Positions 1 through 64,000 of a DNA stretch of 64,000 nucleotides are shown here, piece by piece. Each line of letters begins with the position of its first letter. Positions within the stretch are counted from its first letter, which is position 1. This DNA is from Chiua virens (taxonomy: Eukaryota; Basidiomycota; Agaricomycetes; Boletales; Boletaceae). A model generated the notes under the pieces. It worked only from the letters and a program-made list of their open reading frames with translations, did not search any database and was not told the origin of the DNA. The position numbers and the translations under genes are program-made. The DNA lies in NCBI GenBank assembly GCA_019787685.1, contig JAHNUO010000001.1, positions 1,798,001 through 1,862,000 on the forward strand, in the 5' to 3' direction.

Positions 1-957
1 TGTGCGCGGTTACGAAGGAGGCAGGAAACGGACATACCGAATCAAGTGATCTCCCATCTCACTTTTCATCGGTTGTGGTACCAGATGCGGTAGGTTGTCC
101 GCACGTGCCGTCCGTGCACCCCTGACATTTGCGCAACGCAACTTGAAGGTGCGCTGTATACCCAGGTTATTTGACCAAAATGTTGATCCGAGTTCTTAGG
201 CATTTCTGTGTACCAGACCATACTCGGTTCGACCCTTCTCTTGAGACGCATTGACACGGATTTTGTGAATCTCAGTACGATTTTATCTCACCTATCGCTG
301 TCCCATCCATTGCCCCTTCCTGATGGGTGTGTTAATGTGTCTCACGCTTCCTTGGCCATCAATGGTATTTGGACCCCTCTCAATGTTGCTCGTCTGTATG
401 CTCGTGGTCTGCCTGCGGGGATAGAAAGTATCTTTCTCTCTGAGGACCTCGTAATGCGTTTTCCCACTGCTCTGCAGGACTTTTACCAGAAGAGCGCATC
501 AGGGAGGTCACTGAATCAGTTTGGGCCAGACTTCCACACCTCGTCTCCTCTCAGGAATCCATTGAATACGCCGCAAGGCAACCAAGGCAAGCCCGCGAAA
601 GACGATATATGGGAAGGCTCTGTCGAAACGGGACTGGTTGAAGAGACACTGTTAGCCATTCCACCCTCCGTTAACCTCGCGTTAGCCGCATTGCACCCAT
701 CGACGTCGACTGAAGTCCTAGCCTTGCCAGAAATGCCGCTCAGTCCCACAGAGCAGGAGATATTTCGTGCTCTCTGCGTCCATCCTGACTGGGAAACGGA
801 GGAAGCTGGGACGGCGAGTAACGAGGAGAAAGTTGACACCACGCTCAAACGTGGTTCTCCGATGGAGAAACCGCTACGACGGTCGAGGAGGGTTGCCGAT
901 GCAGCTGCCCGATCTCGTGTTGCGCCACCTAGGATAAGGGGCCCTCGACACACATGA
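1..957 (+). CDS. KilA-N/APSES-like DNA-binding regulator, 5' partial
   Basis: The frame is open from the window edge to 150, an intron fits at 151-199 (donor gtgcgc, acceptor cttag), and the second exon runs 200-957, stop TGA 955-957. Joined, the protein reads through a segment beginning ISVYQTILGSTLLLRRIDTD and later GIWTPLNVARLYARG. This is the pattern of KilA-N/APSES DNA-binding domains of fungal cell-cycle and development regulators (Swi4/Mbp1/Xbp1 group; Bqt4 has a related domain). After the domain the protein is low complexity. It ends in a basic, Arg-rich tail (about the last 35 residues) that could be a nuclear localisation signal. No membrane segment is visible, which argues against a Bqt4-type anchor. 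The N-terminus is outside the window. The class call is fairly safe; the target genes are unknown. Confidence 0.6.
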
Positions 958-1725
958 TCCGCCAACTACCACTCGGTTGAGGTCCCCCCGCACTTTTGGA
1001 CGTTCACATTATCGTACTGAATTTTATTCTGTTGTTTGCTCGCAGTTTACGCTTGCTAGAGATTGTATCGCACATTTTCGAGTATACCTCCATTATTTTA
1101 TGATCCCCACTCGACTTCTAGTATTCGCCATTTTCTTGTTGGGCTTCGAGCCTATTAATGGCCATTTGTTGCGTAAACATGTACGTATAGTACACGCCGT
1201 ATATTACAAGCGTCCTAAAGCTCGCCGGGGAGTGTCGTCCTTGCGACGAGGGCCTGCGAGCGAAAAGCGTGAATTGGACATTGTGCGGACAAGTTCTTGG
1301 GAAAGGCAAGTCGAGCAAGGTCACTAGCGGAGTGTGAAAAGACCGCTTGGACTTTGGAGAGTGGTTTGTTCCCAACCACACGAATTTTCTACCATCTTAC
1401 TTAGTACTCCCATATTTTTCTGGTCCAAGTACACCAGCCTTCTAAAGTACTCATCAGTGGACGACGTCCATCAATATCCTTTGCTTTAACTTCCTTTTTG
1501 ACGTCCTTTTTACTTCATTCCTGGCCAACCGCAAGCTAATTCATCAATACGTCTGCACCATCTGCTTTCCGCATTCAAGACACGACCCTCCAAAATCCAC
1601 ACACTTGACCCCAGCTTGGGTTTTGTTTTACTCCACCCTCCGCGTGAAAAAGTGAACGAGCATCCGTTAATCTCCACCCACAACCGAACGGTAATCTCTA
1701 ATTGCACACAAAAACAAGCCCTATA
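958..1725. other. Intergenic region with no supported gene
   Basis: This 768-bp stretch separates two same-strand genes. It should hold the 3' UTR of the KilA-N gene and the promoter and 5' UTR of the Pumilio gene. A short open frame from the ATG at 1100 to 1327 begins with a hydrophobic stretch that resembles a signal peptide, but it has no recognisable family and no intron. I do not call it. Confidence 0.5.
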
Positions 1726-4700
1726 ATGTCTTTATCTGCCTCCGACAACAATGGCTCCTATTCGAGAGTTTCCTCGGGAAAAACCCCTCCCCCCGCACCT
1801 TCTGCGGCCTTTGCAAAGAGGTGCGCTCCTTTGCTTTTCTCGTCGTATCTGTATCTAAGGATGGCACTATAGAGCGCGGGAGATTCAAGCGGAAGAACGC
1901 TTAGGAAGATACAGACCGCCTGCGCTGCGCGCCCTTGTGCCTTCTGGGTCTCCACCGAATGACTTGACATCCAACGTTCCGTCCCCAGGCGACAGCGACA
2001 CTGCCCCACCGTCCGCTTATCCTCCCGGTTTCAGGAGAGCCAGGGCCGGCACTCTTCCTTCCGATGTCCACCTTGCGGCTCAGAGATTTGTCGCTGCTTC
2101 CAGTGCCTTGAGCACTACGACACCTTCTACAGAATCTTTCGCAGAACAAGCACAGCAGCGGCAAAATGCCAACACTCCCCCCAGTCTTGTCGTACCTCCG
2201 CGTCCTGGTCTTCGTCATTCAGCTACCTCCATTAGTGTTGCTCCTACAACCAGTACTTCCGTGGGTGTCGTCGATCGTCACAGCCGCCTCAGGTCTGGTT
2301 CATTGACCCTGCCTTCCTCCGGCTTAACGAATCCGTTCGGGCCCTCTATCTTCTCGTCGTCTTGGTTATCGTCTACGAATGGCTCTTCGTTTCCTGTTCT
2401 AGACGAGCTGCGCTCCGTAACCTCCGCGGACTCGGCTGATGAATTCGATGTCCATACCCTCGACTACCTTGGTTTGGATGACAGTCACCGCCCACCACCG
2501 GCAGCCACAATTTCCGAATTGCGCACACAAGCGCAAGCGGCGATTGCTGGGAATTTGGCTAACCCGCCTCGCTTGCGCGCAAGCACAGTGTCCAATCCGT
2601 ATCGTACACGTCCTTCAGGTGCTAGTTCATTGTTGGCCACGCCAAGTGGTGAAGAGGATGAAGAGTACTTTGAAAATTACGAGACTCAGCAATTGTATGA
2701 ACGCCAGCGTCTCAGCTCATATGATGGATCCATCTCTGATGCCGACCTTTTGCATTCGTCTTATGTTGCCAAAGGATTCAAGCAATCTGATCACCTCTCG
2801 GCCGGGAGTGCGCTGGCGTCACGGCCGCGTGCCATATCTGTTGGGACGCTTGATGATCCTATCCGCTCCATTCAGCGCCGTGTCGCAACCAGCGAGGTTC
2901 AGACCCCATACTTGAACGACCTCTCTCCTGCCGTAGGTGGCCTTGCCAGCCCTGCTAGTATCCTCAAGTCGGATTCTAAACTAGCCCCCCGCAACGCGCC
3001 ATCCCCTGCTGTTCATTTTCCTAATGGAGAAGTCAGCCGTGCATCGGCTTACCTCGTCGCTCCTAATTCACAAGGAAGGGCCGTCTCACCGAAATCTGAG
3101 GCCAACAACAATTCACAAATTCAAACACCTACTCGGTCGTTGTGGATTGGTAACCTTGATAGTGCTGTGACTAGTGAACAGCTCATCCATGTGTTTGCGC
3201 CCTATGGTGCCATTGAGAGTTTGCGATTGTTGCCTGAGAAGGTCCTTTCTCGTCCTTCTTCCTGCGAATAATGCTTATGCTCTGTTTAGGAATGCGGCTT
3301 TGTCAATTTTGTCGACCAAGCGGACGCCATCCGTGCGAAAGATGATGTCTTGAACCGTCTGGGAGGCAACATTGGCATGCCTAATGGACAAACCGTACGG
3401 ATCGGGTTTGGCAAAGCCGATAGTGCTCCAGTCGCACCTGCGAAGGGCACCACTATTACCAATTCTGGCGCAACCTCACCCAACAGTTTGAGCAAGAGTG
3501 CTATCCCAGGCCTGGGAGGCTTGGACGCTCAATTGCAGTCTACTCCTACCCGTGCATTGTGGATCGGCTCTATTCCCAGTACGACGACCCCCGCCACAAT
3601 TTTGAATGTCTTCAGTCCCTACGGACCCATTGAGTCTGCCCGTGTTTTGACACACAAGAATTGCGGATTCAGTTAGTGATTGCTTCCACCACTTGAATGC
3701 ATAATTGACGTATTTTACAGTTAACTTTGAACGCCTGGATGACGCCGTTCGTGCGAGGAAGGCATTGAATGGTCGCGATGTGCTGGGCAGTGACGTTGGA
3801 GCCATACGCATTGGGTTTGCCAAGGTACCGGTGAAAAATGGTCAAGAAAGCAACGGCAGTCAAGATGACAGCCCCAGTGTTGCGGTACAAGGTATTGGTG
3901 ATCTGAGCGTCGGTGCAACTATCCATGCGTTGCGCAGCGTTAAAGGCGCTTCAACGATCCCCGCCGACCAGCAGGTACTTGGAGGAACGGTTGAGAACTA
4001 CCGTTCAAATTTGCTCCTCAGCATGATTGGATCGGGCATGCACAATATAGCCTATGTTTCAGATGGACTTTCCAAACCAGCCGGGTGGACTCCCTCCGTA
4101 ACTGAACAACAAATGATCATGCGGGAACTCACCAAGGGAAGTACCGATGCGGAGATGGATATCCAGGCCCTTTCTGGTGAGTCCCCTGTGCATTCTGCGT
4201 GACTTCCTTCTCATTCTTTGATAGATTTCCGGCCTCCTACGATGTACTACACCACAATACCACTCGTATCGGAAAGACCAAACAACAGGCGGTGGGATGC
4301 TTCGAAACTTCGTGAGCTCCGCAAACGACTTGACTCTGGCACGATGTCTGTGGAAGAAACAGATCAGGTTGCAGGGGACTTCCTGGATGGGGAAATTGTT
4401 GACCTGGCTTCTGACTGGCTCGGAAACACGGTTGGTATTCGTCAGCATTGAACCACAACACATTTTTTCTGAACATTGTGTACAGGTTGTTCAAAAGCTC
4501 TTCGAAAAATGTTCCGCAGGTCCAAGATTTGCGATGTTGGAACGAATCACACCCCATCTAGCTATGATCGGAATCCACAAGAATGGCACCTGGGCTGCCC
4601 AGAAGATCATTGAGTGTGTACAAACACCTGAGGAAGTTGCACTCATCGTGCAAAACCTGAGGGCTTACGCACCTCCTTTACTGCTCGATCAGTTCGGGAA

Positions 4701-5907
4701 TTATGTGGTGCAGTATGTCGCCTCACAACTTTCAGCCTCCTTCATCCCTGACCCATTCATCAGATGTTGCTTACGCTTCGGTGGGCCTGCAAACGACTTC
4801 ATCTTCGATGCTATGGTCGATCGTATGTGGGAGATTGCTCAAGGACGCTTTGGAGCAAGGAGTATGAGGGCATGTCTCGAAAGCCCCCACATCAACATCA
4901 GCCAGCAACGGCGCATCGCTACTGCTGTCATCCTCAACTCGATTCCCCTTGCGACCAATCCAAACGGCGCGCTTTTGTTAACATGGTTGTTGGATACATC
5001 TTCGTTTCCGTCACGATACAGTTTACTTGCGCCGCGGTTTACCCCTCACCTATCGCATCTCTGTACGCACAAGCTAGCATCGCTAACGGTCCTCCGAATC
5101 GTCAACCAAAAGATCGAGCCTGAGGCATCACGTCAAATCGCACAAGCGTTGTTCTCATCGCCTGGGGACCACGTACTCACGGACGTTCTGGGAGACCAAG
5201 TAAATGGAGTTGCGGTTGTACACAAAATCTTGACGAGTCCCTTCCTTGATCCTGCGGACAAACCCAGTTTCATTGAAGCGACCAAACGCGTGTTGATCGA
5301 GCTGAAGGTGATCGCTACTCAAGCATACCGGCGTCTCATAGAGGAAGTTGGCCTACCCATTCCTAATTATCAGCCAACATACAACACCAACGGTCCGCCA
5401 GGTAAAAAGGGGCAATCCCACAATGCTTTTGGTGTCCCTGGTCTCCCTTCAGGATACCCTTCTAATGACCAGGGCTTGGCCTCTATGATGGCTGCGTTGC
5501 AGATGGGTGGTCAGAACCCGCAGTCTGGCCCACCTCAATTGCATATTGACCCAACATTCGGTCAGAATAATGTGTCAACCCGTCCTCGAGCCTCGAACCC
5601 CCCATCAGCGTTCTCCCCGTCTTCAGATCCATTCAATCCGTTCGCTCTTCGTTCGCCTGATATCAGTAGTCCCCGCGCAGCAGTCCGTCGCAATGGGGCA
5701 CTACCTGCTACAACCGCTATAACGCCAACCTCCGTTTCCACGATTCAATATGGTCCGCAGTCCGCAATCGTTGCGCAGCCGAGTGGTGTTCTTGGGATGA
5801 GTCAAGCCACATACAATGGCCAAGCTGTCCCCCAAGTTTACCCGCCGTATGCTATGTATCAAGTATACCAGCAGACGCCACCAACTAACATGGGTACTTT
5901 CAACTGA
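1726..5907 (+). CDS. JSN1/PUF2-type RNA-binding protein (two RRMs plus Pumilio repeats)
   Basis: Six exons give 1309 residues with every splice phase consistent: 1726-1820, 1873-3241, 3290-3671, 3721-4176, 4225-4430, 4486-5907. The N-terminal 450 residues are Ser/Pro-rich and probably disordered. RRM1 (from about residue 452, RSLWIGNLD, RNP1-like CGFVNF) and RRM2 (from about 574, RALWIGS, CGFINF) follow; each is cut by an intron just before RNP1. Pumilio/HEAT-like helices start near residue 820, with typical repeats such as HKNGTWAAQKIIE and DQFGNYVVQYVA. The C-terminus is Pro/Gln-rich. The RRM+PUF order is that of yeast Jsn1 and Puf2, which bind mRNAs, many for membrane or mitochondria-associated proteins, and regulate their fate. 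The start is the first ATG of the only open frame. No damage is seen. Confidence 0.88.
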
Positions 5908-6300
5908 TTTTTCTTCTTTTCTCCTGCGACGAAATCCGTTCATGACACTATAGCTAGGTTTGCACATTGAATGAAATTATTCTCTCTGTTGTCTATCTAT
6001 CCTTCTGCCTGCCACAGTCCAGATTGCTGCCAGAACCTCTCACTTCCATTCCTTTCATTGATACCCCCCTTTCACTGACGTTTCCACACACTCCTTTTGG
6101 GCATAAAACTGGACAGAGTCGTGGATTTGGCCAGTGCTGGAAGGTTGCTATCCTCATTTTCTATTCTTCACTGTAGGTCGATATTTGTGACCCTGTATAA
6201 GTACATAGCGGTGGATGGCTGTAAAACATGGCCGTAACGTATAGACAATAAAATGCTTTCAGACTCTCCGCATGTAACTTGCACGTGCCAGTGACTTGTC
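5908..6300. other. Intergenic region
   Basis: The 3' flank of the Pumilio gene and the promoter of the next gene, both on the plus strand. It is pyrimidine-rich (about 5990-6080), as is common in front of basidiomycete genes. An AATAAA-like sequence (caataaaatg) lies near 6246. No coding signal is visible. Confidence 0.45.
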
Positions 6301-7080
6301 ATGGGAAGCGCTCCTTCTAAGGCAGCCCGCAAACTACCTAGGGAAAAACCATCCTGGGCAGGTGCACGCACTCCTCCCAGTGCAACCACGGACCTAGGGC
6401 GACCACTGGCATTCGAGAACAAAGATCAAGGTGAGTACCAACTCTTGTGAAGTTCGTTCATCCTTCCAAACGTTCAACTTGTAACAGCCATCGAGAATGA
6501 TGCCAAAGACCCGCACTTTATGTCAAAACTGAGCCAACTAGGTCCGGTGCGTGTAGACCACAACCGTAGTGGCACGCAAACAGTCCGCGCCGTACGTTCA
6601 TTCAAGTTGTTTCAACCCCGGGAGTGGGGTCAGGACTCGGCGCAGTTTCTCACCTTGTCGTTTCGGAACAGGCGAGAGACGCACAACACATGTATCACTC
6701 CAGAATACGATCCGAGGCGGAGGCGGAGGAGGCGTCGACGTTGCACTCTCGGCCGAACGTGGCAACGAACCGGTTGCTGGCGTCCTCCCTCGCGGAGCTC
6801 CTCGAGGCACGCAAGTCAGTCGCGACCGCCGTTGAGATCAACGCGCTCGCAGCGCGGTATCACGTAGATGCTGCGACGCTGACGCGGTTGTGTGGGGTCG
6901 TGAACACGCCGAGCGTGGACGAGCGCACGGTCGTCCGGACGACGGACAAACACGGGGAAGAGTCTGTGACGATGATGGTACGTTTTACCTTTTTCTTGGC
7001 ATGGACGCGTGTGGGCTGAGCTGGTGTGGTATTGTGCATGCGATCAGGCGCGTTGGGTGGATCCTGTCCTCTCTCGGTGA
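6301..7080 (+). CDS. Small conserved fungal protein with N-myristoylation motif, function unknown
   Basis: Four exons (6301-6430, 6488-6591, 6672-6977, 7048-7080) sum to 573 nt and encode 190 residues ending RWVDPVLSR. The last exon is only 33 nt, and its phase and the conserved-looking ending support it. The protein starts MGSAPSK. Gly2 with Ser6 fits the N-myristoyltransferase consensus, so membrane attachment is likely (inference). A middle segment (PHFMSKLSQLGPVRVDH) looks like a conserved core. The C-terminal half is helical and charged (EALEEA-like and LLEARKS stretches). I do not recognise the family and do not assign a function. It lies convergent with the GID2 gene, whose stop is only 68 bp away. 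Confidence 0.62.
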
Positions 7081-7147
7081 TTGGCTTGCTTTTACATTAA
7101 ATACGTGAGAGGTGTTATAGTACATGCACGATGAAAAAAGTCGAATG

Positions 7148-8582
7148 CTAGAAATATACGCGTAAAGCATTGCCTTGCATCGACTCTGTTGGACAGTAGG
7201 GACATTTGACACGTCTGCGTCCGAATCGCTGGGTCGATGATGAAATGGTAAAGGGCAACGAACAAGGACGCACCCATTCACTTTGCTAAGCTTCTGTAGA
7301 CTGTCTTTGTAATAACGTGCCCACAGGTCATCATCATGGGAGGGTTTTGTTCTGTGGACTGGTCCTTTGAGACGGGGCATGCAAAGATCGAGTGGTAACG
7401 GTTTTCCGGAGGCACGGGTATCTCAATCTTGAGAGAAAATACGATCGGTAATCTGAAGAGAATGCTTGCAGGATTCCGACCTACCGGGAGTTCGTCGCTT
7501 TGACTCCACTCACTCTTCCTCTCCTTCATCACATTACGAGCCTTTTCGATCCTCGCAAGTGCACCTCCGCCACCGATATCACCGACGACTCGGAGGGGAA
7601 CTTGCCGACTCATCCCTAGACTCGCACAATACTCTTTTGCAAATAGCGGCTCGAGGTCGGTGTGCAGTGAAGGCGAAGGCAAGATCAGCGTATGGGGAGT
7701 GCTCCAGTTTCTGCTTGGGAAGGTAAGCCAGACAAGCCATAAGTCGTTTGAACTCGGATGCGTGTTCTGGATAAAATCCTCGCAAAGCGGCGTTTGCGTA
7801 CGATATCGCTGGAATGGGATTGGTCGGATTGGAGGAAAGGAGCAGTCGGACGTATTGAGAACGGTGAAGGTAGAATTCTAGCGGGGAGGATCGTGAGCGA
7901 AGGAACGTGCGGTTCTTTCTGGACCACCTGAGGTAGGTATGTTTTAGCTCGTGAGAGATCGAACCTTTCACGCAGAGTACTCACTCGAGTGCAGGGCCAA
8001 CATCCTGTCTTCGGAGTGCCGTTATGATTCGGTGAAGCTCAACGAACTGACCACGTAGTTCGGAAGTGATTTCAGCACCAGACTCCTAGATACGGTGCGG
8101 GTCAGGATATTAGTGAAGTAGCACGGCTGATGTACCTTGATGAAAGTCTCCGCCGTGGAGAACTGGCCCGTACGAAGGAGGTGCAAGGCAATCGTGTGAT
8201 CGAGTGCGTCTTTGGCGGCACTGGTTGTAAAGAGGGGATCATAAGTGGGCAAGGGCAGCGTGAATTTCTGGGGCCACGGGTGAGCACACGAGCACTGTGG
8301 CAAGGGGACATGTCAGACCTTATCCAAAGCCTTTCCCAGTCTCGCAATCGCATTGTAAATCTCCTTTTGTTTCTCATCAATCTCTTTCTTCCTGGCGTCA
8401 ACCGTCTGCGATAGTAATGCGAATGTGTCCTGAGTAACAGTGCCGGCCTCGATTCTACTCTTGACCTCACGCAAGGAGTGGAGTAGAGAGTCTAGCGAGC
8501 TCTCCACGGAAGGTATCTTTCCTTTTGATGAACCTTCTGTCGACGCTCTGAGCTTTTCGAGCTCCTTGGTAGGTCCGTCCAT
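7148..8582 (-). CDS. rmd5: GID/CTLH E3 ubiquitin ligase RING subunit (Rmd5/Gid2), with two apparent frameshifts
   Basis: Read on the minus strand from ATG 8582. Exon 1 (8319-8582) is a coiled coil. Exon 2 starts at 8267 and carries the LisH-like stretch ALDHTIALHLLRTGQFSTAE. The CTLH/CRA region (SSPLEFYLHRSQYVRLLLSS, ALARIEKARNVMKERKSEW) follows, then the degenerate RING: ACPVSKDQ, MMMTCGHVI, KDSLQKLSK, and after an intron (7215-7273) GRVKCPYCPTES, stop 7148-7150. Rmd5 is the RING subunit of the GID complex, which degrades gluconeogenic enzymes on glucose return. Two single-base shifts break the frame: one extra base near 7676 (between SPYADLA and SPSLHTDL) and one missing base near 7309-7310 (between CGHVI and KDSLQ). 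As read, the product would stop before the RING. The residues on both sides match the family closely, so a consensus error is as likely as a pseudogene. Confidence 0.85.
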
Positions 8583-8705
8583 AATGTCGCGATGTGAACT
8601 ACCTTTGTAAGTCGTAGTGAGTAAATAAGATCGGAAGCGTTAGCCGGCTCTCCTAGTTGTGCCGCGTTTACACTTTGGTCACGTCACGTCGGTAATCTTC
8701 CTCAT

Positions 8706-10085
8706 ATGCCTCGTTTTTTGACCGGCGACGAGCTGGGCAACATTAAATCTGTCTCGTACGACCCAAACGCATTGCCTGAGCACAAGCTATCCTTAAAAAC
8801 CCTCCACGATGGCACCTCGAACGGTCGGACGCGAGGGGTGCAAAAATTAGCCATCAGTGGCACTCTGGTGAGTGCTGTGCTCGACTTGACGAACCGAACG
8901 CAACAAATAATGCTCAAGACAAGTTGGCCTCGGCACATGCAGATGGTTCCCTTTGTCTCGCATCGCTGACGAGCGAGGACGACTTGGAACAACGTCACAC
9001 ATGGAAGGAGACCAGGTTCAAAACGGACCAGTCTTTTGTCGGTCTGGCCTCAGCACAAAAGTAAGTACAGAAATGAAATGGTCAGGAGACCGCTCAATTG
9101 TACCCTCTTCCAAAGCGCTGTCTACTCATGCGCCTCCAATGGCGCACTTCGGCGTGTTGACACAAATCATGAAGCTGGCCCAATACATCAACTTGGCGCG
9201 CTTCCATCGCGGCTTCTTGACTGGCGCCTGGCGCCCAGCCAAGAAACTTTTGCTTACGGCGGCGACGAAGTTGAGGTATCACTCTGGAATACCGAACAAG
9301 CTTTCGCCTCACGACCGTCGGACTTCCGTCGCTTCCCCGAACGGCAAGAAACGAAAAAGGGCCGAGGACTTGTTTCCGGGCGAAATCTGGCGCGCCAAAA
9401 ATGTTGCTAACGACTACTTGGGACTACGTCAGCCAGTCCATAACACGTGTCTCACGTATATGTCGTGTGCACCCACTCAAACGCAAATACTTGCCGGGAC
9501 TCACTTTGGCGACCTTCGTAGGTATGATACACGTTCTGGACGGCGCCCTGTCAGCGACCTTAAAGGCGTCGGCAAGGTAGGCGGTGTTAAATCGCTGGAA
9601 AAAGGGCTGTCAGAACAGTGAGTGGAAAAATGTGTGATTGCTATCGAGCATTGACTCCACGATTGAAATTCAAGCGAAGTGTTCGTATCGGATCAAGGAA
9701 CGAATCTGTTTGCGATCGATGTACGTGCTGGCAAAGTCGTTTACGGATACAAGGGTACGTGTCTTGGCATTTCGAGACATTCGTTGATGCCAGCATCATA
9801 TCGTTAGGAATCTCCGGAGCTGTAAACTCATTAGCTATAGCGCCTTCACTTCTCGCGTCCGTGTCTCTGGATCGCTTTACCCGCATTCATAGCACCTTCC
9901 CGCCCGCTGCTGAGGGAAAGCAACAAGAAGATAGGGGTACTGTGCTCGAAAAAATATACATGACCACAGTCCCTACTGTAGTTATTTGGGGTCAGGGCGC
10001 GGTGGACAATTCACGCACAATTGCCGACCAGGATGAAGGAGATATATGGGAAAAGATGAAGCAGGTAGGCGAGAAAAACGAATGA
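8706..10085 (+). CDS. nsa1: Ribosome biogenesis WD40 protein NSA1/WDR74
   Basis: ATG 8706 opens MPRFLTGDELGNIKSV, the typical Nsa1 start. Exons are 8706-8867, 8924-9060, 9116-about 9617, and two further exons reaching the stop at 10083-10085. The WD-repeat region shows LAISGTL, CASNGALRRVDTN, YGGDEVEVSLWNTE, GTHFGDLRRYDTRSGRRPV and GISGAVNSLAIAPSLLASV. The segment GKKRKRAEDLFPGEIWRAKN is a family hallmark. Nsa1 (WDR74 in animals) belongs to pre-60S particles with Rix7/NVL and the exosome cofactor Mtr4. The frame changes by +1 near the CCCC run at 9335-9338, between VSLWNTEQAF and GKKRKR; one extra C would explain it. The true C-terminus may lie in another exon past a possible donor (caggtagg) near 10060. 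It is divergent from the GID2 gene, start-to-start distance 123 bp. Confidence 0.8.
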
Positions 10086-10202
10086 TACGATGTATAAGAT
10101 TGCTTCTGCTAAAATACACGGCATTTGCCAAGGCCAAGACTCTCGTCATACAACGTAGTGTGGGACCGCAGTCGCTAGTAGACAACGCGAACGTTGACTC
10201 AT

Positions 10203-11712
10203 TTAATGTGCTATCTTGCTTTTCCATGTATGGGCATTCTCAAAACCGTTCTTGGCAGTTTGATCTAGTTGAATAAGTCAGCAAAAGTCTGGAACATGAA
10301 GGACCAGCTAGATAGGTACAGTCAATCAACGTGTTCTGTATCTCCTCACGGGTGGTCATTACAAATGGGCCATACTGGAAAACGGTTTGGTCAAGAGGTT
10401 CACCAGCAACCTGACGCACGTTCATTTCCGAGATGTCCCAGCTCCACGGAAAGAACATACCAAAACGAATTGTGTGTCATCTTTCGTTGCTGTGATCCTT
10501 GCTCCGGTTTCGCCCTCTTTGGCGGACAAGACAAGGGTGTGGAAACTCTCATTGATAAAATCATCGTCTCCAACGGTGATGCCACCCTTCCAGACTAATC
10601 ACACGGTGTCAGCGGCTATGTTCTATAAGAATGCCAGCACATACGATAGATGAATGCTGTCCAACCAGTTGCTAAAGAAATATCAATATCTTAAATGTGT
10701 GTGCAGTTCAATAGGGAATGACAGCATACGGATTTCCTGAAACATGTTGTCCCCCGAGTTTTTCATCATCACGTGGAAGTACCAGCACCCGCCAAGGGGT
10801 TGGACAGGTGACTCGACGCCATGGGTTTTCCCACTAATCACCCTGACGGTGATGGGGCCATTGGGGCCATTGGGATACGCAACTGGGATGCTATTTCATC
10901 TAAGCAGCTTACGAGAGTAAGTCGGCATCGGTAAACGCACGAGGCAGGGCCAAGTTCTTGATAAGAAGGATCCTGCGGGCAGGCGCTATGAACCCACAGA
11001 AAATTCGAGGCATTGCCAAAACTAGACACTCACGACCATCTTGAACTGTATGGGATGAAGGCGCAAGGCGTAAGAACCGATTAATGGACGATCCCCCTGA
11101 CAAAATGAGACACACCTGCTTGGGCAGGTCAATCCAGAGTTGGAGTCCTCTTGGTTCGGGGACCCCGGGGGCGTGGACTGGCATCTCGGCATGTACAATA
11201 CCCTTGCCCTACGGAAGCACGATATAAGGGTGCATGGAAAATGGGGGGATGACAAGGGTGGGTTGACACACAGCACACATCCACTGAACACCACCTGTTT
11301 CGATTGTTCCCGCATGGCCTGCAGAATCCTCGTGACGACTCGTTCTTTGTAATATGAAAGGATAAGTGACGGCGTTCCGCAGTAAAGCCAAGACATCATA
11401 CCCTTCAAGCATATATGTTACAGTTGCTTGGCCTCGATGAGGGTGATCAGGGAAGCCCTGTAGAATAGAATTGTATTGGAAATGTGGGGAGAGCAAGGGT
11501 GATGCTCACTGCGCCTTTCGAGACATGGAAGTGATCCAACATCAAGAAGGGGGACAAGTTGCGTAGGTTCATGCTCCCGATGGAGCGCCGTACGCGTGCC
11601 CCTACGCCCTACCAAGGGGAGGTCAGAAGCGGGGGTCAGAAGGATGAAATGAAGTGACTTCTTCTGTTTCTACAGCAAGGACCCTCTTGATCACGCAGCG
11701 CGAAACAGCCAT
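10203..11712 (-). CDS. Pirin family protein, 12 exons
   Basis: Twelve exons on the minus strand (11712-11659, 11608-11510, 11457-11402, 11344-11272, 11208-11116, 11045-11034, 10972-10941, 10890-10730, 10671-10645, 10594-10461, 10410-10320, 10264-10203) sum to 894 nt and give 297 residues with every phase consistent. That is the family's usual length. The N-terminal cupin holds the pirin iron ligands: DHPHRG (two His), a later His in the HEDSAGH stretch, and the HAEMP segment with Glu/His. The C-terminal cupin shows RVISGKTHGVESPV and AGEPLDQTVFQYGPFVM. Exon 6 is only 12 nt (Phe-Lys-Met-Val). Pirins are nuclear or cytosolic iron-binding cupins, some with quercetinase activity; the role here is unknown. 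The gene is intact and convergent with NSA1. Confidence 0.93.
11034..11045 (-). other. 12-nt microexon of the pirin gene
   Basis: Between acceptor acag and donor gtgagt, twelve bases encode Phe-Lys-Met-Val. They join LPKQ to DPSYQEL, exactly where pirins read LPKQ-(Y/F)KM-(V/I)-(E/D)PxYQEL. Omitting the exon would delete four residues in frame, so its skipping would be silent to frame-based gene finders. Confidence 0.85.
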
Positions 11713-12090
11713 GCTGTATGGAACTGATGTTATCTTGATTATATAAGTGAACTCAGTTGAGTCACGCCGGGGTAAATCAGGGCTGACAATTGATTTGTCA
11801 ATGGCCGGTGGACCGCCAAAAGAGTAACCGTTGATTCGAGAAATTCGATTTTGCCGAGCGCAGTGCTGTTCGGATCAGTTTCGGCGTCGAACGTGCGAAC
11901 CAAAAAAGGAAAGTAGACGGTGGAACCCAAACGTTGCCAACGACGTCTATATGCCGGCATATTTTATCCATCTAATTTTTTTATTTATATAACCGCCCCC
12001 GATAGTAATAATTCCTGTCCTCGGACGACGGCGCCAATCAAATCATATATATATCAACACGTCCTGTTCATCCCTTTCAAGTTACCCCCC
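11713..12090. promoter_or_regulatory. Divergent promoter between pirin (-) and the orphan gene (+), with CCAAT and TATA
   Basis: On the plus side a CCAAT sits at 12034-12038 and a TATATATAT run at 12046-12054, ending 36 bp before ATG 12091. This is the clearest core promoter in the window. A second AT-rich stretch (ttatttatata) is near 11979-11989. No open frame of note is seen. Confidence 0.45.
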
Positions 12091-12677
12091 ATGGATCGCT
12101 TCCTCGCGCCACACACCTCAGAGGCTCTTGCCCACTCCCATCTAACGTATGTCTCATCCCAGCCTCGCTAATCGTCCCTGCTTACCCCTCCTATAGCGAA
12201 AACTGGTTCACCTGGGATCAGGACCACCCCTCATTCAACGAGACTCTCGTTGCCGGCTGCGCCTCTTATCAGGCGTTTAGCCGCTACCTCTCTGGCTCCG
12301 ACCTCTTCATTGTTCCTCGCTCCCGCAGCGAGCTCGAGAGCGTCCTGTGCGTATATTTTTACTAGTGGCACACGAATCATGTTGACCACAAATTCCGTCA
12401 GACGGAGGTACGCCTACGATGGCATTCACAACGCTATTGCTATTTCTCGTCAACCCCTGCAGCGCGGCGGTTACAGCAGAGTGAGTCATCCTGCCTGTCA
12501 TATTCCCCCCTTTATCTGACTCGCTACCCCTAGACCTGTATTTTGGCGGAAAAGTCTATCCGCGATGTCCTAAATACCAACGATAACGCGGAAGTACTCC
12601 TTGGTCTTCATACCGCCAAGCGCAAGTCTCAGATGGCAGTCAGACCCATTGCCACAAACACTTCCATTAGAATTTGA
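12091..12677 (+). CDS. Small uncharacterised protein (142 aa)
   Basis: Four exons (12091-12146, 12197-12346, 12402-12480, 12534-12677) sum to 429 nt with consistent phases and canonical GT-AG borders. The protein begins MDRFLAPHTSEALAHSHLT, contains ENWFTWDQDHPSFNETLVAG, and ends in a basic tail (TAKRKSQMAVRPIATNTSIRI overlapping the last 22 residues). It has no signal peptide, membrane span or known motif. A strong CCAAT/TATA promoter lies just upstream, which supports a real transcript. I do not recognise the family; it may be lineage-specific. Confidence 0.5.
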
Positions 12678-12981
12678 AAGTTTCATATTGCGATACCTTC
12701 CCCCTTTTACCATGCACTCAATACTTTATCTGGGTAATCTCGGCTGCCACTGGCACGTGCCTCCACTTCACAATCGCATCTGTATCACACTCCGCAACGT
12801 TTCTTACTTTTCTACAGGCAATGCACCCCTTTGTACGACCCTTCAATAACTTATATTATCATGTTTGTTTTTCCTTGCTCGGTATGCATATGCTTCCTGG
12901 AAATGCCAAGAATGCACATTATGAATTATGAGTTGATTGGATAGATCCATGTGCACAAGGAGTGAACGCATACGTGTACCA
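12678..12981. other. Convergent 3' intergenic region
   Basis: The 3' flanks of the orphan gene (+) and the permease gene (-). No gene, RNA or repeat is seen. Confidence 0.4.
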
Positions 12982-15239
12982 CTAGATTCCATCGCAAATT
13001 CTTTCCCATATCCCCATCTTCCCCACAAATTCCTCTTCTGGTCTCCGCTCTTCCTCCCCGCTATTCTCCTTCCCACTTCGTAAATCAACTTTCTCAGGAG
13101 GTATGAGACCTGTTCGGAAATACACCTTGTACCCGAGCCACAGAAGCAGGAACGCAGGAATCGGGATATACGCTCTGCGGCCGGAACCCACGTTTCCACG
13201 TCAGTCCGAGTCACATCCTCGGAGCCATCACTCCAGTACTATGTATCCACTTACGTGACGAACAACCGTGGATTGAACGGAATGAACGTGTCGAATCCTG
13301 CCATCAGACGTTAGTCACCTCCCGTACTCTGCGCTCCATATGCGCCATAACGCCACTCCCCTTTGAACAGCATGATAACGCCTGTGCAAACCAATGCGAA
13401 CCAGGAGCCGTAAGGCTGCAGTGGTGCCTTATAGGGCAATGTGTCGCGTGAAACACCCTGTGTTTTGAGCGCTCCCATAAACCGACTGTATAAACATGCC
13501 GTCGGCACCATATCGTTAGAACCTCAGTCAAAGGAGCCATGGTTTGTAATTTTAAAAACAGAGACCGACATGTGAGTGTAGGCAATAGCCATCCAGGTCA
13601 AGGCACCATATGCCGACAACAGGTTGACGAAATAGGTAAACACTGTTCACAGGTTGCTGTCAGATTTGATTTACGGCCCGCCTCGTGCACGCGCGGAACC
13701 GGTGTGAAAGTGTTCCGAGAGGATGGACCCTACCGGCAGCGCTGGATGCGTTGACGTTGAGGAACGCCAAGCTGCAGAATACGACAACCGACAGCAGACA
13801 GCTCCACGGTACGCCCATTTGGTTGGCCTTCGCGAACATCGATGGAGCCTTGCCTTCCAGTGCGAGCCCATGTAACGTGCGTGAGGCGATATACAGGTCC
13901 GAATTGGCAGCGCTGAGCGTAAAGATAAGGATGATCGCATTGACGACATTATTGAGGGACCTGATGCCGACGAGGGTGATACCTATCGAAGTGAGCCATT
14001 AATAGCCAGGGGCCAAACCACGGCGGCAGCCGATCCTTCTCACCGACGACAATTGGGGACGCCGCTGCACCAGGCTTGGAGGTATTAGCAACAAAAAGTG
14101 CCTTGAAATGTTGTCAGCAAAAGCGGGTTCAGATACGCCCGCGTCCCGCCAGGTTGCTCCGAGAACGGCGTTCTCACACACCTTGCTCGTACTGGGCACG
14201 ATCAAGCTGATCGCGAATACAAACCCGATGTAGAATATGGATATGCGGACGAACGTTCGCTTTATGGCACGGGGAACGTTCCTCTTTGGGTTTTTTGCCT
14301 CTCCCACCGTGACGCCAACGAGTTCCGTGCCGATATATGCAAACAGCGCGCTGGTTAGTGTGCTCCAGAAGCCCAAAAAGGTGGCAAAGCTGTCATTGTG
14401 GACATGTGACAAGAGATAACCACCCATTGGCCCGTTGGGGGCGTGCCAATATCGAAATCCGATGCGGTCGTGCAAGGGGTTTCCGCCGAGATCGATGACG
14501 ATCGCCAGTAATATGAAACCAACCAACGAAAGAATCTTGAAGCTGCTCATCCAGAACTCTAATTCCCCAAAGACGCGTACCCCGAGCAGGTTGACAAGTA
14601 GAACTTGCGACACGGCCAACTGGCATCTGATCACAATCTCGACGTGGTTGAATGACGGACTCACTGCAGAAAATGTATATCGCTACCAGAGCAAAGAATA
14701 AGCGGATAAGGCTGGAACGTGACAAGAAAAACGAACCTGTCCACACTTCGAGCGGCACCGACTGCGTCCAATACTGCATGACAATACACGCAGCATTGAT
14801 ATTGCTCGCTGGGGCAATGAGATACTTCATGAGGTAATTCCAGCCGACAGCAAATCCAAATGCAGGGTCCACGAAACGCGTCGCATAGCCTGCAAAACCT
14901 TTTCTGTGCGGCAGGTAGGCTGACATCTCACCGAGGGCGATCATCACCAGGTAACAAAGCAGGCCCACGAAGGCATATCCCAGACACAGCCCGAGGGGGC
15001 CGCCGCGAACGAGCGCTGTTCCAGAACCCATGATAAGCCCCGTTCCGATGGTGCCCCCGAGCTTCGAACTGAGTAAGACGCGGTCACCTGGTTCAAGATT
15101 ATGAAAAGTAACGTACGGCAATCATGGAGATGTGGCGACTCTCCAGCCCACGATGGAGTGTGCCTGTGTGGTTTGCATCATCTTGGTTATGACCTCCCTC
15201 GCTGGCAGAGCGGGTTGTCAGGGTTTTGAATGGCTTCAT
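12982..15239 (-). CDS. Amino-acid permease (fungal AAT/YAT family, APC superfamily)
   Basis: The start ATG 15239 gives MKPFKTLTTRSASEGG and a cytosolic N-terminus ending HRGLESRHISMIA. After an intron come LGGTIGTGLIMGSG (the TM1 substrate-binding glycine motif), GEMSAYLPHRKGFAGYATRF and later YIGTELVGVTVGEAKNPKRN (TM6 loop). Next are VVGITLVGIRSLNNVVNAII and SAANSDLYIASRTLHGLA, the family signature. The C-terminus AYIPIPAFLLLWLGYKVYF and KVDLRSGKEN matches fungal general permeases. Stop at 12982-12984. Such proteins import amino acids with protons at the plasma membrane. Several introns, one about 83 nt after VPSTSK, are needed; with them the frame stays intact throughout. The acidic C-terminal tail is typical of permeases controlled by endocytosis; that regulation here is inferred. 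Confidence 0.88.
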
Positions 15240-15479
15240 CTTTCCTGGGGATGCAGTCTGAGGTCGCACGAGGGAGAGAAGTAGAGCTCGTATGTCGTAA
15301 CATCCAATATGGCGTCTGCCTTACGTGCTCTGATATGAGCTACCCACGCCGGCAGGAGCACATGTTTATTGGGTGTGGGTAAGAAACATTGCACCCGGCC
15401 CGGGCGAATCATTTAATCATGTTTCAAAGAAATCAAACGTGAATGGCAGGAGAGAGATGCTACCACTGTAACAGACATG

Positions 15480-16801
15480 CTACAGCTTATGTTTGATCTC
15501 CTTCCGTGAGATCATTTGGAAACGTTTGGTGGGTATCCCAGTTGCCAATTTTTCCGCTTGCGCATAGCTTTCCCGAAGGTTGACAGCATCGGGATTGTTC
15601 TTCTCTGCTAACCCAGCTTTGAGGAGCCCTTTGATAGCAAGCACGGACGAATGGTCTAAACCGTCAAGCTCCCCAAGTATGTACTCTCGGACTGCTGCGT
15701 GAAACGAATCGGCCGGCTGAGAGGGAAATATCTTACTGTGGAGACGTATATATCATGAGCAGTAGCCAGGGTGAACACAACAAACAACGCACTTGATGAA
15801 ACCACATTCGAGGAGCTCTTGGGCAGTCTTCTTCTGGTTGAACATGAGTACCTTCATTTGCCTTGGCAAGACCCACTGTTGGGATGGTTGGTGACATTTC
15901 AAGGACACGAGTTGTAGCATGCTTACTGCGGTTGATGAAGTTGACGCTCGCCCCTCCCTCGATCACGATACCTCGAACCAGAATTGGTCACAGACGCAGA
16001 CAGTGCAGGTTCTAGGACGTACCCAGGAAAGGGAATCCAACATACAACCACGTCCCAGGGAGGGCGTAGATGAAGTCAAAATTACCCAGGAACGCTTCAG
16101 AGAATCAGAATACCATGCCATCAGAACATCGGACATTTGATTTGGAAGTCGGACGTACCAGCCGCAATACCTAGACGACGCGCGATCAGGGTCATATTTC
16201 ATCATCGTTCACCCAGTCACAAGGCTTACCCATTACCGGTCCGTTTACAGCAGCAACCAGAACCTTCTTGTGACTGTAAAGCTAGAACCATATAAATTCC
16301 ACATTAGGTTGGAGCCCTCGATCGTTCCAGTGAATGCAACACACCGCTCGCGTGCAATCCGTGTTCGCTGAAATTACTCGGGCACGGAGTTGGTCCCTGA
16401 TGGTTGGCGCGACAACATTCGACACCTTCACATCAGTTCCTCTGTGGAACCAGGGCGTGGTCAACATGGTGGACGCCCATTGACTGTCGCCACTTACGCG
16501 CAAAACCACTTTCCGTTGGCTATAAGACGTGGGCTCAGTTGAACTAGACGACACATGGGTGAGACGGAGACAAGCTCAGCTGACCTTGCCATACTGTGGC
16601 CACAACGTCGTCGCGTTGGTCAATCTCCCTCAACGTATTTGCGAAACAATCGTAGTCTGAAGTTTCCTGAGCGCCCCAACACTTGCAAGCAACGGGTATG
16701 GCGCACACACCTTCGGCCGACAACGCATTCAGTCGTTGTGGTTCGTTGAGGGTGATTGTTGCAATTCCCTGAGAGACGCTGACGAGAATTTTACTCCCCA
16801 T
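15480..16801 (-). CDS. Peroxisomal delta3,delta2-enoyl-CoA isomerase / enoyl-CoA hydratase family (ECI), PTS1 end HKL
   Basis: ATG 16801 gives MGSKILVSVSQGIATITLNE and PQRLNALSAE, the crotonase N-terminus. After introns come WFCAGTDVKVSN, VLVAAVNGPVMGIAAAFLG (oxyanion-hole region), FDFIYALPGTWLYVGFPFLG, IEGGASVNFINRMGLAKAN and then VLMFNQKKTAQELLECGFI. The C-terminus MISRKEIKHKL ends in a PTS1-like tripeptide; yeast Eci1 ends in the related HRL. It would isomerise unsaturated fatty acyl-CoA intermediates for beta-oxidation in peroxisomes. One extra base in GAAGG near 15853-15855 shifts the frame between AKAN and VLMFNQ. Stop at 15480-15482. It is a small gene with about eight introns. Confidence 0.82.
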
Positions 16802-16952
16802 GATGCGGCTCGATTCGGGAAGGATGCGGAGGAATCAAGCCCAGGGTTGAGCCCACATTCGCAACTTGTAACTTCTCCGGCCCGGGATGGCGGCGAATTG
16901 CCGGTTACCGGTATATGTACCTCACGTCACAAACTTGAATCAGCTCGTAGTA

Positions 16953-16980
16953 CAGTCGACTCCCTTGTAACCCATACCCC
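16953..16980 (+). repeat. Left terminal inverted repeat of the MITE
   Basis: Twenty-eight bases starting cagtcgactcccttg. It is the inverse complement of 17654-17681 except for one position. Confidence 0.9.
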
Positions 16981-17653
16981 TTATAACCCATACTCCCTAA
17001 TAACCCATACATTTTCCTGACTCCCGAGTCTGTTCGCAGTAAATTCTGGCCATACCCCATACCCCATACCCCATAGCCATTTGGATGGTGATAACCCATA
17101 CGTCGCTGTATCAGAAAGTGCCAGGATTATATAACCATTGTATTTTGCTCATCCCAACATGGCAATAATGACACAACTCTTCAACAGAAGTCCAATAATG
17201 GTCATTTCAATGAGAAAATTTATATAATTTTGTCGAATTTGAGATACGATCACATGGTAATTTATGGTAAGTCATTCCCGGCCATGCAAAAAAGTTGCGA
17301 CGTACGCTTTAATCAAATTGACCTTTCCGAGCTTCTTAACCCTGCTTGCGAGGCACACAACATGTCCGAAGCAACTGACCAGGAGATTTGTGATGCTGTC
17401 ATGGAGCTTGACACTCACTTTGCTCACGTGTTGGAAATGATGTTGTGTAGGTTCAGTCGTGAAACATGTACGTAGGGCATGCAGAGCATGAATAATACCA
17501 AGATTACCATGACTAGCTATTTCACTCGTACATAACACCCTTGCATTACCACTAAGCTGGTGGAGATACATATATGAAAATTTGTCTTGTAATTAGTGAC
17601 CTGTTGTATACCCCATACTCTCCCATAACCCATGACTTATGACGACTCCCGAG

Positions 17654-17681
17654 GGGGTATGGGTTATAAGGGAGTCGACTG
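17654..17681 (-). repeat. Right terminal inverted repeat of the MITE
   Basis: Read on the minus strand it begins cagtcgactccctta and continues like the left end. It is directly followed by TA. Confidence 0.9.
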
Positions 17682-17771
17682 TACATACCAATCTATATCA
17701 CTACTAAAACTACATTTGTGTTGCCGTGGGCATTCAAGATACCAACATCCTTCTTCCAACTACCACCTTTC

Positions 17772-20548
17772 TCACGTCCACAGATCAAGCGTCTTCTTCG
17801 CCGCAGTTGCTAACATGTTCTCTTTGCCAGTGCTTGAATCAACTTTTGACAGATCCTGCAGGATAGACCTGGCATTCTCCTTTACGGCTTCCAATTCCTC
17901 TCCAGTCGTGCGCTTGCCCAGTTGGCCGAGCAGAGCACATATATTGATGCGCAATTCAATGGGATACGGCACTTCTGCTTGTCTGGAACTGGAAGACGTG
18001 TCGCTCCCACCATTACGAAGGATATTCAAAAGATGGTCGAGACCACATTTCCGAGGTGAAGCATGATTTCGTGTAGAAGTGACGATGGGAGATCCGGTCT
18101 CGCTGCTGGTTCTGGTCGATGCCGCTGTTGACACTGCTGCAGATCCTGGGGCTTGGGGGCTTGTCTCCTTTGGCAGGGGTGCTAGGAGAGTACGCAAGAC
18201 CAATCGACCTGAGTAATGTAAGAAAAATGACGATGATATATATTTTAATCAACCTACCGCCATCCGGGTGGGTACTCAATAGACTGAGCGCCACGGTGGC
18301 CTCATTGATGAGAATCGGATATTTTGCACTCCTACCGATCAGTGCAGCAAGGGCCTCAATGCACGGAGCTGTGACCAGCGCTTGTATTCCCCGTTCCCTT
18401 TTCTGCTGTCTCATCTGATTTTCTTCTGCGTCGCGTTGTTCAATCGTCGGATCATTGGACCAAAATGATTTCGCGAGATTGACGATAACGCGTGTACCCT
18501 CACTCTTAATAGCAACCGTGTCGGATCGCTTAATCAAAGCAAGGATTTGGGAAAGTCCCGTGGCTGAAGCGGTTGTGCCATCTGAAGGCAATATGACGGC
18601 GAATGAATTGCTGACTTAGGTAAAAGTCATCGTTAGGGAGAGGAAAAGTGAGCTCTTCAACTCGACGTACTGTTGTTGTTGCAGAGGTGCTTTACCACGC
18701 CAATGGCGTTTACTTGCACGATATCCGCCATGACATCACCGCGATCATCCCAAACACCGCTTGCGACAATACGCTCGATTATCCCGGCATTGCTTAAAGC
18801 ATTACGATTGTGAACAGATTGAACGGATGTTTGAGAAAGGTGTTTGAGTAATCCGATTACACCATGTTTCAGTTTGAGATCTGTTTCTGGGGAGAGCAGA
18901 GTTTCTGAGGACAGCAGCTGTGCGACGTTATGTGGCGGGGATAGCAATAGCGTCGTGTGGAATTCTGTACATGTCGAATAATCAGCAAATGCAACCAGAA
19001 ACCTCTCGTTGCAGATGATCACCTCTTCTAGTCAAGTTCCCAAGGGCAAGAGTCGCGCATATAACCATGTCATCCCGAAGATTCCCGTGGCTACCTGCAG
19101 TAACAAAAACCCGAACCCAGTTGACCATACGAGAAATAAATTTGCCACCAGGGTATATCTCTTCTGAGTCGTCACAAAGGACATCTGTGTTTTTTTCTTC
19201 TCCAGATACTTCTACCACTGCCTTGATTACAGCGGCCTTACAGTCATCGAACGCTTTCTCTTGGCTTCGAACCTCGCTGTCGTCGAGACCGGTGTCGTGT
19301 TGTACATACCAGAGGGGTGCATAGCTTCCTTGCTCAATGAAGTCGAGAATCGCAGAAAGACATGGGATGTTTTGATGCTCTGCAGGAAATACAAATCCGC
19401 GAGCTAGGGACAGTCGGATATCCTCGACATCTAGCGCGAGAGATTCGATGTGAGAACATGCTTCTGAGAGCAAGTCAAAGTCGGCGTGTAAAAGAGATGT
19501 TCTGAGTTGTGAGGGTTGCGCAAACTCTGGAGGAGGTGGAGCAGTCAACAGTGGTGGCGTGAAAGCGATCAATGGCTGGATGAGGAAAGGGAGGACATCA
19601 GTATCAAAAAGCGGATGTGCTGTAGTATAATCAGACATGAAGATCAGTAATCTTTGCTGAAAGAACCAACCATCATCCCTGAGTTCCGTGATGAGCCTCC
19701 AAGTCCAGTTGGAGATCCCGACACGAATGGTCCAAGACTCGGCCACTTGCTCCGGGATGCCATCAAGTGGAGCTGACTTGACTGGAAATAGACGTGTTGG
19801 GCCCCTCATCCAGGCGCCTGTGGGGTATATCGCAGATGATAACCTCGCAAGTGTCATGGCGACTTCGAGAGATATGAGTCGGAACTTAACAGGTTCTACG
19901 CATAAGGTGAGTGACAATGGGCATCGCGTCAGTAGAGGCGCACCATAACCGAGAGACGAATTTAGTAGGAAACCGATAGCAGTCTTGATGACCTGCAGGT
20001 GCGAGGTGTGCAGTGGTAGAGGGTTGGTTTGTGGTTGGCGGGGCAATGGGTCTACATAACCTTCGAGTAGCGACACAACTGCCTGCGGAAGTCCTGCTTC
20101 CAACAGGTGCCCTCTATTTTGGTCTATGTGAAACAAATCAATTGTGAAACGCATCTTGAAAGAATCGGTTGTACTCACCATGTTCAACACATAGGTTGGC
20201 ACTAACGCGAAGGATCTCTAACACTGTAGTAGCACGAACATCGCTTGGAACCGATGATCCATTGAGTGCTTTGAACAGAAGCGTGGTGAGATTTTGTGGC
20301 AGGGTGCCTGCTCCAAGAGCCGTCTGGTTATCCTCTGTTGAGGTGGCGTCGATATCATCGTTTCAGTGTGGCAAAATATACTACAGACCTGTACTATTTC
20401 TGATGCGTAGCAGGTTCCCAAGATGTCTGCAAATGAGCTCAACGTTGAACCACGTATCCTCCCTGGGGTTGGATGAAAGGTCGGACAGAAGTGAATCCAA
20501 GCTGGATGCACTTTCGGCAGGGGTCAGGTTTATCGGCTGGGTGTCCAT
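17772..20548 (-). CDS. ARM-repeat protein of the SmgGDS/Bem4 (Rap1GDS1) type
   Basis: ATG 20548 gives MDTQPINLTPAESASSLDSL. A series of armadillo-like helices follows: DVRATTVLEILRVSANLC, NRGHLLEAGLPQAVVSLLEG, TSHLQVIKTAIGFLLNSSLG, DDMVICATLALGNLTR, LKLKHGVIGLLKHLSQ, VNAIGVVKHLCNNN, EGTRVIVNLAKSFWSND, INEATVALSLLSTHPDGG, and the last helix ending AAKKTLDLWT. SmgGDS/Bem4 proteins act as chaperones or exchange factors for small GTPases such as Rho/Rap. The main exon spans about 18982-20110; short introns separate four or five others. No frame break is visible. A Ser/Thr-rich insert lies near the C-terminus (from about 18150 down to 18020). Family assignment rests on ARM repeats plus the LEAGLPQAVV segment, so other ARM proteins remain possible. 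Confidence 0.72.
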
Positions 20549-21111
20549 ATATATAAAGCGATGTAGGCGAGTGTGACTGCTGCCTGCTGCCAGCCAACGA
20601 ATCAGCGGTGAAAAGAGAAAGCGATACTCGAAGTAAATGCACGCGGCTAAGCTGAGGACAGGGACGGTGTGTTACAGCTTTCCATGATCGGCAGTCGCTG
20701 GTATATTATAGCCTCTTACATCTGCAATCTTCAACAACAGCAACTAGTACCAGCCAAGGTTGCCCGCCTCGTCCACACAGATCTGAAGCTGTTGTCAATT
20801 TTTTTCCCTGACAGGCTATCTGTGTCTGATAAGAGTAGTGCAAGTCTATCTGATCCCGGGCCGTTCCACTGTGCCAGTGTTCGTGTTCTCAATGTAGTTT
20901 CTAGGTTTCATGGTCATTATATGTATGACTAGCAAAGGCCAACCGATCCCCAAAACAATATGCATTCTATGTCTGAACGATCAAGCTGGCCGAGGACCAA
21001 GTTGGAGAGTACTGGCAAGGTGTCCACAGTGCATGTGACGAGATCGATGTGCATAGCCACAAGACTCCTAGCTAGTCACCTCACACCTCGCTCATACTGG
21101 ACAAGACAGCA
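20549..21111. promoter_or_regulatory. Divergent promoter between the ARM-protein gene (-) and the OTU gene (+)
   Basis: A 563-bp shared upstream region. On the minus strand a TTTATATATA run (20549-20557) touches the ARM-protein ATG. This is too close for a normal TATA box, so it is probably coincidental or the real start is further in. No open frame of interest is present. Confidence 0.4.
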
Positions 21112-22187
21112 ATGCCGAGCTCAAAGCGAAACAAATCAAAGAAATCCACATCAGCCACGCCATCAGATTCCGTTCCTCCACAACTATCTTTACCTGATGA
21201 CGAGCTGATAGATGATCTATTCGCTGAGCTTGATTTCAGGGACAAACAACAAGAACCACAGCAAGAGTCACTGGCAGTGACAGAGACTCGGGATGCTTCT
21301 ATAAATAAGATCGAGGAAAAGGTTGAATCTGCTTTGAAAAAACAGAGCTCCAAGGTCCGACATCTGGCGAGACAAGTGAGTCCAAAGCGGTTTCTGACCC
21401 ACGACCGAGTTCATTTCAAGACTGTGCAGGCACGAAAGGCGGCCATACTGGCTCAGAACTCCACACTTTCCAATCCTGAAGTAGATGTACGAGTTGACCG
21501 CGAGATAAAGCAGGAAGCAGCGTCGATAAAACGGACGTGCGATGAGCTTGCAGTCCAAATCTATGAAGTGGGTATCTTATACTTATCTATTCTCCGATCA
21601 CAATGCATGATCTGCGTATCACAGATAAATCCAGACGGACACTGTCTTTTCTCCGCGATTGCCGACCAGCTCGCTTTCCTTAATATCCTACCAGCGCATG
21701 ATGCAAATTATGCAATGCTCCGTGCTGCCGCCTCTGATTACATGTTCAAGCATTCCGATGACTTCCTTCCTTTCCTCCCCTCCATCTCTGGAGAAGACGG
21801 GGTGGATGCAACCGAGAATACGGGACTCATGAGTGCACGACAGTTCGAACAATATTGTTTGACGATCAGGGAGACTGCTGCTTGGGGAGGAGAACCGGAG
21901 ATCCTGGCACTTAGTCGGGCATATCATGTACCAATCCAGGTCATACAAGCGGGCACGCCATCAGTGGTAACTCATACCCCTGACGGAAATTTGCCTGATA
22001 ACCTTCCCCGGAATGCGAAGATCGTTCGCATAAGCTTCCATCGTCGGATGTACGGCCTAGGAGAGGTAGGTCTCTTAAACAAATTCAGCGTTTGTGTTCC
22101 CAATCTAGTTCTTAGCATTATAACTCTCTCCGACCCAAGAATCCCCTGGCAGCTGTTGCGGATAAAATCCATTCACTGCTCAGCTGA
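21112..22187 (+). CDS. otu2: OTU-domain deubiquitinase (Otu2/OTUD6 family)
   Basis: Four exons (21112-21375, 21430-21567, 21625-22065, 22116-22187) sum to 915 nt, 304 residues, the family's usual length. The N-terminus is a Lys/Ser-rich, then coiled-coil region (residues 1-150, KKQSSKVRHLARQ). The OTU domain starts INPDGHCLFSAIADQL with catalytic Asp-Gly-His-Cys, and runs through YMFKHSDDFLPFL, FEQYCLTIRETAAWGGEPEI and IQVIQAG. It ends ISFHRRMYGLGEHYNSL, where the His of EHYN is the catalytic base. The last exon (HYNSLRPKNPLAAVADKIHS) is found only by using acceptor ttcttag at 22111-22115. Otu2 trims ubiquitin on ribosomal 40S proteins in yeast. The gene is intact. Confidence 0.92.
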
Positions 22188-22436
22188 CATAAAAGTGCCT
22201 TCTTGCATGCTGCTATTGGGTGAATCGGACAACCTCGGACGCACAACAGCACGGACGGCAGTCAGGAAGGACTGCAAATAGACGTATCGTTGAACTTGGG
22301 AATCGGTGGAGGCTTTTACCAATAGTCTACCCATGTCCTACATACCATCAAACTTTGTTACATAACAGAACACCAGTATAGACGCTCTTATACAAAACAG
22401 AAGAAAAAAAAGGTATTTCTTATTGAGCAGAGATAG

Positions 22437-25129
22437 CTAAAACAAAACGAGGTCATCCAGGTCCTTGTTACCCGTCTGCCGCCCGACCATGGGGTGAGGC
22501 TGATCAGCCAGATACCCTCCAAATGCACCGCCCAAGTTTTCATACGGATCCGCAACTGGGTTTCTGCTGAGATCATCGTCTTCACCATCTCCGTCAATAC
22601 CGACATCCCCGTCTTCATCTCCATTAGCGCCGTCACCGTTCCGTCTTCCCCCGAAGGTGAGTCGTCATGCTCCAGCAGGTTCGCCTTCTTGCGATTGCAA
22701 GTTGGGATCTGATTTCGATCCATCTGGAGAAGTGAGAGTGGGCTGATTACGCGTATATGGTTCAATGGGACCAGGGCCAGCAACAGTAATTATAGCGGTT
22801 GGAAGTTGCGGGCGTGCAAGGGGGACAAGAACTGCCCTGGAGTTGGGATTGAGTGCAGAGCTGTCCACCAACGCTCTTCCAGCTGCATTCCGAATAAAGG
22901 TCTGCACCAGATGTCCATGTCAGGTACCAACGAGCGGCCTATGGACGTGTACTGACCTCTGGGTTTTTGTGATAGATACTACCAAGTGTACCTGTGTGCA
23001 GCAGTAGTTGGTCAAGCGCACCACGATCCATTCGGTCGGAATCTGTCGTGATGGGAGGCTTCTCTGCGAGCACAATCTCACCGGCCACCGTCGGGTTCAT
23101 CGCAAGCATTCTCCAGTACATGAATCCCCGGTCCCGTAGGTCCGGATTGTCAATTTCTTCGGTGGCCCACTTCAATACCTTGTGAACCAATGTTTTCGCA
23201 GTTTCCGAAGAGGACTTGTAAATGAAGAGCTTGACTACTGCAGTCAAGAGTGCAAGTTGGACCTACAATCGTTTGACCACACTAATATGGCATTGTTGCA
23301 ATCAACCACTCACCTCGACGGTTTCATCCAGAAATTTATACACCAGATCATCCAGAAGTTCATCGACATTATCAATCCGGTTTGAAAATTGACCCAGTAC
23401 CCACACCATAGATGCCTTGGCTTCAGATTCCTCCAGGGCATCGAGGTTCTCGCACAGCGTCGGTATGATGCCCTCATATTTGCCCGGGTAACGCCTGAAA
23501 ATATCTTTGATAACAATGACGGCCTCTTGAACAACATATGAGATTTTTGTCTCAATCAGCGTCAGAAGGGAGTGAATACACATATCCGCTGATGCCTCCA
23601 CTTTGATCGCCAGTCGGCCTATTGACCGCACCGCTTTGCGAACAAAGTCGATGTCTACCTCTGACGCGTACCTAAAGCAAAGAGTCAATTTCTTTGATCC
23701 TGGAACTAAATGGGGCACCAACTCTTCGAGCTCTGCTAATACCTCTCTCGCATTCTCTTCACGTGCAAGTCGGTACATAATCTCCAGTTTCGCCAATTTA
23801 ACGTATATCGGATCGTTATACTTGCAAAAGAAGACTTTAACGTCATTCTTCAGGACAGCAGGTCGCCGTTGAATGATGAGTAAAATGTTGCGAAGTGCAA
23901 CGTATTGGACTTCTGGACCGGAAGATAATAATGTGACTATAAGAATCGAAAGCAATCAGTCCTGATGAGTACAAATACGACTCCATTTACCCAAAGGTGG
24001 ACCCATCTTCTTGCAGATGTGGTCGATGAGCTTGCGATTATCCATGTAGTTCATGAGATACAAGAGAACTTTGATCGTGGTCAAAACCACAGCTGAGTTC
24101 GCGTGCTGTAATTGTATAATCACCCTCTCTGCCATCATCTCAGCATCAGCGTGCTGCTCTGGGACGTAGCGTAACAGAGAATCCAGGATGTATATCTGAC
24201 CCCACCTTGACCCAAGTCAGTGAAGGCTATAGTGCGCTTAACGCACTTACTCCGAACTCTCGCCAAGAGCAGCGATAAGTTTATTTGCTATGGGAAAGTT
24301 CAGGCGGAAAATGACACCAGTCTTGACGATCCCCGATCTCCGAGAGTGCAGCTACGGCATTTGCGACAACTGTGGCGTTGGCATCGAGCATCATGTCTCT
24401 CAGCATTTCAACGAACCCTGCCCGTTCGGCTTTCCTGGGATCGGCAGCATAAAGTTTTGCGACGCAGATTGCAGCCGTCTTGCGCACATAAGGGTCCCGA
24501 TCCTTGATGCAGTGTCGCAGCTGTTCGCTAAGCGCTTCCGTCACTACGGGAATAGGTATGTAGGCCATTGTACGTATGGCAAGTGCCCGGATCAGAGGAT
24601 TGCGGTCGTTACAGTCCTGGAGGTGAAATGTGAATCAAGTTTGACGAATGAGAGGCAGGTATACCTGCAGAAAACTCGGGATGACAATCTGTATTTGTTC
24701 TGGTTTGGAACGACCATAGCTGACGAGGTACAGGTAAACCACTTCGCGGTGGCTGACTTCAGGTGAAATCGAACGTGGTATGCTATAGTACTTACTCTTC
24801 TTTATTTCAAGCAGAGGAGTTCCGATACACTGGACGACATCATGAAAGAGAGGTGACACTGATTGAAGATTGCATTCAGTGAGAACGGACTTGTGTTCGA
24901 CAATAATTCACGTACTATCGTTACCCATGGTTATGTTTGCAACAATCTTCTTGAGAACCGTTCTTCGTTTCTGAAATTTCTTATCCTTTGATTCTGCGGC
25001 TTGGAGTTCAGAACGAAATTCCTGGGTACATACTGTTTAATAGTGATCGTGATACCCCAGTTAACTTGATATCACCTCGATCTTTCCGCGTTGAAAGAAC
25101 TTGGCATCTTGTCCCGGTTGAGTGGCCAT
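22437..25129 (-). CDS. Beta-adaptin large subunit of a clathrin adaptor complex (AP-1/AP-2 beta)
   Basis: ATG 25129 opens [18 protein letters not shown] and joins [20 protein letters not shown]. The trunk follows: [156 protein letters not shown] and [20 protein letters not shown]. This is the beta-adaptin trunk that bridges AP complexes and clathrin on Golgi/endosome or plasma-membrane vesicles. The C-terminal hinge is acidic ([16 protein letters not shown]) and ends [12 protein letters not shown]; no ear domain is seen. Reaching that end requires a 48-nt GC-AG intron (22645-22692), which removes an in-frame TGA. A 51-nt intron at 23672-23722 has no stop and is a multiple of three. Confidence 0.88.
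22645..22692 (-). other. Predicted 48-nt GC-AG intron in the beta-adaptin gene
   Basis: The donor is gcaaga and the acceptor gggaag, with a ctcac branch-like site 15 nt before the end. No GT exists between the preceding coding sequence and the in-frame TGA. Removing these 48 nt keeps frame and joins the hinge to a clean acidic tail that ends naturally at 22437. Confidence 0.6.
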
Positions 25130-27789
25130 TCCTTCTCCAGAAGTTCGTTCGTTCGTTGACAGTCAAGATTAAAAGACAATTATACTGTATGATGCGGCAG
25201 AACGATTGCGGCACTTGGCGATCGTAGTGGTAGCTCTTCAAGGTGAAGTGTTCATTGGCAAATGCATGCGAGTGTAGTGACATAATCGCCTGTGACAAGT
25301 CGACTTCAAGATTCCCTCCACCATGTTTAACGCCAACACCGGCACTTTATCCGCCTAGTCTCCAAGTCGAACCTCTTCCGAGATCAGGTGACATTCGCTG
25401 CATGGACACAGGTCTTATCTCCTGCAGTAGAGTTAGAAGGGCCCGGAACACCTCGACTGGAACATTGGTGGATGGCAACTATCGACAGCCAATGTGCCCA
25501 GCTGCACGTAAATTTGCTTTGCACTCGGGGAGAAATCTTCACGAGGTCGTTAGGTTGCTGGAAGCCATATCACGCGACCCCTGCCCGCGACCAAAGTTCA
25601 CCAACTATGTTGGAAAAGCTAGGGAACATACCTAGTAATTACTACTAGTGTTTCCGGTAAGTAATGTATGATGTCGCCGTTTGTTGATTATCACCATCGA
25701 GTTGATTGAATAGTTGTTAACATCTCAGTCCTTCGTTCTCCTGCTCTTACACCCATGCTCGTTGAAACCTACACATTTGCTTATTAAGATGAAGGCCCTC
25801 GTCATCGTCGTTGATGGATGTCCCTTTCAGACAATTGGATTCGTGGGACACTCTTTTTCAGATGTCTTGGTCTCAGAGGACTGACCTCAGGAAAATTAGG
25901 TCAACCACTGCCCTCTATGGCGGCTGCCGCCGCTGAACCAATGGTGATGTTATCTTCTGTGTGCGCCACAGTTTTGCTATGACCGACGGCATCTCGGGAC
26001 CGGTACAAATTTACTTGTCTCTTTCGGCTTAGCAGGGCTGGTAAGCTTTTTTCCTTGGGTGCGGTGACCCATCCTTCAGTGTTTCAGGGACCCTGTGGGC
26101 GCGGGTCTTCCTTTCAATGCTTCAGTTCCGCGTCACTATACCTACCTCATCGGAGAGAAAGCGGCCTCGTTTAACAACGTACGAGGCGTCAGCGGTCCCT
26201 GTGGGTTTGTAGACCGATTGAGATACCATCACAGGTCCCCACTTCGGGGGTATCATTTACTCGTTTGATACATGTGACGAAGCTTGGGAAAATCGATTCA
26301 TTGTGATGCGAAATTGCAATACTTAGTCAGTGGGTGTTAGCAACTATCCGAAGGTGACAAGATTTTTGACTGATGATTACTGATGACTATTCCACTGGTG
26401 AAGTTAACTCGGCTCTATGATAAGATTATGTGGGTGGCTTGGGGTCGATACTGAAAAATTCGGCAGAGGTAACGAGATTGACATCATTTTCTTGACGAGA
26501 ATGCCATCGATGTTCAACGGTTCAGAAGCGCTGAATGTCCTACGGATTAAATGGAAGGTTATGAGTGAGTTCGAGTGCAATCTCGTCGTAAGCAATGTAC
26601 TGAATCACACAAGGAAATCCCCAAAAAGCCACAGACACTCATATCCGCCCAATGCACCCTTGAATTTCATCAAAACCTTCCTGATTGCCCGCAGTGCATG
26701 GCGAGCCACGATTCTGTGGGGCATCGATATAGTAGGCCCGAGTTCAATAATGTCTTTTTAAGTCGTGACTCGTTTCTAATTGGCAACGCAACAGCGACTA
26801 TATCGGTGTAGGTCCCTGTATTCAACAAAATTTTGTTGATTAATATTCTATACTACTTGCAGCGCTCAGCGAATCGACACTGCGAGTCGTCTGGTCTGCA
26901 CTGTTGACAGGGTTGTATGTCATCTGGAGAATCGATACTGATCGAATTCAACTGTGGTTTTGGGCGAAGGAAACGTTCGATCGACGATGACGAAACACTG
27001 CACAAAGGGCAGTCTTCTGGTTTCTGGTCCATTCTAAGCTGAACAGCTAGCGACCCGATTCTTCTGCATTTCGAGAAGCTGTGCCGGCAGATATTCGTGC
27101 TGTATGACTGAGATATTCACAGGTTTTCTAGCATCCATTTCTGTGGGCGTACTGGAGTATGATGGTAAACCTCACAATTCGACCCTATGTGTCAATGGGT
27201 GACAACCGTTTTGGAACATCGGAGTCGTTCCAACCAAAGTTTGCACCACGAAATAAACTCGGACTATACCATGCGAGCTACCAGTGTCTTCTGTGTGATC
27301 AGCGCTTTCTTAGAAAAGTACACATTTGCCGGTTTTCGGATAATTGCTTACATGTACCGTCCTCGCTAGGGTGTTTCGGGTGGAACGGCAATGGTTAGAT
27401 ACCCACTTAACGGTATGCAAGCCACAGGGATGTGTGTGCATGAATCCTGATGCTACAGTGGTCTGACCGCTTTTAGAGTTCAAATCTTGATAACGTACCA
27501 ACAGAGCCTGATGCTTATTACATAAGCAACAAACCCCTAAAATCTCCCCAAACTTTGTATAAACCTTCGCATTTGCCGTAGTAGACATGTTTCGACAGTA
27601 GTGAGTACGTACAATTCATGATATACCTATATTAGCAGAGGTGCAACTGCCAAGTTACTGAACTAAAGAGGTTTGGACGAGACTCAGGTGTGAGAAACAA
27701 TGTATGCACGTGACCGTGGTGTGTGGTGCGACGCCAGCGATGTTCCCGACGTGCCGCCCTTGCCAGGCGTTTCCTGAACGTTGACCACG
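25130..27789. other. Long intergenic region with no gene I can support
   Basis: 2.66 kb between the divergent beta-adaptin (-) and SRC1 (+) genes. Short open frames occur on both strands (for example 25388-25648 and 26417-26761), but none shows a family, a long exon or consistent splicing. An 18-bp perfect palindrome lies at 26822-26839. A B-box-like gttcaaatc at about 27479 lacks a matching tRNA fold. The stretch may contain decayed elements or a non-coding RNA; I see no direct evidence for either. Confidence 0.5.
26822..26839. repeat. Perfect 18-bp palindrome
   Basis: tcaacaaaattttgttga equals its own reverse complement. It is AT-rich and isolated, with no flanking tract that would make it a terminator of a known gene. 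Confidence 0.85.
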
Positions 27790-30516
27790 ATGTCAAGGTC
27801 ACTGACCGCAACGCAAATCATCAGCCAAGGAGACTATCTCGACAACGATTTTGATCCAAACATATTGACAGTTTCTCAGCTCCTAGGAGTCTTAGCCCAC
27901 CACCAGATCCGTTATCCCACTCCCTACACCAAAGCGAAACTCGTGCAATTATTCTTCGATGAAATCAAGCCAAAGGCCGCGAAATTTCGGAAAGAGAAGC
28001 TGAAGAGGGAGAACAGTATTGCCAGTGACGACGGGATTACAGATGGCCTGACTGGCCGTCCCCTTAACGCGGATACCAAGGTGGCAAATTTCTAATCTAC
28101 CCGAGGGTTTTCGTTCATCATGATTTAGATTACCAGACGGTCTTCGCGAAGACTTTCTCGCGCCCCAGAGGACGATGAGCTCTCGCAAAGACCGGAACCG
28201 GTAGGTTTAATAGGCATTCGACCCCCGCTTCCTGTGTTGACACTGCCCAATAGCCAAAGCGCCGACGTTCATCCGCTCAGCCAGACTTGGGGGGGAGGGT
28301 GCCGAGCGTAAAAGGTCGCGTCAACGTACCTACCCTGGCAGAAGAAAGTGAACCAGAAGAGGAGGAACCGGCAGCCAGGAAAGCAGCACAAAGGAAAGAG
28401 GTCAGTATTATCTGGTTTTACTATTTTTGAATGTCATTGACACAGCAACTCTAGGACAACGACCAAGCTCGCAGAATATCAGTATGTGTTCAAGATTCGA
28501 TTGTGACATCACTCACGGAATTGACCTTCATCCACAGTTGGGGGACGATAGCGGATGGGACGACAACAACATATTTCAGTCTGGTGCTGAATCTTCGTCT
28601 CCGGTTCAAGCATCACCTGTTCGCAGGACGAGTCGCAAAGGTGCTGTTTACAAAAAGTCTCGCCACTCCATGTCCGCGCCTCCACAAATTTCACCTCCAT
28701 CATCTCCAAACAAATCACGAAAAATTCCCCAGTCATCTCAGCGGTCGCCTCCTCAGTCCAGCTTTGAGCCACAACTTCCTTTGGACATACCGCACCAACC
28801 ACTGGTCGGGTCTCCATCGTCTCCTGGAAAGAGAACAATGTTCACTTCACTGGGCCATGACTTAAGCCCGCCTCGTGCGCTAGAACAACCGCCGCCATTT
28901 CGCATTGCAGAAGTGGTTTCGAAAGCCGTTGACCGCGATTCCGTTTCTGCGGTGCCGCTTGTCGATGTGTCGGAGGGGAAGATTGAAGAGTCTATGCTTG
29001 ATGAGCAAGTGACATCGACCTCTCAGAGCATCCCGAATACTGTAGTCCACCAACGTGAACCCGGCGCGAAGCGAAGGCCCTATTTGCTGACGTTCCTGTA
29101 TGCGATTTGCCTTCTTATTTTCTCTGCTGTTGTCATCAACTACAAAAGAGAATCCGCTTCCATCGGGTTCTGCGACGCGGCGTCCAATAGCAGTCGTGCT
29201 TTGCAAGAATTCCAGACTCATATTTCCGAAATAGAACCCTGCATTCGGACCAATCGGAGCTTCCTGGACATCCTATTGGATGTCCTTGATACACTGACCT
29301 CCAAAGATGGAACAACGTGCCCACCACTCTCCTTGATCCCCTTGCCACACCCATCGGCGTGCACACCCTGCCCAGAATATGCATCGTGCGCTCACAAAAC
29401 GGTAACGTGTAATAATGGGTACTTACTGCGTCCGCACCCCATTCTTGCGTTGTTGTCACCTTTCGGGGCCGCGCCGTCAGCTCCAGTTGAGTGGGTCTGG
29501 AACCTCATTTCTGAGGTGGCCGATGGGTTACCCGGATCGGGCCCTGTCGCACTCCCACCACATTGTGTCGAAGATCCGAAGCGAAAGAGGAATATAGGCG
29601 CCTTGGGGAGGGCAATCGAAGCCCTTCTCGGGCAGGAACGTGGGAGAAGAGTCTGTGCCGGCGGGGAGGGGCATACAATATCTGATAGTGAAGGAGGTGA
29701 AGCCAGAAAATGGGGTTTAGAAGTGGATGTGTTACGGGAGACGATGAAAAAGAAGACTGCGGTTTGTCGTGATTGTCACTCATTGATCCGTGGTAAATGA
29801 TGTTTCTGACAGCCACACCTTCTGGACACATTTGACGACACCTTCAACGAAGCTATGCAACAACTAGTCGAGTGGGGAAGCGTTGTATTTGGGGAGGACA
29901 TGTCGTGAGTCCGCGATCGTTAATTGTCTGATCCCGATTGTCACGTCACCGAATTTGCCTTCAGTGGACATCGTTATCTTGCCCACAAGACGGCCAATTT
30001 AACCCTGATTGCAAGCTCACCGTGAAAGTTCGAGAGCTATGGTTACAATGGCGAGGAACTCTTTTCGGTAAAAGACTGCAATATACAATACGCTCGTCGT
30101 CGAGTGCTTACGCCACCTTTTTCTAGTATTGTTTGCTAGCACATGCCTCTTTAATGCATTGCGACGGTCCCGCGCCCAGCGCCATATGGAGAACAAGCGT
30201 GTCGCGGAACTTGTGCAAATTGCGCTTGATACATTGCGTAATCAAGAGCTTGCCCACCACACGGATCCGGTGACGGCACCTCAACCTTATCTATCCTCTC
30301 TTCCAGTTGCGGGATCTTATTCTACAGGAGGAGCATTCAATATCCGCCAGAAAAAGGTTATGGGATCAGGTGGAACGGGTTGTCGAGAGTAACGCGAATG
30401 TCAGGGTCAACTTGGAAGAGATACAAGGTGGTGATGAACACCGCGTGTGGAGGTGGGTAGGAAGCACGGGAAGGGGTTCGGAGTATCGGAAGAGGGTTCA
30501 AGTTGAAGCGGAATAG
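27790..30516 (+). CDS. Inner nuclear membrane LEM/HeH protein Src1/Heh2 (Man1-Src1p C-terminal domain)
   Basis: ATG 27790 gives MSRSLTATQIISQGDYLDND. The helix-extension-helix motif follows: FDPNILTVSQLLGVLAHHQI and PYTKAKLVQLFFDEIKP. Short exons then carry basic, nuclear-targeting stretches (KITRRSSRRLSRAPEDD, PKRRRSS). A main exon (from about 28540) is Ser/Pro-rich, then has a membrane span (YLLTFLYAICLLIFSAVVI), a Cys-rich lumenal part (CPPLSLIPLPH, CPEYASCAHKTVTC) and the Man1-Src1p-C winged-helix region (DTFNEAMQQLVEWGSVVFGED, HRYLAHKTANLTLI, ENKRVAELVQIALDTLRNQE, RDLILQEEHSISARKRLWDQ). These proteins anchor chromatin and help nuclear-pore quality control. Two single-base shifts occur: one missing base near 30007-30011 (LTLI to CKLTVKVREL) and one extra near 30299-30304 (PYLSSL to QLRDLIL). 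Confidence 0.85.
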
Positions 30517-31049
30517 GGTGGAGGATTAGTGGACTAATCTACTTGCGAATGGTAGTTGCGAAGGCGCCGGGGCATCCATTTATGTTTTTCTGCCAGAAAC
30601 CCCTTGACCTGATTGTCTAGCTTGGAAATGTTCAAGTTTGCTTTTGTAAAGATAAAAAGGTGTATAAAAGTAGTGAACTTCTGCCGAGGTAAATGAAAAT
30701 GGTTCGATGAATTGTTACGCCTCATCCGTATGGTCGTTTCACACTCGGAACCTTGTTGGAAGATCCGGTTCCGGACATGGAACAATTGCGAGAGGCACTG
30801 CCTGTCTTTACCAACAAAATGGCGCACTCTCTCAGGAACTAATTGCAGCCACCAATCAATCACAAGCAAGTCTTTCGAACCGCAGCACCGCGCCGCCCGA
30901 ACTATTAGGGTCTACCCCAGATAAGTCGGCAAGTTCAAACTGCGTGGGTCCAGAACACAGCGTATATGGCAACTATGTCATCGAGCACCCCATAAGATCC
31001 CGTCTAGTATCTTGGATCTTGTTCCGTTTGGTTACCACCCCGAATACGC
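30517..31049. other. Convergent intergenic region with weak coding signal
   Basis: 533 bp between SRC1 (+) and VPS23 (-). Open frames occur on both strands (plus 30707-31105, minus 30534-30869), but neither has a recognisable domain or a plausible start context. I leave them uncalled. Confidence 0.4.
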
Positions 31050-32871
31050 CTAGGAATAGGGCAAGGTCGTTCCCATCGGGATACCCGCCTGGATCTTCTC
31101 GATGAGCGCCCTTTTCATGAACTGCTCTTCCGCGAGCACGCGGGTTGTCTGAGCGACACATGAGAAACATGTGACGATTGCAACGGAATGGCCCTCACCC
31201 TCAAAAAGCGTTCTAGATCTATGCGCCCAGTGTTCAGGGCCCTATGCAAATGATAGATAGTATCTTCGATTCCATTGTCTTCCGCGACCAAATTGATCAA
31301 CCTGAGGACGAATGAGAGTAGGGCGGTTAGTGGTGACCGGGAATTTCGGGAAAGATACTTGCTGATTATGCACGATGCTTGTGGAACAAACCAATTCGTC
31401 TACTTCGGGATCGCCCTTTCGACGCAATTCGGAGAGGTTCCGTTCAGCTTGTTCAACAGAACTCCGCAACCTGGATGCGACGTTACGGCAGACATCTCTC
31501 ACAGCCTCTAGTCGAGCCATTTCATCACGAATGGCAGGTTCACCGGCAAGAAGATCGGACTGCTGGGTACGGAGACGATCTGTTTCCAAGAGTATGAGCT
31601 GGGAAAGGGAAGAGAACTCAGATCGCATCTTGTCGTGGACGTGGGCATGCAACTGGAGGAGTTCTGGATTTGGAGGGCGTGGCGGTGCAGCAGCTGGCGG
31701 AGGCAGTGGGTAAGAGGACTCATCATCGAGGAGATTTGGACGTGGGATGATTGATACAGCCGGTGAAGCGAGGAGATGTGGTTGAGGTTGAGGTTGATGG
31801 GTGGACTGAGATAAAGGGGGAGGTAGAACTGGGGGATGGACATGCGGGGGCGGACTGTACGAATCTGAAAAGGGAACGGGAGGGGTTGATGCGCGGTAAT
31901 TAGGACTGATGGGAGAAGAAGAATCTCTAGACTGTTCGATGGCCGATCGAGAGATATTTCCGTCGGGAGAGTGGACGGACTGCGGAGGCAGTATCGATTG
32001 GTGATATTGGGGAAGCCGAGATTCAGCACGAGGCTGTTGAGGGAGGGGTGGGGGAGGGCGATTGTACAAGTTGGGCTAGATAAGCAAAGTGGTCAGCAAA
32101 GCGGAGGAATGAGGGAGAAAAGGGCAGACTGGAGGATAGCCAAGGGGAGAGGGCGGAGGAGGGGTAGGGTGCGGGGGTGCACTGTTTGAGATGGGTTTCG
32201 GAGGCAATGGGGGACGATCGGGATCAAGCGAGCGAGATTGGGAGAGGGACAAGGGCTGTTCGTTGTGAGAGAGCGGGTGGGAGAGGGGGTTTGAAGGGGA
32301 GGGGAGGGGTTGGGGGGCTGGACGGGGACTAGACGACCTGGGTTTGGCGTAAAGAGGTGGCAAGCGGGAAAAGTGATCTTGCATCGCTTGGAGCAGTGCG
32401 ACGAGATTGCAGGGCTAAGAGAGATGAGTGACACGGAACGGGTCGGAGGGGAGAGAACGGACCTCGGGCTTTCGCTCCCAATCGAGGAGATACTGGATAG
32501 TGCATCTGCCGCTGAGATCGATGTGCCTGCTGGGGCGTACGAGCATGTTGGTAGTGGGAACTACATAGGCGAGTGGAGGCTGGCGGGGATAGGATTTAGT
32601 GATCCAGATTGCGATGGGGATGTTGTAGGTAGAGCCCCTGAATGAGATGGGGAGTAGACCGTGGAGACAGAGGAGGAGCTGTGCACGGCCGTCGTCGTAG
32701 GCTGCGGGTGGATGAGAGATGAAATATCAGATAGACTCTGAACCTGGACTGACTGTAGACATCAGATTTCGGACGAAGGGTAGGAAAGCGAGTTAGGGTC
32801 GCTTCGACGTCGAGACAGACCCGTTCTCGGTCCAGATACGACCCCGCTGTCTCCCTCAACCAGCGCTCCAT
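31050..32871 (-). CDS. vps23: ESCRT-I subunit Vps23/TSG101
   Basis: ATG 32871 opens MERWLRETAGSYLDRERVCL. The UEV domain continues DVEATLTRFPTLRPKSDVY, then after an intron TYDDGRAQLLLCLHGLLPIS, FRGSTYNIPIAIWITKSYPR, QPPLAYVVPTTNMLVRPSRH and IQYLLDWERKPE. This ubiquitin-binding E2 variant lacks a catalytic Cys, as expected. A long proline-rich linker follows. The stalk coiled coil contains FSSLSQLILLETDRLRTQQS. The C-terminal steadiness box reads INLVAEDNGIEDTIYHLHRA, LNTGRIDLERFLR and TTRVLAEEQFMKRALIEKIQ. The protein sorts ubiquitinated cargo into multivesicular endosomes. Introns close every frame change and the gene is intact. It is divergent from the TEA gene. Confidence 0.92.
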
Positions 32872-33195
32872 CACCTCCCCCTTGAGCCACACTTGTCTCG
32901 CCCAACCACCCTTTGGAGCGGCGCTAGTCGGAGTCTCAACATCGGCACACCGGACAGGTCTGGCCCGTGCACGATGAATCTGAGATCTGCTCACTCCGCT
33001 CGTGTGGCGGCCTCTTTCCATTTCCGCGTGGCACCTGCTCGATCGGATCTCGCATAAATTCCAGGGCATTTCAATTAGAACGTATCCGAGCCAGCGGGTC
33101 ACTCATGACAATTCCGGATCTTTAGCCTTCGCCTAGTATTCCCTCCTGTCTCACATATATAACCAGCCCTCTCCCTCCCCTCCATTCCCCGTAAC
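32872..33195. promoter_or_regulatory. Divergent promoter between VPS23 (-) and the TEA gene (+)
   Basis: 324 bp. On the plus side TATATAA (33156-33162) lies 33 bp before ATG 33196 and is followed by a pyrimidine-rich leader (ccctctccctcccctcc). Both features are typical of strong fungal promoters. Confidence 0.45.
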
Positions 33196-34959
33196 AATGC
33201 GTGCCTCCAGACTATCTGTCCTATACGACTCCTGACCTCCCTCCCAAATCTCTCACACCTCAGCGTAAACACAGGAAGCTCCTCAAGGACGGCTCCTCCG
33301 AAGTCTGGCCAGAAGACATCGAGCGCATATTCGTTCAAGGCCCGCCCTCTTCCTTCCTTCTCTCTCCCCACACTTACCCTCCTTTCTAGGCCTTCGCGAG
33401 TACTGGGAGTCCCCATGGGCAACCTATTCCCGTGGTCGCAGCCGCTGGAGGAACCAGTTCCTCGTCGACTATCTCCAGAAGAACGGTGTCGACCGCTCAA
33501 AAAAACAGGTTGCAAGCCATATCCAAGTGTTGCGCAACATGTGGAAGGGCGAACCAGGTATATCTACCCCCCATCTCCCCTCCCCATTCTTATCTCCCCA
33601 CTCAGAATACCATCTCGTCGCGGGTGGCGAGGAGCTCTTCCTCGAAACAGCCCTTCTCCCCGTCAAGGCCGAGGATTCGCCTGACGCGCCTCTGCTCACC
33701 CCTGCCGGTCTCTTCGACGAACACTCCCCTGCATCCGATCGCTCAGCGGGTTCGGCACCTTCACCTTGTCCGACCCGGTCCATATGTTCCGGCTCTAGCC
33801 CCACCGCCGAACTCACTCATTCGCTCCTGCACAGCATTCGTCCGTCACGACCGGATGACGACTCACGTCGCATCCGCTTCCCTTCCCGCTTCCGATTCTC
33901 ATCGCTCGGATCCTCGCCGGCTCTCCCCTTTGTCATCCTATAGCTGGACGTCCGACTTTGCTCGGCCCCCGGCAACTCAATCCTGCCCGAACAACCTTAC
34001 ACCGCCATCGATCAGTCCTTCGACTTCTCGTCTCACTATTCTCCCGAGTCGTCTCATCAGCCCAGTCTCTCCGATTCTCCCCTCTTATTCACCGACTCTT
34101 CCCTCTTCTCTGCTGAGCCAACTCCCTGTCCCATCGGTTTCACAAACCTCTCCCTTTGGGCAGAGGGCATGCCCACCCTCTCGCTTCCCGTCGACGCCAT
34201 CGTATCATCCACACAGCAGTTCGCCCAGCCCTCCTCGGCTTTCGTCCTCCGAATCAAGCTCCATCTCCCTCCAATCGAGGTACCCTCGTTTCCAGCACTA
34301 CACGGCTTCCAGGGCTCTGTCACATGCACCCTCCGGCCTTCTGCCACCGTCAGGTGCTCGACTACCATTTTCGTACGCGGCCAGTGCACTTCCAGAGAGA
34401 GCAGCCTGTGCTCCTTGATGACTGCCGAGTCTTCCCGAAATGACCAGATGGAGAACGTCACACTCCTTTTCCCTGACTCACCCTTGACTCGCAGTCGGTG
34501 GCTCGATTCCAGTGAGTTCCTCGCTTAATCCAATTCTTGCCCTCCTCATGTTTGCCACGTGTCTATCATAGCCTCGCCGACTTGTATCGTGCAAAAAATC
34601 ATTGTCGACGAGCAACTTCTTGCAGTCATCTTTTATGAACTGGATAGAGGGCAGTGCGAATCCATGCCCTCTGCGAAACTCATCGGCATCCAAAAATACC
34701 ACGGTCGCCCCGAAAGGACGCCAAGCCCACAATCCGCCTATCACACCGACTCCCTTTTGCCCACCTATACCCATATGCCCGGGCAATGCATACCCCGTTC
34801 CAACCTCCCTCAGACGTCTCTATCATATGCTTTGTCAGCTATCAATGCGGATTCCTCCCTCTCAGGCACGCCTCCGTACTCGGCGGCGTTCATGATGCCT
34901 TCTTTGCTTTCATGACTCTCATGACCGTCCTCATTGCTTTGGACATTCACCGCCATTGA
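33196..34959 (+). CDS. TEA/ATTS-domain transcription factor (AbaA/Tec1/TEAD family)
   Basis: The TEA domain is clear: SLTPQRKHRKLLKDGSSEVW, PEDIERIFVQ, then after an intron GLREYWESPWATYSRGRSRW, RNQFLVDYLQKNGVDRSKKQ and VASHIQVLRNMWKGEP. The exon border inside VQ-GLREYW uses donor gcccgc (GC-AG, intron 33340-33389). A second intron is 33558-33605. The downstream half is Ser/Pro-rich and ends in a hydrophobic C-terminus (ASVLGGVHDAFFAFMTLMTV), possibly the co-activator-binding domain. The exact exons between 33850 and 34959 are uncertain. The N-terminus is also uncertain: ATG 33196 is one base out of frame with the TEA frame, so either an upstream exon or an extra base is needed. TEA factors control development and hyphal growth in fungi. 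Confidence 0.8.
33340..33389 (+). other. Predicted 50-nt GC-AG intron inside the TEA domain
   Basis: The exon ends ttcaag, the intron begins gcccgc and ends ctttctag. The join rebuilds the invariant Val-Gln-Gly-Leu-Arg-Glu-Tyr-Trp. No GT lies within reach that preserves this sequence. Confidence 0.6.
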
Positions 34960-35145
34960 ACGCTTGGTTTTACTTTGGATATTGTCTTTCTCGGAACGGT
35001 TGTCTCACATGTTTTCGTTCATTCGGCATACAATTTGTTCTTCGTTCTCATCCATACCGCCTTGTCTTTGTATCCCCCACTCCGGCATCAAGTACTGTAG
35101 ATATTCTGTAACGTCACTGTGGACCCATGGTACGTCTAATCACCG

Positions 35146-37956
35146 TTACGTCCTCATATAACTAGAGAGTCTACGGGCCGATTCTCGTATTCGAGAATCG
35201 TAGTGGCGTTGTTGTAGTTGCAACAGTTCGAAGAACGACGTTCCAAACGAATAGCACAGTTGTGGATCATCCACCTCGGCAAGATATACGCCATCTGCAT
35301 GCCGATCGTCGGTCGATAGTAACGTTTCAAGTTTGGGTTCCTTCATAACCAAACTCTCTACGAAATCTAGGGCCCGAAGCGCCACACCGGGTGGCCAATT
35401 CAATGAGGCGATTAGAAGGCGCTTAGCAAATGCCGCAGACCGCCAGGGCAAGGTCCTGCCCGCCGTTCGCGGGGAAAAAACCATTGTCAGCGCCCTAAAC
35501 AACATGTCCGCGATGCTCGGCTGATGTGTTTGACTTGTTCGAGACCCTGAAGTATGGCAAGGGTCATCAACCTGCAGCCGCTCACTGATCGGCAGGATGA
35601 CGGCGTAGAGATGGTTGACGAAATCGTTCAAGTCGATATTCAAGGCTTCGCCTGAAAACATTGACTTCAGAACGTGCTTCAACAATTGAAACCGTGAGAC
35701 AGCAGACCTTGTCCTGACAAAAGCTCGAACGCTGTGACAATACACAACAAGCGATGCTGTACATCAGCGTTCTGGTCCGTGCTACGTGATTCCCTGACGT
35801 CTGAGTCGATTTCGTCAGACACTCGCGTAATGAGAGTCTTCAGAACCTGTATCAGATCCCTGAAGAAGTCGACGTTGACGAGATGTGCATATTTGGCTAT
35901 ACCCCTCAGGGCAGCTGGCAAAAGCGGTGTTGGGTGTGGGTTCTTGAGTACTTGAAAGTACAAAACAAAAAGAAGTTTCAGGGTTTCCGTATGCTTTGGC
36001 CACACTCGTCAGGTAATTGAAGACGTACGGCTCTTCTCATCACTCACCGTCCTCGCCCGCTCTTCTTTGTCCACTTCCGCCTCTGCCTCACGTACCTCAC
36101 GTTCAATTTCCTTCTTTTCCTTGAGAGCTTTCCTTGCCTTCTTGCTCAAATAGGGCTGGTCGGACGATTTACCTTTGTTCCGGTAACTCGCCACTTTTCC
36201 TTTCCTGTGGGCGTCCGGCTTCTCTTCTTTGTCGACCCTGGAGTTAGAAGCTCGCACGCCCAGTTCGCTCTTGAGGCGCAAGTACAATAAACATGTGAGC
36301 ACCTCCGGATGCACCTTGAAATGCCTTTCTTTAACCATACGGTTCAACAACTGTACGGATTCCAGAGATGGTATCCCGGTAACATCGTTTCGGAAAATGC
36401 TGATCAATGTGTTCAAACACAGATCAGATGACTGCGAATTGGGCCAATCAGACGCTTCGAAATGAGGGATTAATTAGGAGTAAGTTACCTCATCCCATGA
36501 TTTCTTGCTTAGCCGGGCCACAATGCATGCCATAAGGTTGACACGGAAGTTGAAGTGTGTGGCATTTGTGGCAAGTGTGCACATGCATTTAAGGGCAACA
36601 TCGGCCAGGTCGCTTTTGGCTTTGCGCATGCTCAAAAACAGGGACATGAGGCGGCGCAAAGTAGTGCCTACCTTTGAGCTCGGCTTCCAGCGCGCGGAGA
36701 TAGGACTGGTACACGAGTACAAGGCCTTGCTCCCATTCGCGTGTTCGGGCTACCATCTGGCTGACCTTTTCGGCTTTTTCCTTGTCTGTCAATGGTCGTA
36801 TCCGATATCCAGGTATGATGTCCTTGAACACCGCGAGCTGGGAAAGGATGGCCAATTTGCGTATTGCAGGGTCATTTCTGATCGGTTCCGAATGCGACGG
36901 GGTCGTAATTGTCTTGAGCGAAAAGGTGTGCAACCGTCGGAGGAGACCTAGCTGTGATACTGCGTGAGACAAGATAACGGGGATTATCAAACGAGCGAAC
37001 GGACGCTGTTTTCTGGGTCGGCAATTATCTCTTGGCAAATGCTGGCTATCTGGTCTTTTGCACCCTGAATCCTAGCTTTGCGTGAAGTGTTTTTGATCAC
37101 GTCTACGACAGCGGGGCGGCCAAAACGAGCACCAGTCGCCACGCCCTCCACCGTCGACGGTATTGCTGTCGGCGATTGGGAGCGGACAGAATCCTCTGTG
37201 TCTTCAACGTCGTCGATAAGAGCCGGCGCTACGGTCACCTTCTGAGAGGCTTGTATGCGACCATCAGAAAGTTTGATTGGAAGACCGGGTATGTTTCGAC
37301 GTGTCTCTGGTTCGGAAATTTTGTGCAGTCGTCGTGGAACACGCTCATAGGGCATCTCTGTGTCAGAGTCCAGCTCGTCAGAAGACGGTGGCTGACCATC
37401 AGAATCTGGTTCATTGGAAAATAAATCATCTGATTGCATCTCTGCATCAGAATCCTCGATGTTTGTACTCCAAGAGTCCGAGTCTTCGTTGTGCGAATCG
37501 ACGGAAGGTAGATCATCGACTCTTTGCTTGCGGAGAGGTTTATGGAGTTGGTGGAGACGTTCAGTCTCCTTTTTACTCCTGGGTTGAACATCATGAGAGA
37601 CCGGCCTGTGATTGATGTGTGGTCAAAGGTACCTTGCTATGCCCTGGTGATCCAGCGCTGCGAGGAAGTTGACGGAGTCGCCAAACTCGTCCAACGATGC
37701 TTCATCGTCCCCGGAGAGATCGTCATCGGCAGCGGGGATTGAGATGTACTCTCTTTCGTACGCTCTTTCCTTTCCCTTTACTTTACTGCGGTCGGCATTT
37801 GGGGGAGCACGTTTGGATGACTGACCCAATGCTACCTTTTGCTTTTTCGCTGGACGCTGGTAATAAAGGTGAACCAGAGGCCTTGGATGCGCATAAACCT
37901 GTAGTTACCGTTCGCGCTGCTGGTGCTGCAGCTCTTTTCTTTGACTTGGGGCCCAT
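35146..37956 (-). CDS. noc3: Nucleolar complex protein 3 (NOC3)
   Basis: ATG 37956 opens MGPKSKKRAAAPAART. An intron with donor gtaact (after ART) joins RPAKKQKVALGQSSKRAPPN. An acidic region with DEFGDSVNFLAALDHQGIA is followed by DLFSNEPDSD. The core reads QLGLLRRLHTFSLKTITTPS, NDPAIRKLAILSQLAVFKDI, IPGYRIRPLTDKEKAEKVSQ and MVARTREWEQGLVLVYQSYL, a Noc3 hallmark. Then come CLLYLRLKSELGVRAS, LSKKARKALKEKKEIEREVR, EAEAEVDKEERA, TETLKLLFVLYFQVLKNPHP and TPLLPAALRGIAKYAHLVNV. The end is HYDSRIRESARRLSSYMRT. Noc3 moves pre-60S particles through the nucleolus and also takes part in replication licensing in yeast. About nine exons; no frame break was noticed. Divergent from APC5. Confidence 0.9.
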
Positions 37957-38062
37957 TTCACGTTCTTTTCGCTGTAGCTTTGGTGCCACAGTGATATTCG
38001 ATTGACGTGAAAAAGGAAGTTGTTTCCCATCTGCTGTAACACCCCTGTGCGCAACCATCATC

Positions 38063-40947
38063 ATGGTCCAGGGCTGGTACAGACCAGGCACTCCTCTTCC
38101 CGTTAATCATGTTCTTCGTCCGCACCACATCGATCTTGTTGCCATATTCCTACTAGTCTTCAAAGAGTTTCATAACAATCTTCCATCAGGCTTTCTCTTG
38201 TTCATATATCGCTTCTTGCTTTACGAAGTTGCCGAGGTGGGCGCGTTGTTCTCTGTTTTCCTTGATCATCTCACTCTATCAGGTCGTGCAACCGAGGACA
38301 CATCAAGAGATCATATCGACACTTCAAACAGCCCCGGACACCGACAACCCTAATGTCCGGAATCTCCTTTTGGCTCTCGAGGCAGTGGTAGGCTCAAATC
38401 ATCAACATCTTTCTATTATCCGACGCCAGCCTTCAATAGCCAAGCCAATTAACGAGTGCAGATCAATTGAGCAACTTTTTTCACAGTTCGTCGCGCATAT
38501 AGACCAAGTCCTACCAATGATTGAGTTACTTTCCAGGTAGCCCTGCCATATTTGTGGAAAAGGCAGACGACGAGGTACGTATGTACATGCCTCGAGCGTT
38601 CTTCTGTCTCACTGAGGCTCATCAATTACAAGCCTAATATTCTCGTAAGCATGTCCAACTCCTTCATCGCATCTTGTTCTCCAATGGGCCAACTAGGCGC
38701 GCCGCTCGATTTTTGGTTACTTTTGTCGTCGCTGTTTCGTAAGCTTCATCAAGCTCTCATTTTATGGCGTTATGCAGTTACAAAGGGACTACCAAAGTTG
38801 GTGTACTGGAGACAACCAGGCTGGTTATAGTCCTGTGGAGAAAGATCCTCTGACAAGCGACATCTGGATTTTCAAAACTAATTCTGACTTGAAGTCGTCA
38901 GCTCGCCCAGAACCATGGGAACTGTAAGCTTTCTTTCGGGCGAGCCGTCTTAGAGATATGCAGTCCTTACAACTTCCCAGTTGGGAAAAGGGCCTCTCGA
39001 CAGGCGACGATGTCATAGGCCCCGAAAATTTACGAAGGTACTTCGAACAACGCTTCCATGATCGCAACGATTCGTACGTTCCAGGTCATTTTTTGTCGTA
39101 TAACAGCCGTGATTTGATTTGTAGAGGAATACGACAATACGCACTTTTCAACCTCGTGCGCATGCATTATGTACGCAAAGAATATCCGGCAGCTCGCCAG
39201 GTCTGAGGTCTCACTAGGATTTATGCCCTAGTTAAAGGTGTTATTTCCAGCTTTTACAGGAGGCGATCACAGTCGCGCGTACTACTGGCGATCGCGTCAC
39301 GTTGCAGCACTGCATCAGGTCGGTTTGATTGATTGCGATCTTGTAGGTACTGATCACTTATGAACTCTGGACACAGCATGCTACATCGTTTGCCACCAGA
39401 TTTATCTACTAATGAGATGCCATTATTAAATGAAATCCAGCCAGACTTGCATCCATCCGAGGTGCTTTTTGATGTCGCAAAGCTCCTACAACCACAAAGC
39501 GTATGATCTATGCGCGATCAATGAAAGTATTGACCCATCAGCTGATCGATTTCCGTCGTTAGGGCCAGCCTTTGACGCTCTGCTTTGAGAAACTTGCGCA
39601 AGCCAATGGATTATTCGATCATTGGGTCGACCTCCGGAAAGCAGCTTCCTGCGAACTAGAGTTGCTTGGACAACATGCGATGCAGGCTGTTTATGGAACA
39701 CATTAGGTATGAATTAACAAGCATCGTTTTACTGGCATTTCTAGACAGGTTCGCAGGATGTCATGACCTTGCGGCAACGGAAGAGTCATTCATCCTCGCA
39801 TTCGCCACGGCCGGGGAAAACGACCCTAATCATCTCAATGTCGTGCTTAATCGAGCTTACAGGGTCAGTGAGTTTCGTGGGAATCCCGCATTGGACTTTA
39901 TCCTTTTCTCGACTAGGTAGCAAGGGCTGGATCGTATGAAATCGCTTTGGCGCAGCTCCTTCATCCGGAGACATGGCGGGGCCTTTCGCTCGATCGGTAT
40001 CAAGATTGGGCGACCATGATCTGGCATGTATTGGCTTTGAGGTGTAGTCGGAGGTGAGTGGGGGCCCTAATTTGCAATCGTTTAGCAAGATTGCCTCTTA
40101 TTTTATTTATACACAGGAGTCAGCGGAGGTTCTTCCGCGACTTCTTGCTGCCTCGCCAGCCGACATCCTCAACATTTGTTTCAAAGGAGTATTTCTTTGA
40201 TGACAGCATAGCGCAACTTCTTCCTATCAGCGGTGAATTACACCAGGTGATGCACGCCCGTGTACGTGGGAATTCTCAGGGTGTACAAGTGTTGCTCATT
40301 TGAATTTATTGACAGAGACGGGGACAAGCTGTGACAGCGATCCAACCACTGCTACAGTCGCTGTGGCATGCTGAATTTCAAGGTAGATTTCCGTTGTACA
40401 GAGTAGGGACCATCCTCCTCGCGGACATTGGATTGGAATTTGGCATGACCAAGCACTGCAAACGCTTGCTAGAGGGGATATTACCTCAAGTAAGGCACAA
40501 GTCTTTATCGCGGACAAATTTGACCATATGACAGGTTCTGACTGGTCACGAGTTGGAACATCGGGCATTTGCTTGCTACACGTTGGCGAGATGCATCATT
40601 GCCGCCTCAGACACGAAAGGTACGCGCATATTTGACTCCAGTGACAGCGTTGCTGAAGTATTTGTCGGCACATAGAAGCGGGACTTCGGGATGCTTTACC
40701 TCATCTTCTCATGGCAGAAGCAGATTACTCGCAACTGTCTATGTTTGAAGCGACGTCGGATGTTCAGTGGCTGCTGAGGGTGGTGTTCCACAACCTCGGA
40801 ATGAAAGCCGATGAAGAAGCTGTCTTGGAGCGATATGCCACCTCTGTCTCGGCGATGCGAACCTCTGAGGAATGCACTGTGGATGAAGAGGCACAGCAGG
40901 TGTGGGATGTCGTCACGGACGTCGGGTTGTCTTTGGCAGCGAGGTAG
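38063..40947 (+). CDS. apc5: Anaphase-promoting complex subunit 5 (APC5)
   Basis: ATG 38063 gives MVQGWYRPGTPLPVNHVLRP. The APC5-specific segment reads SPAIFVEKADDE, then PNIL (a 12-nt exon, 38633-38644), then ARRSIFGYFCRRCFVSFIKL and SFYGVMQLQRDYQSWCTGDN. TPR-like repeats follow: RYFEQRFHDRNDS, ALFNLVRMHYVRKEYPAARQ, LLQEAITVARTTGDRV, LAQANGLFDHWVDLRKAASC, GRFPLYRVGTILLADIGLEF and VLTGHELEHRAFACYTLARC. Stop at 40945-40947 after DVGLSLAAR. APC5 is a scaffold TPR subunit of the APC/C ubiquitin ligase that drives mitotic exit. The gene has many short exons. The join near 38535-38545 (IELLS to SPAIFV) is unclear; one extra G in ccaggtagcc would explain it. Confidence 0.85.
38633..38644 (+). other. 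12-nt microexon of the APC5 gene
   Basis: Twelve bases (cctaatattctc) lie between acceptor ttacaag and donor gtaagc. They encode Pro-Asn-Ile-Leu and link KADDE to ARRSIFGYF in frame. Confidence 0.7.
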
Positions 40948-41070
40948 AGGGTCACGTGCTGTTTATTTCGATTACATAATTATGCGCGTAGGGTTATCGA
41001 GAACTTCGAGTGTTAGTGTGAGGGGTTGTGTTCTCTTCACTTTCAACAAACAAACAAGTCTCTTGAGGGC

Positions 41071-44000
41071 ATGGACGGGCCCCCTCCCCAGGAAGAAGAC
41101 TTCTCGTCACTGCCAATATCTGAAAGGCTCGCCCACAAGAACTGGAAAGCCCGTGTAAATGGCTATGAGTCACTCGTCAAGACTTTCCAAACAACCGCGT
41201 CCGATTCTGACCCAGCATTCAAGCCATACATATCCAATCCAGATCTTCTCAAGAAGATAGCGACAGATTCGAATGCAGTGGCGCAAGAGAAGGGCGTAGA
41301 GTGTCTCGTAGCGTTGGTCAAGTTTGCAGGCGAGACTGCTGCCAAAACCAGAGACGCGGTCGTTCCTGCCTTGGTTGACAAGTGTCTTGGTTCTGCCAGG
41401 GCAGGGACAAAGAATCAAACGATAGAACTCATTTTGCAATATGTCGAGGTCGAGAACTCTGGTGCAGGGGTGGTGGTGCGTGTCATCGGTCCCCGGTCAG
41501 TCATCTTTGAATGATGGTTCTGATCATGTTCACCTCTTGGCAGACCGATATTATCCCGGGTCTCGCGGCGAAGCAACCAAAGACGGTTGCGGCCAGTGTT
41601 TTTGCGCTCAAGGAGGTACTTCGGTAAGTGGTTGACAGATGTCATCGCCCCTTGAGTCGACAACTCAACGATCTACAGGACGTTTGGGACGCAGGTGACA
41701 CCGCCCGCTCAGGTCCTCAAGGCGTTACCCAAGATTTTCGCTCATGCGGACAAGAATGTGCGTGCTGAAGGCACACAACTCACGCATACTTTATATCAAT
41801 ACATCGGACCGGCGATAGAGCCATGGCTAACTGAGCTCAAGCCCGTGCAGGTGAAGGAGCTACAGGAAGCGTTTGGGGGCATGGAGAAAGAGGGGAAAGG
41901 GAAGGGGACACTCAAAGCGGAGCGATCAACAAGGGAACAGCAGCGGGAGGCCGAGGCCAGTGTAGACGTTGGCATTGAAGGGGATGCCAAGAGTACTGGA
42001 ACACCAGAAGGTAAGTGATCTCGGCCTGCTCTCGGCTGACGGTTTATGTTGCCTCGGTAGAATTAGATCTTCCTGATCCACGCAGCTTAGCGGAGCCTGT
42101 CGACATTGTGGCCAAGTTCCCATCCAATATGCAAGCGAATCTCACGTCCTCAAAATGGAAAGAGCGTAAAGAAGTCCTGGATGATCTACTTACGCTGGTC
42201 AATGCGACTCCCCGGATCCTGGATGCGCCCGAGCTGGCGGAGCTCGCAAAGTCTCTTGCCACTTGCATTCAAAAAGACGCAAACATTAATTGTGTCATGA
42301 CGGCCGCCAATGTCATAGAAAGACTTGCCAAGGGAATAATGACACCGTTTGGAAGACTTAGGGAAGCGATAGTTCCTCCAATGTTAGAGCGTTTGAAGGA
42401 GAGAAAGGCCAATGTTACTGATGCAATAGGAGCTGCTCTAGATGCTGTTTTCACGACCGTGAGTATCCCAAGCATCATTTGGCTATCATCTTCATAATCG
42501 TAAATTTGCAGACATCGCTGCCAGATATAATACCTGACTTGCTCCCAGCACTGGGAAACAAGAATCCCCAAGTCAAGGAAGGAACACTGAAATTCCTCGC
42601 GCGCTGTCTTGCAACTTCGACGGTCCCAGTCCAACCGGGGCAAATCAAAGCACTTACAGATCCGCTTGCTGTCCTCCTCGAAGATAGTTTTGAAGGTGCT
42701 CGCAATGAAGCCGCGGCATGCTTGGGGACTTTAATGAAGATGGTTGGGGAACGGCCACTCAACGCTCTCATGGATGGGTTGGTGGATGTACGGAAGGCGA
42801 AAGTCAAAGAGGCTTATGAAAAGGCCACTGTGAAATGCAAGGCAGGGTCAGGAGGGCCTTCGAAACCGCCGCCGGCTGCCAAAGAACCTCCTAAGAAGAA
42901 GCCTCCTTTAAAGGCTCCGGCTCCAGCTGCCGAGGATATACTCCTACAAGATGAACCCCCAAAGAAACCTGCAGGGAAGCCACCTTCGAGACTTTTGGTT
43001 CGTGTCTTCCGCGTGGGAAACACTGGAAGCTAATGTGGTCTTGTATCTCAGGGAAAGAAAGGACCAGCAGCTAATGGTGACGCGTCTGCTGACGGGGCCG
43101 CCAAGCATAGCGCTCCCGCAGCCGCCACACCAGCGGCGAAGAAAGTGGCTCCCCCTGCTGCTGCCAAAGGTGGTAGGCCACCACCACCGGCTCCACCAGG
43201 TGCTCTTGATACGTTCAAATATAAACACACTCCGGAGGATGCGGAAGCTCTTGCTGCTGACCTGATACCCGGGTCCATAATGGAGGGGCTTGGAGATGCC
43301 AATTGGAAGACTAGGCTTGCCGCATGCGAAGAGATGGCTACTTGGCTTGATGGAGTGGTGCAAGACGTAGATGCGGAGGTCGTCGTGAGAGCAATTGCGA
43401 AAAAAGGGTGGAGTGAAAAGAATTTCCAAGTACATTCCTTCGTTCCCAGATTTCATAACGCACTGATAATTGTATCGTGCAGGTTTCAGCCAAGTTATTT
43501 GGTGTCCTAATCACCCTTGCCGAACACTGTCCATCTTTTGGAAAGTCTTGTGTGGCGCTCTCAACCGGGCATTTGAGTGAAAAGCTTGGGGATGCCAAGT
43601 TGAAGAAGCCTGCAGGAGACGCACTCATAATTTTCGCGGAAAAAACTTCCTTGCAGTTTGTGCTCAATCAAGGTATGATATGCTATCTGTTCGACGAGAC
43701 TACCGAGTACTCAGAGAAGTTGATGTAGCTTACGAACCGCTCGGCAAACAGAAAGCTCCCAAAGTTCTGGCAGATGCGTTGACTTGGGTTGATACAGCGA
43801 TTCTCGAGTTTGGAATTGCTGGGCTGCCCCTTCGCAATTTAATCGAATTTCTTAAAACGGCCTTGAAGAACTCCAATGCCGCTGTACGTACCAGCGCAAC
43901 AAAGACCCTCGTCACTGTAAAACTCTTTGCAGGAGCAGGTACGTCTTCGGTAATCTACCACAATATTAACCAACCTTACCTCGATTATACGCAGGAATCA

Positions 44001-47000
44001 AGGATTTTTTGGAAGATATCAATCCACAGCTTCTCGGGACGATCCAAGGCGAGTTTGATAAAGTTGAAGGGAATCCTACCCCCCAGCCAAGTAGAACATC
44101 TGCCGACGTTGCTTCGATGACTTCGACATCCGCTGTAGGAGGCAAAGGCGCTGCAGATCCCTTGGAGGATCTCTTCCCCAGAGTTGAGATCGACGGATTG
44201 CTCAAAGGTACCACCATCCTCGCTGACGCCAAGAACGACGCGTGGAAGACGAAAAAAGAGGCTTTGGAGACGTTACAAGCAATTCTAGACCAAGGTGCCA
44301 ACAAGCGACTGAAACCCACCATGGGCGAAATTGCGCAAGTATTGAAGGCCCGAGTAGCTGACACCAACAAGGCTGTTCAAACCCTTGCCCTCGATATTGT
44401 CGCACGCATCGCCACGGGAATTGGAAAGCCGTTCGACAAGTATACGAAGCTGTTCGTCGTCCCGGTAGCAACTGTGCTATCTGACCAGAAAGCACCCATC
44501 AGAGCGGCTGCCATCCAAACTTTGACGGCGATGGCAAATGCTTGCGAAGGCATAGACTCCATGGTCCACTTCATCGGTACTGCGCTGGAAGCGACAAATC
44601 CAACGCAACGAGCGTCACTCATGGGATGGATTTCTGATTATCTCAAGGAAAGCCCCCCTTCATCTCCACTCGACCTGAGTAATTGGGCTGGTACTGTAGT
44701 TTCTTGCCTGGATGATCGTAGCCCGGATGTCAGGAAAGGCGCTCAAGCACTCCTCCCATCTTTGATCACGTTCGTTGGCTTCGAGAAGGTCATGTCGCAC
44801 ACGAATGCCCTCAAGCCGGCGTCTCGTAAAACCGCCATCCCGATCATTCAAGCTACCAAAGAGTCGTCGGTAGCTCCCCCCACTTCTGCACCGCCAACCA
44901 AACCAGCACCGAAACCCTCAGCGCCAGCTGCCACACCTCGACCATCCCCGACCCCACCACCATCCCCACCTCTTGCATCTTCCGTACGGTCTGGAGTGCC
45001 GAGTAAGCTCGGCGGCGTTAGGAGGAAGCTTCCTCAAGGGACGGTTAGGCCTGAATCGAGAGAAGATCATGTCGAGGAAAGTTCGAACACGACTAAAGTG
45101 CCGGCGAAGGCTGGGCTGAAACGACCCGGCGTTACTGCTCCAGTCGCAAAGGCTACTACTCCAACCGCATTAGCTTCTCTTCCTTTCTCAAGCATGAACA
45201 TGGAGGCGAAACGCGCGAGATTGGCGAAGGATCTTCAGAAATGGATAAATGAAGCTGGACCGACCCGCAAGGATCTCGCAGAGCTGTTGCAACATCAAAT
45301 GGAGCCTCACGTATCGAAGGAGTTAGTTGGCCATCTTTTCAGCCACGACCACAACGCGGTCAATGATCATGTTTCTGGGCTCACTACCATTCAAGACTTT
45401 TTCTCGGCCACTGCATCAGGAGCAGATTATTATGGTGCCCCTGTCGACGACATGCGCGCAGTTGGCCTGGCATGCTCTGACCTTGGATTGAAATACGTTT
45501 CTATCAAGGCTCATGAACCACAGTCCAATCTAATTTCAAAATGCTTGGACGTTATAGAAGCCGTCATATCCTTCCTACGCAGCATCGATGCTCAGTTTGA
45601 AGATCCGGAAGCACTTTGTTTCGTCCCAACGTTCATCTACAAGGCAAGTGCTTATCTACCTATCTGGTTTTATGTGCGTTATCGAGCTATCCGTTTCATA
45701 GCTCGGCGATCTACGAGAACCGATCCGCGTGCGTGTTCAAAACATCTTACAATCCCTGCCAAAAGTCTATGCGTACAGTCGGATTTTCGACCTGTTGTTA
45801 GAACATGGTCTGAAAGCTAAAGTGGCAAAAACTAGGCAGGGTGCATTGGACGAGGCGGCGAATTTGCTGAAACGCAACGGAATGGGCGCGTGCAATCAGC
45901 CCAACAAAGCGTTCCCCGTCGTCGGATCGATGATTGCTGACAAAGACTCTGCTGTCCGCAAGTCAGCCTTGTCCTTCCTCAGGTATGTCAGCCACTGGTC
46001 TGAGACGGAATTTCAGTCAACATGTCATCCACAGTGAGGCTTACGTGCTCGTGGGAGAGAAGGTATGGACCTTAGTTGGACCCCTTTCTCCCAAAGATAA
46101 GACACAACTCGAAGAGCGCCTTCGGCGTGTTGCAGGTCCGAGTAGTCCTGTCAAACCCGAACACCAGACTCCTACACCTCTACAAGTAGCTCGGCTCGCA
46201 AACGCTGGTTCACGACCCGAATCACCGTCTGTTGGGAAACAGGGCGGAATACCACGTCCCGCAAGTCCGGCTGCCTCCACGATATCTCGCATCGCACGAC
46301 CTGGTTCTCCTAGCCGTTCCGGACGTCCTATTTCCCCCGCATCACTGCAAACCGCTGGTCGATCAACCTCCCCACCTCGTGGAACTTCCAAGTTACCAGG
46401 TCCTTCTGGTGTGACCACGCTACCCGCAACAGGCACTTCAGGGATTCCATCAGTTACGGCGTCTGCATTGCGTCCTAAAAGCATGCTTCCCTCTCGCTTG
46501 GCTCAGCCCCGGTCTATAGCCCGACCCACTGTCTCTGCATTGTCTAGCAACGCTGCAATCCGACCATCCGAGGAACCATCCGAACTACCCTATGTAGCCC
46601 GAACGAATGGATCGAGAACAATAGAAACTTCTGCGCTTCCGTCAAGTGATTCCATCGACACTTTGGTGGACTCCGCTCCTTATGATGATGTCCCTCTCGA
46701 CGTCGCCAACGATATCACGATAACGATCTCTAGTATTCTCAGCAGTGATCCCTCACGTAGTGTTGACGCGCTCAAGAAGATACAGAAGATACTTATGACG
46801 AAACCCGAGGACGGGCACGCTTCACCAGAGTACAGGGATCTCGCAGAGCATACTGAAGGCCTAATCGAGACGATTACTCTCCAAATGAGCCACGTATTTG
46901 AGAGATCGGAAGAACTGCTCCTTGATGAAAACTTCCGTCTCGCCAAACACCTTATTCAAACGCTTAATACGTTCTGCGACCATTCACTACTGGCGGAGTC

Positions 47001-48389
47001 GTTGACTGTCGATATCCTTACCCCCCTGCTCGAAGAACTCACGCTTCGTCTTCTCGAGACGGACGAAAGTGGTGTTGTTAAGGTTAAAGATCTGTCACGA
47101 TTCATAAACATGATTATTCTGCGTTCATTTGCAACGGGCCGGAGAATGTCCATCTTCCGGTAAGTTTGATCTCGCATTCATTGTGCCCGAGCTGTGTTGA
47201 AAATATTCGCAGGTCGCTGTTTGCCCTCCTCCTGCAGATTGTCAAGCCATTTCCTAGCACCGGCGCTCAAGTCGAGTCGAAAGAATCACGAGTTGCTGAA
47301 CTTGTTCTCAAGTGCGTCTGGAAGCTTGCCCGGAACATCCCACAAGATCTCAAGGAACACAAGCTGGATCCGGTCGAGCTCCTTCCCGCGGTGGAACATT
47401 TCCTGCAATCCGTGCCTCCCAACGAATGGCGAGCAAGAGCGACTAATAAGGTCCCCTGTGGAGATATGCCATTGAGAACCATCAAAGTGATCATTCAGCA
47501 TGTGGTCGGTGAGTGACATCCGATGATGTGACTTGCGCTATTGTTGTTTCCTAACTTGGCACGCAGCTCACTACGGAGATGAAACCTACGATATTCTTTC
47601 AGCTTCATTCGATGATCCGTCCGCCACCATCGTGTATCCCTACGTGTACCGTATACTAAACTCGTCTTCAAAACCCGCCGACCCACAGACAAGGACAAAC
47701 GGAAGTCCACAAGATCCTATCAGCCGCCCATATTCGGCCGCTTCTAGCCGACCTATTTCTCCGACGGGATCGAGCTCCGCAAACAACCGCCGATCCTCAC
47801 CTAGTCACCACACGAGTCCAAGCATATCTTCACAGAATGGCTTCTCACCTCCTGTGGAAGAACCGGACCCAGAAGCCCAACTCATCACCATCATCAATCA
47901 CATCTCTAGTGAAACGACAGGCGCGATGCACAAGGAGGGCATCACAGAACTTCACTATTTCTTGAAGAACTACCCGCACAAACGACCGAAGGTAGAAAAG
48001 CTTCTCGAAACGACAGGACCGGCGTTCCGGAAGTACATCAATCGCTGCACTTGCTAGTCGGGCCGCGGAGGATCTAGAGAGGACGGTAGCAGTTGCCAGC
48101 ACCCTTTCCAGTACGTGGATTACGTGCACCCCAAAACATTGCGCTGATGGTTGGGGCAGAACTTGAGGCCAATGGGAACGAGCCGAGTCCCTCGTCGCCT
48201 GTGACCCGGGAATCTGGGAGCGTCCCACGGTCTCCCTTGCATGCGTCGGACCCCCCGAGAGAGGACAGGCTTCACAAGCTGCATGACTTATTCCACTACA
48301 AGCGGGCAAGCGTGACGAGCAACGGTTCATCTGCAAGTGCGACGAAGGCGCGGCACATCTGTCGAATGAATGTTTTTCCTTCTATCTGA
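41071..48389 (+). CDS. XMAP215/Stu2/Alp14 microtubule polymerase with multiple TOG domains
   Basis: ATG 41071 gives MDGPPPQEEDFSSLPISERL and LAHKNWKARVNGYESLVK (TOG1). Further TOG/HEAT arrays begin NLTSSKWKERKEVLDDLLTL (TOG2), LGDANWKTRLAACEEMATWL (TOG3) and DAKNDAWKTKKEALETLQAI (TOG4). A fifth, C-terminal helical block contains LQNILQSLPKVYAYSRIFDL-like sequence near 45730-45990 and KTRQGALDEAANLLKR. Ser/Pro/Lys-rich basic linkers between them bind the lattice. A last helical region spans about 46680-47600. The multi-TOG layout is closer to animal XMAP215 than to yeast Stu2. It adds tubulin at plus ends and spindle poles. A GC-AG intron lies at 45644-45701. One extra T near 48046 shifts the frame between FRKYINR and ALASRAAEDLER; the true end is then at 48387-48389. 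About 7.3 kb, the largest gene here. Confidence 0.9.
45644..45701 (+). other. Predicted 58-nt GC-AG intron in the XMAP215 gene
   Basis: The donor aag|gcaagt is the textbook GC donor consensus, and the acceptor is tttcatag. The join gives TFIYK-LGDLREPIRVRVQN, as in the family. Reading through the intron would end the frame at 45820. Confidence 0.8.
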
Positions 48390-48650
48390 CACTTTCATCT
48401 CGCACTCACTTCGGTTGCCTCACATATTGTACAGTAATGCACATGCAAGGAGATTATCGTAGTAGTAATAATGACAGCCAAGATGTGGATTCGGCGTAGC
48501 ATGGCTGCGGGAGCTGATCGAAATTTGGCTGTGTTGACATCGAGTTTTCAATTGGAGTAGGCGCTTGCACCTGCCGAGTGACGTGACATTTCCTTTCTTT
48601 ATGACCTCTTAGATATAACATTACGCTTCGTACGACCAACAAGTTGTACC

Positions 48651-51432
48651 ATGTCAATCATGCCGGCCGTCACATACGAGACTGCTCTCATGTTCTGGAG
48701 GATTATCACCCAGATATTCTTCAGAGAAATCCGACCTCGCGGTGCTTTCAACATCCCTCGTGATGGCCCAGTCATCTTTGTAGGCGCACCGCATCATAAC
48801 CAGGTATGTCGCTCGTTAACTCCTATGTTGACGTATACAGAATATCACTAGTTTCTTGACCCTCTGCTCCTGAGTCTCGAAGTGTTCAGGGAAACCCACC
48901 GACGAGTTGCATTCTTGACAGCAGCGAAAAGCATGAAACGCAAAGCTGTTGGCTTCTTCGCCCGCCAAATGGATAGCAGTGAGCGTTTCGCATCCCTCGA
49001 TGTTATTAGTACGCTCAGTCTTTGCAAAGTACCTGTAGCTCGGGCGGCAGATGAAGCAAAATCCGGAACCGGCCTCGTGGCTTTGTCACCGAACGATCCG
49101 TGTCTGGTCATTGGGGAAGGAACACGTTTCAAGTCCGAGTTTACTCCAAAAATGCAAATCACGTTGTCCAAGTCCGTCAATTCAGTAACGGCCGAGGTCG
49201 TCGAAGTCGTCTCAGACACGGAACTCCGCATTAAGAAGGAGTTCGGAGGGGAGACAGGAAAGGGAACTGCACGCATCAGAGAAAAGTTGGCTGAAGCCAA
49301 GGCCAAAGGAAAGAATGGACTGGCCTTCAAGACACTGCCATTCATCGATCAACAAGAAATGTATCATGGTGTCTACAAGAGATTGAAAGAAGGAGGTTGT
49401 ATCGGAATATTTCCTGAAGGTCTGTCACAGCGATTGATCGCATTATTCTGTACGACTGATGTGAATTTAGGTGGAAGTCACGATCGCACCGATTTGCTTC
49501 CCCTCAAGGCTGGCGTATCCATCATGGCCCTCGGAGCAATGGCCAGTGACCCAACCGTGAAAGTCAAGATTGTACCAGTTGGCCTTTCTTATTTCCATGC
49601 CCATCGCTTCCGTTCTCGTGCTGTCGTTGAGTTTGGAGTTGCGCAGGATGTACCAGCGGAGTTGGTCGAAATGTTCAAAGAGGGTGGTGCACGGAAACGT
49701 GAGGCAGTCGCCAAGTTCCTCGATTTAATCTACGATGGTCTCAAGACTGTGACTATCAGAGCTCCTGACTATGACACACTCATGGTACGATTGTCCACTC
49801 CCCGTTTACACTTCCTGTCAAAACACATGTCTTGCAGCTTATACAAGCCGTTCGGCGGCTTTACAAAACACCTGGGCAACATCTCACGTTGGGTCAAGTT
49901 GTCGACCTCAACCGACGTTTCCTCGAAGGCTATACCCATTTCAAGGATGAGCCACGGGTTCAAAAGCTCAGGAGTGACGTGCTGAAGTACAATCGCTTGT
50001 TACGTGACCTTGGTCTTCGCGATCACCAGGTATGTTCCGTCTGCATTCGCTCTCGAGCAACATTCAGTGTATAAAACCCAGGTGCCACGCGCCAAGAAGG
50101 CCAGCTGGAAAACTCTTGGTCTCCTTCTCTACCGCCTTACTTTATTGTTGTTCTGGACTATACTGGCGTTGCCTGGTACGATTTTGAACGGCCCGATGTT
50201 CATTATTGCTTCTATTATCTCGAAAAAGAAAGCGAAAGGTGAGCAAAGCGCTCCGAGACTAGACTCGTGCTCATATTAATGGCTACAGAGGCGCTTGCTG
50301 CTTCAGTCGTCAAAGTAGCCGGCCGGGACGTTCTCGCCACTTGGAAAATCTTAATCTCCCTCGGTGTTGCCCCCGTGCTGTACACGCTCTATGCAATCCT
50401 AGCAACAGTTTTCGCTGTGAAGGCGCATGTTTCGTGGTGGCTACAACTGTGCACGCCGTTCCTTGTCATTTGCGCCCTTCCTTTCATGAACTATGCTGCC
50501 CTCAAATTTGGCGAAGCTGGAATGGACGTCTTTAAGTGAGCAAGATCCGTAAGGCATAGGATGAGCCTGCCGTTGAATTGCTTGATAGATCCCTCCGACC
50601 TCTTGTTGTTGCCCTCATTCCTGGACAGCAACGAGACCTTGACAAGTTGAAGGCCAAGAGGTTACGTCTTTCAAATGAAGTGGCAGACGTGATCAACGAA
50701 TTCGGTCCCAAGCTATGGGATGATTTCGACCAGGTAATTTTCAACTTTGTGCGGTAGCGCTTGGCTCCTCATTGGTGACAGTTCCGCATCTTGGTACCAG
50801 CGAGCGCTCCCCCGTCCACCGACACAGGTGTTTGGCGACGCAAGAGCAGCGTGGGACAAGTGGATGCGCAAGGAAATCTACTTATCCATCCCATGGTAAG
50901 TCAGCTCACCTTTTGACTTGGGCGGTGAATTAAATGCTCGTGTTGTTGATAGACGTGGCTTGACGAACGCCTCTTTGGCTGGAGTAGGACCGCTACACGA
51001 GGGACCAGTGCATGGGGAGGGAATACACCGAGTCATGAACTCAGCAGACCAGGAACACCCGGGCTCGATGAGTCCGATGAGGAGGATCATGGGGACTACG
51101 ATCATGTGATCGGATACCTTCCTGCATATGAAGCCGCATCCCGAATCAAGCCTCGTAGTCGTCAAGGCTCCTATGCTGACCTCAAGCGGCTCCGCATGAT
51201 GACCACCGCCCAGACTACTTCGTCCAATGGCTCGTCTGGCATACAAGTGTCAGATAGCCAGACCCTGCACATGCGTCACCGACAGCGCAGAGAGAGTCTT
51301 TCAGATCTTGTACCTGTCGAACGCATAGCATCCGTTGACAAGCAAGAGACGTTCCCGAATGCAACGGCAGGGCTGAACGAGGAGATCGTAGACACAATTG
51401 CACTTGAAACATTCTATCACAGTTATGTATGA
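48651..51432 (+). CDS. Glycerol-3-phosphate / dihydroxyacetone-phosphate O-acyltransferase (Sct1/Gpt2 type)
   Basis: ATG 48651 gives MSIMPAVTYETALMFWRIIT. The acyltransferase motif I is APHHNQFLDP (HX4D), completed across an intron. Later motifs are GCIGIFPEGGSHDRTDLLPL and KIVPVGLSYFHAHRFRSRAV. Membrane segments follow: KTLGLLLYRLTLLLFWTILA, LPGTILNGPMFIIASII, ISLGVAPVLYTLYAILATVF and LQLCTPFLVICALPFMNYAA. The C-terminus is a long cytosolic tail rich in Ser/Arg (RHRQRRESLSDLVPVERI), typical of Sct1/Gpt2 phosphoregulation. This enzyme makes lysophosphatidic acid in the ER, the first step of glycerolipid synthesis. About eight exons; no frame damage is seen. Stop at 51430-51432. Confidence 0.92.
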
Positions 51433-51664
51433 GAGTCTGTATCAATGGCATCATATGTGTTCGTTATATACATTGTGAGATCCATGTATGAGAGCATCGC
51501 TAGGTGGTAGTTGGAGTGGAGGTATCAGGCTGGTAGACCTTTGATCTGGATGTAGGCATTGTCTTGAAGACTTGCCTTGGAGAACTCCATGCCGCATTCG
51601 GAATTTGTGCATCTTGCGGGTTTCTATTCTCAACTCGGGTATGGCATCCGTGTTGTAAAAACGC

Positions 51665-52116
51665 TTACTTGAGATGTCCCGATGCTTCATTGAAGAACTG
51701 CAACCCAAAGCAATCGAAAAACACAATCATCCATGCCTGTTCAAGTGGCGGGCCTTTGCGACATATCAAATGGGATACTCACTTGTATTTGAGTGCATCC
51801 GCCTTGTTTTGCTTTGAACGAGCCCAGCGCCTCCGCACCCAAGTCCATGCACCTAATCTCCCTCTGCGCGACTCGTTTGTCAACCTGTGTCTACCTTGTA
51901 CATTCGAGAGAGCGGAATCGATACATACCGTCCGATCAGGATACGTATCCGTCGCGCTAGGAGGAAAAGCAAGGGAAAAAAAGATCGTAAAACAAGGACG
52001 TTTGACGACGAAAAAGGTGAGTCAACTGACGGGATGTGCTTGGTGATCACATAGATTGGCTTTCCCCGTGAAGCTCCACACTTTTCGACGAGGAGGTAAG
52101 GCTCAGTGTCGGTCAT
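51665..52116 (-). CDS. Small conserved protein, function unknown
   Basis: ATG 52116 gives MTDTEPYLLVEKCGASRGKP. After an intron, which may contain one more exon, the acceptor tagacacag joins VDKRVAQREIRCMDLGAEAL and GSFKAKQGGCTQIQ. A last intron leads to FFNEASGHLK and the stop at 51665-51667. The reading frame, the Cys-rich short exons and clean GT-AG borders support a real gene of roughly 80-100 residues. I do not recognise the family. The exon layout between 51880 and 52050 is uncertain. It lies tail-to-tail with the acyltransferase gene. Confidence 0.5.
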
Positions 52117-52424
52117 ATTGCTGTGCAGGGCGTTTCGGAGTGTTATTGCGTCGAGAAAGAAGGATGATGTGCGAAAAGTTGGAAAAAAGAGACGCGCAAG
52201 TTTCAAGGTGTGTAACGTGCTCTAGAACTTTTCTCTGCTAGTTGTATTTACTGAATATCATTGTCAGCCCTTGCCAGCGTAAATGGCTAGGGTGGCGAGA
52301 AAGAGATAAGAATATGTACACATAAAGGGTTTGGGTAGATTTGGTTTTGATGTGGAGGGCGGAAACTTTTTTTTTTACATCCGCATTGTATTCGCATGTA
52401 GGGTACCCAGTATGTGACTGGAGT
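52117..52424. other. Intergenic region
   Basis: 308 bp between two minus-strand genes. It holds the 3' flank of MAP1 and the promoter of the small unknown gene. A run of eleven Ts lies near 52366-52376. No gene is seen. Confidence 0.4.
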
Positions 52425-54273
52425 TTAAAGAACAAAGTCCCTTGCTGCCGTGAGTACCTCTACGCCCGTTTCAGTTATGCTAAGCATTGTCGACCGGTAA
52501 GTAGCGGGGGTGGCGCCAACAGAATAGTCACGTACAGCAAGGTTTCCTCAAACTGCGCGCTCTTTTTGCCATCAACGGTCGTTGCAGTCCATGAGTCATC
52601 CCAGTGTTGCGTTTCCCATTTGGTACCTAAATTGATCATCTGTGCGATACTAGCGCGTCAGTGACTCACAATCGCCCCCACGTACAGCCACTCACCGGTT
52701 CGATGGTGAAACACTGATGTAGTCTATGGGTCAACCAGGACCAACTTTGAGGGGAATTGGCAGGGTATCTCACCATTCCAGGTTTCATAGTCCCGACTGC
52801 TTTGTTTTTGGCGTAATGAGGAATATTGGGCGCGGTGTGGAACAAATCATTGACACCGTGTCCAGTATAAGTGCGGACCACCGCGCAGTCGTTGGTTCTT
52901 GCAATCGGCTCACTATACCATGTCAGAGGTCGGAAAACATCAACGGAAAAAAAAAAACCGACATGGCTTTCCCAATATCACGGAACAGCGCCCCTGGTTT
53001 GCATACCCTTATCGCCGCATCCAAACACTCGCGCGTCGTTCGAATCAGTTTCGCAGAATCTTCATCAATTGTGCCGACGGGGTATGTAGCATTGAGATCG
53101 CTGTGGAAACCTAAGATACAATGATCGAACGTCATGAAACCACAGAACCGAAATAAAATACCTTGATAAAAAAGCGAGACATCTGTGAAACCAAGTGAGC
53201 AAGCCAACAATTATGGAAATTGGGTAGATCAACCAAGATTAATGATATCCCCTTCCCTCAATTTACGTTGGTCAGGAATACCGTGGCAGATGACTTCGTT
53301 AACAGATCTTGAATTACGTTGGGATTAGTCTTTGAAGCATGCAAGGGATTGCGTACGTGCAAACAGATTTTGGAAAGTTCCGATAACCAAGTGGAGATGG
53401 GTATGCGTTCCGATCAACGGTAGCTTGATGAACGATTGCATCAATTTCCTCCGTCGTAATTCCCGGGCGCACGTGGGATGCAGCAAGGTCAAGTACCTCC
53501 CGACCCAACTGATAAAAGGGACGGGTGGGATGATGAGAACGGGTAGAATCAAACGGTGGGCTCGAGTTGTGATAGTCATGGCCGAAGAAAAATAAAATGA
53601 CCGGGCACTTACACGACTCGCAGTTCGCATTTTCTCAATTTCATCTGCACTGAGGATACGCGGTGGATGTCCTGCTGTGCGCATTTCGGAGATGGGGACG
53701 CCTAAGCGAAGATGTAATCAATGCTGATTCCACACAGAGCAGACTTACCATCTCCGCGTTCGGCATAGTCTGGTCGTGGTATGTGATCAGGAACTGGACG
53801 CTTCGGTGACAGCGGATACACGGGTCGCAGGGTACCGGAGTAAGCATAGTTAGGGAATGGATTGAATGTGCCATCTAGAGAGGGCTATATGTAAACTCAT
53901 CAATCGAACGTTGGGAGGCGGAGTTCACCTTGAACTGGGGCACGTGCCAGCTCGTGAATGATTTTATGGGTTTTCTGAAGGATTTTAGTCAGGAAGGAGT
54001 GGACGCCTGATAAATGGGAAAAGTATACCCCTAAGCGAGGATGAGATACGGATCAACTGTGGGAAGCATCAAATGCGCTCACAATTTGCTTTGAAACATC
54101 CTTGACCGCAGAAGAAGGAACCACGAATGCCTAGCCTAGATCGGGTCGGTGAAAGTAGCCTACTAGTTCTTTACTAGTACGTACTTGTTGCATGTCGGGC
54201 ACTCTAGTTTTGATGGCGGATTTCCTTGAGGACAATTTGTGCTTTGGCACAGTATAACGGGTTGGGAACTCAT
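52425..54273 (-). CDS. map1: Methionine aminopeptidase 1 (type I) with N-terminal zinc finger
   Basis: ATG 54273 gives [14 protein letters not shown]. The zinc finger reads [20 protein letters not shown], then [19 protein letters not shown], where the Trp codon is split over two introns by a 2-nt exon (54029-54030). A linker ([20 protein letters not shown]) precedes the catalytic part: [36 protein letters not shown] and [19 protein letters not shown]. The metal ligands follow: Asp in DVSLFYQG, Asp in [16 protein letters not shown], His in [19 protein letters not shown], Glu in FTIEP and Glu in QFEETLL. The end is [17 protein letters not shown], stop 52425-52427. Cytosolic, it removes initiator Met at the ribosome. 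The catalytic residues are all present. Confidence 0.92.
54029..54030 (-). other. Predicted 2-nt microexon (GG) in the MAP1 zinc finger
   Basis: On the minus strand the exon ending GCA AAT T (last base 54083) is followed by a 52-nt intron (54082-54031, gtgagc to cgcttag). The two bases GG come next, then a 54-nt intron (54028-53975, gtatac to ccttcag with a ctgac-taa branch site), then AAA ACC CAT. Joined, T|GG|AAA gives Trp-Lys-Thr-His-Lys, the conserved Trp of the MAP1 zinc finger (FKxxWxxHK). Without GG the frame is lost. Confidence 0.7.
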
Positions 54274-55154
54274 CAAGCGACGGTAACTGGACGCCCATGT
54301 GCAAATCTACGCCAATGAGAACGCACGTGATCTGCTATCAAAGTGCCCTGCACGGTGCGCAAACTTCGTAAAGCTCAAATACCACCAGCATCATCGCGTA
54401 AAGATGAGATTCAAACAGATCTCGAGTATTTGAATAGTAATGTCAGGGCTCGCTCCTCTTGTCGATGGGCGATGCGAATATTTCCATCCACCAATTCTCC
54501 AGATGCGGCAGCCTTGCGTACCAAGCGTGTTTTCCTCTAGGCAAATATTCCTTCAACATGTGTCGCTAAAGTGCTGGAAGCTTCTAACCTAAACCCTAAA
54601 ATTGACACAGCTTATGGACACACGGCGAACGATGTGCAGGGGCGTGGCGGGTAAAAACAGGTCGTAGGGCAGCATACGTTGGATTGACAATATTCATGGC
54701 ATGTCAAGTGTCTGGTCACGTTAGTACAGGTTTTCGCTTAGCAGGGTCCAGGGTGGGTGAGACACAGTTGAGTAACTTATTGCAAGCAGCGCAGAATGAG
54801 GTGTTGGGCAGCGAGAGAACAAGTACATAAAATGAATGTTATGCTAGAAACATTAACCTGGTGCCAATAGTGAATAAAGCGAATTAGTGTCATAGTGATA
54901 ATCATCTAATGGTTTCAAAATTATGGGAGGAATGCGTAATGGAGCAGTTATATGACAGCGATGCTCAAAGTGGATTAGAAAAGAAGATGGCGGATCACAG
55001 ATGCCGTAGTGGTTTGGGCAATGGAAATTTACGCGACTGATGCGCACAAGGACGCAGCTGAATGCAGCTCGCGAAATCAGTCCAGCGGAAAGCCAGCGCG
55101 AAGCTTATATCCCTGAGTGCGTGGAGAAGAGAGTCCAACCAGGGAACGACCCGC
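54274..55154. other. Intergenic region with no supported gene
   Basis: 881 bp between two minus-strand genes. A few short open frames are present, none with a domain or splicing pattern. The telomere-like unit cctaaaccctaaa occurs once near 54588 and is not repeated. Confidence 0.45.
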
Positions 55155-55790
55155 TCAGCGACGTTTGGGATCAAAGTCAACCTTGAAGGAGGTGGAGCGA
55201 TCGCTTGAAGCTTTCCAGAGCTGTTTGAAATGAGGTCGCCCAAAGACCTCGAGAAGAGAAGCTTGATTGGTGTTAATCCATTGAACAGAAGGGAGACCAC
55301 GAGTGGTGGTGTATACCCCCTGTGGGAGCTGTTCTTCATAGACGAGGGTGACGACGCCGGTGAGGAGACATTGAACGAGGTTAAGGATGTCGCTAATGGG
55401 CTGGACGATAAGTCGCTGTGTTGCGAATACATCGCTGTGGAAGACCATCTGCCACTGGACGCGTCTCTCGGGGGAGAAGAAAGAGGATGCATGCATGGGG
55501 AGCTGCAATTTTAGTTTTGGGCTGAGAGGAAGGCCGCCCGGAGAGCGCCAAGGGGAAGGAGCTTCGATAGAAAAGAGCATGCGAGAGTCGGCAGGTTGTG
55601 TTTCCTGCCAGCCATGCTGTTGTATGAGCTGTGACTTTAGGGAGAGGAGCCACTTGTGAGCACGAGCATAAGTGGTGCCGAGGGCTTCTGCGGTGGTGAG
55701 GGGGATGCTGGTGCGGTTTGCCCAGCTGTCCATGTTACGGACATCGCTGGAGAAGTGGACCTGTGCGGTAGAGGAAGGAGGGGTCTGCAT
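55155..55790 (-). CDS. Hypothetical protein (211 aa), single exon
   Basis: A single open frame from ATG 55790 to TAG-type end 55155-55157. It starts MQTPPSSTAQVHFSSDVRNM and contains TTYARAHKWLLSLKSQLIQQ, SERRVQWQMVFHSDVFATQR-like sequence and QPISDILNLVQCLLTGVVTL. The last part (PHFKQLWKASSDRSTSFKVD) looks amphipathic. The composition is that of a soluble protein with no signal peptide, span or zinc motif. The length and lack of introns are unusual next to its intron-rich neighbours. I do not recognise the family. A (GGA)n/(TCC)n tract lies upstream at about 55888-55905 and could be promoter pyrimidine sequence. Confidence 0.5.
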   Translation of the reverse strand: MQTPPSSTAQVHFSSDVRNMDSWANRTSIPLTTAEALGTTYARAHKWLLSLKSQLIQQHGWQETQPADSRMLFSIEAPSPWRSPGGLPLSPKLKLQLPMHASSFFSPERRVQWQMVFHSDVFATQRLIVQPISDILNLVQCLLTGVVTLVYEEQLPQGVYTTTRGLPSVQWINTNQASLLEVFGRPHFKQLWKASSDRSTSFKVDFDPKRR

Positions 55791-56255
55791 GGGGTGTACG
55801 AGTGGGAGACAAAGAAATGGATAAGGGGAGTAATTTATAAGGGTAAGATGGCCTGCCCTTTACCAGGGGGAGAAGTAAATTGGAAGGGGAGGAGGAGGAG
55901 GAGGAGAGGGGTCGGGATGGATGGGAGAGAGAGAGAGCCCTTTTGAGGGAAAGGTCACGACTGGCGGGCGTGGGTGTGACCACTATAATTGGCGGGTGCG
56001 GTGCGATCCCGACAACATAAATGGCCATTTCGACCCCCGCGCCAGTCGTACAACGTGTTTCGACGACAAGCCATTCACTTCTTTTTTCGGAAATCTTCTG
56101 ACATAATTTGTCCACTTTCAGGTAAATATCACCACCTTTAACACATAATCCCGCCCCTCCAGGCCCAGATTCGCGCAAATTCACTCCCTCCGCCCTTGAC
56201 AACGTCTAGGCGCCACAAGCGCACGTGACATTATCGTCAACTCTCATTATCGCCA
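55791..56255. promoter_or_regulatory. Divergent promoter between the hypothetical gene (-) and eIF2B-alpha (+)
   Basis: 465 bp. It includes a purine-rich (gga)n tract at 55880-55912 and a gagagaga run at 55926-55936. No gene is seen. Confidence 0.4.
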
Positions 56256-57635
56256 ATGCAGCACAAGGAACAGTCCGAGTTTGACATATGGGCTACATAC
56301 CAGTCCTTTCTCGCAAACAAAGAGGTTCGTCATCCCATCAAGTTATCCCCTTGTCTTAATACCATCCTTCTAGTTCTCTACCCCGCTTGCCGCGATCTTG
56401 ACCCTCACCGAACTCGTGGAGAGATCCGATGGTATCCTCTCATCGATCCGACTCACTATGACATAGATAACCCTTCTCCTCAGCCGGTACCATGTTCGAG
56501 CTCGTCAAAGCCCTCAACGACGGCGCTAGAGTCTTGAGTCAGCGTTCACCCAACCCCATCAGTCTCAATGCCGGCTGCGAGCTCTTCATCGCCTTCGTCA
56601 CCCTCTCCCCTCATGATTCCGACGTGAGTCATTCCGATCCGAACGCGCATCGCCCACATCACCATGTATCCTCCAAAGAGTTTCTCCGATCTCAAACGAG
56701 AGCTTGTAAAGCAAGGCCAAAAATACGCCACAGAAGCCCTTACCTATCGCGAAAAAATAGCTGATCTAGCCCTCGGATTCATCAAGGATGATTCAATCGT
56801 GAGGCTGTCCGCGTGTTTCACCACCTCCATTCCACTTACCCCATCCACAAGATCCTCACCCATTCTTATTCGAGGGTCGTCATGAAAACCCTCCTCCGTG
56901 CACACAAGAAGAAGCGCATTTCAGTCTATGTCACAGAAGCAAGACCTCGTGGCCTTGGGTTAGTTCTTCCCATCATCTCGGCCCTGAATTCTCCATGTTA
57001 TGTACTCATTCCTCGCCTCAGTCTCAGAACCTATGATGAACTAACCGCAGCCGGAATTCCTTGCACTGTCGTACTCGACTCAGCTGTATCATACGTCATG
57101 GATAAAGTCAATTTCGTTCTAGTTGGTTCGGAAGCCGTGGTGGAGAGTGGTGGTTTGATTAATGCTGTTGGCAGCAATCAAATAGCCATCATCGCGAAAG
57201 CTGCCAATATTCCATTTTACGCCCTCGCAGAGAGGTTCGTTCCGTGATTCTCGCTATGGCTCGTGTTAACGCCACGTTATTTGTCCCCTAAAGCTACAAG
57301 TTTCACCGTCTATTTCCGCTATCACAGTACGATCTTCCAACCCATAATCCCAACATCCTTGCTTTCCCTCTGCCGTCTCCTTCTACAACCAGCTCATCAA
57401 CCACAACGACCGACGAATGTAAAGCATCATCTGAAGAGCCAAGGACGTTGACGCAGGTGCAGATCGCGTGCCATCCGGATGTGGATTACACAAGGTGATA
57501 ATCAAACCCTCCACTGCGTGTCGTTTTTTTTTAATCTCACGCAGGCCTGATCTCATTACACTTGTCTTCTCTGACGTCGGTAGTCTTACCCCTGAAGGAG
57601 TCAGCCAGTACCTTGTCGGGATGTTTGCGGGATGA
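56256..57635 (+). CDS. gcn3: Translation initiation factor eIF2B subunit alpha (GCN3)
   Basis: ATG 56256 gives MQHKEQSEFDIWATYQSFLA. Introns separate FSTPLAAILTLTELVERSDA, GTMFELVKALNDGARVLSQR, SFSDLKRELVKQGQKYATEA, LTYREKIADLALGFIKDDS, ILTHSYSRVVMKTLLRAHKK and KRISVYVTEARPRGLG. Then come LTAAGIPCTVVLDSAVSYVM, DKVNFVLVGSEAVVESGGLI, NAVGSNQIAIIAKAANIPFY and YKFHRLFPLSQYDLPTHNP. The C-terminus is PDLITLVFSDVGSLTPEGVS, ending YLVGMFAG. It is the regulatory alpha subunit of the eIF2B exchange factor, which senses phosphorylated eIF2 under amino-acid starvation. An insert (STTSSSTTTTDECKASSEEP) before the last block is longer than in yeast. Intact; stop 57633-57635. Confidence 0.92.
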
Positions 57636-60188
57636 CCGCGTTCCATTCCGGTATCTCGCAGACTTGTCTAACATCAATTATATTGAATGTATTTTGGGTA
57701 CTTACTATTTGATAACCTTTCTCAATAGAGATCAGCCGGGAACATACTTTGCGGAATTTTCGCTTACTGATGCAGTTGATCGAGCGAACCCAATGGATAA
57801 CTAACAAGTTGTCATTCCCTGAGCGGCGCCTCAAAACAACACAGACATGCGTCTTCCTGCGGGTAAACCCAAGAAGCATGAAGAGCCCAGAACTGTGGCT
57901 CATCAACTGATCAGACTTCGATAAATGGTGCATTCTGCCCTGCGAAACGTGATTTTCGAGATTAACCGCGAAATCGGTGCGAGTATAACAAGCGAAGCGC
58001 TGACAACATCCACCGTTCATCTTGGAACTCCAGTCCAGGATGACCAGAATACCTCGAGGCTTCACCACACAAGCAAAGCACTGCACTCGTCCCTGGAGGT
58101 TCATTCCGCTCCGACACGGCCCTGGGGGATGTCAGCAGAAATTACGGTGGAGATTAAATCACTATCACAAGTCAGCTGTAAAGACCATCGGTAGTCCGTC
58201 CCGGCATTAAAGGTATGAAAACGACATTGGAACAATACCGTCGTTGCGGGTTCCGATAGGATCATTTCACCATGCTAGCCACCCCCTCTTGGCCGCAGTG
58301 CATTTTCAGTCGGGTCTATCCGCAGGAAGATTGTTCTTGCTCTTTTGGTTTAAACTTTTTAGCAAACAACCCCACTAAAGGAGCGGTGCAATTTGTTTTC
58401 CTTATGCCTCAATTGTACAATACTGAGCATTGCGTCCGCCGATAGACTGAGCGAAAATAGCTGGCCCGAGGAGCACCGGACGGATTCCTCGTGTAACACT
58501 GTCACACCGCGACCAGATGGATTCAGCGATTATCCAAGAGGAACAAAACGAAGCGATACCTAATCAGTGACGCACAGGTTTAATATCGCGACGATCTGAC
58601 CTGTCTACTTCTTCTGCCTCTCCCCCACATTTAAAATGCGTCTGGGTGACGGGTAGTCTCTCACCTCGCAGAATCCCCACCACGATCCCCCTTCAATATG
58701 TGCCACTGGAGAAGGTCTGTTGGTCCTCATCCGATGATCGTTTGAGACCCTGCTGACCCTCTGAACTACGTTCGGAATAGAGTGCAGAATACTTACAGGC
58801 GCTGTGGGCACATCTATGACCTGGTTTGCCTATTGTCTTCTTCCTCGCATCGCTAGCATCTTGACCACAGGCCCACACAGCCCGACCAAATGGTTGGTCA
58901 CGTTCGTCCAGGATGGCGAGCGTCACTAATCAGCGACTAGATCCAATGTGACAATCCACTTTGCAAGTTCAGCTCGACCCATCCAAGTGTCTGTTCTGCG
59001 TGCACCGACACGTGTTGGCAATAGTGAGGACCTAATGCAGAAGCGTTGAGACGGCGAACTGACTTCAGGTTCAGCCGTCAGTTTCCACAGCAGTACAGTG
59101 AGTTCACAGCCGAGGTTAACGACGTCACAGAGCCCTGATGAACGCGCGACACGCAGATCCCAAGATAGAGTCCTTTTGTCCACCGTGCGTGGAGAAGGGA
59201 GAAGTTTAGAAAGGTCATTGGTCAGCGGTGATGATGAGATAGCATGTCATTCTCAGTTGAGATCGTTAACCAACCATGATGTGACTGGCGATTGAGATAT
59301 ATATGTGTTGAACCCAGACTTTATACCATCATCGAAGGAAAGATATCGCGCGGCGATGTTCAGCGGCGAGAATGAATTGCAGGTGGCATCTGGACCTGTA
59401 AGCGAGCTTGAAAAAAAGGGGAAGGAGGGAAAGGAAACCCGCGAAAGGAATACGCGCTCAAATTTTGTCATCGTGGTGTAATTATTTCGTAAAACTCAGC
59501 TCACCAGACGGACGGAACAATGAAAAGATGCCGCGCTCATAGGCCGTGGACCGCTGGGTTGGATGAATTGGCAATTTTTATCAGGTGGTGGTGCCATCGG
59601 CAGTCTTCAATTCCCTTTGCGAAAATATATCTCAGACGGGTGAAAAAAAAAAGACCACGAGGGTATGGGTCGTAAAATAGAAGAACAATGACGCCTCCTA
59701 TGGCACTCGAAACCCACGTTTCTCAGTATTCTCGACATCATCTTGAGATTTGACCGTGGTTCAGGCTCGCGGTTCAGAGCAATTTACACATGTCTGTGGG
59801 GCACGCGACGAGATAATGCTCACCGTCTGATACTTGTGAATTCGGAGTGCACGAGGCAACTTCGTATCGAAATGAAAGATCAGATCCGCGGGGGTAAGTT
59901 AACATCCGCAGACCACAACTGAAAGGCTCCGCCCCCTTCGGTCTGGGCTGACTACCGCGACTCTGGCCATGATGGCAAATGTGAGTAAGAGGTGTGCCGA
60001 GACAAACCATGCGGATACGGACCAAATGATAGTCTTGTGTTTGAGAGTGCTAGGGAGAAGTAGGTCCGCACGGATTATAGGTTGGTTGATTGGAAAATCA
60101 AGCCTGGGGACAAACTACATACTCGTTACGTGATCATTGGGTGGCGTCGGTTCTTCAACTTCTTGGATCTTACCGTCTGCTCATTATC
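57636..60188. other. Long intergenic region with no supported gene
   Basis: 2.55 kb between eIF2B-alpha and the cyclin gene, both plus strand. The longest open frame (minus, 57601-58104) overlaps the eIF2B end and has no domain. Others are short and unsupported. No inverted repeats or tRNA-like folds were found by eye. Confidence 0.5.
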
Positions 60189-61354
60189 ATGGGAGCGCCT
60201 CCCAACAAGTACTCCGTCTCTCCGCAGTGGTTGTTTCCTATCGATGCTCTTCGATTCACTCCAAGTGTCGCCACATCCGGTTACTCCGTCGGAAAGGAAC
60301 TCTATGATCGTGCCAGGGGTGTTGAGTTCTTGTTTCGGTTGGGTTCTTCCCTCGGACTGTTAGGAATCCTTGTCGTATTCTCCTTGCATTTGCAATCTTA
60401 TTTTCTTCTCGCGCCACCGTATACAGGCCTTCCTCTGCAATGTTCACTGCCGCAACTTGGTTTCATCGCTTTTTCATGAGGTTCTCTATGGAAGATCATC
60501 ACAGACAAGTGGTTACCCCACCTCCTTCATTGCTCATAAATTCAGACTTATTCTGGTAGGATGTTGCTGCTGCATGCATATTTTTGGCAACGAAGACTGA
60601 GGAATGTGGCAGAAAGCTACGTGACGTTGCAAGGGTGTGCCAGTCCAAGATAACCGGGACCGATGTCTCGCATATACCCGCCGAGAGTGTGGCAAGTATG
60701 CTTGCCCGTTATGGTCACTGAAACTTCTTATAGGTTTATCAGGAGGTCGAGCAGCAGCAGACAGCGATCCTACTTACTGAAGAAGCCCTTCTTGAAGCGC
60801 TCTGTTTTGACTTCGTGACAACCAGCCCCCACGTAATTTTGGTGGATCTTTTTGACACGCAGCGAGCAAGTACTCGAGTTCAAGATTATGCATGGAGCCT
60901 GGCTCATGATTCGTAAGTTCCATCTCATTAATCGTGGGTACACAGCCCATCACGCTCAGCAGATACCGGACGCCACTCTGCACTTGTTTTCCGCCCCACA
61001 TCATCGCAGCTGCATGCTTCATTTTGGCGCAACATGTAGCCGATGGACCTCATTCTCCTTCGCTAAACGCTCGGATATCCGCATCTCCGCCATCTGCCTC
61101 GCTTCCGACGCCTCCGTCACACAAACCCGGATCCCCAGATGCTTCTCGTTTCGCCGTCGACTACTTCGGGTTCTCTGAATCAGAACTACAGAATTTAGCA
61201 GGTCAGCATATCACCTCCTAGCTCGACTCCGTGGGCTCAGGCCAACTATCTAGATGCCCTCAGCATAATGCTGGAGTTTTACTCAGCTCAGGATGCACAG
61301 ACTGCCCTACACGTCTCCTCGCTTGCATCGGTCAGTTCTATCAGGAATGCCTGA
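60189..61354 (+). CDS. Cyclin of the K/L/Ctk2 (transcriptional CDK) class
   Basis: ATG 60189 gives MGAPPNKYSVSPQWLFPIDA. The cyclin box follows: LYDRARGVEFLFRLGSSLGL, then after introns PSSAMFTAATWFHRFFMRFS, MEDHHRQ and DVAAACIFLATKTEECGRKL. RDVARVCQSKITGTDVS, EVEQQQTAILLTEEALLEAL and CFDFVTTSPHVILVDLFDTQ come next. The second fold reads VQDYAWSLAHDSYRTPLCTC and FPPHIIAAACFILAQHVADG. The tail FAVDYFGFSESELQNLADAL ends at the stop 61352-61354. This type of cyclin pairs with CDK9/CDK12/Ctk1-like kinases that phosphorylate RNA polymerase II. One donor (near 60689-60693) is ambiguous: GT at 60689 or GC at 60692 would differ by one Val. The reading frame is otherwise intact. Confidence 0.88.
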
Positions 61355-63060
61355 CTCCCTTTCTGATCGCGAGTAGATCACCCCGCCAGTACACTCATCG
61401 CGGCCGAAACTGTATGAACCGTTCTCGCAATTACTCCCCACAGCCCCTGTGGTAGTAAACAACAGCAACTTGACGCCAGAGTCATTTCACGGGAGTACAT
61501 CTCCTTCAACACACCCACCCAGGCACATGTCGCGAAAACGGTAGTGGAGGTACAACATAAAGCGCACCGGCTTGATCTGAGTTGAATCATCTACACCGTG
61601 ACAATACGAGGCGTGTAATGTGACGGTTTCTGTTGGAGATATGTTGATCTCGAGGACGTTCCGTGGTCAGACATCATGATGGAGTCCTTACATTCCCAAC
61701 TGGCGTGGTATAAATCCTGTAGACACTAGTCGATCTTTACTTTTTGTCTTGATGAGTCGGTCTGTAACTCTAGCTTAGCCAGGCAGTGACTGGCATGTGA
61801 CTACTCCCTCCCTGTCCTAGGTAAGTAATGCAGAGCCGAGGGCTTCAGGCTAGTAAGATTTCACAAATACCAAGTTTGAATTCTGCCAAATTTCATAGAA
61901 GGAAGAATATCCCGTATTTCAAGAGTGGATGATACTGTAGAGCATATCCATTGAAAATCAAGGAATTGCGGGGTCTACAGTAAAATGAAATTTGCATTTG
62001 CAATGCCCTTAGAAATGTCTCCGTGCATTGATCCCGAAGGATGTTTATACTTGTTTGTGCTACTGCGTCAGCGCCGCTACTTGGTGACGTGCACGCGACA
62101 GTTTAACTCGCATGGAGACTGCTGGTGGTAGAACTGCACAATGGTGCGGTGGTTGATCTAGGTTTGCTAGTATGGTTTCTCACATCGGTCGAACTCTCGC
62201 ACCGGGTATGTACCCGGATTGCGAGGGCTCGAGAGATGTGCTTTTTCGAAATTGTACGGAAACCTAGGCAGCCTCTCCAGTGAGTCCCAGTTCTCCAAGG
62301 CGTTCCTCAAGGCCTTGTGCGCCTCATGCTCCTCGCAATCCTCCGATCAGCTACCCCGTACCCATTACGAGACACAAATTTGTGTTCTCTTCAAGTTGCC
62401 TCTTTCTGTACAAAGCTGATACCCTATTTTGTCACGTAGAATTCCAGACTGTTATGTGGTGCTATCACAGTTTCCGTCCACCCCACTTGATCCTTTCAAA
62501 CAACCAAAATGATCGTGCAGCACGCTAAGCGATGCTCGTGGGATGACGGATCGCCGACGAAACCCACCTTTGCACCCTTCTTTGTGGCGTCCTTGGTACT
62601 ACCTGATGTAGCCGAAGTTTTTCATCATAGTGTCCCTTCCTTCGATTGAGAGCTCTTGTCATTACAGGGCGAAAGTCTGTTCCTGCTCGACTCCGTTTAC
62701 GATCGTTACATCCTAATCATCTTCTAAAGGTCATCCACTCAGCTGCACACCGATCTCGACTCTGGAGAGCGAAAATGGGCCCTCGTGTGTTTAATCATGG
62801 TTCTCGGAGCTTAGTCCTAACCCACTCGCGGTTTCGTCGCAGGTTCTTGGAGCTCGCATCAATCACACGACCATGTTGATCAACCCGGTAGAGGCCGCAA
62901 ATTCCAATCATGCTCGTTTACGTATTTGCGTGAATGTGACGACTTCACCGCCTCCCGCGCGCTGAAGGGCACAGGCATGAACGTGTGGGACTATGAATTA
63001 TATTTCCAAGCTCAATCGTCTGTGCGGTCAGAATCATAATGTTTATAATAAGTCGTTACA
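61355..63060. other. Intergenic region with no supported gene
   Basis: 1.7 kb between convergent genes (cyclin + and membrane protein -). Several open frames around 62160-62880 overlap in different plus-strand frames. A few hydrophobic stretches suggest a decayed or fast-evolving gene, but I cannot build a continuous frame. Confidence 0.45.
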
Positions 63061-64000
63061 CTAGGAACAGAAAATGCTATCTTGGAATACACGGCATCCA
63101 CTCTCATCAAGTGCCCAAAACTGCGAGCGCTTCGCCAGGCTTTTCACGAGAAATGTCAGCGTGGAGTTAGCAACCAACAGTTGACCGTGATGCACCGACT
63201 CGGAGGGTATTTCAGGAACGACGAACCCACCCGAATAGCCCATTGCTGATATGAGCCAGAAGGCAAGGACTTCCAGGATCGTCGGCGTATAAGAGTCAAA
63301 CGCATAGATGGGAGACACAAACGAGGCACTCCAACCTTGAATCACACGTCAATACGAGATAGTAACAAATACTCCAGAAACTCGGGGAAATGCTCACCAG
63401 CAGAGAATACGCCAAAAGTCCAATGAGTATAAGTGGTGACGATGAACCATGGACAATCACTCGATATGCAAGTATCCCAAATCTTTCCAACCGGTCAGCA
63501 TCATCCTGTCGATACATTTGCCGAGTAATTGAGTACCTTACTCCAGAGCCACTCCTTGTCCTGGAAAGTATTGTGTTCCTCATAGCTCAATGAATTTAAC
63601 GAGGAACGATCAGGAAACTAGAAACTATTAGTCCTCGACAATTTCTTGGAATGCGTAGCTACATACCGATTGCCCACGAGCAAATTCTTGTAGATCCTTT
63701 GCGGGTAGCACCCATGGCGGCATTAAGAACAAACATAACGCATGTTGCGTGAATGTCGGTTTCGCTCGGTCAGTTTGGACGTGAGAGCACGTCAATGTTT
63801 TCAAGACGGGTCCCTCCTCGCAGGGAAGAAACTTCCAAGAGTTTGAATCCGGGTACAGGAGATTCAAAATGCGGCGAATACTTTCTAGGGGAAACATATC
63901 AAACCAAACAAACACACTTCGAACCTGGGTTAGACAACGTGCGTCCAAACGAATGGTTATACCGTACCGCTCAATGTCTTCGGCGCGTGCAAGTGGTAAA
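63061..64000 (-). CDS. Basidiomycete-type conserved hypothetical membrane protein, 5' partial
   Basis: The minus-strand frame is open to the window edge. It contains AEDIERYGITIRLDARCLTQ, WFDMFPLESIRRILNLLYPD, SNSWKFLPCEEGPVLKTLTC and HALCLFLMPPWVLPAKDLQE. Introns join EEHNTFQDKEWLWSK to ADRLERFGILAYRVIVHGSS, SPLILIGLLAYSLL (hydrophobic) and GWSASFVSPIYAFDSYTPTI. LEVLAFWLISAMGYSGGFVV follows. The end is DESGCRVFQDSIFCS, stop near 63061. Two hydrophobic stretches could be membrane spans. The pattern FP(L/F)xxxRRIxxxLxPD, MPPWxLxxxDLxxF and FVSPxxxxDSxxPTxLE resembles a family common in Agaricomycetes whose function is not known to me. The N-terminus lies outside the window. Confidence 0.6.

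Follow-up and report, generated by a model that had tools for sequence, protein, structure and literature searches.

The MAP1 gene of Chiua virens

The window analysed here is a stretch of 64,000 nucleotides from Chiua virens (assembly GCA_019787685.1, contig JAHNUO010000001.1, positions 1,798,001 to 1,862,000 of the forward strand; genome of 48.3 Mb in 136 contigs), and all coordinates below refer to it. It carries on the minus strand the coding region of MAP1, the gene for methionine aminopeptidase 1, for which hand splicing gave 14 exons and 13 introns. The resulting frame encodes 371 amino acids with no internal stop, which bears out the original prediction that the reading frame continues intact on both sides of a dinucleotide, GG, placed between two introns. 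The product was matched by the Pfam profiles PF00557 (M24 peptidase, 168.1 bits) and PF15801 (zf-C6H2, 66.5 bits), and so joins the zf-C6H2 finger to the M24 peptidase domain as is characteristic of MetAP1, the type 1 eukaryotic methionine aminopeptidase. The PDB MetAP1 chains 8bqd and 4iu6 align to residues 6–366 and 8–368 of the MAP1 query, respectively. Among the matches listed, the closest relatives are proteins of Tylopilus felleus (89%) and Imleria badia (88%), both full length; Tylopilus belongs to the Boletales.

Twelve of the introns measure 47–60 nt and one measures 104 nt, giving 733 nt of intron in total, and two further small exons of 21 and 18 nt are present besides GG. The longest intron, intron 6 (53509–53612, minus strand), has about twice the length of the other twelve. 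It was inspected by eye as a possible second case of a hidden exon and set aside: since just 3 of the 132 annotated-genome models described below have indels there, it looks like one long intron with no second hidden exon. A DNA search of the genome, with the best candidates scored, returned the MAP1 locus alone and no second copy, and a zf-C6H2 profile search, likewise with the best candidates scored, gave one place, below cut-off. Two neighbouring open reading frames lie on the plus strand: that at 48882–49985 matches an acyltransferase (PF01553), and that at 56813–57247 matches a protein of the initiation factor 2B family (PF01008).

A dinucleotide that would complete the Trp codon of the zinc finger

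The features that bear on the junction are as follows.

52425..54273, minus strand: coding region of MAP1, hand-spliced, 14 exons, 13 introns, 371 amino acids
54083..54135, minus strand: exon 2, 53 nt, 3′ end ...AAAGCAAATT, its final T being the first base of the Trp codon
54031..54082, minus strand: intron 2, 52 nt, GTGAGC...GCTTAG
54052..54056, minus strand: branch-like TTGAT of intron 2, matching the consensus at a distance of 22 nt from the end of the intron, which is not evidence of use
54029..54030, minus strand: candidate exon 3, the 2-nt exon GG, completing TGG (Trp48)
53975..54028, minus strand: intron 3, 54 nt, GTATAC...CTTCAG
54007..54008, minus strand: AG of the alternative acceptor TTTATCAG, used by an in-frame 76-nt one-intron path without Trp, 6.8 bits
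53988..53992, minus strand: branch-like CTGAC of intron 3, matching the consensus at a distance of 14 nt from the end of the intron
53929..53974, minus strand: exon 4, 46 nt, beginning AAAACCCATAAA, in which AAA is Lys49

As had been predicted, the 108-nt gap between exons 2 and 4 consists of two introns with GT and AG ends, 52 and 54 nt long, around GG. Joining T, GG and AAA ACC CAT AAA gives W K T H K, and among the paths tested the GG path alone restores the motif CFKANWKTHK. When GG is skipped, exon 2 runs into exon 4 with an immediate TAA stop, so exon skipping was rejected; retention of intron 2 leads to a stop after 4 codons, and retention of intron 3 leaves the frame open and adds 18 residues. 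Two of the features expected of an ultra-short constitutive microexon (1–3 nt) are found at GG: a complete GT-AG intron of normal size lies on either side of it, and its inclusion is needed for the conserved reading frame.

With both introns held to at least 35 nt, GG is the sole microexon of at most 40 nt in the real interval that keeps the frame and contains no stop, and two more appear when the intron minimum is lowered to 20 nt. When the 108-nt interval was put through 20,000 dinucleotide shuffles, 0.155% of them contained AGGGGT with an intron of at least 45 nt on each side, and 5.1% contained any in-frame microexon of up to 11 nt under the same intron minimum; given these frequencies, the interval by itself is suggestive of a microexon and not decisive.

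Splice sites were scored with a matrix built from the 11 other MAP1 introns, a small training set. Intron 2 has a donor of 6.2 bits and an acceptor of 7.6 bits. The acceptor of intron 3 scores 6.3 bits; the donor of this intron, GGG|GTATAC, is weak, with a score of 1.5 bits that 44% of all GT in the window reach. A weaker donor still is that of MAP1 intron 8 (-1.6 bits, leave-one-out).

The same codon in related proteins

Three protein searches, with the best 120 matches taken from each, yielded 170 distinct clusters at 90% identity, in which some species occur more than once. These comprise 132 models from annotated genomes, 37 jgi or lgn contig proteins and one eukprot entry, which was left out. 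The CFK motif is present in 28 of the 37 jgi or lgn proteins listed and absent in 9, and all 28 motif-bearing ones read C[FY]KxxWxxHK with no insertion. In 11 of the 28, the contig has less spare sequence than the 733 nt of introns in MAP1 (9 and 17 nt in two cases), and with too little spare length for these introns the 11 contigs must come from spliced RNA; we infer the same origin for all 28, firmly for these 11 only. The 132 annotated-genome models listed divide into 46 that are intact, 74 that are wrong at the Trp codon and 12 without the CFK motif, so that 74 of the 120 motif-bearing models fail at this one codon, in line with the expectation that gene finders would miss an exon of this size. 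The ratio of intact to wrong is therefore 28:0 for jgi or lgn proteins vs 46:74 for annotated genomes (Fisher p = 3e-10), and the first search alone gave 24:0 vs 42:53. In the third search the score came from the catalytic part of the protein only, leaving the zinc finger without effect on the ranking; it listed 24 intact, 53 wrong and 12 motif-less annotated-genome models beside 21 intact and 9 motif-less jgi or lgn proteins. The intact annotated-genome models (46 of 120) do not reveal the structure of their own genes. Taken with the arrangement in the window, this pattern (28 of 28 intact vs 74 of 120 wrong) supports the proposal that a 2-nt GG microexon splits the Trp codon, and none of the results named beforehand as refuting that proposal turned up in the DNA of the window or in the proteins compared.

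At the Trp junctions, an indel no more than 3 residues away was found in 60 of 125 annotated-genome models and in 1 of 28 jgi or lgn proteins (P0144, which lacks the CFK motif), and as a control, nine other MAP1 junctions have indels in at most 11 of 132 annotated-genome models each. Junctions 4 and 5 are uninformative, since length varies there in both groups (indels in 120 of 127 annotated and 30 of 31 jgi or lgn proteins at junction 4, and in 110 of 130 and 32 of 36 at junction 5).

The original prediction also held that the MetAP1 finger demands Trp at this position. Trp stands there in all 28 motif-bearing jgi or lgn proteins; across eukaryotes the requirement is not absolute, for of the two PDB alignments inspected, 4iu6 (presumably human MetAP1) has Trp and 8bqd, whose molecule name is MetAP1 and which we take to be the yeast enzyme, has Tyr.

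How the annotated models go wrong

Of the 74 wrong models, 66 have Cys, Ser, Tyr or Phe at the Trp position; 6 have Trp there but continue with wrong sequence, one has Leu and one has Gln. The codons of Cys, Tyr and Phe begin with T, and some of those of Ser do, which is what an exon 2 ending in T would lead one to expect. In the 49 models with Cys, the next residue is Glu in 23 and Lys in 12; these pairs match a putative read-through of T|GTGAG and T|GTAAG (TGT GAG and TGT AAG), although in 5 of the 12 Cys-Lys models exon 4 may be the source of the Lys. Of the 66 models with a T-type residue, 45 resume at K.HK and 21 do not. Gln precedes K.HK in 17 of the 45, and in three more QK.HK models outside the 66, matching what read-through of CAG|AAA would give. 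As judged from their protein sequence, these 45 models seem to join a phase-1 donor to a phase-0 acceptor with 2 nt missing, which suggests that the exon is conserved in the DNA of relatives.

Some models fail differently. The Boletus reticuloceps model P0024 (W-V...Q-K-T-H-K, 17 extra residues) reads as though the second intron alone had been retained. The Cyclocybe and Rhizoctonia models (P0064 and P0166) have W-V-S, matching GG|GTRAGT, which by itself is no proof of the first intron. Six wrong models with Cys or Ser and no insertion were not decoded. The inserted sequences of the wrong models vary in length and sequence and are not conserved. Among the matches listed, Suillus, Armillaria, Pisolithus, Trametes, Irpex and Lentinula each have some intact and some wrong models; such a mix within one genus speaks for annotation error rather than real change, and some of these proteins may be paralogs.

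Several Agaricomycetes have two MAP1 proteins among the matches listed, namely Stereum hirsutum, Armillaria luteobubalina, A. gallica and Plicaturopsis crispa (P0035 and P0130; P0016 and P0039; P0019 and P0053; P0027 and P0086). In Stereum one of the two models is intact, and the other fails at the Trp codon.

Other readings of the interval

A single 76-nt intron running from T|GTGAGC to TTTATCAG|GCG (inner TATCAG) would dispense with the microexon and replace W by 11 residues, a net gain of 10. This path is in frame and open, its acceptor scores 6.8 bits, and similar-looking insertions occur in many wrong models of relatives. Those insertions, however, differ from model to model and are seen in none of the 28 motif-bearing jgi or lgn proteins; the path loses Trp and lengthens the finger, lowering the zf-C6H2 score to 46.5 bits (first 126 residues of the 76-nt isoform) vs 66.5 bits (full protein with GG), and the nearest upstream branch-like motif lies 46 nt from the acceptor, a poor distance. 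We therefore rejected the 76-nt path, which we consider very unlikely. Slightly less credible again is a gene with two forms, in which inclusion of GG would give the enzyme, and retention of intron 3 (18 additional residues) or the 76-nt path would give a second, regulated isoform: both alternative products are open in the window and the B. reticuloceps model reads like retention of the second intron alone, but such a form occurs in none of the 28 motif-bearing jgi or lgn proteins and the sequences inserted in wrong models are not conserved. That the split codon is only mimicked, by a local error in sequence or assembly or by decay of the gene, is hardly credible, for although one assembly was examined and the DNA search there gave this locus alone, the remainder of the 371-residue frame is intact and annotated models of many other genomes are wrong at the same codon.

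A proposed route of splicing

We consider it very probable that MAP1 carries a constitutive 2-nt exon, GG, between two short GT-AG introns (52 and 54 nt) that are recognised across themselves and most likely removed in sequence, yielding TGG AAA. Recognition across the intron is the generally accepted mode for introns of this length, so the lower size limit set by exon definition, which the original prediction had brought up, is probably not relevant to GG. Introns 2 and 3 would each be recognised by intron definition. The few bases bound by the factors on the first acceptor would also be covered by U1 on the second donor, and because of this overlap removal of the two introns one after the other appears most likely. 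Once joined, T, GG and AAA would read TGG AAA and encode the Trp and Lys residues of the zinc finger of MetAP1. A transcript that skipped GG would carry TAA at this point, could not give the enzyme and would presumably decay, so that the TAA might act as a built-in fail-safe, possibly via transcript decay. Lys follows Trp in 69 of the 74 intact proteins, and skipping would consequently create TAA wherever the junctions are the same. As judged from sequence, GG is most likely a real, constitutive and old exon, presumably used in the living fungus.

Recursive splicing at an AG|GG|GT site used twice had been suggested as the mechanism, and finds no support as such: the primary transcript already contains the second donor, and GG would remain in the mRNA, so that successive removal of two ordinary introns of about 50 nt suffices. 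A recursive splice site proper, at which a donor is regenerated and no exon sequence is left, was rejected since two bases stay here and are needed for the Trp codon. A stwintron, in which an inner intron interrupts the signal of an outer one and nothing is kept, was rejected as well, since each intron has its own ends and removal of all 108 nt leads to a stop.

Breadth and age

Both signatures of the split codon, a T-type residue followed by K.HK, occur in models from at least six orders of Agaricomycetes, for which one example each is given.

Pisolithus marmoratus, Boletales: both signatures
Galerina marginata, Agaricales: both signatures
Amylostereum chailletii, Russulales: both signatures
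Fomitopsis schrenkii, Polyporales: both signatures
Sanghuangporus baumii, Hymenochaetales: both signatures
Sistotremastrum suecicum, Sistotremastrales: both signatures

Gloeophyllum trabeum (Gloeophyllales) has the T-type residue with no resumption at K.HK, Botryobasidium (Cantharellales) has an ambiguous Cys with no insertion, and the Exidia and Auricularia models are intact at the Trp codon. Dacrymycetes and other outgroup classes are absent among the annotated-genome matches listed. The incompatible junctions suggest that the GG exon is at least as old as the common ancestor of the orders that have them. Two jgi or lgn proteins without the CFK motif, P0144 (87% to an Exidia protein) and P0151, start differently and have Gly directly before exon 4. 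They read as if ...AG|GG ran into exon 4, which could reflect intron 2 retained with intron 3 gone, or single-intron lineages.

Discussion

Ultra-short exons as such are already known; the novelty lies in the gene concerned, in a size of 2 nt for a fungal exon and in how widely the exon appears to occur. No report of the MAP1 GG exon was recognised, by title and start of abstract, among the matches listed from the open-licence literature. The closest parallel in the literature drawn on here is CYP621A of Fusarium, in which a 1-nt exon, G, is proven, with confirmation by SRA reads, and is called the first 1-nt exon of a fungal gene (PMC12940212). As in MAP1, an ultra-short fungal exon (AG|G|GT) lies between two introns and completes a codon in a conserved motif, and it too was found via incompatible exon phases (PMC12940212). 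The two differ in that the CYP621A exon has 1 nt, belongs to an ascomycete P450 gene and is confirmed by reads, whereas GG of MAP1 has 2 nt, belongs to a housekeeping gene of Agaricomycetes, is known from the DNA and apparently occurs in several orders. The same paper cites exons of 2–5 bp for Arabidopsis, Drosophila and human (PMC12940212).

In plants, 1-nt exons of APC11 and VPS55 are described as proven by RT-PCR and RNA-seq, and intron-less copies exist (PMC4674806; PMC8831610). They resemble the proposed GG exon as constitutive ultra-short exons of conserved genes, are conserved across a large clade, as GG apparently is, and are likewise absent from reference annotations; they differ from it in being plant exons verified by both methods (PMC4674806; PMC8831610). 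The P450 genes of Phanerochaete chrysosporium offer an agaricomycete with many short introns and tiny exons, the shortest being 6 bp as against 2 nt in MAP1 (PMC1184071), and a regulated microexon of 20 nt is reported for Trichoderma Xlr2 (PMC11121469). Stwintrons and recursive splice sites share with the route proposed for MAP1 the successive removal of two introns from one place but keep no exon sequence between them, unlike GG, which would be kept in the mRNA.

A broader history can be offered only tentatively, and we think it rather doubtful as a whole. For much of the evolution of the Agaricomycetes, GG might have persisted as a constitutive exon in this housekeeping gene. Since skipping would join T to a Lys codon AAR and create TAA, its inclusion by two introns that cannot be spliced simultaneously might set the dose of MetAP1; the exon might owe its origin to the gain of a second intron only 2 nt away from an existing one, and the hint from P0144 and P0151 raises the possibility that a single-intron state survives in some lineages.

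For annotation, the finding amounts to a correction, with a damaged zinc finger in 74 of the 120 motif-bearing annotated-genome models sampled here. Misannotation may itself serve as a detector, in that failure at the same codon in the models of many species can point to exons too small to predict. If the proposed reading is true, MAP1 would provide a natural test of how the spliceosome handles two introns 2 nt apart, and the Agaricomycetes would have a fungal 2-nt exon in a housekeeping gene, apparently conserved over orders.
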